Shown here in pieces: positions 1 through 64,000 of a stretch of 64,000 nt of DNA; positions within the stretch are counted from its first letter, which is position 1; each line of letters starts with the position of its first letter. The notes under the pieces were generated by a model that saw only the letters and a list, made by a program, of their open reading frames with translations, ran no database searches and was not told the DNA's origin. This stretch comes from Polaribacter sp. L3A8 (lineage in GTDB: Bacteria; Bacteroidota; Bacteroidia; Flavobacteriales; Flavobacteriaceae): positions 3,454,501 to 3,518,500 of the forward strand of contig NZ_CP047026.1 of NCBI RefSeq assembly GCF_009796785.1, read 5' to 3'. Position numbers and translations under genes: made by a program.

Positions 1-18
1 TCTAATAAAAAAGAAGTA

Positions 19-393
19 TTACCAAAAATTATGGAAAGGAAAAATAAGATCAGACTTTCGATGTCTGATTAAAGTATTGTCTAAGTAGTTTTTATACTGT
101 TTAAACTTAGAATTGAAGTCTAATTTATTCGCATAAGAAATTGCAATAAAATCGTCTGAAGACAATTTAAAATTGGGTAAAGAAAATTCTACAAGTTCAG
201 AAATTGAGTTTTCTGATTGCTGTGTATGTGTATAAAAAACTTTAGAAGCAGTGGTAGAAAACGTTGCTTTTTCTGTATTTGTAAAAACGTTATGTGTACC
301 AAAATAAGGAAGTGTATTTGCCGAAAGATACATCCCAGAGCAATAAATTGCAATGAGTAGTATTACTTTAAATATCTGCTGCTTTTTCTTCAT
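19..393 (-). CDS. Hypothetical small exported protein
   Basis: I do not recognise this protein. The ATG at 393 is preferred over the longer reading from 426, because the protein then begins with a positively charged MKKKQQ followed by a hydrophobic stretch (roughly residues 7-25) like a signal peptide or membrane anchor. About 100 mature polar residues follow, with no Cys pairs or catalytic motif. The tail is basic and aromatic and ends in FHNFW. It is monocistronic as far as can be seen, with over 100 bases to the next gene upstream. It may be an exported or anchored lineage-specific protein; function unknown. Confidence 0.5.
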   Translation of the reverse strand: MKKKQQIFKVILLIAIYCSGMYLSANTLPYFGTHNVFTNTEKATFSTTASKVFYTHTQQSENSISELVEFSLPNFKLSSDDFIAISYANKLDFNSKFKQYKNYLDNTLIRHRKSDLIFPFHNFW

Positions 394-505
394 TATTTTT
401 TGGTCATATAACATACAACACTGCAAATTTAGTTTTTTTTACAATAGAACAAATTAAAAAGTTTATTTGTTATAAAATATTTAACTATTGTAAAATGAAA
501 CCAGA

Positions 506-739
506 TTACCCAACTTCACCTCGATGAGGTTTTAAGGCATCTCTATAAGTTTTCATATCTTTTTCATCAACAGTTATAAAAGCCGCAAACAACATTGGGT
601 TCTTTTCTTCAATATCAATTTCATGATAAATTAAGTTTTCTAGATCTGCAAATTCTTTTAAATGAATGGTATGATGTTTTGCTGTTTCTTGTGCATCAGG
701 ACCTCTAAAATCCCACAATAATTTTATTTTTCTACTCAA
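506..739 (-). CDS. Conserved hypothetical small protein (77 aa)
   Basis: A 77-residue soluble protein with no signal peptide or membrane segment. It has a WDFRGPDA segment near the N-terminus, a His-rich stretch (KHHTIHLKEF), and ends with KPHRGEVG. The mixed charge and conserved-looking aromatic and Gly residues suggest a real compact protein. It lies only 11 bases downstream of the thiamine pyrophosphokinase gene on the same strand, so the two are probably cotranscribed. I recall similar unassigned small proteins in flavobacteria but know no function; a link to thiamine metabolism would be inference from position only. Confidence 0.6.
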   Translation of the reverse strand: MSRKIKLLWDFRGPDAQETAKHHTIHLKEFADLENLIYHEIDIEEKNPMLFAAFITVDEKDMKTYRDALKPHRGEVG

Positions 740-750
740 TTTTTTTGTTT

Positions 751-1356
751 TTAATGGTTGATGAAAATGAATAATTCTCCGCTTTCAAAAGTAATTTTTA
801 TATTGTTTGCAATTGCTTTATTTCTTGTGCCAATTCTTTCTCCGAAAGTTAAATCTTCCTTGTCTAAATGATATTGCAATCCTACAGTACTAATATTTTT
901 AGCTTTAGGGAAAGGAACTAAAGAAATCGTTTTATCTATACAATTAGTAATATCAGTGCTTTTATCAGCTAAAAAATAACGACTATGATTATCAAAAAAA
1001 GTAAGGTTTAATTTGTTTTTCCACTGAATGGCAGTGTGCAGGTTTCCTAAAAAATGATCTTGTTCTTTTCCGCTTGCACCAAAAACATCAACGTTTTTAA
1101 AACCTTTATCGAAAAGGATTTTTAGCATTTTATCAAAATCTGTAAAATCTTGATTCGGAGTATGAATTACTTCAATGTTTTCTGGAATGTTTTCTATAGA
1201 ATCAAAATCTCCGCTAATAAAATTGGGCTTCATTTTATTCTTTTCTAAAAATTGATAAGCGCCATCAGTAGCACAAATAATTTCATATTCCTCTAAATTA
1301 GGAATTGCTTTTGGAGGTTCTCCGTTTAGAAGTAGAAAAACTTTTTTTGTATGCAT
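751..1356 (-). CDS. Thiamine pyrophosphokinase
   Basis: Converts thiamine and ATP to thiamine diphosphate and AMP in the cytosol. The ATG at 1356 gives about 201 residues beginning MHTKKVFLLLNGE; the longer reading from 1407 would run through a hairpin terminator. The N-terminal catalytic half shows CATDGAYQFL, ISGDFDSI and PNQDFTDFDK, matching the acidic metal/substrate motifs of the TPK family. FGASGKEQDHFLGNL follows, which is the usual GxxGxRxDH region. The C-terminal part is the beta-rich thiamine-binding domain. Length fits the family. The next gene downstream (77 aa) is 11 bases away. No TPP riboswitch was seen upstream. Confidence 0.88.
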   Translation of the reverse strand: MHTKKVFLLLNGEPPKAIPNLEEYEIICATDGAYQFLEKNKMKPNFISGDFDSIENIPENIEVIHTPNQDFTDFDKMLKILFDKGFKNVDVFGASGKEQDHFLGNLHTAIQWKNKLNLTFFDNHSRYFLADKSTDITNCIDKTISLVPFPKAKNISTVGLQYHLDKEDLTFGERIGTRNKAIANNIKITFESGELFIFINH

Positions 1357-1365
1357 AGAATGCAA

Positions 1366-1400
1366 AAATACCCATTTCAGAATTAATGAAATGGGTATTT
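1366..1400 (-). terminator. Rho-independent terminator after the ExbB-like gene
   Basis: Perfect inverted repeat TACCCATTTCA (1369-1379) and TGAAATGGGTA (1387-1397) with an A/T-rich tail. It lies between the stop of the 1420-1758 gene and the start of thiamine pyrophosphokinase on the minus strand, separating the two transcription units. Confidence 0.75.
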
Positions 1401-1419
1401 TAATCAAGTAATTTTTTAC

Positions 1420-1758
1420 TTATTCTTTTTTAATCCACGTAAGTGTAATAACTCCTAATCTACCAATAAGAAAAATGATAAAACCAAATATAGTTGGTGT
1501 AATTTCGCATTTTAACCCCCGTGCTAAAACTTGGTGAGATACATCGTTAGCGACTGCTATCATAGTAAACATTTGGTATAATCCTAGAAAAAGACCAAAA
1601 AAACCAAAAACAAGGGCAAATAAACTTATCGATTTAATAAGTTCTCTATTTTTTGTTGAGTTCGTTTTAAAACTTTTTGCGATTAGGAAAAGAGTTAAAA
1701 ATAAAAGAATAATTAAGGGAATCATAAATTGAATACCTCCTTCGATAATATATTTCAT
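1420..1758 (-). CDS. MotA/TolQ/ExbB-like small membrane protein
   Basis: A 112-residue integral membrane protein with three predicted helices, at about residues 10-28, 44-68 and 90-108. The middle segment FGFFGLFLGLYQMF followed by VSHQVLARGLKCEITPT and TIFGFIIFLI resembles the second and third helices of the MotA/TolQ/ExbB proton-channel family, where a Gly-rich helix is followed by a VSPxxLAxGIxxAL element. It is much shorter than TolQ or ExbB (about 200-230 aa), has no periplasmic domain, and has no ExbD/TolR partner beside it. It is probably a minimal relative; role unknown. Confidence 0.55.
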   Translation of the reverse strand: MKYIIEGGIQFMIPLIILLFLTLFLIAKSFKTNSTKNRELIKSISLFALVFGFFGLFLGLYQMFTMIAVANDVSHQVLARGLKCEITPTIFGFIIFLIGRLGVITLTWIKKE

Positions 1759-1964
1759 AGTATATGTTTTAAATTCATTTCAAAAATAGTAGGAATGTTT
1801 GTTCTTAAAATATAATTGAGGTGAATGAATCCTTTTTACTTGGTTTCTACAAAAAACAGGTAGTTTTAGTATAAAAAGTGTCAAATTTGCTTTTTAGAGA
1901 TTAAAATAAGTAATCCGTCGCTAATTGTCCTAAAAATTAAATCTTTATTTTTATTTTGTAACAT

Positions 1965-3008
1965 ATGCAAAAAGAACTGATTTTAGTCTTAAAAAAAATA
2001 CCCATACATTTTTTATGTTGGATGATTGTTTGGTTTTTCTTCAAAAGTTTTTTTAGTGTAGGTTCATCAAACAAAGCTTTTTTATTTTGGTTTTCTTCTC
2101 TTTTAAGTATTGTAACATTAATTATTGCGTATGTTTTTGTATATGATTTAATTCCTAAATATTTATTAAAAAAACAATATAAGAAATTTGTTCTTTATAC
2201 TATTTATTCAGGTGTTTTTGTTGCTGCAACTATTTTAATGATAGAAGTAGTGGGGTTTGTGTTTTATTTTAATTTAGAATTTAAAAAAATGCCAGCATTA
2301 ACTACAAATCCTGCTGTAATTTTGGTTTGTATTTTTTTTATTGTGATTTTGGCAAGCGGATTAAAAATATTAAAAAGTAATTATAAGTCTTTAGATGAAA
2401 AAAAGACTTTAGAAAATAAATTTTTACAAACTAAGTTAGAGTTAAAAGAACAAGAGTTAAAGTTCTTAAAAATGCAAATTCATCCACATTTTTTATTTAA
2501 CTCTTTAAACACAATTTACGGTTTTGCAATCGCTAAAGCGGATGAAGCACCAGAAATGATTTTAAAATTATCTAATTTGTTAGATTATATTTTATATCAA
2601 GTTGATAAACCTAAAGTACTTTTAATAGAAGAAGTAAATCATTTAGAAGATTATATTTCTTTAGAGAAAATGCGTTTTCACGATACTTTAAAAGTGAATT
2701 TCAATAAAGAGAAATTAAAGGTTTCTCTTCAAATACCACCAATGTTATTAATTCCTTTTGTAGAAAATAGTTTTAAGCATGGTTTTGCTGCTAACGGAAT
2801 TTTAAAAGTTGACATTCAACTTAAAGTTGATGCTAATTATTTGTTTTTTGAAATAGAAAATTCATCTAAAGAAAAAGAAGATATAAATGGCGGAATTGGT
2901 TTAGAGAATATTAAAACAAGACTAGAAATGTTATATCCGAAGAAACATCAACTAGAAATAATTGATAAAAAGGATGTATTTAAAGTATCTTTAAAAATTG
3001 AATTTTAA
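1965..3008 (+). CDS. LytS/YehU-type sensor histidine kinase
   Basis: Membrane sensor kinase of the His_kinase (PF06580) family. Four hydrophobic helices lie at about residues 12-32, 39-63, 75-102 and 116-135. A short coiled coil (about 143-168) follows, then the phosphoacceptor motif QIHPHFLFNSLN (171-182), with His175 the likely phosphorylated residue. The ATPase part has an N-box PFVENSFKHG (264-273) and a G-box GGIGLENIKTRL (309-320). No separate sensory domain is present, so sensing must be through the membrane part. The cognate regulator is very probably the LytTR protein starting at 3239, on the same strand after a 230-base spacer containing palindromic repeats. Confidence 0.9.
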   Translation: MQKELILVLKKIPIHFLCWMIVWFFFKSFFSVGSSNKAFLFWFSSLLSIVTLIIAYVFVYDLIPKYLLKKQYKKFVLYTIYSGVFVAATILMIEVVGFVFYFNLEFKKMPALTTNPAVILVCIFFIVILASGLKILKSNYKSLDEKKTLENKFLQTKLELKEQELKFLKMQIHPHFLFNSLNTIYGFAIAKADEAPEMILKLSNLLDYILYQVDKPKVLLIEEVNHLEDYISLEKMRFHDTLKVNFNKEKLKVSLQIPPMLLIPFVENSFKHGFAANGILKVDIQLKVDANYLFFEIENSSKEKEDINGGIGLENIKTRLEMLYPKKHQLEIIDKKDVFKVSLKIEF

Positions 3009-3012
3009 TAGA

Positions 3013-3194
3013 GATTGTCATTTCGACCTTTTGGGAGAAATCACATAAAGTAACTCAACATTGTGTTATCACTGTTATGCGACTTCTCTCGCTATTCGAA
3101 GTGACAATTCTTGTGGTTTTTGTGTATTTTAATTTATTATTACTCGCTTTTTTTTACCCAGTTTGTCATTTCGATAGAATGAGGTACGAATGAC
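3013..3194. repeat. Intergenic palindromic repeats of the GTCATTTCGA type
   Basis: Two imperfect palindromes fill the spacer between the kinase and its regulator. The first pairs ATTGTCATTTCGA (3015-3027) with TCGAAGTGACAAT (3098-3110), with one mismatch. The second pairs GTCATTTCG (3165-3173) with CGAATGAC (3187-3194). This composition is typical of dispersed intergenic repeats that I know from Flavobacteriia. They could fold in the mRNA and uncouple expression of the two genes; that is inference. Confidence 0.6.
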
Positions 3195-3238
3195 GAGAAA
3201 CCTTATGCTTTCTAATCTAAAAATAAATAGCTAAAAAA

Positions 3239-3961
3239 ATGAATACTATAAATTGTGTTATTGTTGATGACGAGCCAGTTGCAAGAAAAATTATAGAAAC
3301 TTTTGTGGCTAAAATTCCGAATTTAACTTTAGTAAAAAGTTGCAAAAACGCCATGGAAGCTTTCGAGATCGCAAATTCTAATAGCATAGATTTATTCTTT
3401 TTAGATATTAATATGCCAGACATTTCTGGTTTGTCTTTGACTAAATCAATAAACAAGAAGTCTAAAATTATTTTTACAACTGCTTACAGAGAATATGCTG
3501 TTGATGGTTTCGATTTGCAAGCGGTAGATTATTTACTAAAACCAATTGCATTCGATCGTTTTTTACAAGCGGTCAATAAGTTTTTTGAAACGCAAATTGT
3601 TATTGTGAAACAAGTGGATGTTGAGGAAGTGTCAGTAAAGAATGATTATATTTTTGTGCGTTCAGAACGTAAAATGGTAAAAGTTAATTTTGATGATATT
3701 TTATATGTTGAGAGTTTATCCGATTATATCAAAATTCACACAAAAGACATCGTTTTAGTAACTAGAGAAACGATTAGTAATTTAGAAATGAAATTGCCTT
3801 CTCAACAATTTTTAAGAATTCATAGGTCTTATATTATCAATTTAAGTAAGACAGATTCTTATACGAATGAATTTATTGAAATTGAAAAAAATGCAATTCC
3901 TATAAGTAGAACGTACAAAGAAAATGTACTTAAAAAGTTAAACGAAAATTCTTTGAAATAG
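3239..3961 (+). CDS. LytTR-family response regulator
   Basis: Two-domain transcription regulator of 240 residues. The receiver domain (1-120) has the acidic pair DDE at 10-12, phosphoacceptor Asp56 in FFLDINMP, a Thr near residue 80 (FTTAY) and Lys101 in LLKPIAF, so all catalytic residues are present. The C-terminal LytTR DNA-binding domain (about 135-236) shows VRSERKMVKV, ILYVESLSDYIKIHT, FLRIHRSYIINL and IPISRTYKENV, the family signature. It follows the LytS-type kinase and should be its partner. Targets are unknown; the mevalonate-pathway gene begins 28 bases downstream but has its own promoter-like box. Confidence 0.92.
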   Translation: MNTINCVIVDDEPVARKIIETFVAKIPNLTLVKSCKNAMEAFEIANSNSIDLFFLDINMPDISGLSLTKSINKKSKIIFTTAYREYAVDGFDLQAVDYLLKPIAFDRFLQAVNKFFETQIVIVKQVDVEEVSVKNDYIFVRSERKMVKVNFDDILYVESLSDYIKIHTKDIVLVTRETISNLEMKLPSQQFLRIHRSYIINLSKTDSYTNEFIEIEKNAIPISRTYKENVLKKLNENSLK

Positions 3962-3964
3962 TTT

Positions 3965-3972
3965 TATCTTTG
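3965..3972 (+). promoter_or_regulatory. Bacteroidetes -7 box (TATCTTTG) before mvaD
   Basis: TATCTTTG exactly fits the Bacteroidetes -7 consensus TAnnTTTG. It lies 17 bases before the TTG start of the decarboxylase gene. No clear -33 TTG was found 19 bases upstream, so this is a half-supported promoter overlapping the end of the regulator gene. Confidence 0.4.
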
Positions 3973-3989
3973 AGGTAAATTTTATACGT

Positions 3990-5087
3990 TTGGATACAGC
4001 ACAATTTATTTCAGAATCAAATAACAATTCAGTAGAAAAAGCAAGCTTTACGTGGCAAACACCAAGTAATATTGCGTTGGTAAAATATTGGGGAAAGAGT
4101 AATCCGCAAATACCAAAAAACGCTTCTATTAGTTTTACGTTAAACAATTGTCATACCATTACTACAATTGATTTTAAGCGTAAGCGTAATTCTGAACTTG
4201 ATTTAGAATCTGAAAAAGTAGATTTCGATTTGTTTTTTGAAGGAAAACAAAAAGATGCTTTTAAACCAAAAATTGCTGAATTCTTTACAAGAATACAAGA
4301 ATATTGTCCGTATATTTTTGACTATAAAATGATCATTAAATCAGAGAATTCTTTTCCGCATTCTAGTGGTATTGCTTCTTCCGCAAGCGGATTAAGTGCC
4401 ATTGCAATGTGTTTGATGAGTTTAGAGTCTGCCTTAAATCCTGATTTATCAGTAGAAGAAATTAATAAAAAAGCTTCTTTTTTAGCGCGTTTAGGTTCGG
4501 GTAGTGCCAGTAGAAGTATAGAAGGACCAATGGTTGTTTGGGGAAATCACCCAGAAATAGAAGGCAGTTCAGATTTGTTTGGTGTAAAATTTCCTTACAA
4601 ATTACATTCGGTTTTCGAGAATTATCAAGATGCAATTTTATTGGTTGACAAAGGCGAAAAGCAAGTTTCTAGTACGGTTGGCCATAATTTAATGCATGAG
4701 CATCCGTATGCAGAAAGTCGTTTTACACAGGCTAATGATAATTTATCAAAAATATCAGAGATTCTTAAAAACGGAGATATAAAAGCTTTTATCGGTTTGG
4801 TAGAAAGTGAAGCATTAACATTGCACGCAATGATGATGACAAGTAATCCGTATTTTATTTTGATGAAACCAAACACGTTAGAGATTATCAATAGTATTTG
4901 GGCATACAGAAATGAAAACGATAGCAATATTTGTTTTACGTTAGATGCTGGTGCAAACGTACATGTTTTGTATCCGGAGGATGAAAAAGAAACTGTAAAT
5001 CAATTTATAGAAAATAAGCTTTCTAAATACTGTCAGAAAAATCAGTATATTTATGACTCTGTGGGCTTTGGAGCCAAACAATTGTAA
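3990..5087 (+). CDS. mvaD: Diphosphomevalonate decarboxylase
   Basis: GHMP-superfamily enzyme that decarboxylates mevalonate diphosphate with ATP to give isopentenyl diphosphate, the last step of the classical mevalonate pathway. KYWGKSN (32-38) and the ATP-binding loop PHSSGIASSASGLSA (123-137) are hallmarks, followed by RLGSGSASRSIEGP (167-180) and a C-terminal LDAGANVHVLYP. Length (365 aa) is slightly above the usual 320-340, mostly from an N-terminal extension. The start is TTG at 3990, because no upstream in-frame ATG exists and conservation begins soon after. It heads a run with the MORN-like gene, a mevalonate kinase-like gene and a UbiA prenyltransferase. Confidence 0.93.
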   Translation: MDTAQFISESNNNSVEKASFTWQTPSNIALVKYWGKSNPQIPKNASISFTLNNCHTITTIDFKRKRNSELDLESEKVDFDLFFEGKQKDAFKPKIAEFFTRIQEYCPYIFDYKMIIKSENSFPHSSGIASSASGLSAIAMCLMSLESALNPDLSVEEINKKASFLARLGSGSASRSIEGPMVVWGNHPEIEGSSDLFGVKFPYKLHSVFENYQDAILLVDKGEKQVSSTVGHNLMHEHPYAESRFTQANDNLSKISEILKNGDIKAFIGLVESEALTLHAMMMTSNPYFILMKPNTLEIINSIWAYRNENDSNICFTLDAGANVHVLYPEDEKETVNQFIENKLSKYCQKNQYIYDSVGFGAKQL

Positions 5088-5112
5088 ATATCAGCATAAA
5101 AAATAATCTTAA

Positions 5113-5508
5113 ATGAAAACGTTTATCAAGTTTATAGCAATACTAATTTTTCTTTTTACGGTATCTGTATCAGCACAAAAAACCACTTGGTTAGATGTTG
5201 ATTTAAAAGAAACAAATCAGGCGAATTCTGTTTACTATAAAGTGATTTCTACAGATGCTAAAACAGTAAGTTATTTTTATAAAAGCGGAAAAACGTTTAG
5301 AAAAATAGGATATGTTAATGGTAGATTTGAAGGTGTTTTTTCTGAATTTTATGAAACAGGAGAGTTAAGAACTTCTGGAATGTATGAAAACGGATTAGAA
5401 GAAGGAGTTTGGAAAACCTATTATAAAAACGGAAAAAATAAAGAAAAAGGTAAATATGTAAGAGGAGAAAAGGTAGGAGTTTGGAAAACTTTTTACAAGA
5501 ATTTTTAA
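5113..5508 (+). CDS. Exported MORN/YwqK-like repeat protein
   Basis: A 131-residue protein with a clear signal peptide (MKTFIKFIAILIFLFTVSVSAQ, cleavage likely after about residue 21). The mature part carries at least three MORN-type repeats of the form G-x-W/F-x-x-[FY]-Y-x-x-G-x: FEGVFSEFYETGEL, EEGVWKTYYKNGKN and KVGVWKTFYKNF. Proteins of this type are often annotated as YwqK-family antitoxins, but with a signal peptide and no toxin partner that name is misleading here. It sits 25 bases after mvaD and about 54 before the kinase gene. A surface or periplasmic scaffold role is possible but not shown. Confidence 0.75.
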   Translation: MKTFIKFIAILIFLFTVSVSAQKTTWLDVDLKETNQANSVYYKVISTDAKTVSYFYKSGKTFRKIGYVNGRFEGVFSEFYETGELRTSGMYENGLEEGVWKTYYKNGKNKEKGKYVRGEKVGVWKTFYKNF

Positions 5509-5534
5509 TAGTACCACCTTAACATAATATGTTG

Positions 5535-5542
5535 TATTTTTG
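5535..5542 (+). promoter_or_regulatory. Bacteroidetes -7 box (TATTTTTG) before the mevalonate kinase gene
   Basis: TATTTTTG matches TAnnTTTG, 21 bases before the ATG at 5563. The expected -33 TTG is not present at the ideal N19 spacing, so the promoter call is tentative; it would allow the kinase-UbiA pair to be transcribed separately from mvaD. Confidence 0.35.
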
Positions 5543-5562
5543 CAGTACTATAAAAAAGAAAA

Positions 5563-6489
5563 ATGAAAGGACCATTGTTTTATGCTAAAATCCTTCTCTT
5601 CGGAGAATACGGAATCATCAAAGATTCTAAAGGTTTAGCAATTCCGTTTAACGCCTACCGAGGAGTTTTAAAAACTGATTCTAATTTATCTGGAAATCAT
5701 AAAGTTTCCAATCAAAATTTAGAACGCTTTTATAAACACTTATCTTTTTTAAAAACAGATTTAGTTTCTTTTAATTTAAAAGAATTAAAAAAGGATATAG
5801 ATAACGGTATGTATTTCGATTCATCAATACCACAAGGTTATGGTGTTGGTAGTTCTGGAGCTTTGGTGGCATCTATTTATGATAAGTATGCAGCTGATAA
5901 AATAACGGTATTAGAAAACCTAACAAGAGATAAGTTGTTAAAGTTAAAAGAAGTTTTTTCTTTAATGGAATCTTTTTTTCATGGTAAGAGTTCTGGTTTA
6001 GATCCTTTAAATAGTTACTTAAGTTTGCCTATTTTAATAAATTCTAAAACTAATATAGAGCCTGCAGGGATTCCTTCTCAAAAACAAGGAAAAGGTGCTG
6101 TTTTCTTATTAGATTCAGAACAAATAGGAGAAACCGAGCCAATGGTAAACATCTTTATGAATAAGATGAAGAACGAAGGGTTTAGAAAAATGATTAGCGA
6201 GGAGTTTGCAACAACAACAGACGCTTGTATTGAAGATTTTTTAGGCGGAAACGTAAAATCGTTATTTGGTAATGTAAAATCATTGTCTAAAATTGTTTTA
6301 AAGAACTTTAAACCGATGATTCCTGATGCTTTTCATAAAGTTTGGGAAAATGGAATTATCAGTAACGATTATTATTTGAAACTTTGTGGTTCTGGAGGTG
6401 GTGGTTATATTTTAGGTTTTACAGAAGATTATGAGAAAGCTCAAATAAGTCTTAAAAATTACAAGTTAGAGTTGGTTTATAGATTCTAG
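5563..6489 (+). CDS. Mevalonate kinase-like GHMP kinase
   Basis: Phosphorylates mevalonate (most likely) in the pathway to isopentenyl diphosphate. The 308 residues show the N-terminal KILLFGEYGI element, the Gly/Ser-rich GHMP ATP loop PQGYGVGSSGALVAS (about 90-104), FFHGKSSGLDPLNSYL with the catalytic Asp, and the C-terminal LCGSGGGGYILGF. It is typical in length for bacterial mevalonate kinases. Flanking mvaD and a prenyltransferase support the mevalonate assignment over other GHMP kinases such as phosphomevalonate kinase, which cannot be excluded by motifs alone. The next gene begins 4 bases after its stop, so the two are translationally close. Confidence 0.83.
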   Translation: MKGPLFYAKILLFGEYGIIKDSKGLAIPFNAYRGVLKTDSNLSGNHKVSNQNLERFYKHLSFLKTDLVSFNLKELKKDIDNGMYFDSSIPQGYGVGSSGALVASIYDKYAADKITVLENLTRDKLLKLKEVFSLMESFFHGKSSGLDPLNSYLSLPILINSKTNIEPAGIPSQKQGKGAVFLLDSEQIGETEPMVNIFMNKMKNEGFRKMISEEFATTTDACIEDFLGGNVKSLFGNVKSLSKIVLKNFKPMIPDAFHKVWENGIISNDYYLKLCGSGGGGYILGFTEDYEKAQISLKNYKLELVYRF

Positions 6490-6493
6490 TTTT

Positions 6494-7411
6494 ATGCCCA
6501 GTTTTAAAGCAAAAAGATTCCTTTTTAAACTTTTTAGTTTAGTTTCAGTTATAAGAGGCTACAATATTCTTGTTTTAGTTTTAGCACAATACTTAGCGGC
6601 TATTTTTATTTTTTCACCTAAAAACACACTTAGAAGTGTTGTTTTTGATGTAGATTTATTATACATCGTTTTGGCAAGTATCTGTGTGGTTGCTGCAGGA
6701 TATATTATCAATAATTTTTATGATGCAAAAGTAGATAGAATCAATAGACCTTTAAAAACAGGCATTGATAATTATGTAAAGCAGTCTACCAAACTAAAAC
6801 TATATTTTACTTTAAATTTTTTAGGATTTATTTTTGGTCTTCTTATTTCTGGTAGGGCAGCTTTATTCTTTGCCATCTATATTTTTGCTATTTGGTTTTA
6901 TTCGCATAAGTTAAAAAAGTATCCTTTTACGGGTTTGGTTTCTGCCACTATACTTACAATTCTTCCTTTTTTTGCTGTATTTGTGTACTTTCAGAACTTT
7001 TCAAAAATAATTTTTGTGCATGCAATTTTTTTGTTTTTGGTAATTATGGTAAGGGAATTGCTAAAAGATTTACAGAACATGAAAGGGGCAATAGTGAATG
7101 ATTATGATACTTTTCCGGTGGTTTACGGAGAGCTGAAAACAAAACAGTTATCAATATTTTTATTGCTATTAACTTTGTTTCCTGTAGTTGTTTTGTTTAG
7201 TTATCCTGCGTTAAGTTATATGAGATATTATTTTTATTTTGCTTTAATTGTGTTGGTTTTTTTAGGGTTTTATCTTTGGAAATCTACAGAAACAAAACAA
7301 TATAGAATGATGCATAATGTTTTGAAAGTGTTGCTTTTAATAGGTGTTTTTTCTTTAATTTTTATTGATACCTCTCTAATTGTAGAAAAAGTAATAGACA
7401 GATTGAATTAA
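6494..7411 (+). CDS. UbiA-family prenyltransferase (GGGP geranylgeranyltransferase-like)
   Basis: Polytopic membrane enzyme of 305 residues with about eight or nine hydrophobic helices. The first Asp-rich motif NNFYDAKVDRINRP (73-86) fits the UbiA consensus NDxxDxxxDRxxRP, and the second is RELLKDLQNMKGA followed by NDYDTFPVVYG. In flavobacteria this gene is usually labelled geranylgeranylglycerol-phosphate geranylgeranyltransferase by similarity to the archaeal DGGGP synthase. It is tightly linked to the mevalonate kinase-like gene (4-base gap). The real acceptor could be glycerol phosphate, a quinone precursor or another aromatic or alcohol; MenA normally has a different context. Substrate unresolved. 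Confidence 0.82.
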   Translation: MPSFKAKRFLFKLFSLVSVIRGYNILVLVLAQYLAAIFIFSPKNTLRSVVFDVDLLYIVLASICVVAAGYIINNFYDAKVDRINRPLKTGIDNYVKQSTKLKLYFTLNFLGFIFGLLISGRAALFFAIYIFAIWFYSHKLKKYPFTGLVSATILTILPFFAVFVYFQNFSKIIFVHAIFLFLVIMVRELLKDLQNMKGAIVNDYDTFPVVYGELKTKQLSIFLLLLTLFPVVVLFSYPALSYMRYYFYFALIVLVFLGFYLWKSTETKQYRMMHNVLKVLLLIGVFSLIFIDTSLIVEKVIDRLN

Positions 7412-7432
7412 GGTTTTTTATGCGTATTTTTG
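7403..7432 (+). promoter_or_regulatory. Promoter for the RluB-like gene
   Basis: TTG at 7403-7405, exactly 19 bases, then TATTTTTG at 7425-7432, a full match to the Bacteroidetes -33/-7 arrangement. The -33 element overlaps the last codons of the UbiA gene, and the start codon follows 15 bases after the -7 box. Confidence 0.65.
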
Positions 7433-7447
7433 CAAAAATTTTAAGTA

Positions 7448-8302
7448 ATGAATTCAAATAAAAACTCGTCGAGAGGACGACAAGAAGGTAAAAAAAGCAC
7501 TCCACTAAGTAGAAAAAGTAAACCTTTAGCTAGAAAGAGTCCTAAAAAAACTTTTACCAAAATTAAAGAAACTCCAAAGTCTGATGAGACAACAGGAGTT
7601 CGTTTAAACAAATACATTGCAAATTCTGGAGTATGTTCTCGTAGAGAAGCAGATACTTATATAGAGCATGGTAGTGTAGAGGTAAACGGAAAACTAGTTA
7701 CAGAAATGGGGTACAAAGTTCAGCCAGACGATATTGTTCGTTTTGATGGAACTTCTATTACGCCAGAACAAAAGAAATATATTCTTTTAAATAAGCCTAA
7801 AAATTACATCACCACTATGGATGATGATAGAGGAAGAAAAACCGTAATGGAATTGATTTCAAATGCATCTAAAGAAAGAATTTATCCTGTAGGTAGATTA
7901 GATAGAAATACAACAGGTTTGTTGTTGTTTACAAATGATGGTGATTTAGCTAAGAAACTAACGCATCCAAAACACAATGTTCGTAAATTATACCACGCAT
8001 CTTTAGATAGAAAATTAGAGTTAAGAGACCTAGAAAAACTACGAGGAGAAGTTATTATTGAGGGGAGAAAAGTGTTTATTGATGCTGTTTCTTATGTAGA
8101 TGGTCAGCCAAAATCAGAAATAGGTATCGAAATACATTCTGGTAGAAACAGAATTGTTCGTAAGATTTTTGAACACGTTGGTTATAAGGTAAACAAATTA
8201 GATAGAGTTGTTTTTGCAGAATTAACCAAGAGAAATTTACCTAGAGGTAGGTGGAGAGAGTTAACTAATTTAGAAGTTACCAATCTTCAGATAATGAAAT
8301 AG
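7448..8302 (+). CDS. RsuA/RluB-family pseudouridine synthase
   Basis: Isomerises a uridine in rRNA (23S for RluB-type, 16S for RsuA-type). A disordered Lys/Arg/Ser-rich extension (1-48) precedes an S4 RNA-binding domain (about 51-98: VRLNKYIANSGVCSRREAD). The catalytic domain follows, with the motif VGRLDRNTTGLLLFTNDGD, whose Asp is the nucleophile, and SGRNRIVRKIFEHVGY near the end. The basic N-terminal tail is common in Bacteroidetes members. The gene has its own promoter and a strong terminator, so it is a single-gene unit. RluB is the best guess for specificity. Confidence 0.87.
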   Translation: MNSNKNSSRGRQEGKKSTPLSRKSKPLARKSPKKTFTKIKETPKSDETTGVRLNKYIANSGVCSRREADTYIEHGSVEVNGKLVTEMGYKVQPDDIVRFDGTSITPEQKKYILLNKPKNYITTMDDDRGRKTVMELISNASKERIYPVGRLDRNTTGLLLFTNDGDLAKKLTHPKHNVRKLYHASLDRKLELRDLEKLRGEVIIEGRKVFIDAVSYVDGQPKSEIGIEIHSGRNRIVRKIFEHVGYKVNKLDRVVFAELTKRNLPRGRWRELTNLEVTNLQIMK

Positions 8303-8312
8303 AATCATTTAA

Positions 8313-8338
8313 AATCCAGCTAAAAGCTGGATTTTTTT
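8313..8338 (+). terminator. Terminator after the RluB-like gene
   Basis: Perfect 9-bp stem AATCCAGCT / AGCTGGATT with a three-base loop, followed by a run of seven T. It starts 10 bases after the stop codon. Confidence 0.9.
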
Positions 8339-8552
8339 GTCTTATTTTAAGATGGTTCTATTATCTATATCAACTACTTTAGATAAGTTGTTTTAGTTTA
8401 TATAAAGCTTGTTAGGCTATTAAATGTTTTTAATAAGAGAGGTTGGGTTCTTTATCTAATAGAATAACAAAGTAATAAATAAGTTCACTTAGTATTCGTT
8501 AATGGAAAATAATAATTTTCTAAAAATTGTTGGCCAAAAAGTTTGTAAAAGC

Positions 8553-8588
8553 AAAAAACCGTTGAAAATCGTAAGATTAACAACGGTT
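8553..8588 (-). terminator. Terminator after tRNA-Leu copy 1
   Basis: On the minus strand the stem AACCGTTG / CAACGGTT (8581-8588 and 8557-8564) is followed by a T run. It lies 4 bases beyond the tRNA 3' end. Confidence 0.8.
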
Positions 8589-8592
8589 ATTG

Positions 8593-8678
8593 TACTGAAG
8601 GCGGGACTTGAACCCGCACGGCCATTACTGACCACTGGATTTTAAGTCCAGCGTGTCTACCAATTCCACCACTTCAGC
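8593..8678 (-). tRNA. tRNA-Leu (anticodon TAA), copy 1
   Basis: An 86-base class II tRNA. The acceptor GCTGAAG pairs with CTTCAGT (G-T at the first pair), with discriminator A. The D-arm has GGTGGAATTGGTAGACACG. The anticodon stem-loop is CTGGACTTAAAATCCAG with TAA in the loop, and there is a long variable arm and the T-arm GCGGGTTCAAGTCCCGC. CCA is not encoded. It has its own upstream -7 box (8793-8800, minus strand) and its own terminator. It is identical to the copy at 9032-9117. Confidence 0.96.
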
Positions 8679-8679
8679 A

Positions 8680-9031
8680 TTGGTATTTTATTTAGTAAAG
8701 TAAAGTCAATTTAGACATAGTCAAAATGATCTATTTTTACTTTATTAATTTTTTAAGAACTTTTATTATTACCCTTGTTTTCAAGAGAGGTGCAAATATA
8801 CTATCTTTTTATTGTAAAAAAGAAGTTTTCAAGATAAAAAACACTTTTTATTTTATTTTTTAAAAAGTAATTTATATTCAGATTGGTAAGTAGTTTATTT
8901 CTATGGATTTATCTTTTTTTTCTGAAAATTATAAAAACTTAAAATTATTGAATTTTTAAAAAAAAGACGGAAGTTTTAAGTTTGTAAAAGCAAAAAACCG
9001 TTGAAAATCGTAAGATTAACAACGGTTATTG
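8680..9031. other. Intergenic spacer between the two tRNA-Leu genes
   Basis: No coding potential was seen. It holds, on the minus strand, a -7-like box CAAATATA (8793-8800, reading TATATTTG) followed downstream by a small CTTG-TTTT-CAAG hairpin (8774-8785), both serving copy 1, and the terminator of copy 2 at its far end (8992-9027). The rest (about 8830-8975) is A/T-rich with nothing recognised. Confidence 0.6.
8992..9027 (-). terminator. Terminator after tRNA-Leu copy 2
   Basis: Same AACCGTTG/CAACGGTT hairpin with T tract as copy 1. It ends the tRNA-Gly/tRNA-Leu transcript before the second tRNA-Leu gene is reached. Confidence 0.8.
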
Positions 9032-9117
9032 TACTGAAGGCGGGACTTGAACCCGCACGGCCATTACTGACCACTGGATTTTAAGTCCAGCGTGTCTACC
9101 AATTCCACCACTTCAGC
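9032..9117 (-). tRNA. tRNA-Leu (anticodon TAA), copy 2
   Basis: Identical 86-base tRNA-Leu(TAA) to copy 1, with the same acceptor, anticodon loop and long variable arm. It starts 15 bases after the 3' end of tRNA-Gly with no promoter or terminator between, so it is cotranscribed with tRNA-Gly and must be released by processing. Confidence 0.96.
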
Positions 9118-9132
9118 ATGGAAATTGAACAG

Positions 9133-9204
9133 AGCGAAAGACGGGATTTGAACCCGCGACCCCCACCTTGGCAAGGTGATGCTCTACCCCTGAGCTACTT
9201 TCGC
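9133..9204 (-). tRNA. tRNA-Gly (anticodon GCC)
   Basis: A 72-base tRNA. The acceptor GCGAAAG pairs with CTTTCGC and the discriminator is T, as in bacterial tRNA-Gly. The anticodon arm is TCACC-TTGCCAA-GGTGG with GCC in the loop, and the T-arm is GCGGGTTCAAATCCCGT. CCA is not encoded. It is the first gene of the tRNA-Gly/tRNA-Leu transcript and has a full promoter upstream at 9260-9290. Confidence 0.96.
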
Positions 9205-9259
9205 AGTCATTATTTTAAAAGAACTTTTCTTTTTGTTGCTCTTATTTCTAAGAGCGGTG

Positions 9260-9290
9260 CAAATATAATATCTTTTATTGTTTTGGCAAA
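9260..9290 (-). promoter_or_regulatory. Promoter for tRNA-Gly/tRNA-Leu
   Basis: Read on the minus strand: TTTG (9290-9287), 19 bases, then TATATTTG (9267-9260). This is a complete Bacteroidetes promoter. Just downstream is a GCTCTTA-TTTC-TAAGAGC hairpin (9238-9255) in the leader. Confidence 0.75.
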
Positions 9291-9592
9291 TTTTTAATTA
9301 ATTTTTTTTTGCTTTTTTTTATTTGGTTTTATTTACTCATTAAAAAGATTGTTTTTAGTAGTAAAAAGAGGGGTAAAACTAATTAGTTCTTGTTTTTATT
9401 TTATAAAAAAAAATGATTTTATGTTTAAGCATTTTTAAAGGACTTAATATATTATAAGGTGTAAAGCTTGTTTCTTATTAAATAGAATTAACAAAGGTGT
9501 TTTAAAAGTTGTATCTGAATATTATGTTTCCGTAAAAGAGAATAGAGGTAAATAATTTTACTTAGTAGAAAGGATATATTCTTTAAATTATA
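9291..9592. other. A/T-rich spacer
   Basis: About 300 bases between the tRNA promoter and the sodA terminator. No ORF, RNA or repeat was recognised. Confidence 0.5.
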
Positions 9593-9625
9593 AAAAAAGC
9601 ATCCTAAATTTAGGATGCTTTTTTA
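9593..9625 (-). terminator. Terminator after sodA
   Basis: Near-perfect palindrome AGCATCCTAAATTTAGGATGCT flanked by A7 and T6, functional on either strand. It lies about 58 bases beyond the sodA stop. Confidence 0.88.
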
Positions 9626-9682
9626 TAATTGAGGTAACTCACTCATTTACTTAAGTTAGTTACTTAAAAACAACTGTGTTGC

Positions 9683-10291
9683 TTATTTTGCTGCTGCGTA
9701 ACGATTTTCAACTTCATTCCAGTTAATTACATTAAAAAATGCATTAATATAATCTGGTCTTCTGTTTTGGTAGTTTAAGTAGTAAGCATGTTCCCAAACG
9801 TCTAATCCTAAGATTGGAGTTCCTTTACAAGTAACACCTGGCATTAATGGATTGTCTTGGTTTGGTGTAGAACAAACTTCTAATTTACCTCCAGGTAAAA
9901 CACATAACCATGCCCAACCAGAACCAAACTGAGTAGCTGCTGCTTTAGAAAAAGCGGCAATAAATTCATCTTTAGAACCAAAAGCAGCCTCAATAGCATC
10001 TTTTAAGTCTCCAGATAAATATCCTTTATCATTTGGGTTTAATACTGTCCAGAATAATGAGTGATTGAAAAAACCACCACCATTGTTTCTTACAGCACCG
10101 TTGCTCATGTCTAAATTAGTAAGAATATCTTCAATAGATTTCCCTTCTAAATCCGTACCTGCAATTGCATTGTTTAAGTTGTTTGTATATCCTTGATGAT
10201 GTTTTGAATGGTGAATTTCCATTGTTTTTGCATCAATATTTGGTGCTAAAGCATCATAAGCGTATCCTAATTCTGGTAATTGAAAAGCCAT
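9683..10291 (-). CDS. sodA: Superoxide dismutase (Mn/Fe family)
   Basis: Dismutes superoxide to oxygen and hydrogen peroxide in the cytoplasm. The 202 residues contain the four metal ligands His27 (MEIHHSKHH), His77 ([11 protein letters not shown]), Asp164 and His168 ([12 protein letters not shown]). The NQDNPL segment near 144-149 carries the Gln-Asp typical of manganese enzymes rather than the iron-specific pattern, so Mn or cambialistic use is more likely; this is inference. Length is normal and no signal peptide is present. The next gene upstream on the same strand is fbp, 112 bases away, with a GTAAAA/TTTTAC palindrome between. Single-gene unit with a strong terminator. Confidence 0.95.
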
Positions 10292-10330
10292 TTTTATGTT
10301 TTTTTAAAAGTTATTATATTATATAGAACT

Positions 10331-10360
10331 GTAAAATTAACTATAAAAATATAGTTTTAC
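10331..10360. promoter_or_regulatory. Imperfect palindrome upstream of sodA
   Basis: GTAAAATTAACTATA / TATAGTTTTAC form an imperfect inverted repeat about 40 bases before the sodA start. No T tract follows on the minus strand, so it is not an obvious fbp terminator. It could be an operator or a leader hairpin; low confidence. Confidence 0.3.
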
Positions 10361-10403
10361 AAGTAGTTTACGGTTTCATAATTTATTACAGTATAAAGAA
10401 GAT

Positions 10404-11414
10404 TTATTCTCCGTGTATTTGCATAAATTCTTCTAGTTTATTTACCATATTTTTGCTTCCACAAATAAAAGGAACTCTTTGGTGTAACTCTGTTGGTTCT
10501 ACATCCATAGTTCTTGTGTAACCATCAGAAGATTTACCGTTTGCTTGTTCTGCTATAAAAGCTATCGGGTTACATTCATATAATAAACGTAATTTTCCAT
10601 CAGGGTTTCTAGAGCCTTTTGGATACATATAAATTCCTCCTTTAATCATATTTCTATGAAAATCAGAAACTAAAGAACCAATATATCTACTAGTATAAGG
10701 TCTGTCTTCTTCTTCTTCCTGACAATATTTTATGTATTTTTTTACACCTAAAGGAAAATCTAAATAATTTCCTTCATTAACAGAATACATTGTTCCATCT
10801 TCTGGAAACTGCATGTTTGGGTGCGATAAATAAAATGAACCAATTGCAGGGTTTAATGTAAAACCATTAACACCATCTCCAGTAGTATAAACAAGCATTG
10901 TAGAGGTCCCGTAAACAACATAACCTGCAGCAACTTGTGCACTACCTTTTTGTAAAAAATCTTCTAACTGAACAGGAACTCCTGTTGGTGTAACACGTCT
11001 ATAAATAGAAAAAATGGTTCCTACAGAAACATTTACATCAATGTTAGATGAACCATCTAAAGGGTCAATTAAAACAACATATTTATTTTGATGGTTTTCA
11101 TCGATACTGTTAATTGTAATAAAACTATCTTCTTCTTCACTGGCAATTCCACAAACAATATTTCTTCTGGTTAGCGTCTGAATAAACTTATCATTAGCAT
11201 AAACATCTAATTTTTGTTGATCTTCACCTTGGATATTTGTATCTCCAGCTGCACCAATAATATCTACTAAACCCGCTTTGTTTACTTCGTGGTTTACCAC
11301 TTTTGCGGCTAATCTAATAGAATTTAAAAGGCTTGAAAGTTCTCCGGAGCTATATTTAAAAGCATGTTGATTTTCAATAATAAATTCACCTAAAGTTTGT
11401 TTTTTTACTGCCAT
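10404..11414 (-). CDS. fbp: Fructose-1,6-bisphosphatase, class I
   Basis: Hydrolyses fructose 1,6-bisphosphate to fructose 6-phosphate, the committed gluconeogenic step. The 336 residues include [18 protein letters not shown] near residue 58, GIASEEED, the metal-binding signature [19 protein letters not shown], and the active-site segment [13 protein letters not shown] near the end with [10 protein letters not shown]. Length matches class I enzymes (about 330-340). It is monocistronic or loosely followed by sodA. A class II aldolase gene, which works in the same pathway, lies at 35.4 kb. Confidence 0.95.
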
Positions 11415-11605
11415 GTTGCTTAAAATGTTATTTTTTTAACAAATATCTATTTTTTTTAATTATTATCTGACTTTTTGTGTCTGTTTTTGGGTAATAATAG
11501 CTATTTATTTTAAGTTTTTTAAACAAATCAAAAAATATTGTATAAAATATTCAAATATTTTTAATGGATATGAAAAGAACTATCTTTGATTAAAATTTGT
11601 AAAAA

Positions 11606-12085
11606 ATGGGTTTTATTATAAGAAAAGGAGTAGAAAAGGATATGGAGTCTGTATTAGATTTAATTACAGAATTAGCCGTTTTTGAAAAAGAACCAGATGC
11701 TGTAGAAATTACTGTAGAAGATTTAAAAAGAGATGGTTTTTCTGAGAATCCGAAGTTTCAAATTTTTGTTGCAGAACAAGAAAATAAAATTATTGGTATT
11801 GCTTTGTTTTATGAACGTTATTCTACATGGAAAGGGAGAACAATTCATTTAGAAGATTTAATAGTTACCCAAAGTAAACAGAAAATCGGAGCAGGAAAAG
11901 CATTGTATACCGCAGTTTTAAAATATGCGTATGACAATAATTTTAATAGAGTTGCTTGGGAGGTTATCGATTGGAATACCAATGCAGTAGAGTTTTACAA
12001 AAGTACAGGAGCCACTTATTTAAACGATTGGTCTGTAGTACAAATGAACAAAGAAAACTTATCAAAATTTATTCAAAATAGTTAA
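11606..12085 (+). CDS. GNAT N-acetyltransferase, SSAT-like
   Basis: A 159-residue single-domain acetyltransferase. It shows the strong pattern of the spermidine/spermine (diamine) acetyltransferase branch: LAVFEKEPDAVEITVEDL, then RYSTWKGRTIHLEDLIV, then the acetyl-CoA loop QKIGAGKALY and finally EVIDWNTNAVEFYKSTGA. In that branch, substrates are polyamines or small amines such as thialysine. A TATCTTTG box (11581-11588) lies 17 bases before the start. The aspartate kinase gene begins one base after its stop, so the pair is almost certainly cotranscribed; whether the substrate relates to lysine metabolism is open. Confidence 0.85.
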   Translation: MGFIIRKGVEKDMESVLDLITELAVFEKEPDAVEITVEDLKRDGFSENPKFQIFVAEQENKIIGIALFYERYSTWKGRTIHLEDLIVTQSKQKIGAGKALYTAVLKYAYDNNFNRVAWEVIDWNTNAVEFYKSTGATYLNDWSVVQMNKENLSKFIQNS

Positions 12086-12086
12086 A

Positions 12087-13340
12087 ATGAAGATTTTTAA
12101 ATTTGGAGGAGCATCAGTAAAAGATGCAGCAAGTGTAAAAAATGTAACTCAGATTTTACAAAGTGAAGGAACAGAAAGTACAGTAGTTATAATTTCTGCA
12201 ATGGGTAAAATAACCAATGCTTTTGAAGAAGTAATAGATGCATACTATAATAAGACAGATTTATTGTCGGAAAAACTAGGTGTTATAGAAGATTTTCATA
12301 AAAACTTAATGAATGATTTATTTGATAAAAATGATGAAGTTTATAAAGAAATTGATATTCTTTTAGGGGAATTAAGTTGGTTTTTAGCAAGAAATACTTC
12401 ACAGAGATATAATTACGTTTACGATCAAATTATTTGTTTTGGAGAGCTTTTATCAACCAAAATAGTAAGTGCATATTTAACAAAAATTGGTGTAGAAAAT
12501 AACTGGTTTGATGTTAGAAATTACATCAAAACAGATAGTAATTATAGAGATGCTAAAGTAGATTGGGATTTAACTCAGGCTATTATTAGTAATAAACTAG
12601 ATGCTTCTAAATTAAATATTACACAAGGTTTTATTGCTGCAAATGATACAGAAAATACGACTACTTTAGGTAGAGAAGGGTCCGATTATACAGCAGGTAT
12701 TTTTGCTTATTGTTTAGATGCAGAAAATGTAACTATTTGGAAAGACGTTCCGGGGGTTTTAAATGCAGATCCAAGAGTGTTTACAGATACTACTTTACTA
12801 GAACAAATATCTTACGAAGAAGCAATAGAAATGGCATTTTACGGAGCATCAGTAATTCATCCAAAAACGTTGCAGCCATTAGAAAGAAAAGACATTCCTT
12901 TATTGGTTCGTTCTTTTATCAACCCAAAAGAAATAGGAACAAGAGTTTCTAAAGGCACAAGGTTAGTACCTTATATACCGTGTTTTATTGTAAAGAAAGA
13001 TCAGGTTTTAGTGTCTATTTCTGCTTTAGATTTTTCTTTTATGGTAGAAGATAACATTAGTTATATTTTTAAGAAATTACACGAATATCAGTTAAAAGTT
13101 AACCTAATTCAGAACTCCGCTCTTAGTTTTTCTGTTTGTATAGATAATAAATTTAATAAATTCGATGAATTTTATAATGAGCTAAAAACTCAGTTTAAAA
13201 TAGATGTTCAAAAAGGAGTAGACTTATTTACAGTGCGTCATTTTGATGATAGAGCAATTACAAGTATTGAAGAAAAAGGAGTATCTTTATTGACACAAGT
13301 AAATAAAGAAACGATTCAAATTGTTTTAGCGACAAATTAA
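12087..13340 (+). CDS. Aspartate kinase (monofunctional)
   Basis: Phosphorylates aspartate, the first step to lysine, threonine and methionine. The 417 residues begin KIFKFGGASVKDA, the amino-acid-kinase signature (KFGGTSV in most). The middle has TTLGREGSDYTAGIFAY and WKDVPGVLNADPR for ATP and aspartate binding, and IEMAFYGASVIHPKTL. The C-terminal about 120 residues are an ACT-type regulatory region, with no homoserine dehydrogenase fused. It starts 1 base after the acetyltransferase stop. Feedback control by an amino acid is expected from the family but the effector is unknown. Confidence 0.92.
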   Translation: MKIFKFGGASVKDAASVKNVTQILQSEGTESTVVIISAMGKITNAFEEVIDAYYNKTDLLSEKLGVIEDFHKNLMNDLFDKNDEVYKEIDILLGELSWFLARNTSQRYNYVYDQIICFGELLSTKIVSAYLTKIGVENNWFDVRNYIKTDSNYRDAKVDWDLTQAIISNKLDASKLNITQGFIAANDTENTTTLGREGSDYTAGIFAYCLDAENVTIWKDVPGVLNADPRVFTDTTLLEQISYEEAIEMAFYGASVIHPKTLQPLERKDIPLLVRSFINPKEIGTRVSKGTRLVPYIPCFIVKKDQVLVSISALDFSFMVEDNISYIFKKLHEYQLKVNLIQNSALSFSVCIDNKFNKFDEFYNELKTQFKIDVQKGVDLFTVRHFDDRAITSIEEKGVSLLTQVNKETIQIVLATN

Positions 13341-13392
13341 TAATGTAATAATTCTTTTTTAGTATGTTTGCAGTTCCGTCTAATTATAATTT

Positions 13393-15198
13393 ATGGCATT
13401 AGTAACATCTAAAGAAATTGCGCAAGTAATTGGTTTACATAAACTTGGGTTTTTGGGAACCTTTATGGGGTGGATCCTGTTAAGAATACTTCGCATCTCT
13501 GCGATCAATAGAATATACGAAAAAAACAAAAACAAGATTGATTTAGACTTTTTAAACGGCATTTTAGATGACTGCAATATAAAATTTGAAATCCCAGAAG
13601 AAGATTTAAAAAGAATTCCTAAAGAGGGACCTTTTATTACCGTTTCTAATCATCCTTTAGGAGGTATTGATGGTGTTTTGTTATTAAAATTACTGATAGA
13701 AAAAAGAGACGATTATAAAATTATAGCCAACTTTTTATTACATAGAGTAGCACCATTAAAGCCTTATGTAATGCCTGTAAATCCTTTTGAAACTAAAAAG
13801 GATGTAAAATCTAGTGTTGCGGGTATTAAAAACGCTTTGATGCATTTAAAAGAAGGAAATCCTTTAGGTATTTTTCCTGCAGGAGAAGTATCTACTTATA
13901 AAGATGGAAAATTAAATGTAGATAAACCTTGGGAAGAGGGTGCTGTAAAATTTATTAAGAATGCAAATGTACCTGTAATTCCTATTTATTTTCACGCAAA
14001 AAATAGTCGTCTTTTTTACTTTTTATCAAAAATATCAGACACTTTACGAACAGCCAAATTACCTTCGGAAGTAATCTCTCAAGGCGGTAAAGTGATAAAA
14101 GTAAGAATAGGGAAACCAATTTCTGTTAAAGACCAAGATGAGTTTAAAGATATTTCTTCTTATTCTGAGTTTCTAAGAAAGAAAACCTACATGTTGGCAA
14201 ACCCTTTTGAAAAAGCCCATAAGTTACTTTCTACACAGAACATCAAAATTAAAAAATCGGTTAAGAAAATAACGCCTCAAAGAAGTACAGATTTATTTAT
14301 TAAAGAAGTAGATGCTTTAAGAACAGGAGAGGGTAGGTTACTAGAAAGTAAGAGCTACGAAGTATTTTTTGCAAGTGCCAAGGAGATTCCTAATTTGTTA
14401 CATGAAATAGGTAGATTACGCGAAATTACTTTTAGAGCCGTTGGTGAAGGAACAAATAAAGAAATAGATTTAGATAAGTTTGATAAATATTATCATCATT
14501 TGTTGTTGTGGGACAGAGAAGCAAACTGTTTGGCAGGAGCCTACAGAATGGGCCTTGGTAAAGCAATCTATAAAAAATATGGTATTAATGGATTCTATAT
14601 TCAAACCTTGTTTAGAATAGAACCAGAACTATATCAAATGATGGATAACACCATAGAAATGGGGCGAGCTTTCATTATTGGCGAGTATCAGCAAAAACCA
14701 ATGCCGCTCTTTTTATTATGGAAAGGAATTGTACATGTTACACTACGTTATCCAGAATATAAATATTTAATGGGCGGAGTTTCTATTAGCAATCAGTTTT
14801 CAGATTTTTCAAAATCGTTAATGATAGAGTTTATGAAATCTCATTATTACGACCCATATATTGCACAATACATTCACCCGAAGAAAGAATACAAAGTAAA
14901 ATTAAAAGACGGCGATAAAGATTTTGTGTTTGATGCAACCAAAGCAGACATGCAAAAGTTCGATAAAATTATTGACGAAATAGAACCAGGAGCATTAAGA
15001 ATCCCTGTGTTAATTAAAAAATACGTAAAACAAAATGCACGCTTGGTGGCCTTTAATGTAGATCCTAAATTTAATAATGCGGTAGACGGTTTAATGTATA
15101 TAAAAGTGGCAGACATACCAGATAGCACTGTAAAACCTGTTATGGAAGAATTTCAGGCAGAGTTAGAGCGCAAGGCTACAGAAATGCAAAATAAGTAA
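13393..15198 (+). CDS. Bifunctional acyltransferase, OlsF-like (amino-lipid synthesis)
   Basis: Two fused acyltransferase modules. The N-terminal part (about 40-270) is PlsC-like with the catalytic NHPLGGID (86-93) and GNPLGIFPAGEVST near 155. The C-terminal part (about 310-530) is a GNAT-like OlsB/hemolysin-type N-acyltransferase: EIGRLREITFRAVGEGTN, then YYHHLLLWDREANCLAGAYR, and YIQTLFRIEPELY. This order matches OlsF, which makes ornithine lipids by N- then O-acylation and is known from Flavobacterium and Serratia. Glycine or related amino-lipids are an alternative product in Bacteroidetes. A TATGTTTG -7 box lies at 13363-13370. It acts at the inner membrane. Confidence 0.82.
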   Translation: MALVTSKEIAQVIGLHKLGFLGTFMGWILLRILRISAINRIYEKNKNKIDLDFLNGILDDCNIKFEIPEEDLKRIPKEGPFITVSNHPLGGIDGVLLLKLLIEKRDDYKIIANFLLHRVAPLKPYVMPVNPFETKKDVKSSVAGIKNALMHLKEGNPLGIFPAGEVSTYKDGKLNVDKPWEEGAVKFIKNANVPVIPIYFHAKNSRLFYFLSKISDTLRTAKLPSEVISQGGKVIKVRIGKPISVKDQDEFKDISSYSEFLRKKTYMLANPFEKAHKLLSTQNIKIKKSVKKITPQRSTDLFIKEVDALRTGEGRLLESKSYEVFFASAKEIPNLLHEIGRLREITFRAVGEGTNKEIDLDKFDKYYHHLLLWDREANCLAGAYRMGLGKAIYKKYGINGFYIQTLFRIEPELYQMMDNTIEMGRAFIIGEYQQKPMPLFLLWKGIVHVTLRYPEYKYLMGGVSISNQFSDFSKSLMIEFMKSHYYDPYIAQYIHPKKEYKVKLKDGDKDFVFDATKADMQKFDKIIDEIEPGALRIPVLIKKYVKQNARLVAFNVDPKFNNAVDGLMYIKVADIPDSTVKPVMEEFQAELERKATEMQNK

Positions 15199-15212
15199 TA
15201 TTTTTTTTATTT

Positions 15213-15302
15213 GGGCGTTCCCCAAAAGGGTCGGGCTTTACGTTGCAAGTCCTCGGTCGTTCCTCCCTGTGGGCTTTTCACTACAATCCCTAACGCGAGC
15301 TA
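15213..15302. repeat. Flavobacterial intergenic repeat (GGGCGTTCCC...GGGTCGGGC)
   Basis: Noticeably GC-rich for its surroundings, with GGGCGTTCCC, AAAGGGTCGGGCTTTACG and CCCTAACGCGAGC. It resembles 23573-23672, which has GGCGTTACCACAAGGGTCAGGC and CCTTAACGCG. I know this kind of dispersed non-coding element from many flavobacterial genomes. It sits between convergent genes. Confidence 0.65.
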
Positions 15303-15333
15303 GTTTATCTAAATAAGTTTTTTAATAAACTTC

Positions 15334-15363
15334 TGATTTCCCTTTTATTTAATAGGGAAATCA
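15334..15363 (-). terminator. Stem-loop after proA
   Basis: TGATTTCCC / GGGAAATCA stem with a 12-base A/T loop, 27 bases beyond the proA stop. No long T tract follows, so termination is possible but not certain. Confidence 0.45.
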
Positions 15364-15389
15364 AAAGCGAAAATAATTCATAAAATACC

Positions 15390-16589
15390 TTATACACGCA
15401 CGTTACCATCTCCAATAATATAATATTTATTGGTCACTAATTTTTTTAACCCTAACGGACCTCTGTGGTGTAATTTGTCTGTACTAATAGCTAATTCTGC
15501 GCCAACACCTAATTGCCCTCCATCTGTAAACCTTGTAGAAGAATTTTTATACACAGCAGCACAATCTACTTGTTGCATAAAACTTTCTGCATTTTCATCA
15601 TTTGTGGTCATTATTGCTGCAGAATGTCCTCCAGAATATTTATTAATCATTTCGGTTGCTTCGTCTAAATTCTCTACAGCACCAATACAGCATTTTAATG
15701 CTAAAAATTCTTCTTTCCAAACACTCTCTTCAGAAATTACAGTTTCGTCTGTTAATATTTCTTTAACGCTTTTATCAACTAGAATAGTTACATTTCTTTC
15801 TTTTAAAACAGCCTGTAACTCTTTTAATTTTTCCTCGTAATTTTCTATATTTTTATTAATAAGAATTTTATCTAACGCATTACAAGCAGAAATTTTAGCT
15901 GTTTTTGCATTAATAATAACAGCCAAGGTTTTGTTCCATTCTGCATTTTCATCAATATAAATAAAGTTATTTCCTCTACCGCTAATTAAAACGGCACAAG
16001 TTGCATGTTCTTTTACAAAATTAATTAAGCGTTCGCCACCTCTAGGTACAATTAAATCTAATTGTTCTGTTGGGTTTTTTAAAAACGCTTGTGTTTCTGT
16101 TCTATCCATTTGCAAGAACTTTATATAATCTTCACTTAGCTTATTTTCTATTAATGCTTTGTGCCAAAGAGCTACTAAGAATTTGTTACTATGTATGGCT
16201 TCTTTACCGCCTTTTAGTAAAATTCTATTATTAGATTTAAAAGCTAAAACGGCAGCTTCTACGGTAACATCGGGTCTAGATTCGTAAATAATCATAATGG
16301 TGCCAAAAGGAGCCGTTTTATTGGTAACTTTTAATCCGTTTTCTAAAGTTTTATGACTTATAATTTGATTTACTGGGTCTTCTTGCGCTTTTACTTCATT
16401 GATGGCTTTTATCATTCCATCAATTTTTTGATCGTTTAAAATCAAACGGTCAAACATTGCCTGATCTTCTTTATTAAAAGCATCTAAATCTCTTTTGTTC
16501 GCTTTTAATAATGCTTCTCGATTTTCATCAAGAATTCTGGTCATGCTTGTTAATACGTTATTTTTAATGGTTGTATTTAATAATTTCAT
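15390..16589 (-). CDS. proA: Glutamate-5-semialdehyde dehydrogenase (gamma-glutamyl phosphate reductase)
   Basis: Reduces gamma-glutamyl phosphate with NADPH to glutamate semialdehyde, the second step of proline synthesis. The ATG at 16589 gives 399 residues; the longer reading would overlap proB by 71 bases. An aldehyde-dehydrogenase fold is evident: IIYESRPDVTVEAAVLAFKS, ILLKGGKEAIHSN, VPRGGERLINFV, then AKISACNALDKILI containing the catalytic Cys, and STRFTDGGQLGVGAELAIST toward the end. It is the third gene of a proC-proB-proA operon, 10 bases after proB. Confidence 0.94.
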   Translation of the reverse strand: MKLLNTTIKNNVLTSMTRILDENREALLKANKRDLDAFNKEDQAMFDRLILNDQKIDGMIKAINEVKAQEDPVNQIISHKTLENGLKVTNKTAPFGTIMIIYESRPDVTVEAAVLAFKSNNRILLKGGKEAIHSNKFLVALWHKALIENKLSEDYIKFLQMDRTETQAFLKNPTEQLDLIVPRGGERLINFVKEHATCAVLISGRGNNFIYIDENAEWNKTLAVIINAKTAKISACNALDKILINKNIENYEEKLKELQAVLKERNVTILVDKSVKEILTDETVISEESVWKEEFLALKCCIGAVENLDEATEMINKYSGGHSAAIMTTNDENAESFMQQVDCAAVYKNSSTRFTDGGQLGVGAELAISTDKLHHRGPLGLKKLVTNKYYIIGDGNVRV

Positions 16590-16599
16590 CTTATAGGTT

Positions 16600-17370
16600 T
16601 TAAAGTGCCACTTTTGTACCGACAGACTTTCCGTCAATAATATCAATAATCGTGTTATCCCTTTTTCCATTTGCTATATAAGTAGGTATGTTGTTAGAGG
16701 CTGCTTCTTGTGCATAATCTAATTTAGAACCCATTCCGCCTCTACCTTCTCCAGGTTTCTTATTGCTATCTTTTATGTATTTGTCCAAATCTTCATCTGG
16801 ATTTACATTGGTAATTAAATTACTACTTTCTGCTTCTGGGTGTCCTGTATACAATCCATCAATATCGGTTAGAATAATTAATTTATCAGCATTTATTAAC
16901 TGAGCAATTAAACTAGCCAACTCATCATTGTCAGAAAACATAGACATGGTTACAGAGACTGCATCATCTTCATTGGCAATGGGGATGACTCCTTCGGCCA
17001 ATAAACCTTCGCAACAATTAATCATGTTTTGTCTATGCACACCCGGAGAAAAATCTCTTTTTGTTGGTAAAACTTGTGCACATTTCATTCCGTAATCATT
17101 AAAAATATTGTAATAATGACGCATCATTCTTGGTTGTCCAATGGCAGAATATACTTGTCTTCTTTGTGTTTCGTTTTCTATATTAGATTCTCCTAAAACT
17201 TCTTTACCAGCAATTACAGATCCAGAAGAAACTAGGATACAAATAATTCCACGTTCATATAATTCTGCAACCTGTTTTACTAAACGTCTTAAAACAGGTC
17301 TAACAATTCTGTTATCCCTATTTGTCATTACGTTGGTGCCTACTTTTATTACTATTCTTTCTTTATACAT
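16600..17370 (-). CDS. proB: Glutamate 5-kinase (catalytic domain only)
   Basis: Phosphorylates glutamate to gamma-glutamyl phosphate to start proline synthesis. The 256 residues contain VIKVGTNVMT at the N-terminus, LVSSGSVIAG, ANEDDAVSV, FSDNDELASLIAQ, LTDIDGLYT and GRGGMGSKLDYAQEA, all typical of the amino-acid-kinase fold. The C-terminal PUA domain of the E. coli enzyme (367 aa) is missing; shorter PUA-less forms are known. It is the middle gene of proC-proB-proA, 1 base after proC and 10 before proA, indicating coupled expression. Proline feedback inhibition is expected from the family. Confidence 0.93.
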   Translation of the reverse strand: MYKERIVIKVGTNVMTNRDNRIVRPVLRRLVKQVAELYERGIICILVSSGSVIAGKEVLGESNIENETQRRQVYSAIGQPRMMRHYYNIFNDYGMKCAQVLPTKRDFSPGVHRQNMINCCEGLLAEGVIPIANEDDAVSVTMSMFSDNDELASLIAQLINADKLIILTDIDGLYTGHPEAESSNLITNVNPDEDLDKYIKDSNKKPGEGRGGMGSKLDYAQEAASNNIPTYIANGKRDNTIIDIIDGKSVGTKVAL

Positions 17371-17371
17371 T

Positions 17372-18178
17372 CTAATGTTCTTTACCCATTTCTACAGCCC
17401 TGTTAAAAGCAGCAAAAGCAGCGTCTTTAATTAATTCATTTACATTATTATCTTCCATAGAATCTAATGCCGCACGTGTAGTACCACCTTTAGAAGCTAC
17501 TTTTTCCATCCAAGAATTTGGCGATAAGTTAGATTGATTAAATAATTCTACGGCGCCTGTAAAAGTCTGACTTACCAATACAGAAGAATCGTTTTTTGAA
17601 AAGCCCATTTTTAAGGCTGCTTCCATCATACTTTGCATAAAGTAAAATACATAAGCGGGACCACTACCAGAAATTCCTGTAGATGCATCAATCAATTTTT
17701 CACTACTTACTTCCATAGATTTACCTGTGGTATCTAATAGGCTTTCTACAGTTAATTTTTCTATTCTAGATACTTCTGCAGAAGTTACGTAAGAGGTTAA
17801 ACCTTTACCAATTTGTGCTGGTAGGTTTGGCATTGCTCTTACTATTTTGTTTAGTCCAGAATATTTTTTGATGTTTTCTATATTAACACCAGCCATAATA
17901 GATACAATAACCTGACCCGGTTTTGTAAAGGGTTTTAATGCTTTAAATAGGTTTTCTGCATGATATGGTTTTACTGCAATAAAGATAATGTCTGCTTTTG
18001 GTACACAGTCTTCTAGTTCCTTAAAGGCATCAAAGTGAGATATTTGGTTTAATTCTTCTAGCTTTTCTGCAGATTTGTCTAAAACCATGATGTTTTTTTT
18101 CTTTAACAATCTAGATTTAGACATTCCTTGGGCGTATGTTAGTCCCATGTTTCCTGCGCCAATTACTAATATTTTCAT
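17372..18178 (-). CDS. proC: Pyrroline-5-carboxylate reductase
   Basis: Reduces pyrroline-5-carboxylate to proline with NAD(P)H. The 268 residues start with the Rossmann motif ILVIGAGNMGLTYAQGM. DIIFIAVKPYHAEN, VSIMAGVNIENI and VRAMPNLPAQIGKG follow, and then the C-terminal dimer and active-site helix GISGSGPAYVFYFMQ and SKGGTTRAALDSM. It is first of the proC-proB-proA operon on the minus strand, with the next stop/start only one base apart. Having all three proline genes in one operon with proC leading is complete for synthesis from glutamate. Confidence 0.95.
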   Translation of the reverse strand: MKILVIGAGNMGLTYAQGMSKSRLLKKKNIMVLDKSAEKLEELNQISHFDAFKELEDCVPKADIIFIAVKPYHAENLFKALKPFTKPGQVIVSIMAGVNIENIKKYSGLNKIVRAMPNLPAQIGKGLTSYVTSAEVSRIEKLTVESLLDTTGKSMEVSSEKLIDASTGISGSGPAYVFYFMQSMMEAALKMGFSKNDSSVLVSQTFTGAVELFNQSNLSPNSWMEKVASKGGTTRAALDSMEDNNVNELIKDAAFAAFNRAVEMGKEH

Positions 18179-18224
18179 TTTGTTTGTATTAAGTGTTACT
18201 ATTTTTTAATTTTTATTTTGTAAA

Positions 18225-18662
18225 CTATTTGTGCAATGTCATTTGAATTTTTTTTGATTCAAACCCGTTTTTCTTAAATAATTCAATGGCATTATTATCC
18301 TTATGTATGTTTAGCGATAAGTTACCGTTGCAATAATTGGTTGCTTTTTTTATTAATTTTGTTGCAATTTTTTGTTTTCTAAAATCTCTGTGAACAGCGA
18401 GATAAGTTATCAGATTTTCTGATTGATACTCATTCATACCTGTTTTATTGATAATAATTGCGCCAATTATGTTGTCTTTTTCTTCTACAATAAATGCATA
18501 ACCACCTATGCTAGAAGTTTCTTTTGCGGCATATAAAAGAGACTTACGAATAGCTCTTTTTTCATTTTCACAATCTTCTAAATGTTCATATAAAAATTTT
18601 GAAATTTTATTAATATTTATGTATGACATCCTTGTAAAGGAATCAAAAGTTTTAATTATCAT
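18225..18662 (-). CDS. GNAT-family acetyltransferase
   Basis: A 145-residue single GNAT domain. YAFIVEEKDNIIGAIIIN gives the central strands, ITYLAVHRDFRKQKIATKLI the acetyl-CoA-binding motif A (R/Q-x-x-G/A type, here RKQKIA), and LSLNIHKDNNAIELFKKNGF the C-terminal motif B. Substrate unknown. An alternative start is the Met at residue 12 (18629), which also keeps the whole fold. It ends 46 bases before proC on the same strand and could be transcribed with the proline operon, but no functional link is evident. Confidence 0.75.
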   Translation of the reverse strand: MIIKTFDSFTRMSYININKISKFLYEHLEDCENEKRAIRKSLLYAAKETSSIGGYAFIVEEKDNIIGAIIINKTGMNEYQSENLITYLAVHRDFRKQKIATKLIKKATNYCNGNLSLNIHKDNNAIELFKKNGFESKKIQMTLHK

Positions 18663-19154
18663 TATAATTATTGATTTGATTTATCTAAAACGATAAATAA
18701 TGAAAAGCCGAAAAAGCTATGTAAAAACGTGTTAAACGAACTGTTTGTTTAACTAAAAAAAAGAAGGTGTAAGTTTTTAGACTGATTTCTAAAAACCTCT
18801 TACTAAAAATTGAATATTCTAATATTATTCAGTTTTTGTATCCTTGCTTAGAAGTACACAAAGGTACAAAAATGATATGCCACTGTCAAATTATATGGAG
18901 TTTAATAAAGGGAAGTGGGTGTTTTTACATTTTTAAATGTAGTTGAAATTGTGATAATTAAGTTGTTGAAAACGTTTAATTATCACCTGTGTTTACAGGT
19001 AATCTTGTTGGTTTTAAGTATCGCATTCATCCGAAGAAAGAATAGGTGTTTCGTTCTTTTATAAGATGGTATGATAAACTTAGAATTTAATTAAAACTAA
19101 TAGAAACGGACTGTGTTTGCTACGCTAGTAAAGCTTTCTGAATTGCGTTTTTTA
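18663..19154. other. Non-coding spacer of about 490 bases
   Basis: No credible ORF or RNA gene was seen. It holds an imperfect hairpin GTAAGTTTTTAG / CTAAAAACCTCTTAC (18769-18808) and a small ACCTGT-GTTT-ACAGGT inverted repeat near 18985-19000. The first could terminate or cap a transcript reading from either side. Nothing else was recognised. Confidence 0.45.
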
Positions 19155-19406
19155 TTAAAAAGGCTCTTTAGGTAATGCTTTTAAATTGTTATCATACCTA
19201 ATTTCGTTAAACGGTTTTTTATTCTTTATAACATCTAATAATTCTATTGCCATACATTGACTCATAAATTGTTTAGATTCTGTTTTGTTGTACCCTAATT
19301 CCATTAATCGTTTATAAGTTACATTGCTTTCTTTTGGATTATTATCTCTAATTTGATTCTCGATAATTTCAAAGATTTGATTTTTTAAAGGATCGTTCGT
19401 GTTCAT
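19155..19406 (-). CDS. Hypothetical helical small protein (83 aa)
   Basis: An 83-residue soluble protein predicted to be mostly helical: NQIFEIIENQIRDN, then VTYKRLMELGYNKTESKQFM, then AIELLDVIKNKKPFNEIRY and LKALPKEPF. The pattern of a small acidic-basic helical bundle ending in a Pro-rich tail is shared by conserved hypothetical proteins I recall in Bacteroidetes and Firmicutes, but no function is known. No signal peptide or Cys is present. It stands alone, 190 bases or more from other genes on its strand. Confidence 0.6.
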   Translation of the reverse strand: MNTNDPLKNQIFEIIENQIRDNNPKESNVTYKRLMELGYNKTESKQFMSQCMAIELLDVIKNKKPFNEIRYDNNLKALPKEPF

Positions 19407-19630
19407 TTATTTGTAGTTTTTATCTATCAATAGATTTCTGTATTTTTTAGAAATATAGCGATCTAAATAAGTTAGTATATAAAGTAGCTAAGTTATCGGT
19501 TTTAAGTTAAAAAACAAATTAGTTATTTATAAAACATGACAAAAATGCAGGCTTTTTCCTTTGGTATAGTTTTCGCATTTACCAACAAAGATTGTTATTC
19601 TTGTGTACGCAAGTATTTAAATTAAAAAGT

Positions 19631-19990
19631 ATGAAAACATTTTTAAAAATTTTATTAACAGCTTTAGCCGTAATTATTTTAGCAAAGATATTGCCAGGAG
19701 TTAGCGTAGGTGGTTATGGAGCTGCAATTATTGTTGCAATTGTAATTGCATTATTAAATATGTTTGTACGCCCAATTTTAATCTTTTTTACATTACCAGC
19801 TACTATAGTAACTTTAGGGTTATTCTTATTTGTAATTAATGCTTGCATTATTTTATTGGCAGATAAATTGGTAGATGGTTTTGCGGTATCAGGATTCTTT
19901 GCAGCCTTATTATTCAGTGTCTTACTATCTGTTTTTAGATCTGCATTGTTTACCTTATTAAATGATGACAATAAATCAATAGAAAACTAA
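19631..19990 (+). CDS. Phage holin family IV (YvlD-like) membrane protein
   Basis: A 119-residue protein with four hydrophobic helices (about 3-24, 29-50, 57-79 and 88-110) and very short loops. It contains the conserved NMFVRPILIFFTLPATIVTLG segment of the so-called mycobacterial 4-TM holin superfamily (PF04020). Despite the name, chromosomal members such as YvlD are not tied to phages and their role is obscure, possibly envelope stress. The ATG at 19631 begins the first helix; the reading from 19592 adds an unlikely polar extension. No phage genes are nearby. Confidence 0.82.
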   Translation: MKTFLKILLTALAVIILAKILPGVSVGGYGAAIIVAIVIALLNMFVRPILIFFTLPATIVTLGLFLFVINACIILLADKLVDGFAVSGFFAALLFSVLLSVFRSALFTLLNDDNKSIEN

Positions 19991-20020
19991 ATAACATTAC
20001 TGAAATAGAAGTATTTAACA

Positions 20021-20051
20021 TTTGTGCAATCAATTAAAATGATTAATTTTG
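20021..20051 (+). promoter_or_regulatory. Promoter for trigger factor
   Basis: TTTG at 20021-20024, 19 bases, then TAATTTTG at 20044-20051, matching the Bacteroidetes TTTG-N19-TAnnTTTG promoter exactly. The start codon is 31 bases downstream. Confidence 0.78.
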
Positions 20052-20082
20052 CACTCGATTTTTTTAAGATAAAAGACAAGAA

Positions 20083-21405
20083 ATGAATATTACAAAAGAA
20101 AACATTGATGCGTTAAACGCAGTTGTAAAAGTAGATATTGTTGCTGATGATTATCAAGCAAAAGTAACAGGTTTATTAGAAGATTATCGTAAAAAGGCAG
20201 ATGTTCCTGGTTTTAGAAAAGGACATGTACCAATGGGGATGATTAAAAAGCAGTATGGTAAATCTATCATGATAGATGAAGTAAATAAGCTTTTACAAGA
20301 GTCTTTAAATAAATTTATAACAGAAGAAAAATTAGAAATGCTAGGTAATCCTTTACCTAGAATGACAGAAGATTTTAATTGGGATGCAGCCGTTTTTTCT
20401 TTTGAATTCGAATTAGGTTTAGCACCTGTTTTTGATGTAGATTTAAAATCTAAAGAAAAAGTTACACAATATAACATTGTAGCAACAGAAGAATTACTTG
20501 ACGAAGAAGTTAAGAACATTCTAACTCGTTACGGAAAAGTAAGTGCAATAGAAGAAGCTGCTGAAGATTCTAATATTACAGGTACTTTTGTAAATGAAGA
20601 AAAAGAAATTAACAAAAAATCTACTTTTATAGTAAAAGACTTAAATGGTGATGAGAACATTGCTAAACTAGTTGGTGCTAAAGTTGGTGATGTAGTTGAG
20701 TTAGGTACTAAGAATTTATTTGAAGACGCTCATAAATTACAACACATTTTAGGTGTTGAGCATGACGTAATTCACGATTTAGATGTTACTGTAACTTTAA
20801 CGGTAGAAGAAATTACAAAAACAGAACCAGCTGAGTTAGACAAAGAGTTGTTTGATAAATTATTTGCAGACGGAAGTGTAACTTCTGTAACTGAATTAAG
20901 AGATAAAATTAAAGAAGACGCAGAAAAGCAATTTAAGCAACAAGGAGATCAACAATTATTAAATGCAATTACAGAGCATTTAGTAGAAAACACAAAGTTT
21001 GATTTACCTGCAGGTTTCTTAAAGAAATGGTTAAGAACAGCAGGAGAAAAACCTTTAACAGAAGAAGAAGCTACTGCAGAATTTGATAAATCAGAAAAAG
21101 GATTACGTTACCAATTAATTGAAGGTAAAGTAATGAAAGATAATGATATTAAAATAGATTATACAGAATTGGTAAACTATGCAAAAGGATTTATCCGTAC
21201 GCAAATGGCTCAATTTGGTAACATGAATCCAGAAGAAAAAGAATTGGATGATATTGCTGGTAGAATCTTACAAAACCAAGAAGAAGCTCAGAAATTACAA
21301 TCTCAATTAATCAGTCAGAAATTATTGGCTTTTTACAAAGAGAACATGAGTTTTAAATCGAAAGAACTTTCTTACGAAGACTTTATTAAAGAAGTGTATA
21401 AATAA
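20083..21405 (+). CDS. tig: Trigger factor
   Basis: Ribosome-bound chaperone that shelters nascent chains near the exit tunnel. The 440 residues show the N-terminal ribosome-binding signature GFRKGHVPMGMIKKQYG (about 42-58). A divergent FKBP-type middle domain (about 150-250, NITGTFVNEEK...VTLTVEEITK) follows, then a long helical C-terminal chaperone region. The FKBP part keeps little of the classical active site, so proline isomerase activity is doubtful; that is common in Bacteroidetes. Followed by clpP and clpX, the usual tig-clpP-clpX order, though a repeat and terminator separate tig from clpP. Confidence 0.92.
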   Translation: MNITKENIDALNAVVKVDIVADDYQAKVTGLLEDYRKKADVPGFRKGHVPMGMIKKQYGKSIMIDEVNKLLQESLNKFITEEKLEMLGNPLPRMTEDFNWDAAVFSFEFELGLAPVFDVDLKSKEKVTQYNIVATEELLDEEVKNILTRYGKVSAIEEAAEDSNITGTFVNEEKEINKKSTFIVKDLNGDENIAKLVGAKVGDVVELGTKNLFEDAHKLQHILGVEHDVIHDLDVTVTLTVEEITKTEPAELDKELFDKLFADGSVTSVTELRDKIKEDAEKQFKQQGDQQLLNAITEHLVENTKFDLPAGFLKKWLRTAGEKPLTEEEATAEFDKSEKGLRYQLIEGKVMKDNDIKIDYTELVNYAKGFIRTQMAQFGNMNPEEKELDDIAGRILQNQEEAQKLQSQLISQKLLAFYKENMSFKSKELSYEDFIKEVYK

Positions 21406-21407
21406 TT

Positions 21408-21471
21408 GTCATTGCGAGGAACGAAGCAATCTCTTCTTTAATTTACAGATTGCTGCGTACCTCGCAATGAC
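21408..21471. repeat. Long palindromic intergenic repeat (GTCATTGCGAGG type)
   Basis: Arms of about 25 bases: 21408-21432 (GTCATTGCGAGGA-CG-AGCAATCT) and 21447-21471 (AGATTGCTGCGTACCTCGCAATGAC) around a 14-base A/T loop. It belongs to a dispersed palindrome type seen in many bacteria, including Bacteroidetes. It directly follows the tig stop and could stabilise the mRNA 3' end. Confidence 0.8.
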
Positions 21472-21479
21472 TAGAAGAC

Positions 21480-21511
21480 AAAAACCTGAGTTGTTAGATT
21501 CAGGTTTTTTT
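21480..21511 (+). terminator. Terminator after tig
   Basis: AAACCTGA / TCAGGTTT stem with a 9-base loop and a T7 run, 75 bases after the tig stop and beyond the palindromic repeat. Confidence 0.8.
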
Positions 21512-21586
21512 AGCGACAAACTGAAAGAAAATAGTAAAAAATAGTTCTTATATTTACAGTATTAAACTTAAAACAGCATCACGAAA

Positions 21587-22249
21587 ATGGATTACGGAAA
21601 AGAGTTCGAAAAATACGCAACAAAACATCACGGAATTAACAGCAACTATTACGGTAAGATTACAAGTAGTGTAACGCCATATATTATGGAAGAGCGCCAG
21701 ATGAACATTACACAAATGGATGTTTTTTCTCGTTTAATGATGGATAGAATTATCTTTTTAGGAACAGGAATTAATGACCAAGTAGCAAACATTATTCAAG
21801 CACAATTATTGTTCTTAGAAAGTGTAGATGCTAATAAAGATATATCAATTTACATCAATTCTCCAGGAGGAGGCGTTTACGCAGGTTTAGGTATTTATGA
21901 TACTATGCAGTTTATAAAACCAGATGTAGCAACAATTTGTACAGGTATGGCAGCTTCTATGGGAGCCGTTTTAATGTGTGCAGGAGCAGCAGGTAAACGT
22001 TCTGCATTACCACACTCTAGAGTAATGATTCACCAACCTTTAGGTGGCGCACAAGGGCAAGCTTCAGATATCGAAATTACTGCAAGAGAAATTATAAAGT
22101 TAAAAGGAGAGTTGTATGATATTATTGCAAACCACTCTGGTCAATCTGTAGAAAAAGTACACAATGATTCTGATAGAGATTATTGGATGAAAGCAGACGA
22201 AGCAAAAGCTTACGGAATGATTGATGAAGTTTTAGCAAGAAAGAAGTAA
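21587..22249 (+). CDS. clpP: ATP-dependent Clp protease proteolytic subunit
   Basis: Serine peptidase forming the barrel that degrades substrates fed by ClpX. The 220 residues contain [11 protein letters not shown], the nucleophile Ser124 in [12 protein letters not shown], catalytic His149 in [10 protein letters not shown], and an Asp in DSDRDYW (194-200). Length is typical with a short N-terminal extension. It lies upstream of clpX on the same strand, 78 bases apart with a hairpin-forming repeat between, and downstream of tig. Confidence 0.97.
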
Positions 22250-22268
22250 TTATTTAGCGATAAGCAAT

Positions 22269-22314
22269 AGGCTTTATGCGGTAAGAGCTGCATAAGGCAT
22301 AAGGCATAAAGCCT
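22269..22314. repeat. Inverted repeat between clpP and clpX
   Basis: AGGCTTTATGC (22269-22279) and GCATAAAGCCT (22304-22314) form a perfect 11-bp stem. Tandem GCATAAG units lie in the loop. There is no T tract, so it would not terminate but could set the clpP:clpX ratio by RNA processing; that is inference. Confidence 0.6.
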
Positions 22315-22327
22315 AAAGCCATTTAAA

Positions 22328-23566
22328 ATGTCAAAAGAAGAAAATTTAGAGTGTTCGTTTTGCGGACGAAAAAAAGCAGAAACAGACTTGCTGATTGCAG
22401 GGATGGATGCTCATATTTGCGATAAATGTATAGAGCAAGCACACGGTATTGTAGAAGAAGAAATTTCTGATGCAAAATCTGGCGACTTGTCTAAAGATTT
22501 AATGCTAAAAAAGCCAAAGGAAATAAAAGAATTCTTAGATCAATACATTATTGGTCAATTAGAAACTAAAAGAGCCATGGCTGTTGCTGTTTATAATCAC
22601 TACAAAAGATTATTACAGAAAAAAGACGAAGAAGATGATGTAGAGATAGAAAAATCTAACATTGTTTTAGTAGGAGAAACCGGTACAGGGAAAACTTTAG
22701 TTGCAAAAACAATTGCAAGAATGCTAAACATTCCTTTTGCTATTGTAGATGCAACCGTTTTAACACAAGCAGGTTATGTTGGTGAAGATGTAGAAAGCAT
22801 TTTAAGTAAATTATTGCAAGCTGCAGACTACGATGTAGAAAAAGCACAAAGAGGTATTATCTTTATCGATGAAATTGATAAAATTGCAAGAAAAGGAGAC
22901 AATCCTTCTATTACAAGAGATGTTTCTGGAGAAGGTGTACAGCAAGCTTTATTAAAATTATTAGAAGGTACAGTTGTAAATGTTGCACCTAAAGGTGGAA
23001 GAAAACACCCAGAGCAAAAATTTATAGAAGTAGATACTAAAGAGATTTTATTTATTGCTGGTGGTGCATTTTCTGGTATCGAAAGATATATAAGTAAGCG
23101 TTTAAATATGCAAGCTGTAGGTTTTGGAGCATCTTTAGATGATGATAAAGTAGATGAAGAAAACTTGTTACAATACATTATCCCTTCAGATTTAAAAGCA
23201 TTTGGTTTAATTCCAGAAATTATTGGACGATTACCAGTTTTAAGCTACATGAATCCTTTAGACGCTAAAACGTTAAGAGCTATTTTAACAGAACCTAAAA
23301 ATGCTATAATTAAGCAATACTCTAAGTTATTTACAATGGATGATGTTGCCTTTTCTATAGAAGAAGAAGCCTTAAATTATATTGTAGAAAAAGCAGTTGA
23401 ATATAAATTAGGCGCAAGAGGATTGCGTTCTTTATGCGAAGCAATTTTTACAGACGCAATGTTTGATTTACCAAGTTCTAACGAAAAAGAATTTAATGTA
23501 ACCAAAGAATATGCAGAAGCAAAATTATCAAACTCAACATTAAAGAAATTAAAGGCAGCTTCTTAA
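22328..23566 (+). CDS. clpX: ATP-dependent Clp protease ATP-binding subunit ClpX
   Basis: AAA+ unfoldase that recognises tagged proteins and threads them into ClpP. The 412 residues include an intact N-terminal zinc-binding domain with Cys9, Cys12, Cys31 and Cys34 (CSFCGRKK and ICDKCIEQ), Walker [16 protein letters not shown], Walker [12 protein letters not shown], the pore-region GYVGEDVES, and the C-terminal [10 protein letters not shown] sensor 2. It follows clpP. The retained zinc site contrasts with the lost zinc ligands of dnaG and accD in the same window. Confidence 0.97.
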
Positions 23567-23572
23567 GTTTTT

Positions 23573-23672
23573 TTAGGCGTTACCACAAGGGTCAGGCTTT
23601 TGCACTCGCTTTTTTTGTAGAAAAACAAAAAAGAGCTCAAACAATTGCGCAATCCTTAACGCGTATAGCTAA
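23573..23672. repeat. Flavobacterial intergenic repeat, second copy
   Basis: GGCGTTACCACAAGGGTCAGGC, then CACTCGC, then CAATCCTTAACGCG, matching the element at 15213-15302 in order of its conserved blocks. The middle differs, with an A/T-rich hairpin TTTTTTTGTAG / AAAAACAAAAAAG. Confidence 0.6.
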
Positions 23673-23716
23673 CTAAAAAAAGGAAGTCTATAAAAATAAT
23701 TTTTTTAAATTTATAC

Positions 23717-23753
23717 AAACCTCAAAGGTTTTAAAAACCTTTGAGGTTTTTTT
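23717..23753 (+). terminator. Terminator after clpX
   Basis: AAACCTCAAAGGTTTT / AAAACCTTTGAGGTTT stem of 16 bp followed by T7. This hairpin sequence is also a common dispersed element in flavobacteria. Confidence 0.8.
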
Positions 23754-23956
23754 GGTTTACAATGGGTTAATCTAATGATATTTGAAAATAGAATAAAAAA
23801 ATGTTTTATTTTTGAGTTGCCTCAGGCTTTAGCCTGTGTTATATATAAGGAGTAGATTAATGGCTTTAGCCAAATTATAAAAGATCTGTAGTTTACATTA
23901 TTTAAAAAATAAGCCTTCCAAAACCTGTTAGGTTTAAAAAGCATAAACAACAACAA

Positions 23957-25975
23957 ATGATATTAAGAAGTACTATAGACCGCATTTTCGAAACTGCAAG
24001 AGTAGAAGAGGTTATTGGCGAATTTGTGGTGCTAAAAAAAGCAGGAAGTAACTTTAAAGGTTTAAGCCCGTTTACAGACGAAAAATCACCTTCTTTTATG
24101 GTGTCTCCCGTAAAACAAATTTGGAAAGATTTTTCTACAGGAAAAGGGGGCAACTCTGTTTCATTTTTAATGGAGCATGAACATTACACCTATCCAGAAG
24201 CATTAAGGTGGTTAGCCAAAAAGTACAATATAGAAATAGAAGAAGCAGAGCAATCATCCGAAGAAAAAGCTCAGATGAATGAACGCGAAAGCATGTTCTT
24301 AGTTTCAACTTTTGCCAAAGACTATTTTAATGATGTAATGCTAAATTCTAATAAAGGAAAAGCGATAGGTTTATCTTATTTTAAAGAACGAGGTTTTACA
24401 GATGAAACCATTACTAAGTTCGAATTAGGATACTGTATTGACGAGTGGGATAATTTTACAAAAGCAGCATTATCAAAAGGGTACGACTTAAAGTTTTTGG
24501 CATCTACAGGATTGACCATTGTAAAAGAAAACAAGCAATTCGACCGTTTTAAAGGTCGTGTAATGTTTCCGATACATTCTATGTCTGGTAGAATTTTAGG
24601 TTTTGGAGGTCGTATTTTAACTGCGGATAAAAAAGCAGCTAAATATTTAAATTCACCAGAAAGTGATATTTACCATAAGAGTAAAATTTTGTATGGATTG
24701 TACCAAGCAAAAAAAGAAATAGCCAAACAAGACAATTGTTTTTTGGTAGAGGGTTATACAGATGTAATTTCTTTTAATCAATCTGGTGTAGAAAATGTTG
24801 TTGCTTCTTCGGGTACCGCTTTAACCCCAGATCAAATTAGATTGGTAAACAGACTGACTAAAAATATTACGGTACTTTTTGATGGAGATGCAGCTGGTAT
24901 TAGAGCTTCCATTCGTGGTATCGATTTAATTTTAGAACAAGGAATGAACGTAAAAGTAGTTCAGTTTCCTGACGGTGAAGATCCAGATAGTTTTGCAAAA
25001 TCAAACTCAAACGCTGAGTTAAAAAAATATTTAGAAGATTCTGCACAAGATTTTATCAACTTTAAAGTATCTCTCTTATTAAAAGATTCTAATAACGACC
25101 CTATTAAAAAAGCAGGCGTAATTAGAGACATTGTAACCAGTATTTCTAAAATACCAGACGGCATTCAACGAGAAGTTTATGTGCAAGAATGTTCTAGAAT
25201 CATGGATATTTCTGAACGCGTTTTGTTTAGTGAATTGGCACAGTTATTAAAAAAAGGAGCGCAAGAAAAAAATAAAGTAAGCAGACAGCAAAACAACACT
25301 CAGCAAAACTCTAATGAGCCACCTCCTGGATATTTTATGGAGCAAGAAAAAGGCAAGATGGGATTGGTAAAAGGTGGCGCTGTTGCGTCTCAAAAAATAG
25401 ATCAACTTTCGATTTTAGAAAATGAAATTATTAAAATTTTACTTTTATACGGAAATGAAGAGGTAGAATTTATTGAAGAAGTAATTCATGTTGATGAAGA
25501 AGGAAGGGAGAAGATAGATACTAGAAAGTATGAAAACACGGTTTCAGCAGAAATTTATGTGCATTTACATGAAGATGAAATAGAATTTTCTAATGCTCTC
25601 TTTCAAGAAATTTATACAGAAATTATTCACCAATTAAATCAGTTAGAAAAATTAGATATTGATGGTTTGATTAATCACAAGAATTCAGAAATATCTACCA
25701 TTGTAACCTCTATTTTAATGGAGAAAGAAAACCCGAATAGACAACTAAGTGATTGGCAAGGACAAAATATAGAAGTAAAATCTGCCCTAGAAGTTTTAGC
25801 AAAAGACGTAAACGATGTGGTGTATAATTTAAGGAGAGTCTTAATCGGTGAAAAAATTGAAGAGTTGATGGATGACGCTGTTAAAAACCAAGGGGCTGCA
25901 ATAGATTTGGAGGTTATTAAAAATTATACAAGCTTAAAAATGAGGCTATTTGAAAAACTAAATAGGGTTGTGTAA
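23957..25975 (+). CDS. dnaG: DNA primase with a zinc-less CHC2 domain
   Basis: Makes RNA primers at the replication fork. The 672 residues start with IDRIFETARVEEVIGEFVVL and the CHC2-type N-terminal domain. All four zinc ligands are replaced: the usual CPFHxEKTPSF is SPFTDEKSPSF (37-47) and KxxxCFGCGxxGN is KQIWKDFSTGKGGN (53-66), so Cys/His become Ser37, Thr40, Asp58 and Thr61. The catalytic TOPRIM part is intact (FLVEGYTDVIS, ASSGTALTPDQIRL, LFDGDAAGIRA). The C-terminal helicase-binding region is long and acidic. It is followed by a possible small ORF. Confidence 0.95.
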   Translation: MILRSTIDRIFETARVEEVIGEFVVLKKAGSNFKGLSPFTDEKSPSFMVSPVKQIWKDFSTGKGGNSVSFLMEHEHYTYPEALRWLAKKYNIEIEEAEQSSEEKAQMNERESMFLVSTFAKDYFNDVMLNSNKGKAIGLSYFKERGFTDETITKFELGYCIDEWDNFTKAALSKGYDLKFLASTGLTIVKENKQFDRFKGRVMFPIHSMSGRILGFGGRILTADKKAAKYLNSPESDIYHKSKILYGLYQAKKEIAKQDNCFLVEGYTDVISFNQSGVENVVASSGTALTPDQIRLVNRLTKNITVLFDGDAAGIRASIRGIDLILEQGMNVKVVQFPDGEDPDSFAKSNSNAELKKYLEDSAQDFINFKVSLLLKDSNNDPIKKAGVIRDIVTSISKIPDGIQREVYVQECSRIMDISERVLFSELAQLLKKGAQEKNKVSRQQNNTQQNSNEPPPGYFMEQEKGKMGLVKGGAVASQKIDQLSILENEIIKILLLYGNEEVEFIEEVIHVDEEGREKIDTRKYENTVSAEIYVHLHEDEIEFSNALFQEIYTEIIHQLNQLEKLDIDGLINHKNSEISTIVTSILMEKENPNRQLSDWQGQNIEVKSALEVLAKDVNDVVYNLRRVLIGEKIEELMDDAVKNQGAAIDLEVIKNYTSLKMRLFEKLNRVV

Positions 25976-26076
25976 CATTAACAAATTGTAAAATAGGGTG
26001 TTTAACCCCATAGCAATAATTTATCATTAGATAGAATTATTGTATATTGCACTCGCAAAAAGAAAATATTGTTACT

Positions 26077-26208
26077 ATGAAAACACTACTACAATTACTA
26101 AAAATTATTCAGTTATTCATTTTGCTACCATTTGAAATATCTAAAGGCTCAAAAAAACGAGCCTATATGAGAATAAAAAAAATGATGGTTGCAGCAAATA
26201 TTCTGTAA
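26077..26208 (+). CDS. Possible small protein (43 aa), amphipathic/basic
   Basis: An ATG ORF of 43 codons between dnaG and a terminator. It begins MKTLLQLLKIIQLFILLPFE, a hydrophobic helix, and continues with a strongly basic tail (SKGSKKRAYMRIKKMM) ending AANIL. A TATATTG box, one T short of the -7 consensus, lies at 26043-26049, and a good terminator hairpin follows at 26212, so a short separate transcript is plausible. It could be a small membrane peptide or a chance ORF; coding is unproven. Confidence 0.4.
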   Translation: MKTLLQLLKIIQLFILLPFEISKGSKKRAYMRIKKMMVAANIL

Positions 26209-26211
26209 TAA

Positions 26212-26247
26212 AAAAAACCTTAATATAGCCAAATTAAGGTTTTTTTT
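26212..26247. terminator. Bidirectional terminator (small ORF / nadE)
   Basis: AACCTTAAT / ATTAAGGTT stem with an 8-base loop, flanked by A7 and T8, located between convergent units. It serves the 26077 transcript on plus and nadE on minus. Confidence 0.88.
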
Positions 26248-26258
26248 ATACAAAAACT

Positions 26259-27047
26259 TTATTTAATATTTTCAGGTATTTTACAAATAGGTATCGGTAA
26301 CATTTTATGTTGGTTAATTCTATTTAGTCTCGTATAAATTTTAAAGACCTCTAGTTCTCTTCCTTTAAAATCACCTTCTAATTTTCCATTCTCTTGCATA
26401 TTCATTGCCCACTCTAGTTCATCGTAAGAAGCGCCAATTTGATCTTCATCTGTTCTACTATCACCAAATAACCCATCTGTTGGTTGTGCTTTTTGTATAG
26501 AATTTGGTACACCTAAAAATGCAGATAATTTATATACTTCAGATTTCATTAAGTCTGCAATTGGACTTAAATCTACACCTCCATCACCATATTTGGTGTA
26601 AAAACCAACTCCAAAATCTTCTACCTTATTACCTGTTCCTGCTACTAAATACCCGTGCAAACCTGCTAAATAGTATAAAGTGGTCATTCTAAGTCTAGCT
26701 CTAGTGTTGGCTAAAGATAAATCTACGGTTGCAGAAGGTTCTGCAGCTGGTAAAACATTTTTAAAATCTTCGAAGGTAGACGTTAAATCTACTTTTACAT
26801 CAGATACATTTTTAAAATTATCTTTTAACTGCGTAATATGTTCTTGTGCTCTAGTTACTTGGCTAGGAGCTTGATGAATAGGCATTTCTACACATAAAGT
26901 AGGGAATCCTGTTTTTGCACATAAAGTGGATGTTAAAGCAGAGTCAATTCCGCCAGAAATTCCAATTACAAATCCTTTTACTTTTGCATTTTCAGCATAT
27001 TCTTTTAACCATTTTATGATGTACTCGGCAACCTTTTCAGTCTTCAT
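26259..27047 (-). CDS. nadE: NAD+ synthase
   Basis: Amidates nicotinic acid adenine dinucleotide to NAD with ATP. The 262 residues consist only of the synthetase domain, with the pyrophosphatase P-loop SGGIDS at 31-36 (VIGISGGIDSALTS), then VAGTGNKVEDFGVGFYTKYGDGGVDL for substrate and ammonia-site binding, and PTDGLFGDSRTDEDQIGASYDELE. No amidohydrolase domain is fused, so it probably uses free ammonia. It is divergent from gldB-gldC, a neighbourhood I recall as conserved in flavobacteria. Confidence 0.95.
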   Translation of the reverse strand: MKTEKVAEYIIKWLKEYAENAKVKGFVIGISGGIDSALTSTLCAKTGFPTLCVEMPIHQAPSQVTRAQEHITQLKDNFKNVSDVKVDLTSTFEDFKNVLPAAEPSATVDLSLANTRARLRMTTLYYLAGLHGYLVAGTGNKVEDFGVGFYTKYGDGGVDLSPIADLMKSEVYKLSAFLGVPNSIQKAQPTDGLFGDSRTDEDQIGASYDELEWAMNMQENGKLEGDFKGRELEVFKIYTRLNRINQHKMLPIPICKIPENIK

Positions 27048-27106
27048 TGATAAACTATTTTAGTATTTTTAGCGTTCTTAAATCTAAAGACTAATATACA
27101 AAGAAT

Positions 27107-28066
27107 ATGAGATTTTATTTTATGAATTTAATGGTTTTATGTGCAATTTTTTCATGTTCTGATAAAAAAAACAATCAAATTGATGTTTCAACCATAAATG
27201 TTGATTTTTCCATAAAAAGATACGAGGTTGATTTTTATAATAGTACTGAAAATAAATTACCAATTCTTAAGAAGAAGTATCCTTATTTGTTTCCAAAAAC
27301 ATTTACAGATAGTTTAGCAATTGTTAAGCTAAATAACAAAGAAGAACAAGAATTATTTAATGAAACTCAAAAGCTATATAAGAATATTCCAGAATTAAAA
27401 ATTGAGCTATTAGATCTTTTTAAGCATATAAAACATTACAATAGGAAGTTTAAAGCGCCTAATGTAGTTACTATGATCTCTAATATAGATTATAAAAGTA
27501 GAGTTATTTATGCAGATAGTTTGCTGTTTATTTCTTTAGATGTTTATTTAGGAAAAACACACAAATTTTATTCAGATTATCCAAAGTATATTAAAGAGAA
27601 TAATACCAAAAATAATATAATTGTTGATGTTGCAAATTCTATAATAGAAAAGCAATTAGTGCCTTTACCTAATAGAAGCTTTATTGGTAAGATGATTCAT
27701 GAAGGAAAAAAAATCTATCTATTAGATATATATTTACCAACTATTTCCGATAAATTAAAAATAAGATATTCAAAAGAAAAAATGGATTGGGCTCTTACAA
27801 ATGAAGAGGATATTTGGAAATATTTTATAGAAAGAAAATTGTTATTTAGTACAGAAACACAACTAAACAAAAGATTTTTGGAGGAAGCTCCTTTTTCGAA
27901 GTTCTATTTGCAAAATGATAATCAATCTCCAGGAAGAATAGGAGTGTGGTTAGGATGGCAAATAGTGAGGTCGTATATGAAAAATAATGATGTATCTTTG
28001 CAAGAATTATTAATAATTGATTCTCAAGAGTTATTCAAAAGATCAAAATACAAGCCTAAAAAATAA
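27107..28066 (+). CDS. gldB: Gliding motility lipoprotein GldB
   Basis: Envelope lipoprotein needed for gliding and type IX secretion in Flavobacterium-like bacteria. The 319 residues start with a short lipoprotein signal (MNLMVLCAIFSCSDKK, lipobox Cys about residue 17). The mature part contains DVSTINVDFSIKRYEVDFYN, YADSLLFISLDVYLGKTHKFY, YPKYIKEN and PGRIGVWLGWQIVRSYM, which match the GldB family and its zinc-metallopeptidase-like fold. The start could also be the Met at residue 6. Its stop overlaps the gldC start (TAATG), showing translational coupling. Confidence 0.93.
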   Translation: MRFYFMNLMVLCAIFSCSDKKNNQIDVSTINVDFSIKRYEVDFYNSTENKLPILKKKYPYLFPKTFTDSLAIVKLNNKEEQELFNETQKLYKNIPELKIELLDLFKHIKHYNRKFKAPNVVTMISNIDYKSRVIYADSLLFISLDVYLGKTHKFYSDYPKYIKENNTKNNIIVDVANSIIEKQLVPLPNRSFIGKMIHEGKKIYLLDIYLPTISDKLKIRYSKEKMDWALTNEEDIWKYFIERKLLFSTETQLNKRFLEEAPFSKFYLQNDNQSPGRIGVWLGWQIVRSYMKNNDVSLQELLIIDSQELFKRSKYKPKK

Positions 28067-28398
28067 TGTCAATAAAACATAATTCACAAATTAATTTCGA
28101 AATTGGTTTAGATGAAAACAAAGTTCCTGAAGAAATTTCTTGGACGGCAAAAGATGGAGATATAAATAAGGAAGCATCCAAAGCTATTATGATTTCTGTT
28201 TGGGATCATAAGAAAAAAGATACTTTACGTATGGATTTATGGACAAAAGATATGCCTGTAGATGAAATGAAACAATTTTATCATCAAACACTAGTTTCTA
28301 TGGCAGATTCTTTTGAGCGTGCAACAGATGATCAAAAAATGAGTGCAACTATGCGAGATTTTTGTGCTTATTTTGCAGAGAAATTAGAGCTGAAATAA
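28066..28398 (+). CDS. gldC: Gliding motility protein GldC
   Basis: A 110-residue cytoplasmic protein of the GldC family, which accompanies GldB in gliding Bacteroidetes and supports but is not strictly essential for motility. Recognisable segments are INFEIGLDENKVPEEISWTA, ISVWDHKKKDTLRMDLWTKDMPVDEMKQFY and FCAYFAEKLELK. Length is as expected. The ATG overlaps the gldB stop by one base. A strong hairpin at 28416 ends the operon. Confidence 0.94.
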   Translation: MSIKHNSQINFEIGLDENKVPEEISWTAKDGDINKEASKAIMISVWDHKKKDTLRMDLWTKDMPVDEMKQFYHQTLVSMADSFERATDDQKMSATMRDFCAYFAEKLELK

Positions 28399-28415
28399 AT
28401 AAAATATCGTTTCAC

Positions 28416-28454
28416 AAAAAAAAGGTTGTTCAATTATTTGAACAACCTTTTTTT
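28416..28454. terminator. Bidirectional terminator after gldC
   Basis: AAAGGTTGTTCAA / TTGAACAACCTTT stem of 13 bp with a 4-base loop, flanked by A and T runs, in a convergent gap. Confidence 0.9.
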
Positions 28455-28529
28455 GTGCTTATAAGATTTTATAAATTCCTTATTTATTCTTTTTAAGAAT
28501 TAAAGTTTTATAAATAGATAATCTATACC

Positions 28530-28563
28530 AAAAAAAAAAGAGACTACATATGTAGTCTCTTTC
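28530..28563 (-). terminator. Terminator after the OmpA gene
   Basis: Palindrome AGAGACTACATATGTAGTCTCT (28539-28560) with an A10 run that becomes a T tract on the minus strand, 20 bases past the stop. Confidence 0.88.
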
Positions 28564-28582
28564 TTTTGATATAAATTATTTA

Positions 28583-30094
28583 CTATTCATCAATTCTTTC
28601 TACAGGTCCAATTGCATCAATTGGTTTAATTTCAACCCTTCTGTTCAATTGTCTTCCGCCTGCATTAGCGTTAGAGAATTTTGGTCTAGATTCACCATAA
28701 CCTTTAGGGCTCAATCTGTCATTAACAATACCTTGTTTAATCATATACTTTCTAACACTTTCTGCTCTTCTTTGAGATAAGTATAAGTTGTATTTATCAC
28801 TATTTCTATCATCTGTATGACCTTCAATAACAAACTTAACATCTGGTATTTTCTTCATTAACATAATAATTTGATCAATAGTACTGTAAGATATTAATTT
28901 AATAACATCACTATTCGTGTCAAAGTAAATACTAGTAGCTAACAATCCAATTTGTTGTGTAATATTAACTGGTGGTACAACTTCTTGTTTAGGACAACCT
29001 CTGTTTTCTACTGGTCCAGGTGTGTTTGGGCATAAATCTTTTACATCCATTACTCCGTCTCCATCTGTATCAACATTTAAAGGACATCCTTCATTTGATA
29101 TTGGACCGTATTCTAAAGGACATTTATCTTTATAATCTGGTAAGCCATCTTTATCTGCATCTACAGCCTGACCATTACCATATACCATTGCTGCTTTAGG
29201 AGTGTTTGGCTCAACATCTAATTGATCCATTACACCATCTCCATCTGTATCAATAATTTTAAATTCTGCACCTGCAGGCTTTTCAACAGCCCAAATGATA
29301 TGTTCTTTTTTCTTTCCTAGTTTTAAAACAACTCCTAAACTAGTAATAAAAAAGTTTTCCCAATTTTGTTTATCAGAAATAGCTGCGTCTAAATGATCTT
29401 CATGATTAAAGTACATTCCTGTTCTAAATTCAAGATCTACTCTTCTACTTATTTTTCTTTTAACACCTAATTGTGCAGATAGAAAAATTGAACTAGCTTC
29501 GTTTACACTATTTCTTTGTGGGTTATAACCAAAATCTGCGTCAGAAATTTTTGTATAAGAACCATCAGGTAATTTATCAAATAAAGCAGAATCGTATTGG
29601 TGGTATCCAACACCAAAGTATCCAGCGATGTTCCATTTACGTGCATCCCTCTTAAAAAGGTTAGAAAAACTTACAATTAAATTTAACTCAGCACCGTAAG
29701 ATCTACCTTCAAATTTCATATCATCTCTAATAACACCATCTGGTACATATAAAAGTTTATAGATACTTGAGAAATATTGTGCTCCACCAGACATTTTATT
29801 ATAGGTAGCTTTAAGTTCTAGTCCTAATATTGGATTAAACATTTTATCTACATAAACATAACCTCCAAAATTCCAGTAATTCTTGTCATCACTGGTACCA
29901 ATAGAGCGTAAATCTCCGTGCATAATAAAATTACTAAAACCACCACCTATTGACCAGGTGTTACTTTCTTTAATAATATCAGTGCTTTTTACCTCTGTAC
30001 TATCTTTGTGAATAATTTTGCCATCATTAGATTGACTAAAAGATTGAGCAATAATAAAAGTGCTAAATAGAATAAATAAATAAATTCTCCTCAT
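28583..30094 (-). CDS. OmpA-family outer membrane protein with TSP3 repeats
   Basis: Outer-membrane anchor to peptidoglycan. The 503 residues have a signal peptide (about 1-20), an N-terminal beta barrel (about 45-255), and three calcium-binding thrombospondin type-3-like repeats (DTDGDGVMDQLDVEPNTP, DADKDGLPDYKDKCP, DTDGDGVMDVKDLCPNTP). A C-terminal OmpA domain follows (about 380-490: IYFDTNSDVIK, VIEGHTDDRNSDKYNLYLSQ, ESVRKYMIKQGI, NRRVEI). Similar proteins are major envelope proteins in flavobacteria. Single-gene unit with its own terminator. Confidence 0.93.
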   Translation of the reverse strand: MRRIYLFILFSTFIIAQSFSQSNDGKIIHKDSTEVKSTDIIKESNTWSIGGGFSNFIMHGDLRSIGTSDDKNYWNFGGYVYVDKMFNPILGLELKATYNKMSGGAQYFSSIYKLLYVPDGVIRDDMKFEGRSYGAELNLIVSFSNLFKRDARKWNIAGYFGVGYHQYDSALFDKLPDGSYTKISDADFGYNPQRNSVNEASSIFLSAQLGVKRKISRRVDLEFRTGMYFNHEDHLDAAISDKQNWENFFITSLGVVLKLGKKKEHIIWAVEKPAGAEFKIIDTDGDGVMDQLDVEPNTPKAAMVYGNGQAVDADKDGLPDYKDKCPLEYGPISNEGCPLNVDTDGDGVMDVKDLCPNTPGPVENRGCPKQEVVPPVNITQQIGLLATSIYFDTNSDVIKLISYSTIDQIIMLMKKIPDVKFVIEGHTDDRNSDKYNLYLSQRRAESVRKYMIKQGIVNDRLSPKGYGESRPKFSNANAGGRQLNRRVEIKPIDAIGPVERIDE

Positions 30095-30163
30095 TTTAAT
30101 TTGATTTTTTGTTTTTAAACAATATAGGGGGAATAATTCCTACAAAAATATAATTTTTTTTTT

Positions 30164-31288
30164 TTAAAAATGCTTTATTAAGTTAACAATTTTAACATAA
30201 TCGACTCTATTATGAACAAAATCCATTTTTGAAACATCTATTACTTGCAAATTTAAGCTTTTTTCTGTTTTGATAAAGTTTTTATATCCATTATGGATTT
30301 GTTTTAGATAATTTGGTTCAATTTTTTGTTCATATTCTCTTCCTCTTTTTTTGATGTTTTCAAGAAGTCGTTCTGTATCTTGATACAAATAAATATATAA
30401 ATCTGGTTTTGTAATTTCTTTATACATTAAATCGAACATTTTACGATATAAAAGGTATTCTTCCTTTTGTAATGTAACTTGTGCAAAAATTAAAGATTTA
30501 AAGATATAGTAATCCGATACAATGAAGTTTTTAAATAAGTCGAATTGTGCTAAATCATCGGTTAGTTGTTGATATCTGTCGGCTAAAAAACTCATCTCTA
30601 ACGGAAATGCATAACGCTCTTTATCTTCATAAAATTTAGGGAGAAAGGGGTTGTCTGCAAAGCGCTCTAATACCATTTTTGCATTAAATTCTTCTGAGAT
30701 CATTTTAACTAAAGAAGTTTTACCTGCACCAATGTTTCCTTCAATAGCCATGTAATTATATTTTTCTGAAATAGGGATTGGTCTTTGTAGTTTCTGATCT
30801 GTTATAGTAATTTCTGATGAATCATCACAATCTTGTAAGCAAGCAGAAATTTGTTTTTTTACTATTGGATGAATAACTGTTGCAGCTATTTCGACTAAAG
30901 GAATCATTACAAACTTTCGTTGTAACATTTTAGAATGTGGAACAATTAATGTTTTAGAAAAAATAATCTCATCATTAAATAACAGAATATCTATATCGAT
31001 GTTTCTATCTTGATATCCTTCTTTAGAAGAACGTTCACGACCTAATTTGTCTTCTATTTTTAAGAGTGAAATCATTAAGATTTCTGGTTCTAGGTTTGTA
31101 GCAACTTTAATACAAATATTAAAAAAATCTTCACCATTAAATCCCCAAGATGGAGTTTTGTAGATGGATGATATTTTTTGAATACCACCAACATTGTCAT
31201 CTATTAAATTAATAGCATTTTGTAGGTTTTCTAGTTTGTTTCCTTGGTTGGTTCCTAGAGATAAATATGTGATATGTTGTATTTTCAT
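30164..31288 (-). CDS. FolK-deoxynucleoside kinase fusion
   Basis: Two enzymes in one 374-residue chain. Residues 1-150 are hydroxymethyldihydropterin pyrophosphokinase (folate synthesis): YLSLGTNQGNKLENLQ, YKTPSWG, KLGRERSSKE, QDRNIDIDILLFND and PHSKMLQRKFVMIPL. Residues 178-374 are a deoxynucleoside kinase: P-loop AIEGNIGAGKTSLVKMI (181-197), LERFADNPFLPKFY, SFLADRYQQ and RGREYEQKI. The fusion is common in Bacteroidetes. It links folate with deoxypurine or pyrimidine salvage; the reason for joining is unknown. It is 100 bases from pnp, separated by a terminator. Confidence 0.93.
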   Translation of the reverse strand: MKIQHITYLSLGTNQGNKLENLQNAINLIDDNVGGIQKISSIYKTPSWGFNGEDFFNICIKVATNLEPEILMISLLKIEDKLGRERSSKEGYQDRNIDIDILLFNDEIIFSKTLIVPHSKMLQRKFVMIPLVEIAATVIHPIVKKQISACLQDCDDSSEITITDQKLQRPIPISEKYNYMAIEGNIGAGKTSLVKMISEEFNAKMVLERFADNPFLPKFYEDKERYAFPLEMSFLADRYQQLTDDLAQFDLFKNFIVSDYYIFKSLIFAQVTLQKEEYLLYRKMFDLMYKEITKPDLYIYLYQDTERLLENIKKRGREYEQKIEPNYLKQIHNGYKNFIKTEKSLNLQVIDVSKMDFVHNRVDYVKIVNLIKHF

Positions 31289-31334
31289 AAAGCGTTACAA
31301 AGAAAATAAAAGCATTTAGATAATTAGCTATAAA

Positions 31335-31368
31335 CAAAAAAAATCGCCAAAATTAATTGGCGATTTTT
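31335..31368 (-). terminator. Terminator after pnp
   Basis: AAATCGCCAA / TTGGCGATTT stem with a 6-base loop and an A8 run giving a T tract on minus, 22 bases past the stop. Confidence 0.88.
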
Positions 31369-31389
31369 ATATATCAATTTAAAAAGAAA

Positions 31390-33624
31390 TTACTCTTCTT
31401 TTCTTGGTTCTCTTGGTTTTCTATCATCACGTCCGCGATTGTCTCTGCTTCTGTTATCACGTCCACCAGAACGTTTGTCATCTCTTGGTGGTCTTGCTAC
31501 ATAACCTTCTGGTTTTGGTAACAATGCCTTTCTAGAAACTTTTTCTTTACGAGTTCTTGGGTCTAAACCAAAGTACTTCACATCAAAAACATCGCCCATG
31601 TTTACTACATCAGTAACGTTTTCTGTTCTTTCCCATGCTAATTCACTAACGTGTAATAAAACTTCATTTCCTGGAGCTTCTACATATTCTACAACGGCAC
31701 CAAAATCTAACATTTTAATTACTTTCACTTCGTAAGCACTGCCAACTTGTGGTTTAAATAACATTGACTCGATACGAGCAATAACTTGTTCTATTCCTGC
31801 TGGGTCTGTGCCTAAAATTTCAATAATTCCTTCTTCAGTTACAGCGTCTTCAGTAATTACAATTGTAGTTCCTGTTTCTTTTTGTAATTCTTGAATATGT
31901 TTACCTCCTGGTCCAATAAATGCACCAATCATATCATTAGGAATACGTCTGTTAATCATTTTAGGAGCATGTGCTTTTACTTCTCCGTTTGCAGTTGCAA
32001 TCGTATCAGTAATTTTACCTAAAATATGTAAACGACCTTCACGAGCTTGTTTTAGTGCATTTACTAAAATTTCGTATCCTAATCCTTTTACTTTAATATC
32101 CATTTGGCAAGCAGTAATTCCTTCTGAAGTACCAGTTACTTTAAAATCCATATCTCCTAAGTGATCTTCATCACCTAAAATATCAGATAAAACAGCATAA
32201 CGATCACCATCAGAAATTAATCCCATAGCAATACCAGATACTGGTCTCGTCATTTTTACACCTGCATCCATTAATGCCATTGTACCAGCACAAACAGTTG
32301 CCATAGAAGAAGAACCGTTAGATTCTAAAACTTCAGATACTACTCTTACTGTATAAGGACAATCTGCAGGAATCATTCCTTTTAAACCACGTTGTGCTAA
32401 ATTACCATGACCAACTTCTCTACGAGATGTTCCTCTTAACGGTCTAGCTTCACCTGTACAAAAAGGAGGGAAGTTGTAATGTAAATAGAAATTTTCTTCA
32501 CCTTCGTAAGATGGCATATCTATTTTCATTGCATCTCTAGATGTTCCTAAAGTTACGGTTGCTAATGCTTGCGTTTCTCCACGAGTAAAGATTGATGAAC
32601 CATGTACTGATGGTAAATAATCTACTTCACACCAAATTGGTCTAATCTCATCAGTTTTACGTCCATCTAAACGTAAACCTTCTGCTAATGTTAATTCTCT
32701 AACTGCACTTTTTTGAGATTTGTTGAAGTATTTTCCAACTAAATCACCGTAATCTGCTAATTCTTCTTCTGTAAATGAAGCTTTTAATTCTTCTTTTACT
32801 TCTGCAAATGCAGTAGTACGTTCTACTTTAGAAGTTCCTTTTTTAGCAATTGCATAACACTTATCGTAAGTAAGTTCATTAATTTTTACTGCTAATTCTT
32901 CATCTTCTCTTTCTCCTTGGTAAATTCTAGTTTCTTTCTTACCAAAAGCTTCTGCTAATTTTACTTGAGCAGCACACTGAATTTTAATAGCTTCATGGGC
33001 AAATTTAATTGCATCTGCCATTTCTTCTTCAGAAATTTCATCCATTTCACCTTCAACCATCATTACAGAATCTGCAGATGCTCCAATCATCATATCGATG
33101 TCAGACTCTGCTAATTGTGCTCTGTTTGGGTTGATTACAAATTCTCCGTTGATACGACCAACTCTTGCTTCAGAGATAGGGCATTCGAATGGAAAATCTG
33201 ATAATTGTATAGCTGCTGATGCTGCTAAACCTGCTAATGCATCTGGCATAACGTCTTCATCATGAGACATTAATTGAATCATTACTTGTACTTCTGCATG
33301 GTAATCTTTTGGAAATAATGGACGTAAAACACGGTCTACAAGACGCATTGTTAAAACTTCTCCATCACTTGGTCTTGCTTCTCTTTTAAAGAAACCTCCA
33401 GGATATCTACCTGCAGCGGCAAATTTTTCTCTATAATCTACTGTAAGCGGTAAAAAATCAACGTCAGATTGTTTGTAGTTAGAAACTACTGTACATAACA
33501 ACATTGCTTTTCCCATTTGAACAACAACAGAACCGTGCGCTTGTTTTGCTAGTTTACCGGTTTCTAATGAGATGGTTCTTCCATCTCCAAGGTCTATAAC
33601 CTCTCTAAATACTTTTGGAATCAT
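31390..33624 (-). CDS. pnp: Polyribonucleotide nucleotidyltransferase
   Basis: Phosphorolytic 3'-5' exoribonuclease of the RNA degradosome. Starting at the ATG at 33624 gives 744 residues; the longer reading adds a His/Asn-rich leader without homology. Two RNase PH domains are visible ([14 protein letters not shown] and [20 protein letters not shown] for the first; [18 protein letters not shown] and [13 protein letters not shown] for the second), then KH ([16 protein letters not shown]) and S1 ([15 protein letters not shown]) domains. A disordered Arg/Asp/Gly tail of about 35 residues follows, perhaps for RNA or partner binding. S15 lies upstream, the usual rpsO-pnp order. Confidence 0.96.
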
Positions 33625-33867
33625 AAATTTTAATTCTAAATTTTTAATTTGTTTGTTGTTGTGTTGTTGTATGTTGTTGCAATGGAAATTCAAGAATGCT
33701 GTTACTATCCTTGATTTTTTTTTCTGCTTTAGCAGAAATAACGGTTAATAATTTAACCTTTTTTATATAGATTCTGTTTGTTAGTCAGAATAAATTACTT
33801 TTTTGATTCCCATGTTTATGGGAAAGACAAATTTACTATTTTGTAGCAAGCTACAAGAGTTTATTGT

Positions 33868-33903
33868 AAAAAAAAAAGAGGCACGTTTATAGAGCCTCTT
33901 TTT
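33868..33903 (-). terminator. Terminator after rpsO
   Basis: AGAGGC / GCCTCT stem with A9 on one side and T5 on the other, 8 bases from the rpsO stop; a readthrough or attenuation point before pnp. Confidence 0.8.
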
Positions 33904-33910
33904 GTAAGAA

Positions 33911-34180
33911 TTATTTTCTAATTCCTAATTCTTTAATTATTTCACGATATCTTACAATATCAGTTTTCTTTAGATAATCTAATAAACTTCTACGTTTACC
34001 AACCAACATTACTAATGAACGCTCTGTATTATAATCTTTACGATTGTTTTTTAAGTGTCCTGTTAAGTGGTTAATTCTGTAAGTGAATAATGCAATTTGA
34101 CCTTCTGAAGAACCAGTATCGTTTTTTCCTTTACCGTGCTTTTCGAAGATGCTTTCTTTTACTTCTTTAGTTAAATACAT
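33911..34180 (-). CDS. rpsO: 30S ribosomal protein S15
   Basis: Binds 16S rRNA in the central domain and helps form an intersubunit bridge. The 89 residues carry the family pattern: GKGKNDTGSSEGQIALFTYRI, LTGHLKNNRKDYNTERSLVML and VGKRRSLLDYLKKTDIVRY. Length is exact. It precedes pnp on the minus strand, with a terminator and about 280 bases between. Confidence 0.98.
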   Translation of the reverse strand: MYLTKEVKESIFEKHGKGKNDTGSSEGQIALFTYRINHLTGHLKNNRKDYNTERSLVMLVGKRRSLLDYLKKTDIVRYREIIKELGIRK

Positions 34181-34308
34181 TCCAATATTATTTAAATGAT
34201 TATTATGTACATCAATGAGATATTCATTGAAGCTGCAAATATATAATTATTTTTTTAAATAAAAACTGTACTAAAGTTGTTCTTTTAATGGTTTTAACTA
34301 TAAAACAA

Positions 34309-34335
34309 AAAACCCAGCAATTGCTGGGTTTTTAT
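34309..34335 (-). terminator. Terminator after accD
   Basis: AAACCCAGCAATTGCTGGGTTT perfect palindrome with A and T runs on each side, touching the accD 3' end. Confidence 0.9.
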
Positions 34336-34336
34336 G

Positions 34337-35194
34337 TTATGATCTAATAGGTATATTTTGTATTAAATCGATATACAAATTTACCTGTTTTTTTAAGTTT
34401 TTACGCTCGTAGATAGCGTCTAGGAAACCATGTTCTAAAACAAATTCTGATTTTTGAAATCCTTCTGGTAAATCTTTACCGGTGGTGTCTTTTACAACTC
34501 TTGGTCCTGCAAAAGCAATTAATGCATTTGGTTCTGCAATATTAATATCACCTAACATAGCGTAAGAAGCAGTTGTTCCGCCAGTTGTTGGGTCTGTACA
34601 TAAAGAAATATAAGGAATATTAACTTCTGCTAACTGTGCTAATTTTGCTGATGTTTTTACTAATTGCATTAAAGATAAAGAAGCTTCCATCATTCTTGCC
34701 CCTCCAGATTTAGAAATCATTAAAAAAGGAATTTTATTTTTTATTGAATAATCGATAGCTCTTGCTATTTTTTCTCCAACTACAGATCCCATTGACCCTC
34801 CTATAAAAGCAAAATCCATTGCTGCAATTACAATTTCTTTTCCTAATGATAAACCAACGGCAGTTCTAACAGCGTCTTTTAGTTTTGTTTTTTCTTGTGC
34901 TGCTTTTAATCTATCTGGATATTTTTTTGTGTCTTCAAACTTTAAAGGATCTTTAGAGGTAAGGTTTGCATCTAACTCTTTAAACTTGTTTTCGTCAAAA
35001 AACAATTCGAAATATTCTTTACTACCTATTCTTACGTGATATCCATCTTCTGGACTAACATATAAGTTTCTTTTTAATTCTTCTGTATCTATTACTTTTC
35101 CACTAGGTGTTTTGTACCATAACCCTTTTGGAGTATCTTTTTTATCTTCTGTTGAAGTCTGTATTCCTTTATCCGTTCTTTTAAACCAAGCCAT
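34337..35194 (-). CDS. accD: Acetyl-CoA carboxylase carboxyltransferase beta subunit, zinc-less
   Basis: With AccA transfers the carboxyl group from biotin to acetyl-CoA, starting fatty-acid synthesis. The 285 residues have the crotonase-type core ([65 protein letters not shown]). The N-terminal zinc ribbon is present in outline but without ligands: the usual CPxC and VCPKC become TPSG (29-32) and VSPED (46-50). The E. coli enzyme uses this ribbon to bind mRNA and for activity, so the loss is notable. It lies 164 bases from the aldolase gene. Confidence 0.95.
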
Positions 35195-35300
35195 ACTTGT
35201 TGTTTTATTTTAGGTTGTTTTCTAACTAATCAAAAATAAATTAGAAGCACAAATGTAAAAGTTTTTTCTTTAAAGTTCCCTTTTTGATGTGTAAAGTCAT

Positions 35301-35334
35301 AAAAAAAGCACTTTGGTTGTACCAAAGTGCTTTT
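35301..35334 (-). terminator. Terminator after fbaA
   Basis: AGCACTTTGG / CCAAAGTGCT stem with a 5-base loop, A7 before and T4 after, 25 bases past the stop. Confidence 0.88.
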
Positions 35335-35358
35335 CTCTTCTATTTAAAATGATAAATT

Positions 35359-36426
35359 TTATAATGTATCTACATTGTTTAAGTCAGAAAAGGCTTGTTT
35401 TAAACGTGTAATAAAAGTAGCTTCACCTTCACGTAACCATTTTCTTGGATCGTAATGTTTTTTGTTTGGAGATTCAGGTCCATCAGGGCTTCCAATTTGA
35501 GATTTTAAATAAGCGGCTTTTTCTCCCATGTAATCTCTAATTCCGCTCATAAAAGCATACTGCATATCAGTATCAATGTTCATCTTAATAACACCGTATC
35601 CAATTGCTTCTCTAATTTCTTCTAATGTAGAACCAGATCCTCCATGAAATACAAAATCGATATGATTTTCTTCAACACCATATTTCTTTGTAATAAATTC
35701 TTGAGAATTTTTTAAGATTTTTGGAGTTAACTTTACGTTTCCTGGTTTATAAACACCGTGTACGTTTCCAAAAGCTGCAGCAATTGTAAATTTGTCACTT
35801 ACTTTAGACAGTTCTTCATAAGCATAAGCAACTTCTTCTGGTTGTGTGTATAATTTAGATTCATCAACATCACTATTGTCAACACCATCTTCTTCACCAC
35901 CTGTAATTCCTAATTCAATTTCTAAAGTCATACCCATTTTACTCATACGAGCTAAATATGTTTTACAAATCTCAATATTTTCTTCTAAAGGCTCTTCAGA
36001 TAAATCGATCATGTGAGAGCTATATAAAGGTTTACCAGTTTCTTCAAAATGTTTTTCTGAAGCATCTAATAATCCGTCTATCCAAGGTAATAATTTTTTT
36101 GCACAGTGGTCTGTATGTAAAATAACAGGAACTCCATAAGCAACTGCTAATTCGTGTACATGTTTTGCACCAGCAATACCACCAGCTATGGCAGCTTTTT
36201 CACCTTCGTTAGATAAACCTTTTCCTGCATTAAATTGAGCACCACCATTAGAAAACTGAATAATTACAGGAGCATTTAAATCTCTTGCCGTTTCTAAAAC
36301 ACCATTAATAGTGTTAGATCCAATTACGTTTACTGCTGGTAAAGCAAATCCTTTTTCTTTTGCAAAATTAAAAATATCTTGAACTTCTGATCCGGTTGCA
36401 ACACCTGGCTTTATATTATGACTCAT
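35359..36426 (-). CDS. fbaA: Fructose-bisphosphate aldolase, class II
   Basis: Zinc-dependent aldolase of glycolysis and gluconeogenesis. The 355 residues are the long class IIA form. Motifs are VIIQFSNGGAQFNAGKG, the metal and active-site VILHTDHCAKKLLPWIDG (101-118; Asp106 and His107 in family positions), SSHMIDLSEEPLEENIE, FVFHGGSGSTLEEI and MNIDTDMQYAFMSG. The metal site is intact. A CAAAAGTA (TACTTTTG on minus, 36459-36466) -7-like box lies upstream. It works with fbp at 10.4 kb. Confidence 0.96.
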   Translation of the reverse strand: MSHNIKPGVATGSEVQDIFNFAKEKGFALPAVNVIGSNTINGVLETARDLNAPVIIQFSNGGAQFNAGKGLSNEGEKAAIAGGIAGAKHVHELAVAYGVPVILHTDHCAKKLLPWIDGLLDASEKHFEETGKPLYSSHMIDLSEEPLEENIEICKTYLARMSKMGMTLEIELGITGGEEDGVDNSDVDESKLYTQPEEVAYAYEELSKVSDKFTIAAAFGNVHGVYKPGNVKLTPKILKNSQEFITKKYGVEENHIDFVFHGGSGSTLEEIREAIGYGVIKMNIDTDMQYAFMSGIRDYMGEKAAYLKSQIGSPDGPESPNKKHYDPRKWLREGEATFITRLKQAFSDLNNVDTL

Positions 36427-36527
36427 GTTTGTTTTTTTTTAATCATTAATTTACTTATCAAAAGTACTAAAAATACAGCTTAATATGGGTATAAAATAAC
36501 GAAAACGTTATAGGCTTATTATCTGTT

Positions 36528-39038
36528 CTAGAAGGGGTAGTTGATGCCTATATTGTAAACGGCGTTTGCAAAGTTGTAGTTTTTAAGCCATTTATTGCCA
36601 GTTAAATAAGGTTCGTAGGTTTTAAAACCAACATCTAAACGTAGAATTAAAAAACTAAAGTCTAATCTTGCACCAAAGCCAGAACCTATTGCAATGTTTT
36701 TTAAAGAGGATAAGTCATTAAATTTCGATTCTTCTTCAACAAAATCAGAACCGGTGATGTCCCAAATATTTCCAGCATCAATAAACAATGCTCCTTTTAA
36801 TTTACGAACCACATCAAATCTGTATTCTGCACTGGTTAAAAATTTAAGACTACCTACATTATATTCTAAACCAGTATTGGTGCTTCCTGGTCCTAACTCG
36901 TATGTTTGCCATGCTCTAATGTCATTAGAGCCTCCTGCAAAGTAGCTTTTTGTAAAAGGAATGGCTGATTTATCATAAGGAATAATAGCGCCTAAAAATG
37001 TTCTAAAGCCGAAAACGGAGTTTGTGCCAGCATCCCAAAACTGTTTGTATTCTAAGTCTGTTTTAAAGTATTGAGCTAACGGTATGTTAGCAAATGTTTT
37101 TTTACCATTCTCATTGGTTTTTTTTGATATTAACCCTAATACATTTCCAGAATTTGCAACTCTTATTTTAAGAAATGAAAAATTATTATCATTAAAGTTT
37201 GTTTGACTATTGTAAGTATAAGAATAGGCAAGAACAGGTATTAAAAAATCTGATGTAATAATATTATATCTGTTTAAAATATTTAAAGCAGTATTGTATT
37301 CGTCTGAATTTGTAGTTTTAAAACCTGTTGTATTATCAGCTACTTTCCCCATAAAAGAAAGTGCTTCGGATACTTGATTGCTTAAGTCGGAAGAAAGTGG
37401 GTAGTTTGTAGTAGTATTATTAGCGATGTCGAAGGCTTTAGCTACTTCGTTTAGGTTAGAAAATTCTGAGCTGTATATGTTAAAATAACTACCAATATTT
37501 AAGTTTTGAATGTATTGTGTATTAAAAATTTCTAATTGAATTGTTTTTTTTGCATTAAACTGCCATTTGTAATCTGTTAAAAATGTAAATGTTTGCCTGT
37601 CTAAACCAATGTTTTTCTGAAAACTAGATCCAATTGAAAATAAGGTTCTTGGAGACATTTCTTTTGGTACCAATTTATTTAAACCAAAAGGAGCAATAAA
37701 CCGAGGTATTTCTAATGATGCATCTGCACCTGCCTCCCAACCTGGACCACTGTTCGAATTAAAATAAGAACCTAAAAAAGAGAGTTTTAATAATTCTGCC
37801 CCTCTAAAAGCATTTCTGTTAGATATAGAAAACTTAGCAGACGAACCAATGTTTCTGATGTTAGAGTGTGTTATTTCGGTTTCTAAACCTAAAGTAAATT
37901 TTTCTATCGGAGTTAAAAACACATCCATTTTTAGTTCATCGTCGGTTCCGGAAATTGGACTGAATTTAATATTGGTAGATTTAAAGTTTTTAAGTGCTTT
38001 TAAGTGATTTCTTGTTAAATTTCTTAATGTATCTTTATAGATACTTCCTGGTTTTAAGAAAATAGATTGTGCTAAATATTTAGGGTTATATTTTAGCTTG
38101 CGATAAGCTAAAAAATTAATTCCTTTATAATCGATTGAGTTAGATGGGGCTTCTCCTTTTTTTAAAAAAGAATAATCTGTAATAACATTTACTTTGGTTA
38201 CTTTTTGTACTTTATATGGGGTATTAATATAAGCACCCTCTATTTCTTTTAATCGATTTCCTGATATTAAAAAATCTACATTTGTTTTATAATCTGTTCT
38301 TGTAGAGTCTACATAAAAACCAATAGCAGATTCTGTGAAGTTATAAATACCATTGTTTCTAAAGAGTTTTAAAACTCTACCAGCCTCGTTTCTAAATATT
38401 TTGTCATTGTATTGGTTTCCGGTTTTTAACAATGAAGATGTGCTAGAATTGGTATAAATAGAATCTAATACGGGAGATTCTATTTTAAAGTTTATACTGT
38501 CTAATAGAGTAGGTCTTCCTCTTGCGATATTATAAGAAACAGTTGCTTTTTTATGAAGAGAATCTCTATTAATTTTAGAGGTAACTTTAGATTTAAAATA
38601 ACCTTGATTTTTGTAATACGTTAATAAGTTATTTTCGGTGTTTTTTATTTTTCGCTCGCTAATAATAGCAGGTCCTTGATAATTTAAAAACCATTTATTT
38701 AACCCAATAAAAGATTTTGCATATGCAATACTTTGTTTTTCAGAAAAAACATTTTTAATAAAATTATAAGAACGAGAATTTTTTTTCCCCCACTCAGAGG
38801 GTGTTTTAGGGTTGTTAGGATCTCCTAAATTATGAAAATAGAGTCCTACTGGTAAATTTAAAAATTTTGGATTCGGTTTTTGAAGAATGTATTTTTGAAT
38901 ATCAGTGCTTTTATTTCTAATGCTATCAACATAAATATAATTTTGAGTAAGCATGTGTTCATCTTCAGCAACATGCTTTGTAGAATTGCATGAAACCAAA
39001 ATGAGAAGAAATAAAAATGATAAAGAAAGTTTTTTCAT
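36528..39038 (-). CDS. BamA/TamA-family outer membrane lipoprotein (TamL-like)
   Basis: Outer-membrane beta-barrel insertase of the Omp85 family. The ATG at 39038 gives 836 residues beginning with a lipoprotein signal MKKLSLSFLFLLILVSCNST, Cys about residue 17. Several POTRA-like segments follow (about 100-380: ENNLLTYYKNQGYFKSKVTSK; GRVLKLFRNNGIYNFTES; YRKLKYNPKYLAQSIFLKPGS). A barrel from about 400 carries the conserved SYFAGGSNDIRAWQTYELGPG (L6-type RGF-like motif) and ends with an aromatic YNIGINYPF. The lipidated N-terminus is characteristic of TamL in Bacteroidetes; TamB is not in this window. Divergent from the methyltransferase at 39108. Confidence 0.9.
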   Translation of the reverse strand: MKKLSLSFLFLLILVSCNSTKHVAEDEHMLTQNYIYVDSIRNKSTDIQKYILQKPNPKFLNLPVGLYFHNLGDPNNPKTPSEWGKKNSRSYNFIKNVFSEKQSIAYAKSFIGLNKWFLNYQGPAIISERKIKNTENNLLTYYKNQGYFKSKVTSKINRDSLHKKATVSYNIARGRPTLLDSINFKIESPVLDSIYTNSSTSSLLKTGNQYNDKIFRNEAGRVLKLFRNNGIYNFTESAIGFYVDSTRTDYKTNVDFLISGNRLKEIEGAYINTPYKVQKVTKVNVITDYSFLKKGEAPSNSIDYKGINFLAYRKLKYNPKYLAQSIFLKPGSIYKDTLRNLTRNHLKALKNFKSTNIKFSPISGTDDELKMDVFLTPIEKFTLGLETEITHSNIRNIGSSAKFSISNRNAFRGAELLKLSFLGSYFNSNSGPGWEAGADASLEIPRFIAPFGLNKLVPKEMSPRTLFSIGSSFQKNIGLDRQTFTFLTDYKWQFNAKKTIQLEIFNTQYIQNLNIGSYFNIYSSEFSNLNEVAKAFDIANNTTTNYPLSSDLSNQVSEALSFMGKVADNTTGFKTTNSDEYNTALNILNRYNIITSDFLIPVLAYSYTYNSQTNFNDNNFSFLKIRVANSGNVLGLISKKTNENGKKTFANIPLAQYFKTDLEYKQFWDAGTNSVFGFRTFLGAIIPYDKSAIPFTKSYFAGGSNDIRAWQTYELGPGSTNTGLEYNVGSLKFLTSAEYRFDVVRKLKGALFIDAGNIWDITGSDFVEEESKFNDLSSLKNIAIGSGFGARLDFSFLILRLDVGFKTYEPYLTGNKWLKNYNFANAVYNIGINYPF

Positions 39039-39107
39039 TAATTTAGCAGTGCTATCAAATTCAAAAATAGTATTTTTCGACGGTTTATTTCCAATTACAA
39101 TCAATTA

Positions 39108-39842
39108 ATGACTATATCAAAAAATCAACTTAAATTAATAACAAGTTTATCTCAAAAAAAGTATAGACTAAAGCATAAATTATTTATTGCTGAAGGGATA
39201 AAAGTTGTGCAAGAACTCTTAAATTCTTCATTTGACCTTGAAACTCTTTTTTGTAAAAATGATTTTACTTCGGATGTTTCCGAAGAACATATTGTTCGGG
39301 TTTCAGAAACTGATTTAAAGAAAATTAGTAATCTAAAAACACCTAATAAAGTTTTAGGGGTTTTTAAGATTCCTGATGAAAAACCTTTTACAAACAATGG
39401 TTTAATAGTTGCTTTGGATGCTATTAATGACCCTGGTAATTTAGGGACTATTATTCGCTTATGCGATTGGTTTGGTGTTGATGAGTTAATATGTTCTAGC
39501 GATACGGTAGATTGTTACAATCAGAAAGTAGTGCAAGCAAGTATGGGGTCTTTAACGAGGATTCCTATTCGTTATGTAGATTTAGCAGCCTATTTATCTG
39601 AAACGAATTTAGCAACTTTTATTGCTGACATGGATGGTAAAAATGTCTATAAAACAAGTTTACCAAAAGATGGAATATTAATTATGGGTAATGAAGCAAA
39701 TGGTGTTTCTGATGAGATTAAAAACTTAATTACACATAAAATATCTATTCCTAGATTTGGAGAAACTCAAGAAACAGAAAGCTTAAATGTTGCTACTGCA
39801 ACGGCAATTTTATTAAGCGAGTTTAAGCGTGAGCTATCGTAA
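39108..39842 (+). CDS. SpoU/TrmH-family RNA 2'-O-methyltransferase
   Basis: Methylates ribose in rRNA or tRNA with SAM. The 244 residues have an N-terminal substrate-binding part (KYRLKHKLFIAEGIKVVQEL) and the trefoil-knot catalytic domain with motif 1 DAINDPGNLGTIIRLCDWFG, motif 2 ILIMGNEANGVSDEI and motif 3 IPRFGETQETESLNVATATAIL. It most resembles the RlmB/TsnR-like group rather than TrmH proper; the target nucleotide is unknown. It is divergent from TamL with about 70 bases between start codons. Confidence 0.9.
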   Translation: MTISKNQLKLITSLSQKKYRLKHKLFIAEGIKVVQELLNSSFDLETLFCKNDFTSDVSEEHIVRVSETDLKKISNLKTPNKVLGVFKIPDEKPFTNNGLIVALDAINDPGNLGTIIRLCDWFGVDELICSSDTVDCYNQKVVQASMGSLTRIPIRYVDLAAYLSETNLATFIADMDGKNVYKTSLPKDGILIMGNEANGVSDEIKNLITHKISIPRFGETQETESLNVATATAILLSEFKRELS

Positions 39843-39914
39843 ATAATTTAGATAACAGTTTTTTAGTGAATAATTGTGCAGCTTTGTAACGATCTTAAAT
39901 GTTTCGGCTCTTTC

Positions 39915-40631
39915 TTATTCAAAAGCAAAGGTTAGAAATACACCACGAGTTCCCATATAATTTACAGGTGCTGTCCAAGGGCTATTAACATCTTTATCGT
40001 ATTTTAATTCACTTGGTAGTGCAAAAACACCTCTTATAGAAGGAGAGAATTTAAAGTAGTATAAGTAAATATCTATTCCTACGCCCACCTCATACATAAA
40101 GTTATGAGTCTTCATTCTAAATTGACTAGCAGAATTATCGTCTGAATTGTTTTCATTACTAGAAAAATTATAGTTGTAAGAAACTCCACCTAGTACATAA
40201 GGTTTAACGTTTTTATATCTATTGGTACTAAATTTAAAAATTAAAGGAACATGTAGATACGTAGAACTAACATCTCTAACACTGTCTAAAGGGTTAGCGC
40301 TGTAGTTTTTTAAATGATGAAAATATATTTTCTTAGAATTGGTCATTAAACCAGGCTCTAAACGTAAGTTTAAATTTTTATGCAAGCGTAAATCTGCAAT
40401 TAAACCAACATTAAAACCAGTAGATGGCTCTACTGATATTTCTGCATCTGGAATTCCTGAATTGTTGTTATAACTAAATTTAAAATCATTCTGGTTTAAA
40501 CCTAAATAAAAACCGTAATGCAATGTTCTTTTATCAAAAGTAGGTAGGTATTCAACTTTTTCTCTTTGCGCAAAAAAGGCAATAGAAGTTAAAAGGAAAA
40601 AACCGAATATTATAAATCTCTTACTCATCAT
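39915..40631 (-). CDS. PorT-like outer membrane beta-barrel protein (type IX secretion)
   Basis: A 238-residue outer-membrane protein with a signal peptide (about 1-21, ending AFFAQ) and about eight beta strands with alternating hydrophobic residues. DKRTLHYGFYLGLNQNDFKFSYN near the start, the LRLEPGLMTNSKKIYFHH segment and YYFKFSPSIRGVFALPSEL match PorT/SprT proteins, needed for type IX secretion and gliding in Flavobacterium. Its start immediately follows the ubiE stop; ubiE-porT pairing is common in the family. A generic outer-membrane-beta-barrel protein is the alternative. Confidence 0.82.
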   Translation of the reverse strand: MMSKRFIIFGFFLLTSIAFFAQREKVEYLPTFDKRTLHYGFYLGLNQNDFKFSYNNNSGIPDAEISVEPSTGFNVGLIADLRLHKNLNLRLEPGLMTNSKKIYFHHLKNYSANPLDSVRDVSSTYLHVPLIFKFSTNRYKNVKPYVLGGVSYNYNFSSNENNSDDNSASQFRMKTHNFMYEVGVGIDIYLYYFKFSPSIRGVFALPSELKYDKDVNSPWTAPVNYMGTRGVFLTFAFE

Positions 40632-41359
40632 TATTTACTTGCTGTATAAATTGTAGCTACCCCAAAAGTTACTGGCGTATCTTCTGTATGTGTAAACCCA
40701 TTTTTTTGTAAAATATTGTTGAAAGCTTCTCCAAAAGGAAAAGAATTTGCAGTTTCTGATAAATAGGAATAAGCAACCTTATCTTTAGAAAACAATTTAC
40801 CAACAACAGGTAAAAATAAATTAGTATATAATTTGTAACCTTGTTTAAAAGGAAATTTTGTTGGGTTAGAGGTCTCTAAAATAACCAACACACCTGTTGG
40901 TTTTAAAACTCTAGCTATTTCTTTAATTCCTTTCTCTAAATTAGCAAAATTACGAACGCCAAAAGAAACTGTAATAGCATCAAAAGTATCGTTAGCAAAA
41001 GGCATTTCTTCAGAATCGCCAACAATCATTTCTATTTTATCAGAAAGATTTTCTTTTGCAATTTTTTGTTTACCAACCTCTAGCATTCCTTCAGAAATAT
41101 CTAAACCTACAATTCTGTCTGGATTTAAAGCAGCCATCATAATAGCTAAATCTCCAGTACCTGTAGCGATGTCTAAAATTTGTTTCGGATTGTTTTGCCC
41201 AACAATTTTTACTACTTGTTTACGCCATTTAACATCAATCCCTAAAGAAATAACTCTGTTTAAACCATCGTAGTTTTCAGAAATATTATCAAACATTTGA
41301 GCAACTTGCTCTTTTTTTCCTAATTCTGAATCTTTATAAGGCTTGATTGTTTTAGACAT
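40631..41359 (-). CDS. ubiE: Demethylmenaquinone methyltransferase
   Basis: SAM-dependent C-methylation that completes menaquinone (MenG role; UbiE family). The 242 residues show [19 protein letters not shown], the SAM-binding [51 protein letters not shown] and [14 protein letters not shown], the family pattern. Menaquinone rather than ubiquinone is expected in Bacteroidetes. Its stop overlaps the porT-like start by one base, so the two are coexpressed; the nfu gene lies 5 bases upstream on the same strand. Confidence 0.95.
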
Positions 41360-41364
41360 ACTTT

Positions 41365-42276
41365 TTATCCGTTAATTGCTACTACTTCGTTAATTTGATT
41401 TGGTAACATTTCTTTTAATAAACTTTCTATTCCGTTTTTTAAGGTAGCTGTAGATGATGGGCAGCCACTACAAGCACCTTGTAATACTACACGAACTACT
41501 TTGTTTTCTTCGTCATAAGAACGGAAAGCAATATTACCTCCATCACTTGCAACAGCAGGCTTAATATATTCATCTAAAATATCAGAAATTTGTGCAGATA
41601 TACCTTCTAATTTTACTTCTGGTACTTCAATTTTATTTTCTGATGTAGATTTTTCTTCTGTTGGTAATTCTTTAATAATCGTTTTTCCAGAAACTAAATA
41701 TTCACGGATAAAAGTTCTTACCTCTGTAAAAACCTCATTCCATTCTACCATATCATATTTGGTAACAGAAATGTAATTATCAGAAATAAATACTTCTTTT
41801 ACAAAAGGAAAATTAAAAATAGCTTGTGCTAAAGGAGATGACTTACTGGCTTCATCTATATTTTTATATTCAACATCTGTTTGTGTTAAAGATTTGTTGC
41901 TGCCAAATTTCATTACTGAAGGGTTTGGAGTAACCTCTGCATACACTTCAATTGCTTCTTTTTTAGAAGAAGTTTGCGATTCATTTACCACAACTCCTTT
42001 ATCGTTTAAATAAGCTTCTATTTGTTCTTTTACTTCTTCCTGAACATCTATCCATTCTAAAATATCGTAACGCTGTATCGCAATAAAATTTGCTGTTATA
42101 AAAATTTTCTTTACAAAAGGTAAATAAAATAATTCTTGCGCTAAAGGAGAGTTTTTAGCTTCATCTATGTTGTTATATTCATAACTTCCACCATTAATTA
42201 AAATTTGATTGGTATTAAATTTTATAATGGTATTGTTTGTAGTTTCTTGAATGGTAATTTTTATATCTTGTGTCAT
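41365..42276 (-). CDS. Nfu/NifU-type Fe-S carrier with duplicated N-domain
   Basis: Iron-sulfur scaffold or carrier of 303 residues. Two Nfu_N domains occur in tandem, about residues 5-90 ([32 protein letters not shown]) and 115-200 ([32 protein letters not shown]), similar to each other. The C-terminal NifU domain (about 230-303) has the cluster-binding pair in [18 protein letters not shown]. Most bacterial Nfu proteins have one Nfu_N domain or none. It heads a minus-strand group with ubiE and the porT-like gene, 5 bases from ubiE. Confidence 0.92.
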
Positions 42277-42340
42277 ACTAAAAATTGAATTGCAAAATTA
42301 AGGGAAAAAAGGGAAATAGAATTGGTTTTGATATGATAAA

Positions 42341-42385
42341 TAAAAATTCCGCTAAAAGAGTTGTTTTTTTCTCTTTTAACGGAAT
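42341..42385 (-). terminator. Terminator after the OmpP1/FadL gene
   Basis: ATTCCGCTAAAAGAG / CTCTTTTAACGGAAT stem of about 15 bp with a 10-base loop. On minus it is followed by TTTTTA. It separates the outer-membrane gene from nfu. Confidence 0.88.
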
Positions 42386-42404
42386 CTAAATTTATGTGTA
42401 AAGC

Positions 42405-43790
42405 TTACAGGTTTAAAGTAACTGTAGCTGTAATTGTTTTATTGTCTATTTTTAATGCTGCTGGGTCTATTGAGTCAAAATCAGTATAGAAATTGTATAA
42501 ATTAGTTTTATTGTTGTTGCTAAATGCAAAATCTAATTTAAAGCTACCAAAATTATAACCAGCACCTAAAGAATAACCTTTTAGGTTGTTTTTACTTTCT
42601 GCATGTTTGCTTGGGTCTTGCTCGTATTTATAACCTGCTCTAACACTAGCTCTATCAAAACGCCATTCTGTACCTAAATTAAAAGAGTGTGTGTTTCTTA
42701 AATCATTTTCAAAAAATTGATTTTCATCAGTAAAATTGTTACCCTTCAATTTCATGTTTTGATAACTTCTATTGATGTAATCTAAACTGATTAAACCATC
42801 TTTTCCAAAAATAAAGGCGGTACTTGCTGTTAATTTACTAGGTGTTTTTAGTTTGTATAGTAACTCTTGCGTAGGAAAAAAACCTCCAGAAGTGTTATTA
42901 TAAACTAAATCATCATTACTAACGGCAATTTCTGTATCTCCAAGAAAACCGTCATTATCTGTAATGTTTGTGCTTTCAATTATTTCTGAGAACCAAGTAG
43001 GAGTTTGGTAAGCAAGTCCAAATCTAAAATTTGAATTTACTTTGTATATAAATCCTGCGTTAGCAGAAAAACCAGTACCTGTTGTTTTATTTTCTTGATA
43101 ATAATTTGCGTCTAAATCATTGCCGTTACCATCATTATTAAACTCTGTTAATAGTGATTGCTGGCTGAAGTCTAGGTCGTAAAAATTTAAACCTAAACCT
43201 AGGTATAATCTATTTTGATGTACAGAAGAAAAGGCAATATTAAATTCTGATATTTCTCCACTATAATCATTTGCAAAACGTTGCTCATCAGCAAAGTCAT
43301 AAGATAGGGTAGGTGTGTTGTTATCTAAGGGGAAGTCTCTAAATGTAGGGGTGCCACTATTTCCTTGCGCTATAAAGCTATTTTTAAAATCTTTTGTAAT
43401 TCTATAGTTAAAACCAATGGCAAATTTACTCCAGTCAGATTTGTAAGCACTATCAAAAACTAACACAGCTCCGGCATGAGAAAGATTAAAAAAATTATCC
43501 TTGGTTTTTAATGAATTGCCATAATATTTAGAGTTTATATTTGTATTTCTAGAATTAAATGTTCCAGAAAAAGAACTGTTTTTAAATACAGCAATACCTG
43601 CAGGGTTTATGCTCATGGAAGAGATGTCGCCTCCTAATGCTCCAAAAGCACCGCTCATAGATGTAAAACGCGCAGATCCATTATCATCATTTTGAGAAAA
43701 TAAAACACCTAAATCTTGGTATCCTAAAGACTGACCATAAGATGTAATTGTTGCTATAAATAAGATTGCTAATGCTATGTTTTTTTTCAT
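42405..43790 (-). CDS. OmpP1/FadL/TodX-type outer membrane protein
   Basis: A 461-residue outer-membrane beta-barrel of the FadL-like transport family. It has a signal peptide (MKKNIALAILFIATITSYGQ) and the conserved N-terminal plug region GSARFTSMSGAFGALGGDISSMSINPAGIAVF, with the NPAG signature. Repeated barrel strands follow (FSANAGFIYKVNSNFRFGLAY, LTASTAFIFGKDGLISLDYIN, SLGAGYNFGSFKLDFAF), ending TVTLNL. Such proteins carry hydrophobic compounds across the outer membrane; substrate here is unknown. The low-complexity lipoprotein gene lies 47 bases upstream on the same strand. Confidence 0.9.
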   Translation of the reverse strand: MKKNIALAILFIATITSYGQSLGYQDLGVLFSQNDDNGSARFTSMSGAFGALGGDISSMSINPAGIAVFKNSSFSGTFNSRNTNINSKYYGNSLKTKDNFFNLSHAGAVLVFDSAYKSDWSKFAIGFNYRITKDFKNSFIAQGNSGTPTFRDFPLDNNTPTLSYDFADEQRFANDYSGEISEFNIAFSSVHQNRLYLGLGLNFYDLDFSQQSLLTEFNNDGNGNDLDANYYQENKTTGTGFSANAGFIYKVNSNFRFGLAYQTPTWFSEIIESTNITDNDGFLGDTEIAVSNDDLVYNNTSGGFFPTQELLYKLKTPSKLTASTAFIFGKDGLISLDYINRSYQNMKLKGNNFTDENQFFENDLRNTHSFNLGTEWRFDRASVRAGYKYEQDPSKHAESKNNLKGYSLGAGYNFGSFKLDFAFSNNNKTNLYNFYTDFDSIDPAALKIDNKTITATVTLNL

Positions 43791-43837
43791 ACTACTTAAC
43801 TATTTGTTTCTAATTCTTTAAAGAAAAAAGGTGTATT

Positions 43838-45049
43838 TTACTGTCCTCTTCTTCTAGATGATGTTGATGAACTTCTAGAGCTACTACTTCTACTTGGTGT
43901 GCTTCTTGTAGATGAGCTTCTCGTTGAAGACGAACTTCTTGAAGAAGGTGTGTAAGTGTTATTTCTACTAGATGAGGTAGTAGTTCTTCTTGGTGTAGAA
44001 TTAGTAGTTGTGCTTCTTGTTGAACTTGTATTTCTTGATGTTGTAGATCTGCTAGTACTTCTAGATGAAGTGTTAGAACTTCTGTTTGTAGAAGGTGTAG
44101 ATGATCTTCTAACAACTACAACTTGTCTATTGTTTTTAGAGTTTGTATTGTTGTTTACGCTAGTATTATTTCTCCTTGTAGATGAACTACTTCTAGTGCT
44201 TCTTGTAGGAGATGTACTTCTTCTTGTGGTTGTAGAGCTTCTACTAGGTGTAGTGGTGCTTCTCCTTCTAGACGTACTTGTAGGTTGTTTACTTGTAGTT
44301 GTACTTCTTCTACTATTTGCTGTTGTGCTGCTGCTTCTACTTGTTGTTGTATTTCTATTTCTTGAGTTAATAGTGCTATTTCTTCTATATGAGCTGTTGC
44401 TTGTATTTCTTCTTCCGTAATTATTATTTCTGTTACTATAATTAGTATACCTATTATTGTTATATCTATAGTTGTTTCTATATCTAGAATAGTAAGGTTG
44501 GTAATAATATGGTGTATAAAAACCTACATTCCAAGCATAAGAATTATGGTAAGGATGCCAATAAGGGTTGTAGTTCCAATTGTAACCTCTATAATTCCAG
44601 TTTCTGTATCCCCAAGTATCAAAAGTGTTGTAGCCATAGTAATTATTCCAATAAGGGTTTTCAATTACGTTAACACTTACAACAACGTCATTGTTGTCAT
44701 TTTGTCCCCAAGGTTGGTTTTGTTTATAGTTTAATGTATTATCAATATCCTCTTCATCAACATAGATAGTATCTACAGAATTATATTCATCAACATCTGT
44801 AAAAACGTCATTATTATCTGAGTTTTCTAAACTATTTAGTTTGTTTAAAAAATAATTATCATTGTAGTCGTCATATTCTTCATTATCAACTATAATTACT
44901 TTATTAGACTCTCTATACTCTGTTTCATCACCATAAATACCGTCATCATTATATGCACTTTGATAAGTTCCGCAAGAAACCATTACCAAACTTGTTGTTA
45001 GTAAAATTAATAGCTGACTTAGGGTTCGATTTATATATGGTAGTTTCAT
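43838..45049 (-). CDS. Low-complexity Ser/Thr/Arg/Asn/Tyr-rich lipoprotein
   Basis: An unrecognised 403-residue exported lipoprotein. A signal with lipobox near residues 22-26 (LVMVSCGTY) is followed by an acidic segment (about 30-115, many Asp/Asn/Glu). A Tyr/Trp/Asn-rich stretch comes next (about 130-215: WNNYYGYN, YRGYNWNYNPYW, YYQPYYSRY). The last 190 residues are almost only Ser, Thr, Arg and Asn (SSTRRS, TTSRNTSSTRST, RSSSSRSSSTSSRRRGQ), highly basic and probably disordered. It precedes the FadL-like gene. The sharp acidic-aromatic-basic layering suggests a surface or cell-wall-binding role; this is a guess. Confidence 0.75.
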   Translation of the reverse strand: MKLPYINRTLSQLLILLTTSLVMVSCGTYQSAYNDDGIYGDETEYRESNKVIIVDNEEYDDYNDNYFLNKLNSLENSDNNDVFTDVDEYNSVDTIYVDEEDIDNTLNYKQNQPWGQNDNNDVVVSVNVIENPYWNNYYGYNTFDTWGYRNWNYRGYNWNYNPYWHPYHNSYAWNVGFYTPYYYQPYYSRYRNNYRYNNNRYTNYSNRNNNYGRRNTSNSSYRRNSTINSRNRNTTTSRSSSTTANSRRSTTTSKQPTSTSRRRSTTTPSRSSTTTRRSTSPTRSTRSSSSTRRNNTSVNNNTNSKNNRQVVVVRRSSTPSTNRSSNTSSRSTSRSTTSRNTSSTRSTTTNSTPRRTTTSSSRNNTYTPSSRSSSSTRSSSTRSTPSRSSSSRSSSTSSRRRGQ

Positions 45050-45204
45050 AATGAATATATTTAGATGAATACTTATTTTATTACTTAAATGTAGTTAAAA
45101 CTCTTTTAATTATAGTAGTTTTGTACTGTTTTTGTAAAATATAACTAATTTTTAACGAACACTTACACAATAAAGGTAACAATATTTGTGCCAAACTTTT
45201 GATT

Positions 45205-46683
45205 ATGAGTAAACATTTAACGAAAAGAGCCGACGATTATTCTAAATGGTATAACGAGCTAGTAGTGAAAGCAGATTTAGCTGAAAATTCTGCAGTTAGA
45301 GGTTGTATGGTTATTAAACCCTATGGTTTTGCTATATGGGAAAAAATGCAAGCAGAACTGGATAGAATGTTTAAAGAAACAGGGCACGAGAATGCCTATT
45401 TTCCATTGTTTGTTCCTAAAAGTTTGTTTGAAGCTGAAGAAAAAAACGCAGAAGGTTTTGCTAAAGAATGTGCAGTAGTAACACATTATCGTTTACAAAA
45501 CGATCCTGATAATCCAGGTAAATTAAGGGTAGATCCAGAAGCTAAATTAGAAGAAGAATTGGTTGTAAGGCCAACATCTGAAGCGATTATTTGGAACACG
45601 TATAAAGGTTGGATTCAATCTTATAGAGATTTACCATTGTTAATAAACCAATGGGCAAATGTTGTTCGTTGGGAAATGCGTACGCGATTATTTTTGCGTA
45701 CTGCAGAGTTTTTATGGCAAGAAGGGCATACTGCTCATGCAACAAAAGCCGAAGCAATAACAGAATCTAGACAGATGCAAGATGTGTATGCAACATTTGC
45801 AGAAAACTTTATGGCAATGCCAGTTGTCAAAGGGATAAAGTCTGATAGTGAGCGTTTTGCGGGTGCAGAAGATACCTATACTATAGAAGCTTTAATGCAA
45901 GACGGAAAAGCTTTACAGGCAGGAACAAGTCATTTTTTAGGACAAAATTTTGCAAAAGCTTTTGATGTGAAATTTACTTCTAAAGAAGGAAAAAAAGAAT
46001 ATGTTTGGGCAACGTCTTGGGGCGTTTCTACACGTTTAATAGGTGGTTTAATTATGACGCATTCTGATGATTTAGGTTTGGTTTTACCGCCTAAGTTAGC
46101 GCCTATACAAGTAGTAATTGTTCCTATTTATAAAGGAGAAGATCAATTAGAAGCTATTTCTGAGAAAATGAATGTAATTGTAAAAGAATTACGCTTAAAA
46201 GGAATCTCTGTTAAATTTGATACTAGAGATACATATAGACCGGGTGCAAAATTTGCAGAATATGAATTAAAAGGAGTTCCTGTTAGAATTGCAGTTGGGA
46301 ATAGAGATTTAGAAAACGGAACTTTAGAGATTGCCAGAAGAGATACTTTAGAGAAACAAATTGTTGCACAAGAGGATACTGTTTCTTTTATTGAAAATCT
46401 TTTAGAAGAAATTCAAGAAAATTTATTTAAAAAAGCAATAGATTTTAGAGCAGCCCATACAACTGTTGTAGATGATTTTAAAGAATTTAAAAGCGCAATA
46501 AAAAATAAAGGAGGTTTTGTTTCTGCCCATTGGGATGGTACAGAAGAAACAGAAGAAAGGATAAAAGAATATACTAAGGCTACAATTAGATGTATTCCTA
46601 ATGATGCTAAAGAAGAAATAGGTGTTTGTGTTTTAACAGGAAAACCGTCTTCTAAAAGGGTGCTTTTTGCAAAAGCATATTAA
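45205..46683 (+). CDS. proS: Prolyl-tRNA synthetase, archaeal/eukaryotic type
   Basis: Charges tRNA-Pro. The ATG at 45205 gives 492 residues, preferred over an upstream TTG. It is the ProS type 3 form: class II motif 1 region FPLFVPKSL, motif 2 [26 protein letters not shown], motif 3 [16 protein letters not shown], an anticodon-binding domain (about 290-390), and a C-terminal domain ending FAKAY, the family's Tyr terminus. The zinc site of that last domain is degraded: only Cys463 and Cys475 remain, and the usual Cys pair near 442-451 is absent ([10 protein letters not shown]). No bacterial INS domain is present. Confidence 0.95.
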
Positions 46684-46717
46684 TTTTGAAAAAAAACTAT
46701 TTTTTTTTCAAAAACTA

Positions 46718-46747
46718 TTGCAAGATATAAAAAACATTGTATATTTG
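46718..46747 (+). promoter_or_regulatory. Promoter for tRNA-Glu/rpsT
   Basis: TTG at 46718-46720, 19 bases, then TATATTTG at 46740-46747: an exact Bacteroidetes promoter 31 bases before the mature tRNA 5' end. Confidence 0.82.
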
Positions 46748-46778
46748 CACCCGCAATTGAGTTATGCTTGATTGTTCT

Positions 46779-46850
46779 GGTCCGTTCGTCTAGGGGTTAG
46801 GACGCATGGTTTTCATCCATGTAACACGGGTTCGATTCCCGTACGGACTA
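46779..46850 (+). tRNA. tRNA-Glu (anticodon TTC)
   Basis: A 72-base tRNA with acceptor GGTCCGT pairing ACGGACT (G-T first pair) and discriminator A. The D-arm is TCGTCTAGGGGTTAGGA, the anticodon loop TTTTCAT has TTC, and the T-arm is CGGGTTCGATTCCCG. CCA is not encoded. It lies 35 bases before rpsT with no terminator, so the two are likely on one transcript. Confidence 0.96.
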
Positions 46851-46885
46851 CAATGTTTTAATACAAAAAACAAATTAAAGGAATT

Positions 46886-47137
46886 ATGGCAAATCACAAG
46901 TCAGCATTAAAGAGAATTAGAAGTAACGAAACTAAAAGGTTACGTAATAAATATCAGCACAAAACTACTCGTAATGCTGTTAGAGATTTACGTACTGTTG
47001 AAGATAAAAAAGATGCAGAAGAAAAATTAGTTAAAGTTATTTCTATGTTAGATAAATTAGCGAAGACTAATATTATCCATAAAAATAAAGCGGCTAATTT
47101 AAAATCTAAATTAACAAAGCACGTAGCTGCATTGTAA
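46886..47137 (+). CDS. rpsT: 30S ribosomal protein S20
   Basis: Primary 16S rRNA-binding protein. The 83 residues are very basic with the family pattern [31 protein letters not shown] and [20 protein letters not shown]. It follows tRNA-Glu on the same transcript and ends with a strong hairpin terminator. Confidence 0.98.
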
Positions 47138-47160
47138 GATTTATTTCCTGAAAAATTTAA

Positions 47161-47193
47161 AACTCTGAATATTTATATTCAGAGTTTTTTTTG
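47161..47193 (+). terminator. Terminator after rpsT
   Basis: AACTCTGAATAT / ATATTCAGAGTT stem of 12 bp followed by T8. Confidence 0.9.
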
Positions 47194-47224
47194 CTCCTAT
47201 TTTAAATTTACTTCACTTTAAGGA

Positions 47225-47251
47225 CCAAGGATCAAGAACCAAGGATCAAGT
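47225..47251 (+). repeat. Short tandem repeat at the IS left flank
   Basis: Two near-identical 13-base units (CCAAGGATCAAGA and ACCAAGGATCAAGT) directly before the insertion-sequence end. AAGGACCAAGGATCAAG stretches of this kind are frequent between flavobacterial genes. Confidence 0.6.
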
Positions 47252-47274
47252 CAAAAAGTTGTGGGATTTAAGAA

Positions 47275-48267
47275 TTACGCAAAAATAGTAGTAAGTCTAT
47301 ATAAGAAAAAATCCACATTTCTGACGCCTCTAAACTGTGCTCTAAAGGCTTTAATTTTAGCATTGAATGATTCTGCTGATGCATTCGTACTTCGATTATC
47401 AAAATAGTTTAAGATGTTTTTATAATGTATCGACATCGTTCTAGCTATAGTGTTGAAGCTTTTAAAGTGTGCCTGTCTTACTTTTTCATCCCATTTAGCA
47501 AGTCTTATAAGTGCTGATGTTTTGTCTGTAGTGTTATTGAATATCCAAGATAGATTTTGACATAACTTGTATGCTTTCTCTATATCAGGATATTTTTCAA
47601 ACAATATTTCTGCTCTTATAGATTGATTTTTAGTCCATTTACTACTTGATTTATATAATAGATATCTGCTTCTAGCTAATAGTTGTTTGAGTGTATCTCC
47701 ATTTGGTAATAGTTTTTGGGTGTATTTTAAAGATTTACTTCTGGCGTTTTCAATGGCATCATTCTCAACATCAATCGCTTCCCACCGATGTTTAATTCTT
47801 ATTTCTTGCAGTGCATCTAATGCTAATTTTTGCACATGAAAACGATCTATTACTAAGGCAGCGTTTGGAAAGGATTTCTTGACTATAAGCCCCATATTTC
47901 CTGCCATATCCAAGGTTACTTCCATGACTTTCTTCCTATGTTTTAAAGGAATTTTATGAAGTATTTTTATGACAACTTCAGCTTTGGTTCCTTTAACCAT
48001 GGCTACTATTGCGCCTTTCTTTCCTTTAGCTGATTTATTTGTTATTATGGTATATAAATCACCGTTGGAAAAGGCAGTTTCGTCAAGTGATAAGTGAGTC
48101 CTTAAATTCTTTGTGAACAATAACCAGTCTGTTGCGTGCTTCTGTTGATCCCATGCTTTAAAATCACTTAAATAATCCTTATACTGTCTTTGTAAACTTC
48201 TAGGGTTTACGCCGTAGAAATTAGCTACAGTACTAGTGTTAGTTGCGTTATTACTGACTGATATCTT
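47275..48267 (-). CDS. ISAon1-family transposase, catalytic ORF B
   Basis: ISL3-type DDE transposase. The frame is open from just after a stop at 48268-48270 to 47275. The first internal ATG (48120) would cut off the helix-turn-helix-like start VANFYGVNPRSLQRQYKDY that precedes it, so translation probably enters from ORF A. Catalytic elements are LSLDETAFS with the first Asp, VTLDMAGNMGLIV and LVIDRFHVQKLALDAL (second Asp), and a C-terminal SAESFNAKIKAFRAQFRG with Glu. The C-terminus FFLYRLTTIFA is complete. No ordinary start codon or ribosome site was found upstream in this frame. Confidence 0.8.
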   Translation of the reverse strand, partial: KISVSNNATNTSTVANFYGVNPRSLQRQYKDYLSDFKAWDQQKHATDWLLFTKNLRTHLSLDETAFSNGDLYTIITNKSAKGKKGAIVAMVKGTKAEVVIKILHKIPLKHRKKVMEVTLDMAGNMGLIVKKSFPNAALVIDRFHVQKLALDALQEIRIKHRWEAIDVENDAIENARSKSLKYTQKLLPNGDTLKQLLARSRYLLYKSSSKWTKNQSIRAEILFEKYPDIEKAYKLCQNLSWIFNNTTDKTSALIRLAKWDEKVRQAHFKSFNTIARTMSIHYKNILNYFDNRSTNASAESFNAKIKAFRAQFRGVRNVDFFLYRLTTIFA

Positions 48268-48601
48268 TTAAAAAAGCAGCAAATTCACTAGTTATTCTAG
48301 TGCCTTTTGCTACTAATTGCCAATCTCTAGTAACTACTTTTTTAGAATTTTCCTCAACCCAACGTCGTCTAATAACATGTAGAAAAACGTTTTTACCTCG
48401 AATTGGAAAATCTTGAATAGTAGCTTCAGAAAAAAAACCTTTAGAACTTAATTTAAGTGCTTTAAATTCTTCTGGAATTGTATTTAATTCTGTGAAATGG
48501 AAATGAAGTTCTCCATTTTTAACTTCGTGTTTCGTTAGTTTAAAGTAGTCAACAAGAATTTCTGGTAATAATAGTTTTGTAAGCTCAATTGAAGTGTCCA
48601 A
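48251..48601 (-). CDS. ISAon1-family transposase N-terminal-region protein, ORF A
   Basis: A 116-residue ORF within the IS, upstream of the catalytic frame. Motifs LLLPEILVDYFKLTKHEV, ELHFHFTELNTIPEEF, FFSEATIQDFPIRG and VIRRRWVEENSKKVVTRDWQLVAKGTRIT match the zinc-ribbon-like DNA-recognition region of ISL3/ISAon1 transposases, here without the Cys residues. Its stop (48251-48253) overlaps the ORF B open frame by 17 bases. Shifting forward by one base near TTTTTTAAAAG (48266-48276, minus) would fuse the two proteins. Confidence 0.8.
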   Translation of the reverse strand: MDTSIELTKLLLPEILVDYFKLTKHEVKNGELHFHFTELNTIPEEFKALKLSSKGFFSEATIQDFPIRGKNVFLHVIRRRWVEENSKKVVTRDWQLVAKGTRITSEFAAFLKDISQ

Positions 48602-48659
48602 AATAGAGATTTATTAGACTGTAAAGTTCATGCTTTTTAATTTACTCCACAACTTTTTG

Positions 48660-48914
48660 TGTTGATCCGACAAAACTTGTGTGATTTAGGAATTATGTGT
48701 AAATAATAATTAATTAGAGATATGAATAAATTAAACTTGCACAAAACAATGGGTAAAATTATTTTAAACTTACTTAAAAAAAGTAGTAAACTATAAATAG
48801 TTACCCTTTATTTCTAAATTTATTCAGTTTTAAGAAATGGTCTTATTTATTAAATAATCGATATATTTCTTATTATTTTTAATACAGAATAGAATTGTAT
48901 CGCTGGTTATAGTT
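48660..48914. other. Spacer with a decayed IS end
   Basis: No gene. Bases 48671-48713 resemble the IS left end 47252-47295 in the same direction (CAAAA, then CTTGTGTGATTTAGGAATTA against GTTGTGGGATTTAAGAATTA), including the position of the transposase stop codon. The remainder to 48914 is A/T-rich with nothing recognised. Confidence 0.55.
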
Positions 48915-49301
48915 TTATTTTCGAAAACCTTTTTTTCTATGCCTCTGTAATCTATTGTGTACTTTTATGGAGTGGGTTACTTTTCTAACAACAGCAAATA
49001 TGCCACCAAGCATAGCGCCAAGAAATGCACCCATTGTAATTGGATCGAAATTATGGCCTGTAATAAGGTATTTTAGATAGAAAATAATGATTCCTATAAA
49101 TATAGCAACAAGAAATACTTTTAGTTTAGATTTAGATAGATGTGCATAAATACCAACAAAAAAACCTGTTATTATTGATGTTGCTGTAATTTTCGTTAGA
49201 ATTAATTCAATGATATTAATTTCATCGGCAATAAAGATTGATGTTACAAACATGCCTAATAAAAGACCTGAGATTATACCAATTAAAATTTTTTTAATCA
49301 T
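48915..49301 (-). CDS. Small polytopic membrane protein (128 aa)
   Basis: I do not recognise a family. Four hydrophobic helices are predicted at about residues 3-25, 31-52, 62-82 and 90-108, with a short Lys-rich cytoplasmic loop in the middle (SKSKLK). The strongly basic C-terminal tail ends KVHNRLQRHRKKGFRK. Gly-rich TM segments (GIISGLLLGMFV, GAFLGAMLGGIFAVV) suggest tight packing or a small channel/carrier-like protein, but no function can be given. It lies between the IS and the GSCFA gene with about 150 bases on each side of unassigned sequence. Confidence 0.6.
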   Translation of the reverse strand: MIKKILIGIISGLLLGMFVTSIFIADEINIIELILTKITATSIITGFFVGIYAHLSKSKLKVFLVAIFIGIIIFYLKYLITGHNFDPITMGAFLGAMLGGIFAVVRKVTHSIKVHNRLQRHRKKGFRK

Positions 49302-49447
49302 TTTTTAATAAAATTATAGCTTATAAAAGTACATCTTTTTTTTTATTAATTTAAGCTTGTTTCTTTTGCCCTTTCGTTCTTCTTTTTTTTGAAGTTTTTA
49401 GCTTCTAGATTAGAAAAGTAAACAAAACTTAATAAATTGATTTTGGT

Positions 49448-50395
49448 TTAAAATTTGATAAAAGATAACTGAGTCTTTATTTTTGATTTTTTCAGCTCTA
49501 AACTCTTTAAAAACTGCTGATGTTGTGCTGATTTTTCATTAAAAGGTCTGTGAGATATTCCTTTTTGAATTACTTCAATTTCTTTCATCATCGATTTTGA
49601 GCTTTCAGAAAACCAAGTTTCAGAAAACTTTTCCCAAATGTAATTGATGGCTGTTTTATTTGGGTGAATCATATCTTCGGTATAAAACCGATAATCTCTT
49701 AATTCATCCATCATAATTTCATAAGAAGGAAAATAGAAGGTGTAGCCTTCATTAAGTATATTGTGTATTGCAGTAATTAAATGCGCTTTACTTAACGTGT
49801 TTTCTATAAAACCGTCTTTTAAATGTCTTACAGGAGAAACCGTAAAAAGTACTTTTATTTCTTTATTGATAGATTTTAGCAGTTCAATTATGGCTTCTAA
49901 GCTTTCAGAAATCTCATCTACAGATAATAATTCTTTTAAGAACTTTTTCTGCGGAATTTTATGGCAATTAGCAACAATTGTATCTGTTTCTATAAAACGA
50001 TACACCCAAGAAGTACCTAATGTTATAATAACATGTGTTGCAGCTTCTAATTGATTGTTAGTCGATGAAATTGCGGTATTCAGATTATTTAAAAGCTCGT
50101 TTTTATCAGCAGAACTTAAATTAGAATGCGCATCAAAACAATGCCAACGTTCATTTTGAAAGGTTAAATCGTCTACTGTATAAACTTTTTCATTAATAGC
50201 GTTTGTAATTAAATTCTCAACAGCTTTTGGATGAAATAGAATACCGAAAGGATTTTGATTAGATTGAAACTTATAATAGGTTAATTTATCTCCAATATTT
50301 TCTGAAAAACAAGAACCTAATAAAACAATTTTAGAGTTGTAGTCTATGGTGTTTTTTATTTCTTTTTTTAAGGGAATTTTAGTTTGGAGTTGCAT
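49448..50395 (-). CDS. GSCFA-domain protein
   Basis: A 315-residue protein with the GSCFA signature IVLLGSCFSENIGDKL, giving the domain its name, then NPFGILFHP and TLGTSWVYRF with VSPVRHLKDGF. The C-terminal part has PSYEIMMDELRDYRFYTEDMIHPN, an SGNH-hydrolase-like DxxHPN block. The Ser in GSC, the Asp and His in the later block would form an esterase-like triad. Members are annotated only by domain in bacteria; I infer hydrolysis of an ester or an envelope sugar modification, without proof. The next gene upstream is alaS, with a palindromic repeat between. Confidence 0.85.
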   Translation of the reverse strand: MQLQTKIPLKKEIKNTIDYNSKIVLLGSCFSENIGDKLTYYKFQSNQNPFGILFHPKAVENLITNAINEKVYTVDDLTFQNERWHCFDAHSNLSSADKNELLNNLNTAISSTNNQLEAATHVIITLGTSWVYRFIETDTIVANCHKIPQKKFLKELLSVDEISESLEAIIELLKSINKEIKVLFTVSPVRHLKDGFIENTLSKAHLITAIHNILNEGYTFYFPSYEIMMDELRDYRFYTEDMIHPNKTAINYIWEKFSETWFSESSKSMMKEIEVIQKGISHRPFNEKSAQHQQFLKSLELKKSKIKTQLSFIKF

Positions 50396-50429
50396 AGTTT
50401 TTCTCGGAAAGCTTTAAAGTTTAATTTTT

Positions 50430-50511
50430 TCTCGCAAAGGCGCAGAGTCGCAAAGTTTTGGTTTTATAACTTGTTATAAAAATTTCTTCGCATCTTAGCG
50501 CCTTTGCGAGA
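50430..50511. repeat. Inverted repeat with TCTCGCAAAGGCGC arms
   Basis: TCTCGCAAAGGCGC (50430-50443) and GCGCCTTTGCGAGA (50498-50511) form a perfect 14-bp stem around an A/T loop. It sits after the alaS stop and before the GSCFA gene on minus. The arm is a frequent dispersed element in flavobacterial genomes by my recollection; it may also slow or end transcription. Confidence 0.75.
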
Positions 50512-50521
50512 TAACTTATTT

Positions 50522-53140
50522 TTACACTAAATACTCTTTTGCTCTATCTAAAGCTTTAGGAATTCCTCCAGGGTTTTTCCCGCCAGCAGTTGCAAAGAAA
50601 TTTTGTCCACCACCACCACCGTGTATTAGTTTACCTAATTCTCTTACTACTTTTCCTGCATCGTAACCACGTTCATTTGCTAATTCTTTAGAGATATAAC
50701 AGGTTAACATTGCTTTGTCTTTTGCTGCAGATGAAGCAAAAAATAAGAAAGCATTTTGATGTTCTTTTCCTAATTCGAATGCTAGGTTTTTAATTCCGTT
50801 TTGGTCTAAATCTACCTTTGTAGCTAAAAACTGAACACCATTAATTTCTTGAATTTTATTTTTTAATTCGTCAGATAAATTTTGAGCTTTATCTCGTAAT
50901 AATTGTTCAATTTGTTTCTGTAGAGAAGTGTTTGCTTCCTGTAACTTCTGAACAGCTTTTACAGGCTCTTTTGCATTGTTTAATAAATCTTTAATTTCCA
51001 ATAATGATTTGTTATTTTCGAAATAAAAGTCTTTTACTGCTTCATTTGTAATAGCCTCAATTCTTCTAATACCAGAAGCAACTGCGCCTTCAGACTTTAT
51101 TTTAAAATGCCAAATATCACTTGTGTTTTTTACATGAGTTCCGCCACAAAGTTCTATCGATTTGCCAAATTTTATAGCTCTAACAGTATCTCCATATTTT
51201 TCTCCAAATAAAGCCATTGCACCATCGTCAATTGCTTCTTGCATTGGTATATTTCTTTTTTCTATTAAAGGAAGTTTACCTTCAATTCTTCTGTTTACAA
51301 AGTTTTCTATTTCATGTAATTCTTCTACTGTTAATTTAGAAAAATGAGAAAAATCGAAACGTAAAGACTTAGAATGTACTGCAGAACCTTTTTGTTCTAC
51401 ATGTGTTCCTAAAACCTCTCTTAAAGCTTGGTGTAATAAGTGTGTTGCTGTATGGTTACATTCTGTTCTGTGGCGTTGTTTATCATCTACAACAGCCTTA
51501 AAAGTTTCTTTTATATCTTTTGGAAGGTTTTTTGTAAAGTGAATAATAACGTTATTTTCTTTCTTGGTATCTAAAATGTAAATTACATTTCCATGTACAT
51601 CTTCTAAATAACCTTTATCACCAGCTTGTCCTCCTCCTTCAGGATAAAAAGGGGTTAAATTAAAAACAAGTTGAAACATTTCTCCGTCTTTTTTAGACGT
51701 TACTTTTCTATATCTTGTTAGTTTAACGTTTGCTTGTAAAGAATCGTAACCTATAAATTCTTCAGTAATATCATCAACTAAAACAGTCCAATCTTCTGTA
51801 GATGTTTCACTAGCTGCTCTAGATCTATTTTTTTGTTTTTGAAGGTGCTCTTGAAATCCTTTTTCGTCTAAAGTATATCCTTTTTCAGATAAAATTAAAG
51901 CAGTTAAATCTACAGGGAAACCAAACGTATCATATAATTCAAAAACTTTTTCACCAGAAATTTCTTTTGTCTTAGAAGATGCTATAATACCATCTAATAT
52001 AACCAAACCTTGGTCTAACGTTCTTAAAAAAGAAGTTTCTTCTTCCTTTATAACATTTTCTATTAATTGCTTTTGTGCTTTTAATTCAGGGAAAGCTTCT
52101 CCCATTTTCTTACTTAATACATCTACCAATCTATAAATAAAAGGTTCTTTTTTGTCTAAGAATGTAAATCCGTAACGAACTGCACGTCTTAAAATTCTTC
52201 TAATTACGTAACCAGCACCAGTATTACTTGGTAATTGCCCATCTGCAATAGAAAAAGCAACCGCTCTAACATGATCAGAAATTACACGAGTTGCAATGTC
52301 TTGTTTCACGTTAGTACCATATTTTGTGTTTGTAATTGTGCTAATTTCACGAATAATAGGTTTAAAAATATCAGTATCATAATTAGATTGTACGTTCTGT
52401 AAAACCATACACAAACGTTCAAATCCCATTCCGGTATCAATATGCTTGTTTGGTAATTCTTCTAAAGTTCCGTTTGCTTTTCTATTGTATTGCATAAAAA
52501 CTAAATTCCAAATTTCTACAACATGCGGGTGGTCTTCATTAATTAAAGAGCTACCAGCTACTTTTGCTTTTTCTTCTGCCGAACGAATATCTACATGAAT
52601 TTCAGAACAAGGCCCGCAAGGTCCTTGCTCTCCCATTTCCCAAAAGTTATCTTTTTTATTTCCTTTTAAAATTCTGTCTTCAGGAATCAATTTTTTCCAG
52701 ATGTTATACGCATCAGAATCCATTTCTAAATTGTCATCATCATCAGAACCTTCAAAAACGGTAACATATAAAATGTCTTTATCTATTTTGTAAACTTCGG
52801 TTAATAACTCCCAAGCCCAAGCAATTGCTTCTTCTCTAAAATAATCTCCAAAAGACCAGTTACCTAGCATTTCAAATAAAGTATGATGATACGTATCGTA
52901 ACCAACTTCTTCTAAATCGTTATGCTTACCAGAAACACGCAAACATTTTTGAGAATCTGCTATTCTATTCTTTTTTGGAACCCCATTTCCTAAGAAGTAT
53001 TCTTTAAAAGGCGCCATTCCAGAATTTACAAACATTAAAGTTGGGTCGTCCTTAGTTACCATAGGTGCAGAAGGAACAATTAAATGAGATTTTTCCTTAA
53101 AAAAGTTTAAAAACGTAGCGCGAATATCTTGTGATTTCAT
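50522..53140 (-). CDS. alaS: Alanyl-tRNA synthetase
   Basis: Charges and edits tRNA-Ala. The ATG at 53140 gives 872 residues beginning [17 protein letters not shown]. The catalytic class II core has [20 protein letters not shown] and GNWSFGDYF. The editing domain has [16 protein letters not shown] and [12 protein letters not shown], with the zinc-type His, His, Cys and His set all present. The C-Ala region ends with [19 protein letters not shown]. Length is as expected. It is divergent from the M23 peptidase gene with about 160 bases between. The intact metal site contrasts with dnaG, accD and proS. Confidence 0.97.
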
Positions 53141-53301
53141 AAAAAAAGAAGTTTCCAACAAGTTGGATTATGTTAAATTATTTTTAAAAAAAACTGCGAA
53201 TAAAAAGCAGTTGTAAAACATTTTGTAAATTCGTAACTTAATAGATACGAGTTTTAAATATAAGACTCTCGTTACAGAACAAAAATAGTATATTTAGCAT
53301 T

Positions 53302-54270
53302 ATGGCAAAAGTAAAATATTATTACGATGCAGACACACTTTCTTACAGGAAAATTGCTGTAAATAAGGGTGATTACTACAAGAAATCTGTTTTTGGGGTA
53401 TTGGCTATCGTTTTAACAGCTTTCTTTGGTTTTATTATTTTAAGTCAGTTTATAATGTCGCCAAGAGAACGTTCTCAAAAAAGAGAATTAGAAAATTTAA
53501 AGTTGCATTACGAGTTGCTTTCTAAACGAATGGAAGAAGGTTCTTCTATTTTGGCACAACTACAAGAAAGAGATAATAATATTTATAGAACTTATTTTGA
53601 AGCAAACCCTATTTCTGATGAACAAAGAAAAGCAGGTTTTGGCGGTGTAAATAGGTATAAATATTTAGAAGGTTTTGATAATTCTACGATGATTACTAAG
53701 GTAACTAAAGATATAGATTTACTTTCTAAACAATTGGTTGTGCAATCTAAATCTTTAGATGAAATAGTATTGTTAGCAAAAGAAAAAGAAAAAATGTTAG
53801 CTTCTATACCTGCGATTTTACCTGTTAAAATTAAAGATTTAACAAGAATGGCTTCTGGTTATAAATGGAGAATGCACCCGATTTTAAAAATTAGAAAATT
53901 CCATAAAGGAATGGATTTTACAGCCCCAATTGGAACACCAATTTTTGCCTCTGGTAATGGAGACGTAATTAGAGCGGAGAAAAGTGCAACTTTTGGTAAT
54001 GTGGTCTATATAGAACATGGGTATGGGTATAAAACTATTTATGCACATATGAGTAAAATTAAGGCTAGAAGAGGTGATAAAGTAAAACGAGGAGATTTAA
54101 TTGGTTATGTAGGCAATACAGGGCGTTCTGTCTCTTCTCACTTACATTATGAGGTTCATAAGAATGATAGAGCTGTTAATCCTATCAATTTTTACTACGG
54201 AGATTTAACACCAGAAGAATTTTCTGCGATGCAAAAAGCAGCAGAAGAAGAAGGACAATCTTACGATTAA
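53302..54270 (+). CDS. M23-family metallopeptidase (cell-wall hydrolase or NlpD-like factor)
   Basis: A 322-residue single-pass membrane protein. One hydrophobic helix (about 32-54) is followed by a coiled-coil stalk (about 60-170) and a LytM domain (about 195-300). The domain's zinc ligands are intact: HKGMDFTAPIGTPI (His and Asp) and SSHLHYEVHKNDRAVNP (HxH), with ASGNGDVIRAEKS and GYKTIYAHMSKI. So catalysis is possible, unlike EnvC or NlpD. It cleaves or helps cleave peptidoglycan cross-links. The MerR-family gene lies 84 bases downstream on the same strand. Confidence 0.92.
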   Translation: MAKVKYYYDADTLSYRKIAVNKGDYYKKSVFGVLAIVLTAFFGFIILSQFIMSPRERSQKRELENLKLHYELLSKRMEEGSSILAQLQERDNNIYRTYFEANPISDEQRKAGFGGVNRYKYLEGFDNSTMITKVTKDIDLLSKQLVVQSKSLDEIVLLAKEKEKMLASIPAILPVKIKDLTRMASGYKWRMHPILKIRKFHKGMDFTAPIGTPIFASGNGDVIRAEKSATFGNVVYIEHGYGYKTIYAHMSKIKARRGDKVKRGDLIGYVGNTGRSVSSHLHYEVHKNDRAVNPINFYYGDLTPEEFSAMQKAAEEEGQSYD

Positions 54271-54354
54271 AATGGTGTAATTGCGTAATCGTTTATCTGT
54301 TTAAATGAATACACAATTATACTTATACACAGTTAAACAATTACACAATAAAAG

Positions 54355-54684
54355 ATGCACGTAGACTTACCAGAAAAAAGGTATTATAAAATAGGTGAAG
54401 TTGCTAAAGCGTTTAACGTAAATACTTCTTTAATTCGTTTTTGGGAAAAAGAGTTTGATATTATCAAACCTAAAAAGAATGCCAAAGGAAACCGTTTATT
54501 TACCCAAGAAGATATTAAGAATTTTAAATTAATTTTTAGTCTTGTAAAAGAACGCGGTTTTACGTTAGATGGAGCAAAACAAAAACTAAAACAGAATCCC
54601 GAATCTATAGTTCATAATCAGGATATTATTAATAGGTTAGAAGGGGTAAAGGCAGAATTGATTAAAATTAAAAATCAATTGTAA
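54355..54684 (+). CDS. MerR-family transcriptional regulator
   Basis: A 109-residue DNA-binding protein. The winged-helix MerR motif YYKIGEVAKAFNVNTSLIRFWEKEFDII (about 10-37) and GNRLFTQEDIKNFKLIFSLVKERGFTLDGAKQKL cover most of it. The effector-binding part is only a short helix (about 90-109) with no Cys ligands for metals, so its signal is unknown. In Bacteroidetes this type often sits beside an M23 peptidase and LemA as here. It may regulate its neighbours; untested. Confidence 0.9.
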   Translation: MHVDLPEKRYYKIGEVAKAFNVNTSLIRFWEKEFDIIKPKKNAKGNRLFTQEDIKNFKLIFSLVKERGFTLDGAKQKLKQNPESIVHNQDIINRLEGVKAELIKIKNQL

Positions 54685-54801
54685 CATTTTCTTTATTTAA
54701 GTGTCTAATAAATTGATAGGTGCCAATATCCTTTACGTTGTCAAGAATATTCGGTAATTTTGTGAAACAAAAAATCAATCAAAAATTTAAAAATAGAAAT
54801 T

Positions 54802-55410
54802 ATGAAAAAATGGTTAATTCCGGTAATAGTAATATTAGTAATTGTTTTCGGACTTTACAATTGGGGAAAAGGTTTTAATAACGAAGCTGTTGTTTTACAG
54901 GAAGATGCAAAAACAACTTGGTCTAATGTAGAAAGTGCTTACCAACGTAGAAACGATTTAATTGGTAATCTAGTAAAAACAGTACAAGGAGCAGCAGATT
55001 TTGAAAAAGAAACCTTAACAGATGTTATTAATGCAAGAGCAAAAGCAACTTCTGTAAATATAAATGCAGGAGATTTAACACCAGAAAAAATGGCACAATT
55101 TCAACAAGCGCAAGCAGGTATGAGTGGTGCTCTTTCTAAATTATTAGTTTCTGTAGAGCGTTATCCAGAGTTAAAAGCAAATGCAAACTTCTTAGAATTA
55201 CAAAGTCAATTAGAAGGAACAGAAAATAGAATTAACGTTGCCAGAGATCGTTTTAATGAAGGGGTAAACGGTTATAATAAGCATATAAAAGTGTTTCCAA
55301 ATTCTTTGTTAGCAGGAATGTTTAATTTTGATGAAATGGATCGTTTTAAAGCAAACGCAGGATCGGAAAATGCACCTGATGTAAACTTTGATTTTAACAA
55401 GAAAAAATAA
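54802..55410 (+). CDS. LemA-family protein
   Basis: A 202-residue membrane-anchored helical protein. A single N-terminal helix (about 5-23: LIPVIVILVIVFGLY) is followed by the LemA core: WSNVESAYQRRNDLIGNLVKTVQGAADFEKETL, TDVINARAKAT, LSKLLVSVERYPELKANANFLELQSQLEGTENRI and VARDRFNEGVNGYN. The function of LemA is poorly known; it accumulates with membrane or heat stress proteins in other bacteria. It is 5 bases before the first TPM gene, an arrangement repeated in many bacteria. Confidence 0.9.
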   Translation: MKKWLIPVIVILVIVFGLYNWGKGFNNEAVVLQEDAKTTWSNVESAYQRRNDLIGNLVKTVQGAADFEKETLTDVINARAKATSVNINAGDLTPEKMAQFQQAQAGMSGALSKLLVSVERYPELKANANFLELQSQLEGTENRINVARDRFNEGVNGYNKHIKVFPNSLLAGMFNFDEMDRFKANAGSENAPDVNFDFNKKK

Positions 55411-55415
55411 GAAAA

Positions 55416-55853
55416 ATGTCTAAGGTAGAAGCATTTCTTTCTCCAGAAGAAGAACAAGAAATTATTTCTGCGATTAGAGTTGCAGAGAAAAATACTTCTG
55501 GCGAAATTCGTATACATATTGAGGCTTCCACAGAGAAGAATCATGACAAGAGAGCGTTAGAAGTATTTCATCTGCTAAAAATGAACAACACTAAAGATGA
55601 TAATGCGGTGTTAATTTACGTTGCCGTAAAAGACAAAAAATTTGTTATTTATGGTGATAAAGGAATTAATAAAGTAGTTCCTACAGATTTTTGGAATACC
55701 ACAAAAGATGTGATGCAAAATCATTTTAAAAAGGGTGATTTTAAACAAGGAATTGTAGACGGAATTTTAAAAGCAGGAGAAGAATTACAAGCTCATTTTC
55801 CTTGGCAAATTGATGATGAAGATGAACTTTCTAATGAGATTTCTAAAGGATGA
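55416..55853 (+). CDS. TPM-domain protein (soluble)
   Basis: A 145-residue protein that is one TPM_phosphatase domain without signal peptide or membrane helix: LSPEEEQEIISAIRVAEKNTSGEIRIHIE, VFHLLKMNNTKDDNAVLIYVAVKDKKFVIYGDKGI and FWNTTKDVMQNHFKKGDFKQGIVDGI. The TPM domain appears in photosystem maintenance in plants and in bacterial membrane proteins; an acid-phosphatase activity was proposed but not settled. Its last 4 bases overlap the next TPM gene (ATGA), so the two are translationally coupled. Confidence 0.88.
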   Translation: MSKVEAFLSPEEEQEIISAIRVAEKNTSGEIRIHIEASTEKNHDKRALEVFHLLKMNNTKDDNAVLIYVAVKDKKFVIYGDKGINKVVPTDFWNTTKDVMQNHFKKGDFKQGIVDGILKAGEELQAHFPWQIDDEDELSNEISKG

Positions 55854-56695
55854 ATTTAAAAAAAGTTTACAGTTTTCGATTTTCAGTTTCTAGTAAAAAG
55901 GCATTTACTTTACTTGCTTTTTTATGTACGTTAAGTCTTTTTTCTCAAGGATTTAAAATTCCAGAAACGCCTAAATTTCAAACAAGTGTTTATGATTATG
56001 TTGGGTTACTTACTCCGAATCAGAAAACGAGTTTAGAAAGTAAATTAGTACGTTATTCAGATACTACATCTACCCAAATTGTAATAGCTATTATTGCATC
56101 CACCGAAGGTGAGAATATTAGTTATTTAGCCGCAAATTGGGGTGAGAAATGGGGGATAGGAGATGCAGCAAAAGACAATGGTGTTTTAATATTGTTGGCT
56201 CAGAATGATAAAAAAATTGCAATTCAAGCAGGTAGAGGAACAGAACATGTATTAACTGATTTTCAATCGAAAAGAATTATTGAAAGAGTAATTATTCCTG
56301 AGTTTAAAAGAGGAGGTTTTTATAGCGGTTTAGACAAGGGATCTGATTATGTTTTTAAAACCTTAAACGGAGAGTTTGAAGGTACTCGCCAAAAAGAAGC
56401 TGATGGATTTGATCCTGGAATTATCATTTTTATCATAATCATTATTATCTTTTTTATTTTAATTTCTAGAGGAAATAAAAATAACGGAAGTGGTGGTAGA
56501 GGTTTTAGAAGAGGTTCTATTGCAGATACTATTTTCGATGCCATTATTTTAAGTAATGCAGGTAGAGGTGGCGGAAGCTTTGGCGGCGGCGGTTTTGGAG
56601 GGTCTTCTGGAGGAGGCAGTTTTGGAGGCGGTGGCTTTGGTGGAGGCTTCGGTGGCGGTAGTTTTGGTGGAGGTGGCGCTTCTGGAGGCTGGTAA
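55850..56695 (+). CDS. Membrane-anchored TPM-domain protein with Gly-rich tail
   Basis: A 281-residue YgcG-like protein. The N-terminal signal (about 18-34) leads into a TPM domain (about 40-165: VYDYVGLLTPNQKTSLESKL, TQIVIAIIASTEGENISYLAANWGEKWGIG, NGVLILLAQNDKKIAIQAGRG). One transmembrane helix follows (about 186-203: IIIFIIIIIIFFILIS) and then a tail made almost wholly of Gly, Ser and Phe (GGGSFGGGGFGG units) to the C-terminus GGW. The start overlaps the preceding TPM gene. LemA-TPM-TPM is a conserved set, presumably acting together at the inner membrane. Confidence 0.9.
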   Translation: MNLKKVYSFRFSVSSKKAFTLLAFLCTLSLFSQGFKIPETPKFQTSVYDYVGLLTPNQKTSLESKLVRYSDTTSTQIVIAIIASTEGENISYLAANWGEKWGIGDAAKDNGVLILLAQNDKKIAIQAGRGTEHVLTDFQSKRIIERVIIPEFKRGGFYSGLDKGSDYVFKTLNGEFEGTRQKEADGFDPGIIIFIIIIIIFFILISRGNKNNGSGGRGFRRGSIADTIFDAIILSNAGRGGGSFGGGGFGGSSGGGSFGGGGFGGGFGGGSFGGGGASGGW

Positions 56696-56820
56696 TAAAC
56701 AGGTCTTTTACTTTTTTTAGAAATAAAATTCATAGTACATAAAAATAAAATTAAAAATGAGTCCCTTCTGGTTTTACAAAAACTAGAAGGGCTTGTTTAT
56801 TAACACACAAAAGGTTCTTT

Positions 56821-57666
56821 ATGAAAAAAATAGTTATTGTTTTTAGTTTCTTACTCTCTGTTTCTTGTCAGAATTTTGGCAGTTTAAAACTTATTTCAGA
56901 TTTATCGAAAGACTTAGAAGAAGTTTCTGGTACAGAAGTAGTTTCTAATTCAGATTTAATTTGGATGTTAAATGATGGTGGAAATAAGCCTAAAATTTAT
57001 GGGGTTTCTTCTAGAGGAAGCATCGAAAAAGAGCTTACCATAAAAGAAAAAAATAACGATTGGGAAGATTTAACTTCTGATGAAGATGGAAACCTTTATA
57101 TAGGTGATTTTGGAAACAATGATAGCAAAAGGAAAAACCTTGTTATTCTAAAAGTAAATCATGAAGATTTAACAAGTGATAAAAAAGTAAAAGTAGAAAA
57201 AATTAAGTTTTATTACCCTAATCAAACAAAATTTCCACCTAAAAAGAAGCAACTTTTTTTTGATGCAGAATCTTTCTTTTACTATAAGAACTCGCTTTAC
57301 GTTTTTACAAAAAGTAGAGTAAAAAGTAAATTCGGAAAAACTTCTTTATATCGAATTCCTGCCAAGGAAGGAGAATATGAAGCTCAATTTATTTCTGAAT
57401 TTAATAATTGTGATGAAATGGATTGTTGGATTACTTCTGCCGATATTTCTAATGATGGGAGTAAAGTGGCATTGTTATCACCATCTTATGTTCTTCTTTT
57501 TTCTGATTATAAAGACGATGATTTTTTATCAGGAAAATTCACGAAGATTCATTTAAAGTACAGTTCTCAAAAAGAAGGAATTACTTTTAAAGACAATAAC
57601 ACCTTGCTAATTACCGATGAAAAAGCACATGGTGCTGGTGGTAATTTTTATGAGTTAAAGCTGTAA
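56821..57666 (+). CDS. Lipoprotein with a predicted propeller-like fold (unknown)
   Basis: A 281-residue lipoprotein: signal MKKIVIVFSFLLSVSCQN, Cys about residue 16. The mature chain resembles SdiA-regulated or esterase-like propellers: SKDLEEVSGTEVVSNSDLIW, MLNDGGNKPKIYGV, NDWEDLTSDEDGNLYIGDFGNN, FDAESFFYYKNSLYVFTK, and CDEMDCWITSADISNDGSKVALLS, then ITDEKAHGAGGNFYELKL. The repeated D-x-x-G/N-N and L-Y-x-F strands fit a beta propeller. Two Cys near residue 200 (NCDEMDC) could form a disulfide. Function unknown; it is the first of two exported genes here. Confidence 0.7.
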   Translation: MKKIVIVFSFLLSVSCQNFGSLKLISDLSKDLEEVSGTEVVSNSDLIWMLNDGGNKPKIYGVSSRGSIEKELTIKEKNNDWEDLTSDEDGNLYIGDFGNNDSKRKNLVILKVNHEDLTSDKKVKVEKIKFYYPNQTKFPPKKKQLFFDAESFFYYKNSLYVFTKSRVKSKFGKTSLYRIPAKEGEYEAQFISEFNNCDEMDCWITSADISNDGSKVALLSPSYVLLFSDYKDDDFLSGKFTKIHLKYSSQKEGITFKDNNTLLITDEKAHGAGGNFYELKL

Positions 57667-57770
57667 CGTTGTTTTTGTTTTAGAAGTTAAAAAGTACCTT
57701 TCGGAAACTATGTGCTTTATCCTTTTATGAGGATTATTATATTTAAGGTATAATAAAAAAAATAAAAGTT

Positions 57771-58088
57771 ATGAAAGTATTCGTTTTAGCATTTAGTATG
57801 TTTTCCTTCTTGTTTTTTATGGAAATCGAGAATAATCCAAAAGAAAATCAACCTAAAATAGAGGTTGTAATTGGTAGTAGTTTTAAATTGATAAATGATA
57901 CAAAAAACAAAGTAAGTATTTATACAGGTACTGGGTTTGTGTCTTTAAACAAAGGTTCTAGTACAAGTGTTGGTTGCAATGTAGGTAAAGAAGTTTGTTG
58001 GGCTAGCAAAGGAAAAAAAGGTAAAGTTATTTTTAAAATAGCATCTACACATTGCGGAAAAACAATAAAACTATCTACTGTACTTTAA
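57771..58088 (+). CDS. Hypothetical exported small protein with three Cys
   Basis: A 105-residue protein with a hydrophobic N-terminus (MKVFVLAFSMFSFLFFMEIE, signal or anchor) and a small beta-rich mature domain: FKLINDTKNKVSIYTGTGFVSL, SSTSVGCNVGKEVCWASKGKKG and IASTHCGKTIKL. The three Cys (two within GCNVGKEVC, one in HC) may bind a ligand or form a disulfide. I know no family name. It stands alone with about 100 bases from the preceding lipoprotein gene; no clear terminator between. Confidence 0.6.
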   Translation: MKVFVLAFSMFSFLFFMEIENNPKENQPKIEVVIGSSFKLINDTKNKVSIYTGTGFVSLNKGSSTSVGCNVGKEVCWASKGKKGKVIFKIASTHCGKTIKLSTVL

Positions 58089-58204
58089 TTCTTTAAGATG
58101 AAATATCTAAAATATTATAGGTTAGAATTATTACTCTTTTTTCTATATAGTTTTATATGTTTTCTTCTGGTTGTATTTTAATTTTATAGGTAACCAAAAT
58201 TATA

Positions 58205-58245
58205 AAAATAGCCGAAAATAAATAGGTTTACAGCTATTTTTTTAT
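58205..58245 (-). terminator. Weak terminator after the DUF423 gene
   Basis: AAAATAGC / GCTATTTT stem with a long A/T loop and flanking A/T runs just beyond the stop of the DUF423 gene. The loop of about 18 bases makes it weak. Confidence 0.4.
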
Positions 58246-58248
58246 TAC

Positions 58249-58623
58249 TTATATAAACTTATAAATTAACAAGCCCCAACCCAAAATTAAGCACAAACCA
58301 CCTAATGGAGTAATTGGGCCTAAAAAGCTTAACTTTTTATTATTGGCAGACGAAATAACCAGACCATAAATAGAAAATGAAAATAAAAGAATTCCAATGA
58401 TAAAGAAGTAAACAATGTAGTTGTCTAAAGTGAGTTGTTGGTTTAATTGAAAACCTAAAACAAGTAAAACGATTGCATGATACATTTGGTATTTTACACC
58501 TGTTTCAAAACTTTGTAATTGATCTGTACTTAGTTTTTTCTTTAAAAGATGTGCTCCGAATGCGCCAAAAACTACTGCTGTTAACCCAAAAATTGCTCCT
58601 GAAATTAATGCTAATTTATCCAT
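58249..58623 (-). CDS. DUF423 (YgdD-like) membrane protein
   Basis: A 124-residue protein with four hydrophobic helices (about 5-25, 45-60, 68-88 and 101-120). The DUF423 signature is clear: SGAIFGLTAVVFGAFGAHLLKKKLS, SFETGVKYQMYHAIVLLVLGF and PLGGLCLILGWGLL. The family is widespread and uncharacterised. It starts 6 bases after the stop of the large metallophosphatase gene upstream and so is probably cotranscribed with it. Confidence 0.9.
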   Translation of the reverse strand: MDKLALISGAIFGLTAVVFGAFGAHLLKKKLSTDQLQSFETGVKYQMYHAIVLLVLGFQLNQQLTLDNYIVYFFIIGILLFSFSIYGLVISSANNKKLSFLGPITPLGGLCLILGWGLLIYKFI

Positions 58624-58629
58624 AGTTTG

Positions 58630-61600
58630 TTAAAAATTGAATCCTAAATTAAATGTAACTCTTAAACCATCATCACTATTAAAAGCACCAATATTTGCTA
58701 CTAACATATTTGCAGCATTAAAGAAAACGCCTCCTCCAAAAGAGGTGTTAAATTTACTGTTGTTTAATGTTGTATTATCTTGTCCCCAAATAGTTCCGTA
58801 ATCAAACCCACTATAAATACCCATGTTTAAAGGTACAATACTTGTTTTAAACTTACTTAAAAGTAAACGTAGGTCTGTAGATTGATAAATGGAGTTTTTA
58901 CCCGTAAATCGTTGGTTTCTAAAACCTCTTAAACCATCATTTCCACCAATGCTTGCAGCTTGATAAAACTCGTAAGAATCCCCAAAATTAAAATGACTTT
59001 TTACTTTAGTTGCTAAGACTAATTTTCCGCTAGACACTAATTTATGATCAAAAGAAATAGCAGGAATTAAGTACCCAAAATTGTTGTCATTATTTAAGTT
59101 AGAAGTAAATCCTACTTTTAGAGATGTTTTTATCCCCATTGTTGGAAAAGCATTATTATCTACATTTTCGAATTCGTAGCCCGCTTCTGTATTTATAAAT
59201 TGTTGATTGCTAAAAATAGTAGAATTTGAATCAAACTCTTCAAGTATATATCTAAAGTCGGTTTGTTCTACTTTATAGTTTTGCAGGTTAACACCAATTT
59301 TAATTTTTCCACCCAAATCTCCTTTCCAATGCACAAAAGAACCGGCTGTAATTTCTCTTATTCGAACCCTATTGTAGTCCTCTTCTTTTTCTTCATCGTT
59401 TGCATTAAGGTTTATAGAATTATTTCCTATTCCAAAATAGTTCATTGCAAAATTAGGACTCGTAAAACGTGCATTTATACCAAGATTCCAATTCTTAAAA
59501 ACGTTTGCAAACTCGCTTGAATAATTCAGTTCAAAACCACTTGTAGCAAAATAATAAGAAGCATTTAAAGTGTGTTGCGACGTAAATGGGTTTCTCTCAA
59601 AACCATAAGCAGTGTATACGTTAGAAATCCCTATTTTTAAACCATCATCCGGATTAAAGCCAATTGTTGGTGTTATTAAAAATTGATTGTTTTTAAGCTT
59701 TCTGTAATCATAGATATTTGTTTCGTAATCATCCGTCAGTTTTCTGTTTCCTTTATTGGTGATAAACGTGTTTTTCTTCGATTTGTAATCGTATATTTTT
59801 ACTTTTTTACCGTTTATAATATTGTAAATATCATTGTTTTGTCCGCCAATAATTCTAACCTTAATTAAGTTTCTATCTTCTCCTTTTACTACAAAATGAT
59901 CATCATCATCTAAACCATAAATCCAAATTTCTTTGGTTTTAGATTTGTTATATGTTCGTTCATGAAAAACAGGGCCTTTTTCTCCTTTTATAATACGATA
60001 TCCTATAATTTTTGTGCTACCGTTAGGTAATCTATCAATATCAAACCAATCATCTTTATTTGTTCCCTTTATTACCTGAAACTTATTGATATGATCAAAA
60101 TAAGTATCAGAAATTTTCTGTAAATTTCTTCTTCTGCCTTGTAGTTTTGTTTTTATTTCTGCCACTGTTTTATCTCTTACTTCAACAGGGAAATTAGTAA
60201 AAGCGTCGTCTATTATTGCATCTGTAAGATGTGTCGTTATCATTTTTACTTGTGCATCCCAATCGGCTTTAGTTGCTTTTGTAATTAATGCCATGTCTAA
60301 AGGATACGGTTCTAAATTAAACCATTTAGGGCTATTTAATTCTTCTTCGTAAGACTGCATTAAACGTAAAGTGGGTATTATTTTTGTAGCAATACTTAAC
60401 AAGAATCCATCACCAAAAATAGAAAATGCCTGGTCTCTATCTCTAGGAACTGGTCTATAAATCGTTTGTTCTCCTTCTTCAAATTCAGCCCATCTCCATT
60501 GGTCTTCATGTCTATCCCAATCTCCAATTAACATATCAAACAAACGCGCTCTTATGTAAGATTTTTCGTCTAAAATATGATTTTCGTTTTTATTTAATTT
60601 CTTCAATAAATCGTCTGTACTAATTACTTTATCAGAAAAACCAAAGCTTTCTTTGTCTCCATGCCCAGAGGCAGCACGTTCTTCAATCATGTATAATTCG
60701 TCTCCAAATTCATCATTAAAACTGCCTAAACTATTTTGTTTAGGAATGTAATATAAAACAGGGTTTGTATGATAAATGCCAACCGCGTCAGACAATTTAC
60801 CAATGGTAAAAGGCGCATATGGGTGCGAGCCTGTAAAAACATCACTTAATAAATCTTCTGTAGCCGTATCATTAAATTGACCTTCTATATATTGATCTTT
60901 AAAAGCCACTGCTTGTAAATATTGTACTGCATTTTTACGTAAGGCACGCATTACATATTCTCTTCCTTTTTTATCTTCTAATCTTAAAGATTTAGATTGA
61001 TGACCGCCACCTTTTCTAACGGGTTTTAAACCACCAAAAAGCGTGTCTAAAGCTACTGTTGGTGAAATTACTTCTGTACCAAAATATTTTCTGTAACGTT
61101 TTCCCCATAAAAAACAGTAAACGCCGCTTTTATCAACCTCTTCTTTGGTGTAAATAGAAGATTTTTTCTCTGTAATGTTATTTTTAGGAAACGCAGTATC
61201 GTTTTTCTTTTCATTTGCTGGTAAAACGGCTGTTTCATAAACAACTGTATCATCTTTTACAGCATAAAAACGAACGTTAGAAGAACCGTCTTTGTAAATG
61301 TCTAATTTAGCAAAACCTTGCGCTGCATACGTAAATTTAGCATTACCGGTTAATTTAGTTGGTGTTGTTTTAGAGCCAGAACCACTAACTATTTGCGGAA
61401 GATTGTCTTCTACTATGTATTGTAAATTATGATCGTGACCAGAAACAAAAATAGTTTTATCATTCTCTTGAGAAAGCGTTATAATACGTTTTCTAAGCTC
61501 ATTGTATTTTTTATTTTGAATGTCGGTATTTGAAAGTCCAGATGTTTTTCTAATTAAATTTTTAAGAGAACCTAAAATTGGTAATGGATTTGTATGACTC

Positions 61601-62313
61601 TTAAAAGAGTATTTTCCTCCATGAGAACCGTTTGTAAACATTGGGTGATGCAGCGCTACGATGGTTGTTTTTCCTCTTGCCTTTTTGATTAAGCCTTCAA
61701 ACTCATCAAAGAATTTAGATCTTGTTTTAATTTCACATTCATCATTTATTGTTGGATGCTTGTCCCAATTTGTTAAATACCAATGTGTGTCTACAATAAT
61801 TAAAACAATGTCATCAGAAATATTAACTTTTTCTAACGGACAACCATTATTCGGTAAAAAAGCTGATTTTCCCAATGCTTTTTCAACTAGTTTTTCTTCT
61901 CTTTTTAGGCCATCTAAACCATGATACCAATCATGATTACCAGGAATAAATATAGATTTTCCTTTAAATTTCTTAGCAACATTGGTTTGTGCTTCAATTC
62001 TTCTTTTGGCTAAAGGATAGTTTTTAGATGATTTTTTTGGAATACCGGTTTCATACACATTGTCTCCTAAAAAAAGTAAAGTGGACTTTTCTGAAGCGTT
62101 TTTAATATGCTTTTTTAAATATTTTAAAGCAGGTGAATCTTCTTCTAATGTTGAGTTTCCTGCGTCTCCAATTAAATAAAAAGTATGTTCAATTTTAGAA
62201 CTATCCTTTTTAACTACTTTATGTTGGTTTTCTGCAATTTGTTTTTTTATGGTTGCACAAGCAGAAATCAATAAAAAAAGTAGAGAAAGTAATGAGTATT
62301 TGAATAATTTCAT
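58630..62313 (-). CDS. Metallophosphatase / kinase-like / outer-membrane barrel fusion lipoprotein
   Basis: A 1227-residue exported protein with three parts. A lipoprotein signal (LFLLISACAT, Cys19) leads to a calcineurin-like phosphatase (about 45-345) with all metal motifs: LIGDAGN (Asp50), LGDNVY (Asp84), GNHDW (125-129), LHHP (221-224) and SGHDHN (291-296). A central region (about 425-750) has SLRLEDKKGREYVMRALRK, LIGDWDRHEDQWRW (595-608) and PVPRDRDQAF (621-630), resembling CotH/HipA/FAM20-type kinase catalytic motifs. A GLDDDDHFVV/GGQNNDIYN stretch (800-835) follows. The last about 340 residues are a BamA-like barrel (GNDGLRGFRNQRFTG; terminal FNLGFNF). Substrate unknown. Confidence 0.85.
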   Translation of the reverse strand: MKLFKYSLLSLLFLLISACATIKKQIAENQHKVVKKDSSKIEHTFYLIGDAGNSTLEEDSPALKYLKKHIKNASEKSTLLFLGDNVYETGIPKKSSKNYPLAKRRIEAQTNVAKKFKGKSIFIPGNHDWYHGLDGLKREEKLVEKALGKSAFLPNNGCPLEKVNISDDIVLIIVDTHWYLTNWDKHPTINDECEIKTRSKFFDEFEGLIKKARGKTTIVALHHPMFTNGSHGGKYSFKSHTNPLPILGSLKNLIRKTSGLSNTDIQNKKYNELRKRIITLSQENDKTIFVSGHDHNLQYIVEDNLPQIVSGSGSKTTPTKLTGNAKFTYAAQGFAKLDIYKDGSSNVRFYAVKDDTVVYETAVLPANEKKNDTAFPKNNITEKKSSIYTKEEVDKSGVYCFLWGKRYRKYFGTEVISPTVALDTLFGGLKPVRKGGGHQSKSLRLEDKKGREYVMRALRKNAVQYLQAVAFKDQYIEGQFNDTATEDLLSDVFTGSHPYAPFTIGKLSDAVGIYHTNPVLYYIPKQNSLGSFNDEFGDELYMIEERAASGHGDKESFGFSDKVISTDDLLKKLNKNENHILDEKSYIRARLFDMLIGDWDRHEDQWRWAEFEEGEQTIYRPVPRDRDQAFSIFGDGFLLSIATKIIPTLRLMQSYEEELNSPKWFNLEPYPLDMALITKATKADWDAQVKMITTHLTDAIIDDAFTNFPVEVRDKTVAEIKTKLQGRRRNLQKISDTYFDHINKFQVIKGTNKDDWFDIDRLPNGSTKIIGYRIIKGEKGPVFHERTYNKSKTKEIWIYGLDDDDHFVVKGEDRNLIKVRIIGGQNNDIYNIINGKKVKIYDYKSKKNTFITNKGNRKLTDDYETNIYDYRKLKNNQFLITPTIGFNPDDGLKIGISNVYTAYGFERNPFTSQHTLNASYYFATSGFELNYSSEFANVFKNWNLGINARFTSPNFAMNYFGIGNNSINLNANDEEKEEDYNRVRIREITAGSFVHWKGDLGGKIKIGVNLQNYKVEQTDFRYILEEFDSNSTIFSNQQFINTEAGYEFENVDNNAFPTMGIKTSLKVGFTSNLNNDNNFGYLIPAISFDHKLVSSGKLVLATKVKSHFNFGDSYEFYQAASIGGNDGLRGFRNQRFTGKNSIYQSTDLRLLLSKFKTSIVPLNMGIYSGFDYGTIWGQDNTTLNNSKFNTSFGGGVFFNAANMLVANIGAFNSDDGLRVTFNLGFNF

Positions 62314-62332
62314 AAGTACGAAAATAACTGTT

Positions 62333-62926
62333 TTAAATTGATTTTTTATAATGTAGCAAATCTTCTTTGGTATCTATATCAAAGAAATTGGTGGATTGTT
62401 TGGGGCAAATAATTTCGTTTTTTCTTTTGTTGATGAATTCTTTTGCTCCTTTATCTCCTTCAATCAATAATAAATCGGAAAAATATTTTTCAGGAAAAAT
62501 AGCTGGAACCCCTAATTTTTCTCCATAATTGGAAGCCATAATTACCTCTTTATTTTGTTGAAATAAATGCAACATTTCTTCTAAATACCGAACTTCAATT
62601 GCGGGTTGATCTGCTAATAAAATAAAAATACCATCAAAATGATATTTCTTCTTTTTAAAATAAGTGATTCCGGCAACGATGCTAGAACTCAATCCGTTTT
62701 CGAAATTTTCGTTTTTAATAAATTCGATATTGTTTGTATGTATTTTAGATTTTATTTTATCCGCATTTGCGCCTAAAACACAATAAATTGTTGAAGAAAA
62801 AACAGTTTTAATATTCTCTAAACTTATCTCTAAAAGTGTTTTTTTATTGATTTTTTCTAACTGTTTTATACCATTCATTCTAGATGATTTTCCGGCTGCT
62901 AACACTAAAATTGCAATATTTTTCAT
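62333..62926 (-). CDS. MobA/MocA-like nucleotidyltransferase
   Basis: A 197-residue NTP transferase with LVLAAGKSSRMNGIKQLEKI at the N-terminus (the nucleotide-binding LAAGxSxRMG form), SSSIVAGITYF, FILLADQPAIEVRYLE and the C-terminal FINKRKNEIICPKQSTNFFDIDTKEDL. It fits MocA/MobA-like molybdenum cofactor cytidylyl- or guanylyltransferases. The ATG at 62926 is chosen over a TTG three bases earlier. It lies 4 bases after the xdhC stop, the classical pairing for maturation of xanthine or aldehyde oxidases; those genes would be outside the window. Cytidylyltransferase is the better guess. Confidence 0.88.
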   Translation of the reverse strand: MKNIAILVLAAGKSSRMNGIKQLEKINKKTLLEISLENIKTVFSSTIYCVLGANADKIKSKIHTNNIEFIKNENFENGLSSSIVAGITYFKKKKYHFDGIFILLADQPAIEVRYLEEMLHLFQQNKEVIMASNYGEKLGVPAIFPEKYFSDLLLIEGDKGAKEFINKRKNEIICPKQSTNFFDIDTKEDLLHYKKSI

Positions 62927-62930
62927 CAAT

Positions 62931-63950
62931 TTAGTTGTTTATTTTACCTGTAAGATTTCTTAAAGAAAATGGTTCTTTTTTTCTAATTACAGATAGAATT
63001 TCTGCAACAATAGAAACCGCAATTTCTTCTGGAGTTTGTGCGCCAATATGCAAACCTGCTGGTGTGTAAATATTGTCTAAAAAAGTATCTGAAAGATCTG
63101 GTACAAAATCAAAAAGTTCGTTAAACAAACGTTCTCTTCTATTTGGTGCACCTAAAATACCAATATATTTTGGGGTGTATTCAGACAGTTTTACAACATA
63201 TTTTAAATCTTGTACATAACTATGATTCATAATTACAATGGCAGTATTTTCTTCGATATTTTTAAACTGAATACTTTCTGGAGAATCTCCAATAACTGAA
63301 TTTGCCCCAGGAAAATCTTTTAGTTGTTTGCTATCTTTTGCACAGGTAATTACATCAATTTCCCAACCTAAAGTTGCGGCTACTTTACAGAGTTTAACCG
63401 CGTCATGTTCACCACCAATTATAATCAATCTAAAACTAGGTTGTAAAATTTGAGTGTAAATTGCAACCTCATTTTTATGCTGAAAATTAAAGTGTTTAGA
63501 AAATACAAATTGTGTTTTATTGTTAAAAGTTACTACAGATCCAAAATTGCCAAAAGCTTCATCTTCTTTTGTAAAATGACTGTCAATTTTTATGATTTCT
63601 CTTTTAGAATTAGCATCAGAAAACTGATTTATAAATTCATCAGAAATTAAAAAAGGTTCAATTAAAATATATAAAATACCTTCGCAGCCTAACTTATATC
63701 TACCATCGTAGGTAATCATTTTTGGTTTGTTATCAACAAAAACACTTTTAGCTCTGTGTATAATTTCTTTTTCTACACAGCCACCACTAACGGCACCAAC
63801 AGAATTTAAATCTTCAGAAATTAACATTCTTACTCCCGGTTTTCTATAAGAAGAACCTTCTAAATGGACTACCGTTGCTAATACATTTTTCAATCCTTTT
63901 TGTTGATTGATAACTGCCTGATGGATGATTTCTTTGAGTTCGTGATTCAT
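62931..63950 (-). CDS. XdhC-family molybdoenzyme maturation factor
   Basis: A 339-residue protein of the XdhC/CoxI family, which binds sulfurated molybdenum cofactor and loads it into xanthine-dehydrogenase-type enzymes. The N-terminal XdhC domain (VLATVVHLEGSSYRKPGVRML, VGAVSGGCVEKEII, ITYDGRYKLGCEGILYILIEP) is followed by a Rossmann-type XdhC_C (RLIIIGGEHDAVKLCKVAATLGWEIDVIT) and a C-terminal IYTPAGLHIGAQTPEEIAVSIVAEIL. Cys in SGGC and LGCEG are conserved cofactor contacts. It precedes the MobA-like gene on minus; its upstream partners are cut off by the window end. Confidence 0.92.
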   Translation of the reverse strand: MNHELKEIIHQAVINQQKGLKNVLATVVHLEGSSYRKPGVRMLISEDLNSVGAVSGGCVEKEIIHRAKSVFVDNKPKMITYDGRYKLGCEGILYILIEPFLISDEFINQFSDANSKREIIKIDSHFTKEDEAFGNFGSVVTFNNKTQFVFSKHFNFQHKNEVAIYTQILQPSFRLIIIGGEHDAVKLCKVAATLGWEIDVITCAKDSKQLKDFPGANSVIGDSPESIQFKNIEENTAIVIMNHSYVQDLKYVVKLSEYTPKYIGILGAPNRRERLFNELFDFVPDLSDTFLDNIYTPAGLHIGAQTPEEIAVSIVAEILSVIRKKEPFSLRNLTGKINN

Positions 63951-64000
63951 TGATAAAAACTAAAATTGAGACCTAAATATAAACCTTTAAAAGTTATAAT

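Follow-up and report, generated by a model that had tools for sequence, protein, structure and literature searches.

A predicted outer-membrane lipoprotein of Polaribacter sp. L3A8 combining a phosphatase domain, a kinase-like domain and an Omp85-type barrel

Background

In the passages of Heinz and Lithgow 2014 that deal with the 'Metallo' class of Omp85 proteins, a PF00149 domain is fused to an Omp85 barrel, and the 'Metallo' barrel is also linked to the 'noNterm' class (PMC4104836). The phosphatase-barrel combination reported below is this already known class, as those passages present it. A second enzyme carried on an Omp85 barrel is PlpD, whose enzyme domain has been shown to be periplasmic, according to the parts of the paper that treat it (PMC11116518).

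Gene and domain layout

The window, i.e. the whole stretch of DNA that was analysed, comprises 64,000 nucleotides of the Polaribacter sp. L3A8 genome. It contains a lipoprotein gene whose product is built from several parts (Table 1). A chain of phosphatase, kinase-like part and barrel had been proposed in a first-pass annotation, and this layout is supported by Pfam, predicted folds and conservation. A script placed every motif named in that annotation at the residues given there, including the central motifs VMRALRK (454-460), LIGDWDRHEDQWRW (595-608) and PVPRDRDQAF (621-630). A search of the genome with the 1227-aa protein gave one match, the gene itself. The nearest named homologue among the matches listed is a Polaribacter staleyi protein, with 95% identity over residues 400-780.

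Table 1. Features of the lipoprotein gene and its neighbours, in window coordinates
Feature	Position	Strand	Remarks
Whole lipoprotein gene	58630..62313	-	1227 aa: phosphatase, predicted kinase-like domain, beta-rich linker, Omp85 barrel
Signal peptide and lipobox LISAC	62257..62313	-	Residues 1-19
Calcineurin-type / purple-acid-phosphatase-like domain	61204..62190	-	Residues 42-370
Predicted kinase-like (PKL-fold) domain	60079..61116	-	Residues ~400-745
Lys460 codon, candidate beta-3 (ATP/phosphate-binding) lysine	60934..60936	-	129/129 full-length homologue rows
Candidate catalytic loop LIGDWDRHEDQWRW (Asp600, Gln605)	60490..60531	-	Residues 595-608; aligned by profile with HipA NxDxHxKN loops, close to the CotH WD loop
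Candidate metal-binding PVPRDRDQAF (Asp625, Asp627)	60424..60453	-	Residues 621-630; aligned with CotH consensus IPyDyDntF; 129/129 rows
Beta-rich linker, no POTRA-like helices	59704..60078	-	Residues 746-870; predicted secondary structure
16-stranded Omp85-type barrel, terminal Phe	58633..59691	-	Residues 875-1227
Omp85-type GLRGFRNQRF	58906..58935	-	Residues 1127-1136; located by script
MobA-like NTP transferase gene	62333..62929	-	Upstream, same strand, 19-base gap
XdhC-type gene	62931..63950	-	Further upstream, same strand
DUF423 membrane protein gene	58249..58623	-	6 bases downstream, same strand
281-aa gene	56821..57666	+	Without Pfam match; homologues near relatives of the lipoprotein gene in 53 loci

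The N-terminal enzyme domain is of the purple acid phosphatase type: its predicted fold agrees, and no metal ligand is missing, the tyrosine of GDNxY included. In brief, the motifs GDAG (49-52), GDNVYE (83-88), GNHDW (125-129), HHP (222-224) and GHDHN (292-296) were all located by script, and Pfam Metallophos (PF00149) covers residues 45-295 with an E-value of 2.8e-10 and 41.4 bits against a cut-off of 21.5. The complete calcineurin-type metal motifs claimed earlier for residues 50-296 are thus present. In the full-length alignment each metal-ligand column is conserved in 123-128 of the 129 rows.

At the other end of the chain, residues 875-1227 are predicted to form the 16 strands of an Omp85-superfamily barrel. 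Pfam ShlB matches residues 1120-1182 with 24.4 bits (cut-off 22.7), and NCBIfam Omp85_fam gives 60 bits, far below 200. GLRGFRNQRF, an Omp85 signature, lies within this part and the last residue of the protein is a Phe, in agreement with the BamA-like barrel of the first-pass annotation. No POTRA model was found at E <= 1 in the Pfam scan, and the linker is predicted to consist of strands.

The central domain

Pfam assigned no family to residues 400-780 of the query at E <= 1, a direct NCBIfam scan of the central block gave no assignment, and a sequence search of solved structures with the query gave no useful match to it. A model of the central domain was predicted with pLDDT 85 and pTM 0.86. 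The 50 VIA-align matches listed for it are all kinase-like, and its top Foldseek match is CtkA, although the CtkA matches are moderate, with TM-scores of 0.39-0.43 normalised to the query and 0.50-0.56 to the target, and an rmsd of 7.5-9.0. Fold matches to PI4K type II and Fam20 kinases have a sequence identity of 9-13%. In a viral fold library the top match was named PI3/4-kinase domain and the remaining names were mixed. The idea that the fold search excludes other families was rejected, since absence from its listing does not speak against a family.

In profile alignments the central domain falls into register with the loop of HipA and with the DxD motif of CotH. The scores were 33.8 against HipA and 37.6 against CotH, compared with 34.3 for CotH against HipA and 14-25 for four control pairs. 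The hhalign probabilities of the central-domain alignments are low (14.9% and 18.3%), and that of CotH with HipA is itself 8.8%. A profile search of PDB sequences found CtkA at E 0.38, below two unrelated chains.

Membership in the named families was tested with 40 members. The CotH cut-off (PF08757) was not reached; one of the 40 matched at E 0.014, amid chance matches of similar E-value, and the query itself had no PF08757 match in the Pfam scan. Neither was the HipA_C cut-off (PF07804), with one member of 40 at E 0.21, and Fam20C is absent from the 23 families matched by any of the 40 at E <= 10. Since these cut-offs were not reached, we reject membership in HipA or CotH and do not file the domain under CotH, HipA or Fam20C. 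The central domain is predicted to have a kinase-like (PKL) fold related to CotH, HipA/CtkA, PI4K-II and Fam20. Judged from fold and motifs, it would act as a kinase of the CotH/HipA/PI4K type. The proposal of an unassigned kinase-like fold in this part of the chain is supported by the model and by the kinase-like matches that the fold-library check returned.

Conservation of the candidate catalytic residues

All 129 full-length rows retain K460, D598, D600, R601, H602, Q605, D625 and D627. They stand for 128 distinct three-part proteins, one of them the query, which was entered twice; a single family supplies most of the 128. A chance motif match was rejected on the ground that the residues are unchanged in 128/128 full-length proteins. 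K460, D600 and D625 are candidates for the beta-3 Lys, the catalytic-loop Asp and a metal-binding Asp respectively; for Lys460 the candidacy stems from its position and conservation only.

Across 75 more diverse rows, the counts of rows retaining each residue are 69 for K460, 66 for D600, 61 for H602, 66 for D625 and 64 for D627. Lys460, Asp600, His602, Asp625 and Asp627 are therefore invariant among homologues of the full-length form but not in the diverse set (61-69 of 75 kept). K460, D600 and D625 are together intact in 14 of 26 distinct proteins of the central+barrel form and in 10 of 12 of the central-only form.

A quick tree with SH-aLRT support only was made from 70 chosen rows, taking four of loci L072-L151 and nine of L003-L031 and omitting L048, a partial match. 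All 33 full-length rows (query twice; 12 family codes) are intact. Among the 25 central+barrel rows, 11 have lost at least one of the three residues, as have 2 of the 12 central-only rows. Intact sites thus occur in 33/33 rows with a phosphatase versus 24/37 without, the losses being confined to the latter. The counts lean towards a dependence of the intact kinase site on the phosphatase, which we do not claim: with just three independent pairs the link is not significant and cannot become so.

Distribution and gene neighbourhood

A database search with residues 400-780 gave at least 6502 proteins at E <= 0.001, among the best 7993 candidates scored. Of 296 sampled genomes from across the phylum, 111 carry the central block; the sample holds two further genomes of the same genus, one with the block and one without. 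The proteins come in forms of approximately 1240 aa, approximately 870 aa, lacking the phosphatase, and 423-570 aa, lacking the barrel. Homologue names among the matches listed are metallophosphoesterase or phosphoesterase, BamA/TamA family or Omp85 protein, membrane protein and hypothetical protein, with 'HipA domain-containing' occurring once.

The three parts are also found as separate genes. Locus L039 encodes a kinase-like protein (545 aa), a phosphatase (403 aa) and a barrel (395 aa) in three adjacent co-directional genes, and L040, from another genome of the same genus, has the mirrored arrangement (518, 403 and 394 aa). We therefore argue that the three parts belong together.

The MobA-like gene is possibly co-transcribed with the lipoprotein gene. 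In the 120 loci compared, an XdhC gene stands next to the lipoprotein gene in 7, a MobA-like gene in 7 and a DUF423 gene in 9. A homologue of the 281-aa gene at L098 belongs to the SdiA-regulated family; as the 281-aa gene had no match in Pfam or in distant loci, its tie to SdiA-regulated genes rests on this one scanned homologue.

The polyphosphate kinase gene PPK1 lies within 20 kb of the gene in at least 32 of 106 genomes having both; these represent at least 11 of the 23 family codes. At 5 kb the count is at least 12 genomes from 8 families. GroEL, taken as the control, lies within 20 kb in 2 of 80 genomes, which share a genus, and within 5 kb in none of the 80. With families f1 and f2 left aside, the 20 kb counts are at least 31 of 76 for PPK1 versus 2 of 78 for GroEL. 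The count was unselected and covered 137 gene positions in all 111 block-carrying genomes. PPK1 positions came from 54 genomes, in which second copies may have been missed, and from a further 57 (52 with a match); GroEL positions came from 80 of the 111, 78 of them outside f1 and f2. A separate set of loci was partly picked for a nearby PPK1 and is not usable as a count. As 18 of the 32 PPK1-near genomes belong to one family (f23), mostly with a spacing of approximately 12-13 kb, the independent events are fewer than the genomes. Just one of the 32 is in the host's own family.

No PPK1 match was found in the window's own genome or in four others of the 111, two of these four being from the host's family. 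The host genome has three PPK2 genes, none near the lipoprotein gene. The lack of PPK1 counts against a direct polyphosphate role in this host.

Recurring members of the clusters are PF00300 histidine phosphatases, presumably SixA-like, HD-PycTM proteins, SdiA-regulated proteins and an unassigned family of approximately 790 aa. In the host genome an HD-PycTM gene lies approximately 18 kb from the lipoprotein gene. Locus L217 has a CotH kinase gene and a match to PF07396 (phosphate-selective porin) just above the cut-off. The gene order of the family is tied to polyphosphate and phosphate handling, as seen in the neighbourhoods of relatives.

Cellular location

The N-terminus, MKLFKYSLLSLLFLLISAC, has a lipobox ending at Cys19 (counted by eye). 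The residues from Cys19 are C-A-T-I-K-K-Q, and none of the five positions after the Cys is acidic. Of the 128 full-length proteins, 106 have a lipobox by a simple rule; among the remainder, several carry CATY-type lipoboxes that the rule missed. The central+barrel form has a hydrophobic N-terminus without a lipobox in 25 of 26 proteins, and four forms of 423/425 aa have an N-terminal hydrophobic anchor. The N-termini of all forms therefore indicate a location outside the cytoplasm, in line with the earlier placement of the protein outside the cell membrane.

Surface-exported lipoproteins of Bacteroidota carry an acidic export signal after the lipid Cys. Such a signal (at least two D/E at +2 to +6) occurs in 0 of 113 proteins of all forms with a lipobox by the simple rule, which include seven of the shorter forms, a few of them possibly with false lipoboxes. 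The N-terminal domain of Omp85 barrels is normally periplasmic. From this topology and the analogy to PlpD, the enzyme domains very probably lie on the periplasmic side. Of the surface and the periplasm, both left open by the first-pass annotation, the periplasm is thus favoured and the surface disfavoured.

Proposed function

We lean slightly towards a three-part outer-membrane lipoprotein with a periplasmic phosphatase and a kinase-fold domain for phosphotransfer to an envelope substrate, both anchored by the barrel; the evidence supports the first-pass interpretation as a whole. In brief, an Omp85 barrel without POTRA would hold the two enzyme domains at the membrane facing the periplasm. 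The kinase-fold domain would transfer a phosphoryl group from a locally available donor to an envelope substrate (protein, lipid or glycan), and the metal-dependent phosphatase, of the purple-acid-phosphatase/TRAP type, would strip phosphate from that substrate or from one linked to it. That the kinase-fold domain transfers phosphate, and does not just bind a ligand, seems fairly probable. Whether both enzymes share the same or a linked substrate appears evenly balanced, with functional coupling favoured by the adjacent kinase-like, phosphatase and barrel genes in L039 and L040.

To our knowledge the periplasm lacks ATP, and the kinase reading therefore misses its phosphoryl donor. The discussion section on PlpD likewise describes a periplasm without ATP (PMC11116518). 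A kinase fold facing such a compartment is unexpected and raises the question of substrate and donor. An ATP-free machine at the inner face of the outer membrane, in which polyphosphate or another exported phosphoanhydride is the donor and the phosphatase resets the substrate, is in our view improbable. If true, the PPK1 neighbourhoods in 11 family codes would reflect the donor source, and genomes without PPK1, including the host, would need PPK2 or another source instead.

It is rather unlikely that the kinase-fold domain is instead a sensor or scaffold that transfers no phosphoryl group; it would bind polyphosphate, a nucleotide or a phosphorylated ligand and regulate either the phosphatase or the barrel. 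The expected lack of periplasmic ATP fits this, as do the 11 of 25 central+barrel and 2 of 12 central-only tree rows that persist despite having lost K460, D600 or D625. However, the catalytic residues are kept in 128/128 full-length proteins, more strictly than the phosphatase ligands.

A different chemistry with another co-substrate has a precedent within the kinase fold in AMP transfer by SelO, and glutamylation by a kinase-fold enzyme is described in the source passages on SidJ. We give this a small chance, as the loop is HipA-like and the DxD motif CotH-like, with no pointer to a specific alternative. Ordinary phosphorus scavenging, with an active phosphatase and the central domain as structural spacer to the barrel, is suggested by the purple-acid-phosphatase-like fold and by the phosphate/polyphosphate gene neighbourhood in relatives. 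It is very improbable, given that the central domain occurs without the phosphatase in 26 + 12 distinct proteins, including barrel-less forms with an intact site, and that invariant catalytic residues are unexpected in a spacer. Surface-exposed enzyme domains, using extracellular ATP or acting on outside substrates, have some appeal in that many Bacteroidota lipoproteins are exported to the surface, but are hardly credible against the missing acidic signals and the normally periplasmic Omp85 N-terminal domain, where the PlpD enzyme domain also stays, as far as that source goes.

In 111 of the 296 genomes sampled from the phylum, one third, a kinase fold with a complete candidate catalytic set would sit at the outer membrane, often fused to a phosphatase. 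With the domain named, and with barrel-less forms and a three-gene version at hand, the question can be addressed with single proteins.

Comparison with known systems

Two candidates from the literature were set aside. The kinase-like Lani_1194 family, also found in Flavobacteriales, is fused to a methyltransferase and has Arg in place of the Lys. The Riemerella metallophosphoesterase (Niu et al. 2021) is probably a different protein, because the review table in which it appears has it under type IX secretion effectors. No kinase-like domain in an Omp85 protein was described in the literature searched, a scope that leaves out preprints and most subscription papers.

HipA is cytoplasmic. The GNxDxHxKN-type catalytic loop of HipA/CtkA aligns with GDWDRHEDQW of the present protein. 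CotH kinases are encoded by separate genes, one of them beside a relative of the present gene (L217). PI4K type II and Fam20 kinases are eukaryotic, unlike the present bacterial protein, with which they share the low identity given above. Compared with purple acid phosphatase and TRAP, the present phosphatase is bacterial, membrane-tethered and part of a larger chain.

PlpD resembles the present protein in having an enzyme that is joined to an Omp85 barrel and stays periplasmic. In the passages concerned the enzyme is a different one and PlpD has a POTRA domain, no sign of which is seen in the present protein (PMC11116518). The 'Metallo' class shares the arrangement of PF00149 N-terminal to an Omp85 barrel; its authors call PF00149 a metalloprotease, whereas we read it as a phosphatase (PMC4104836). 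Words beginning with kinase or phosphatase are absent from the main text of that paper, and its available passages do not mention the central domain. As far as the literature search shows, what is new here is the assignment of the middle domain, the conservation of its residues, the barrel-less forms and the link to PPK1.

Genes adjoining the kinase-like block

A family of proteins of approximately 790 aa (L090:377-2749 and relatives) is encoded near the gene in 51 of the 120 loci. A scan of one member against Pfam and NCBIfam gave no match.

A 619-aa protein encoded at L042:8300-10159, adjoining the polyphosphate kinase gene PPK1 and two kinase-like-barrel genes, has an Omp85 match starting at residue 304 and none before it. 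In L217:9648-12705, a kinase-like-barrel gene and PPK1 have beside them a gene from the SdiA-regulated cluster, another that is porin-O/P-like, and a CotH gene.

Other genes in the window

The second TPM-domain gene ends in a long glycine-rich tail, and the proline-rich open frame antisense to this tail is most likely spurious.

Additional features of the window
Feature	Position	Strand
LemA gene, then two TPM-domain genes	54802-56695	+
128-aa proline-rich open frame	56347-56733	-

Variant forms of the kinase-like gene

Kinase-like, phosphatase and barrel genes are separate, neighbouring and co-directional in two genomes, both from one genus (L039:3751-7797 and L040:1338-5293). The kinase-like gene occurs as three adjoining paralogues in L037:4626-9651 and as two in L038:4733-8078; one paralogue per array carries DWSRR in place of DWDRH, the candidate catalytic loop motif. 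Kinase-like proteins of 423-425 aa, lacking the barrel and bearing a hydrophobic anchor at the N-terminal end, are encoded at L032, L033, L034 and L035. One database relative, P0189, is labelled "HipA domain-containing" by a source.
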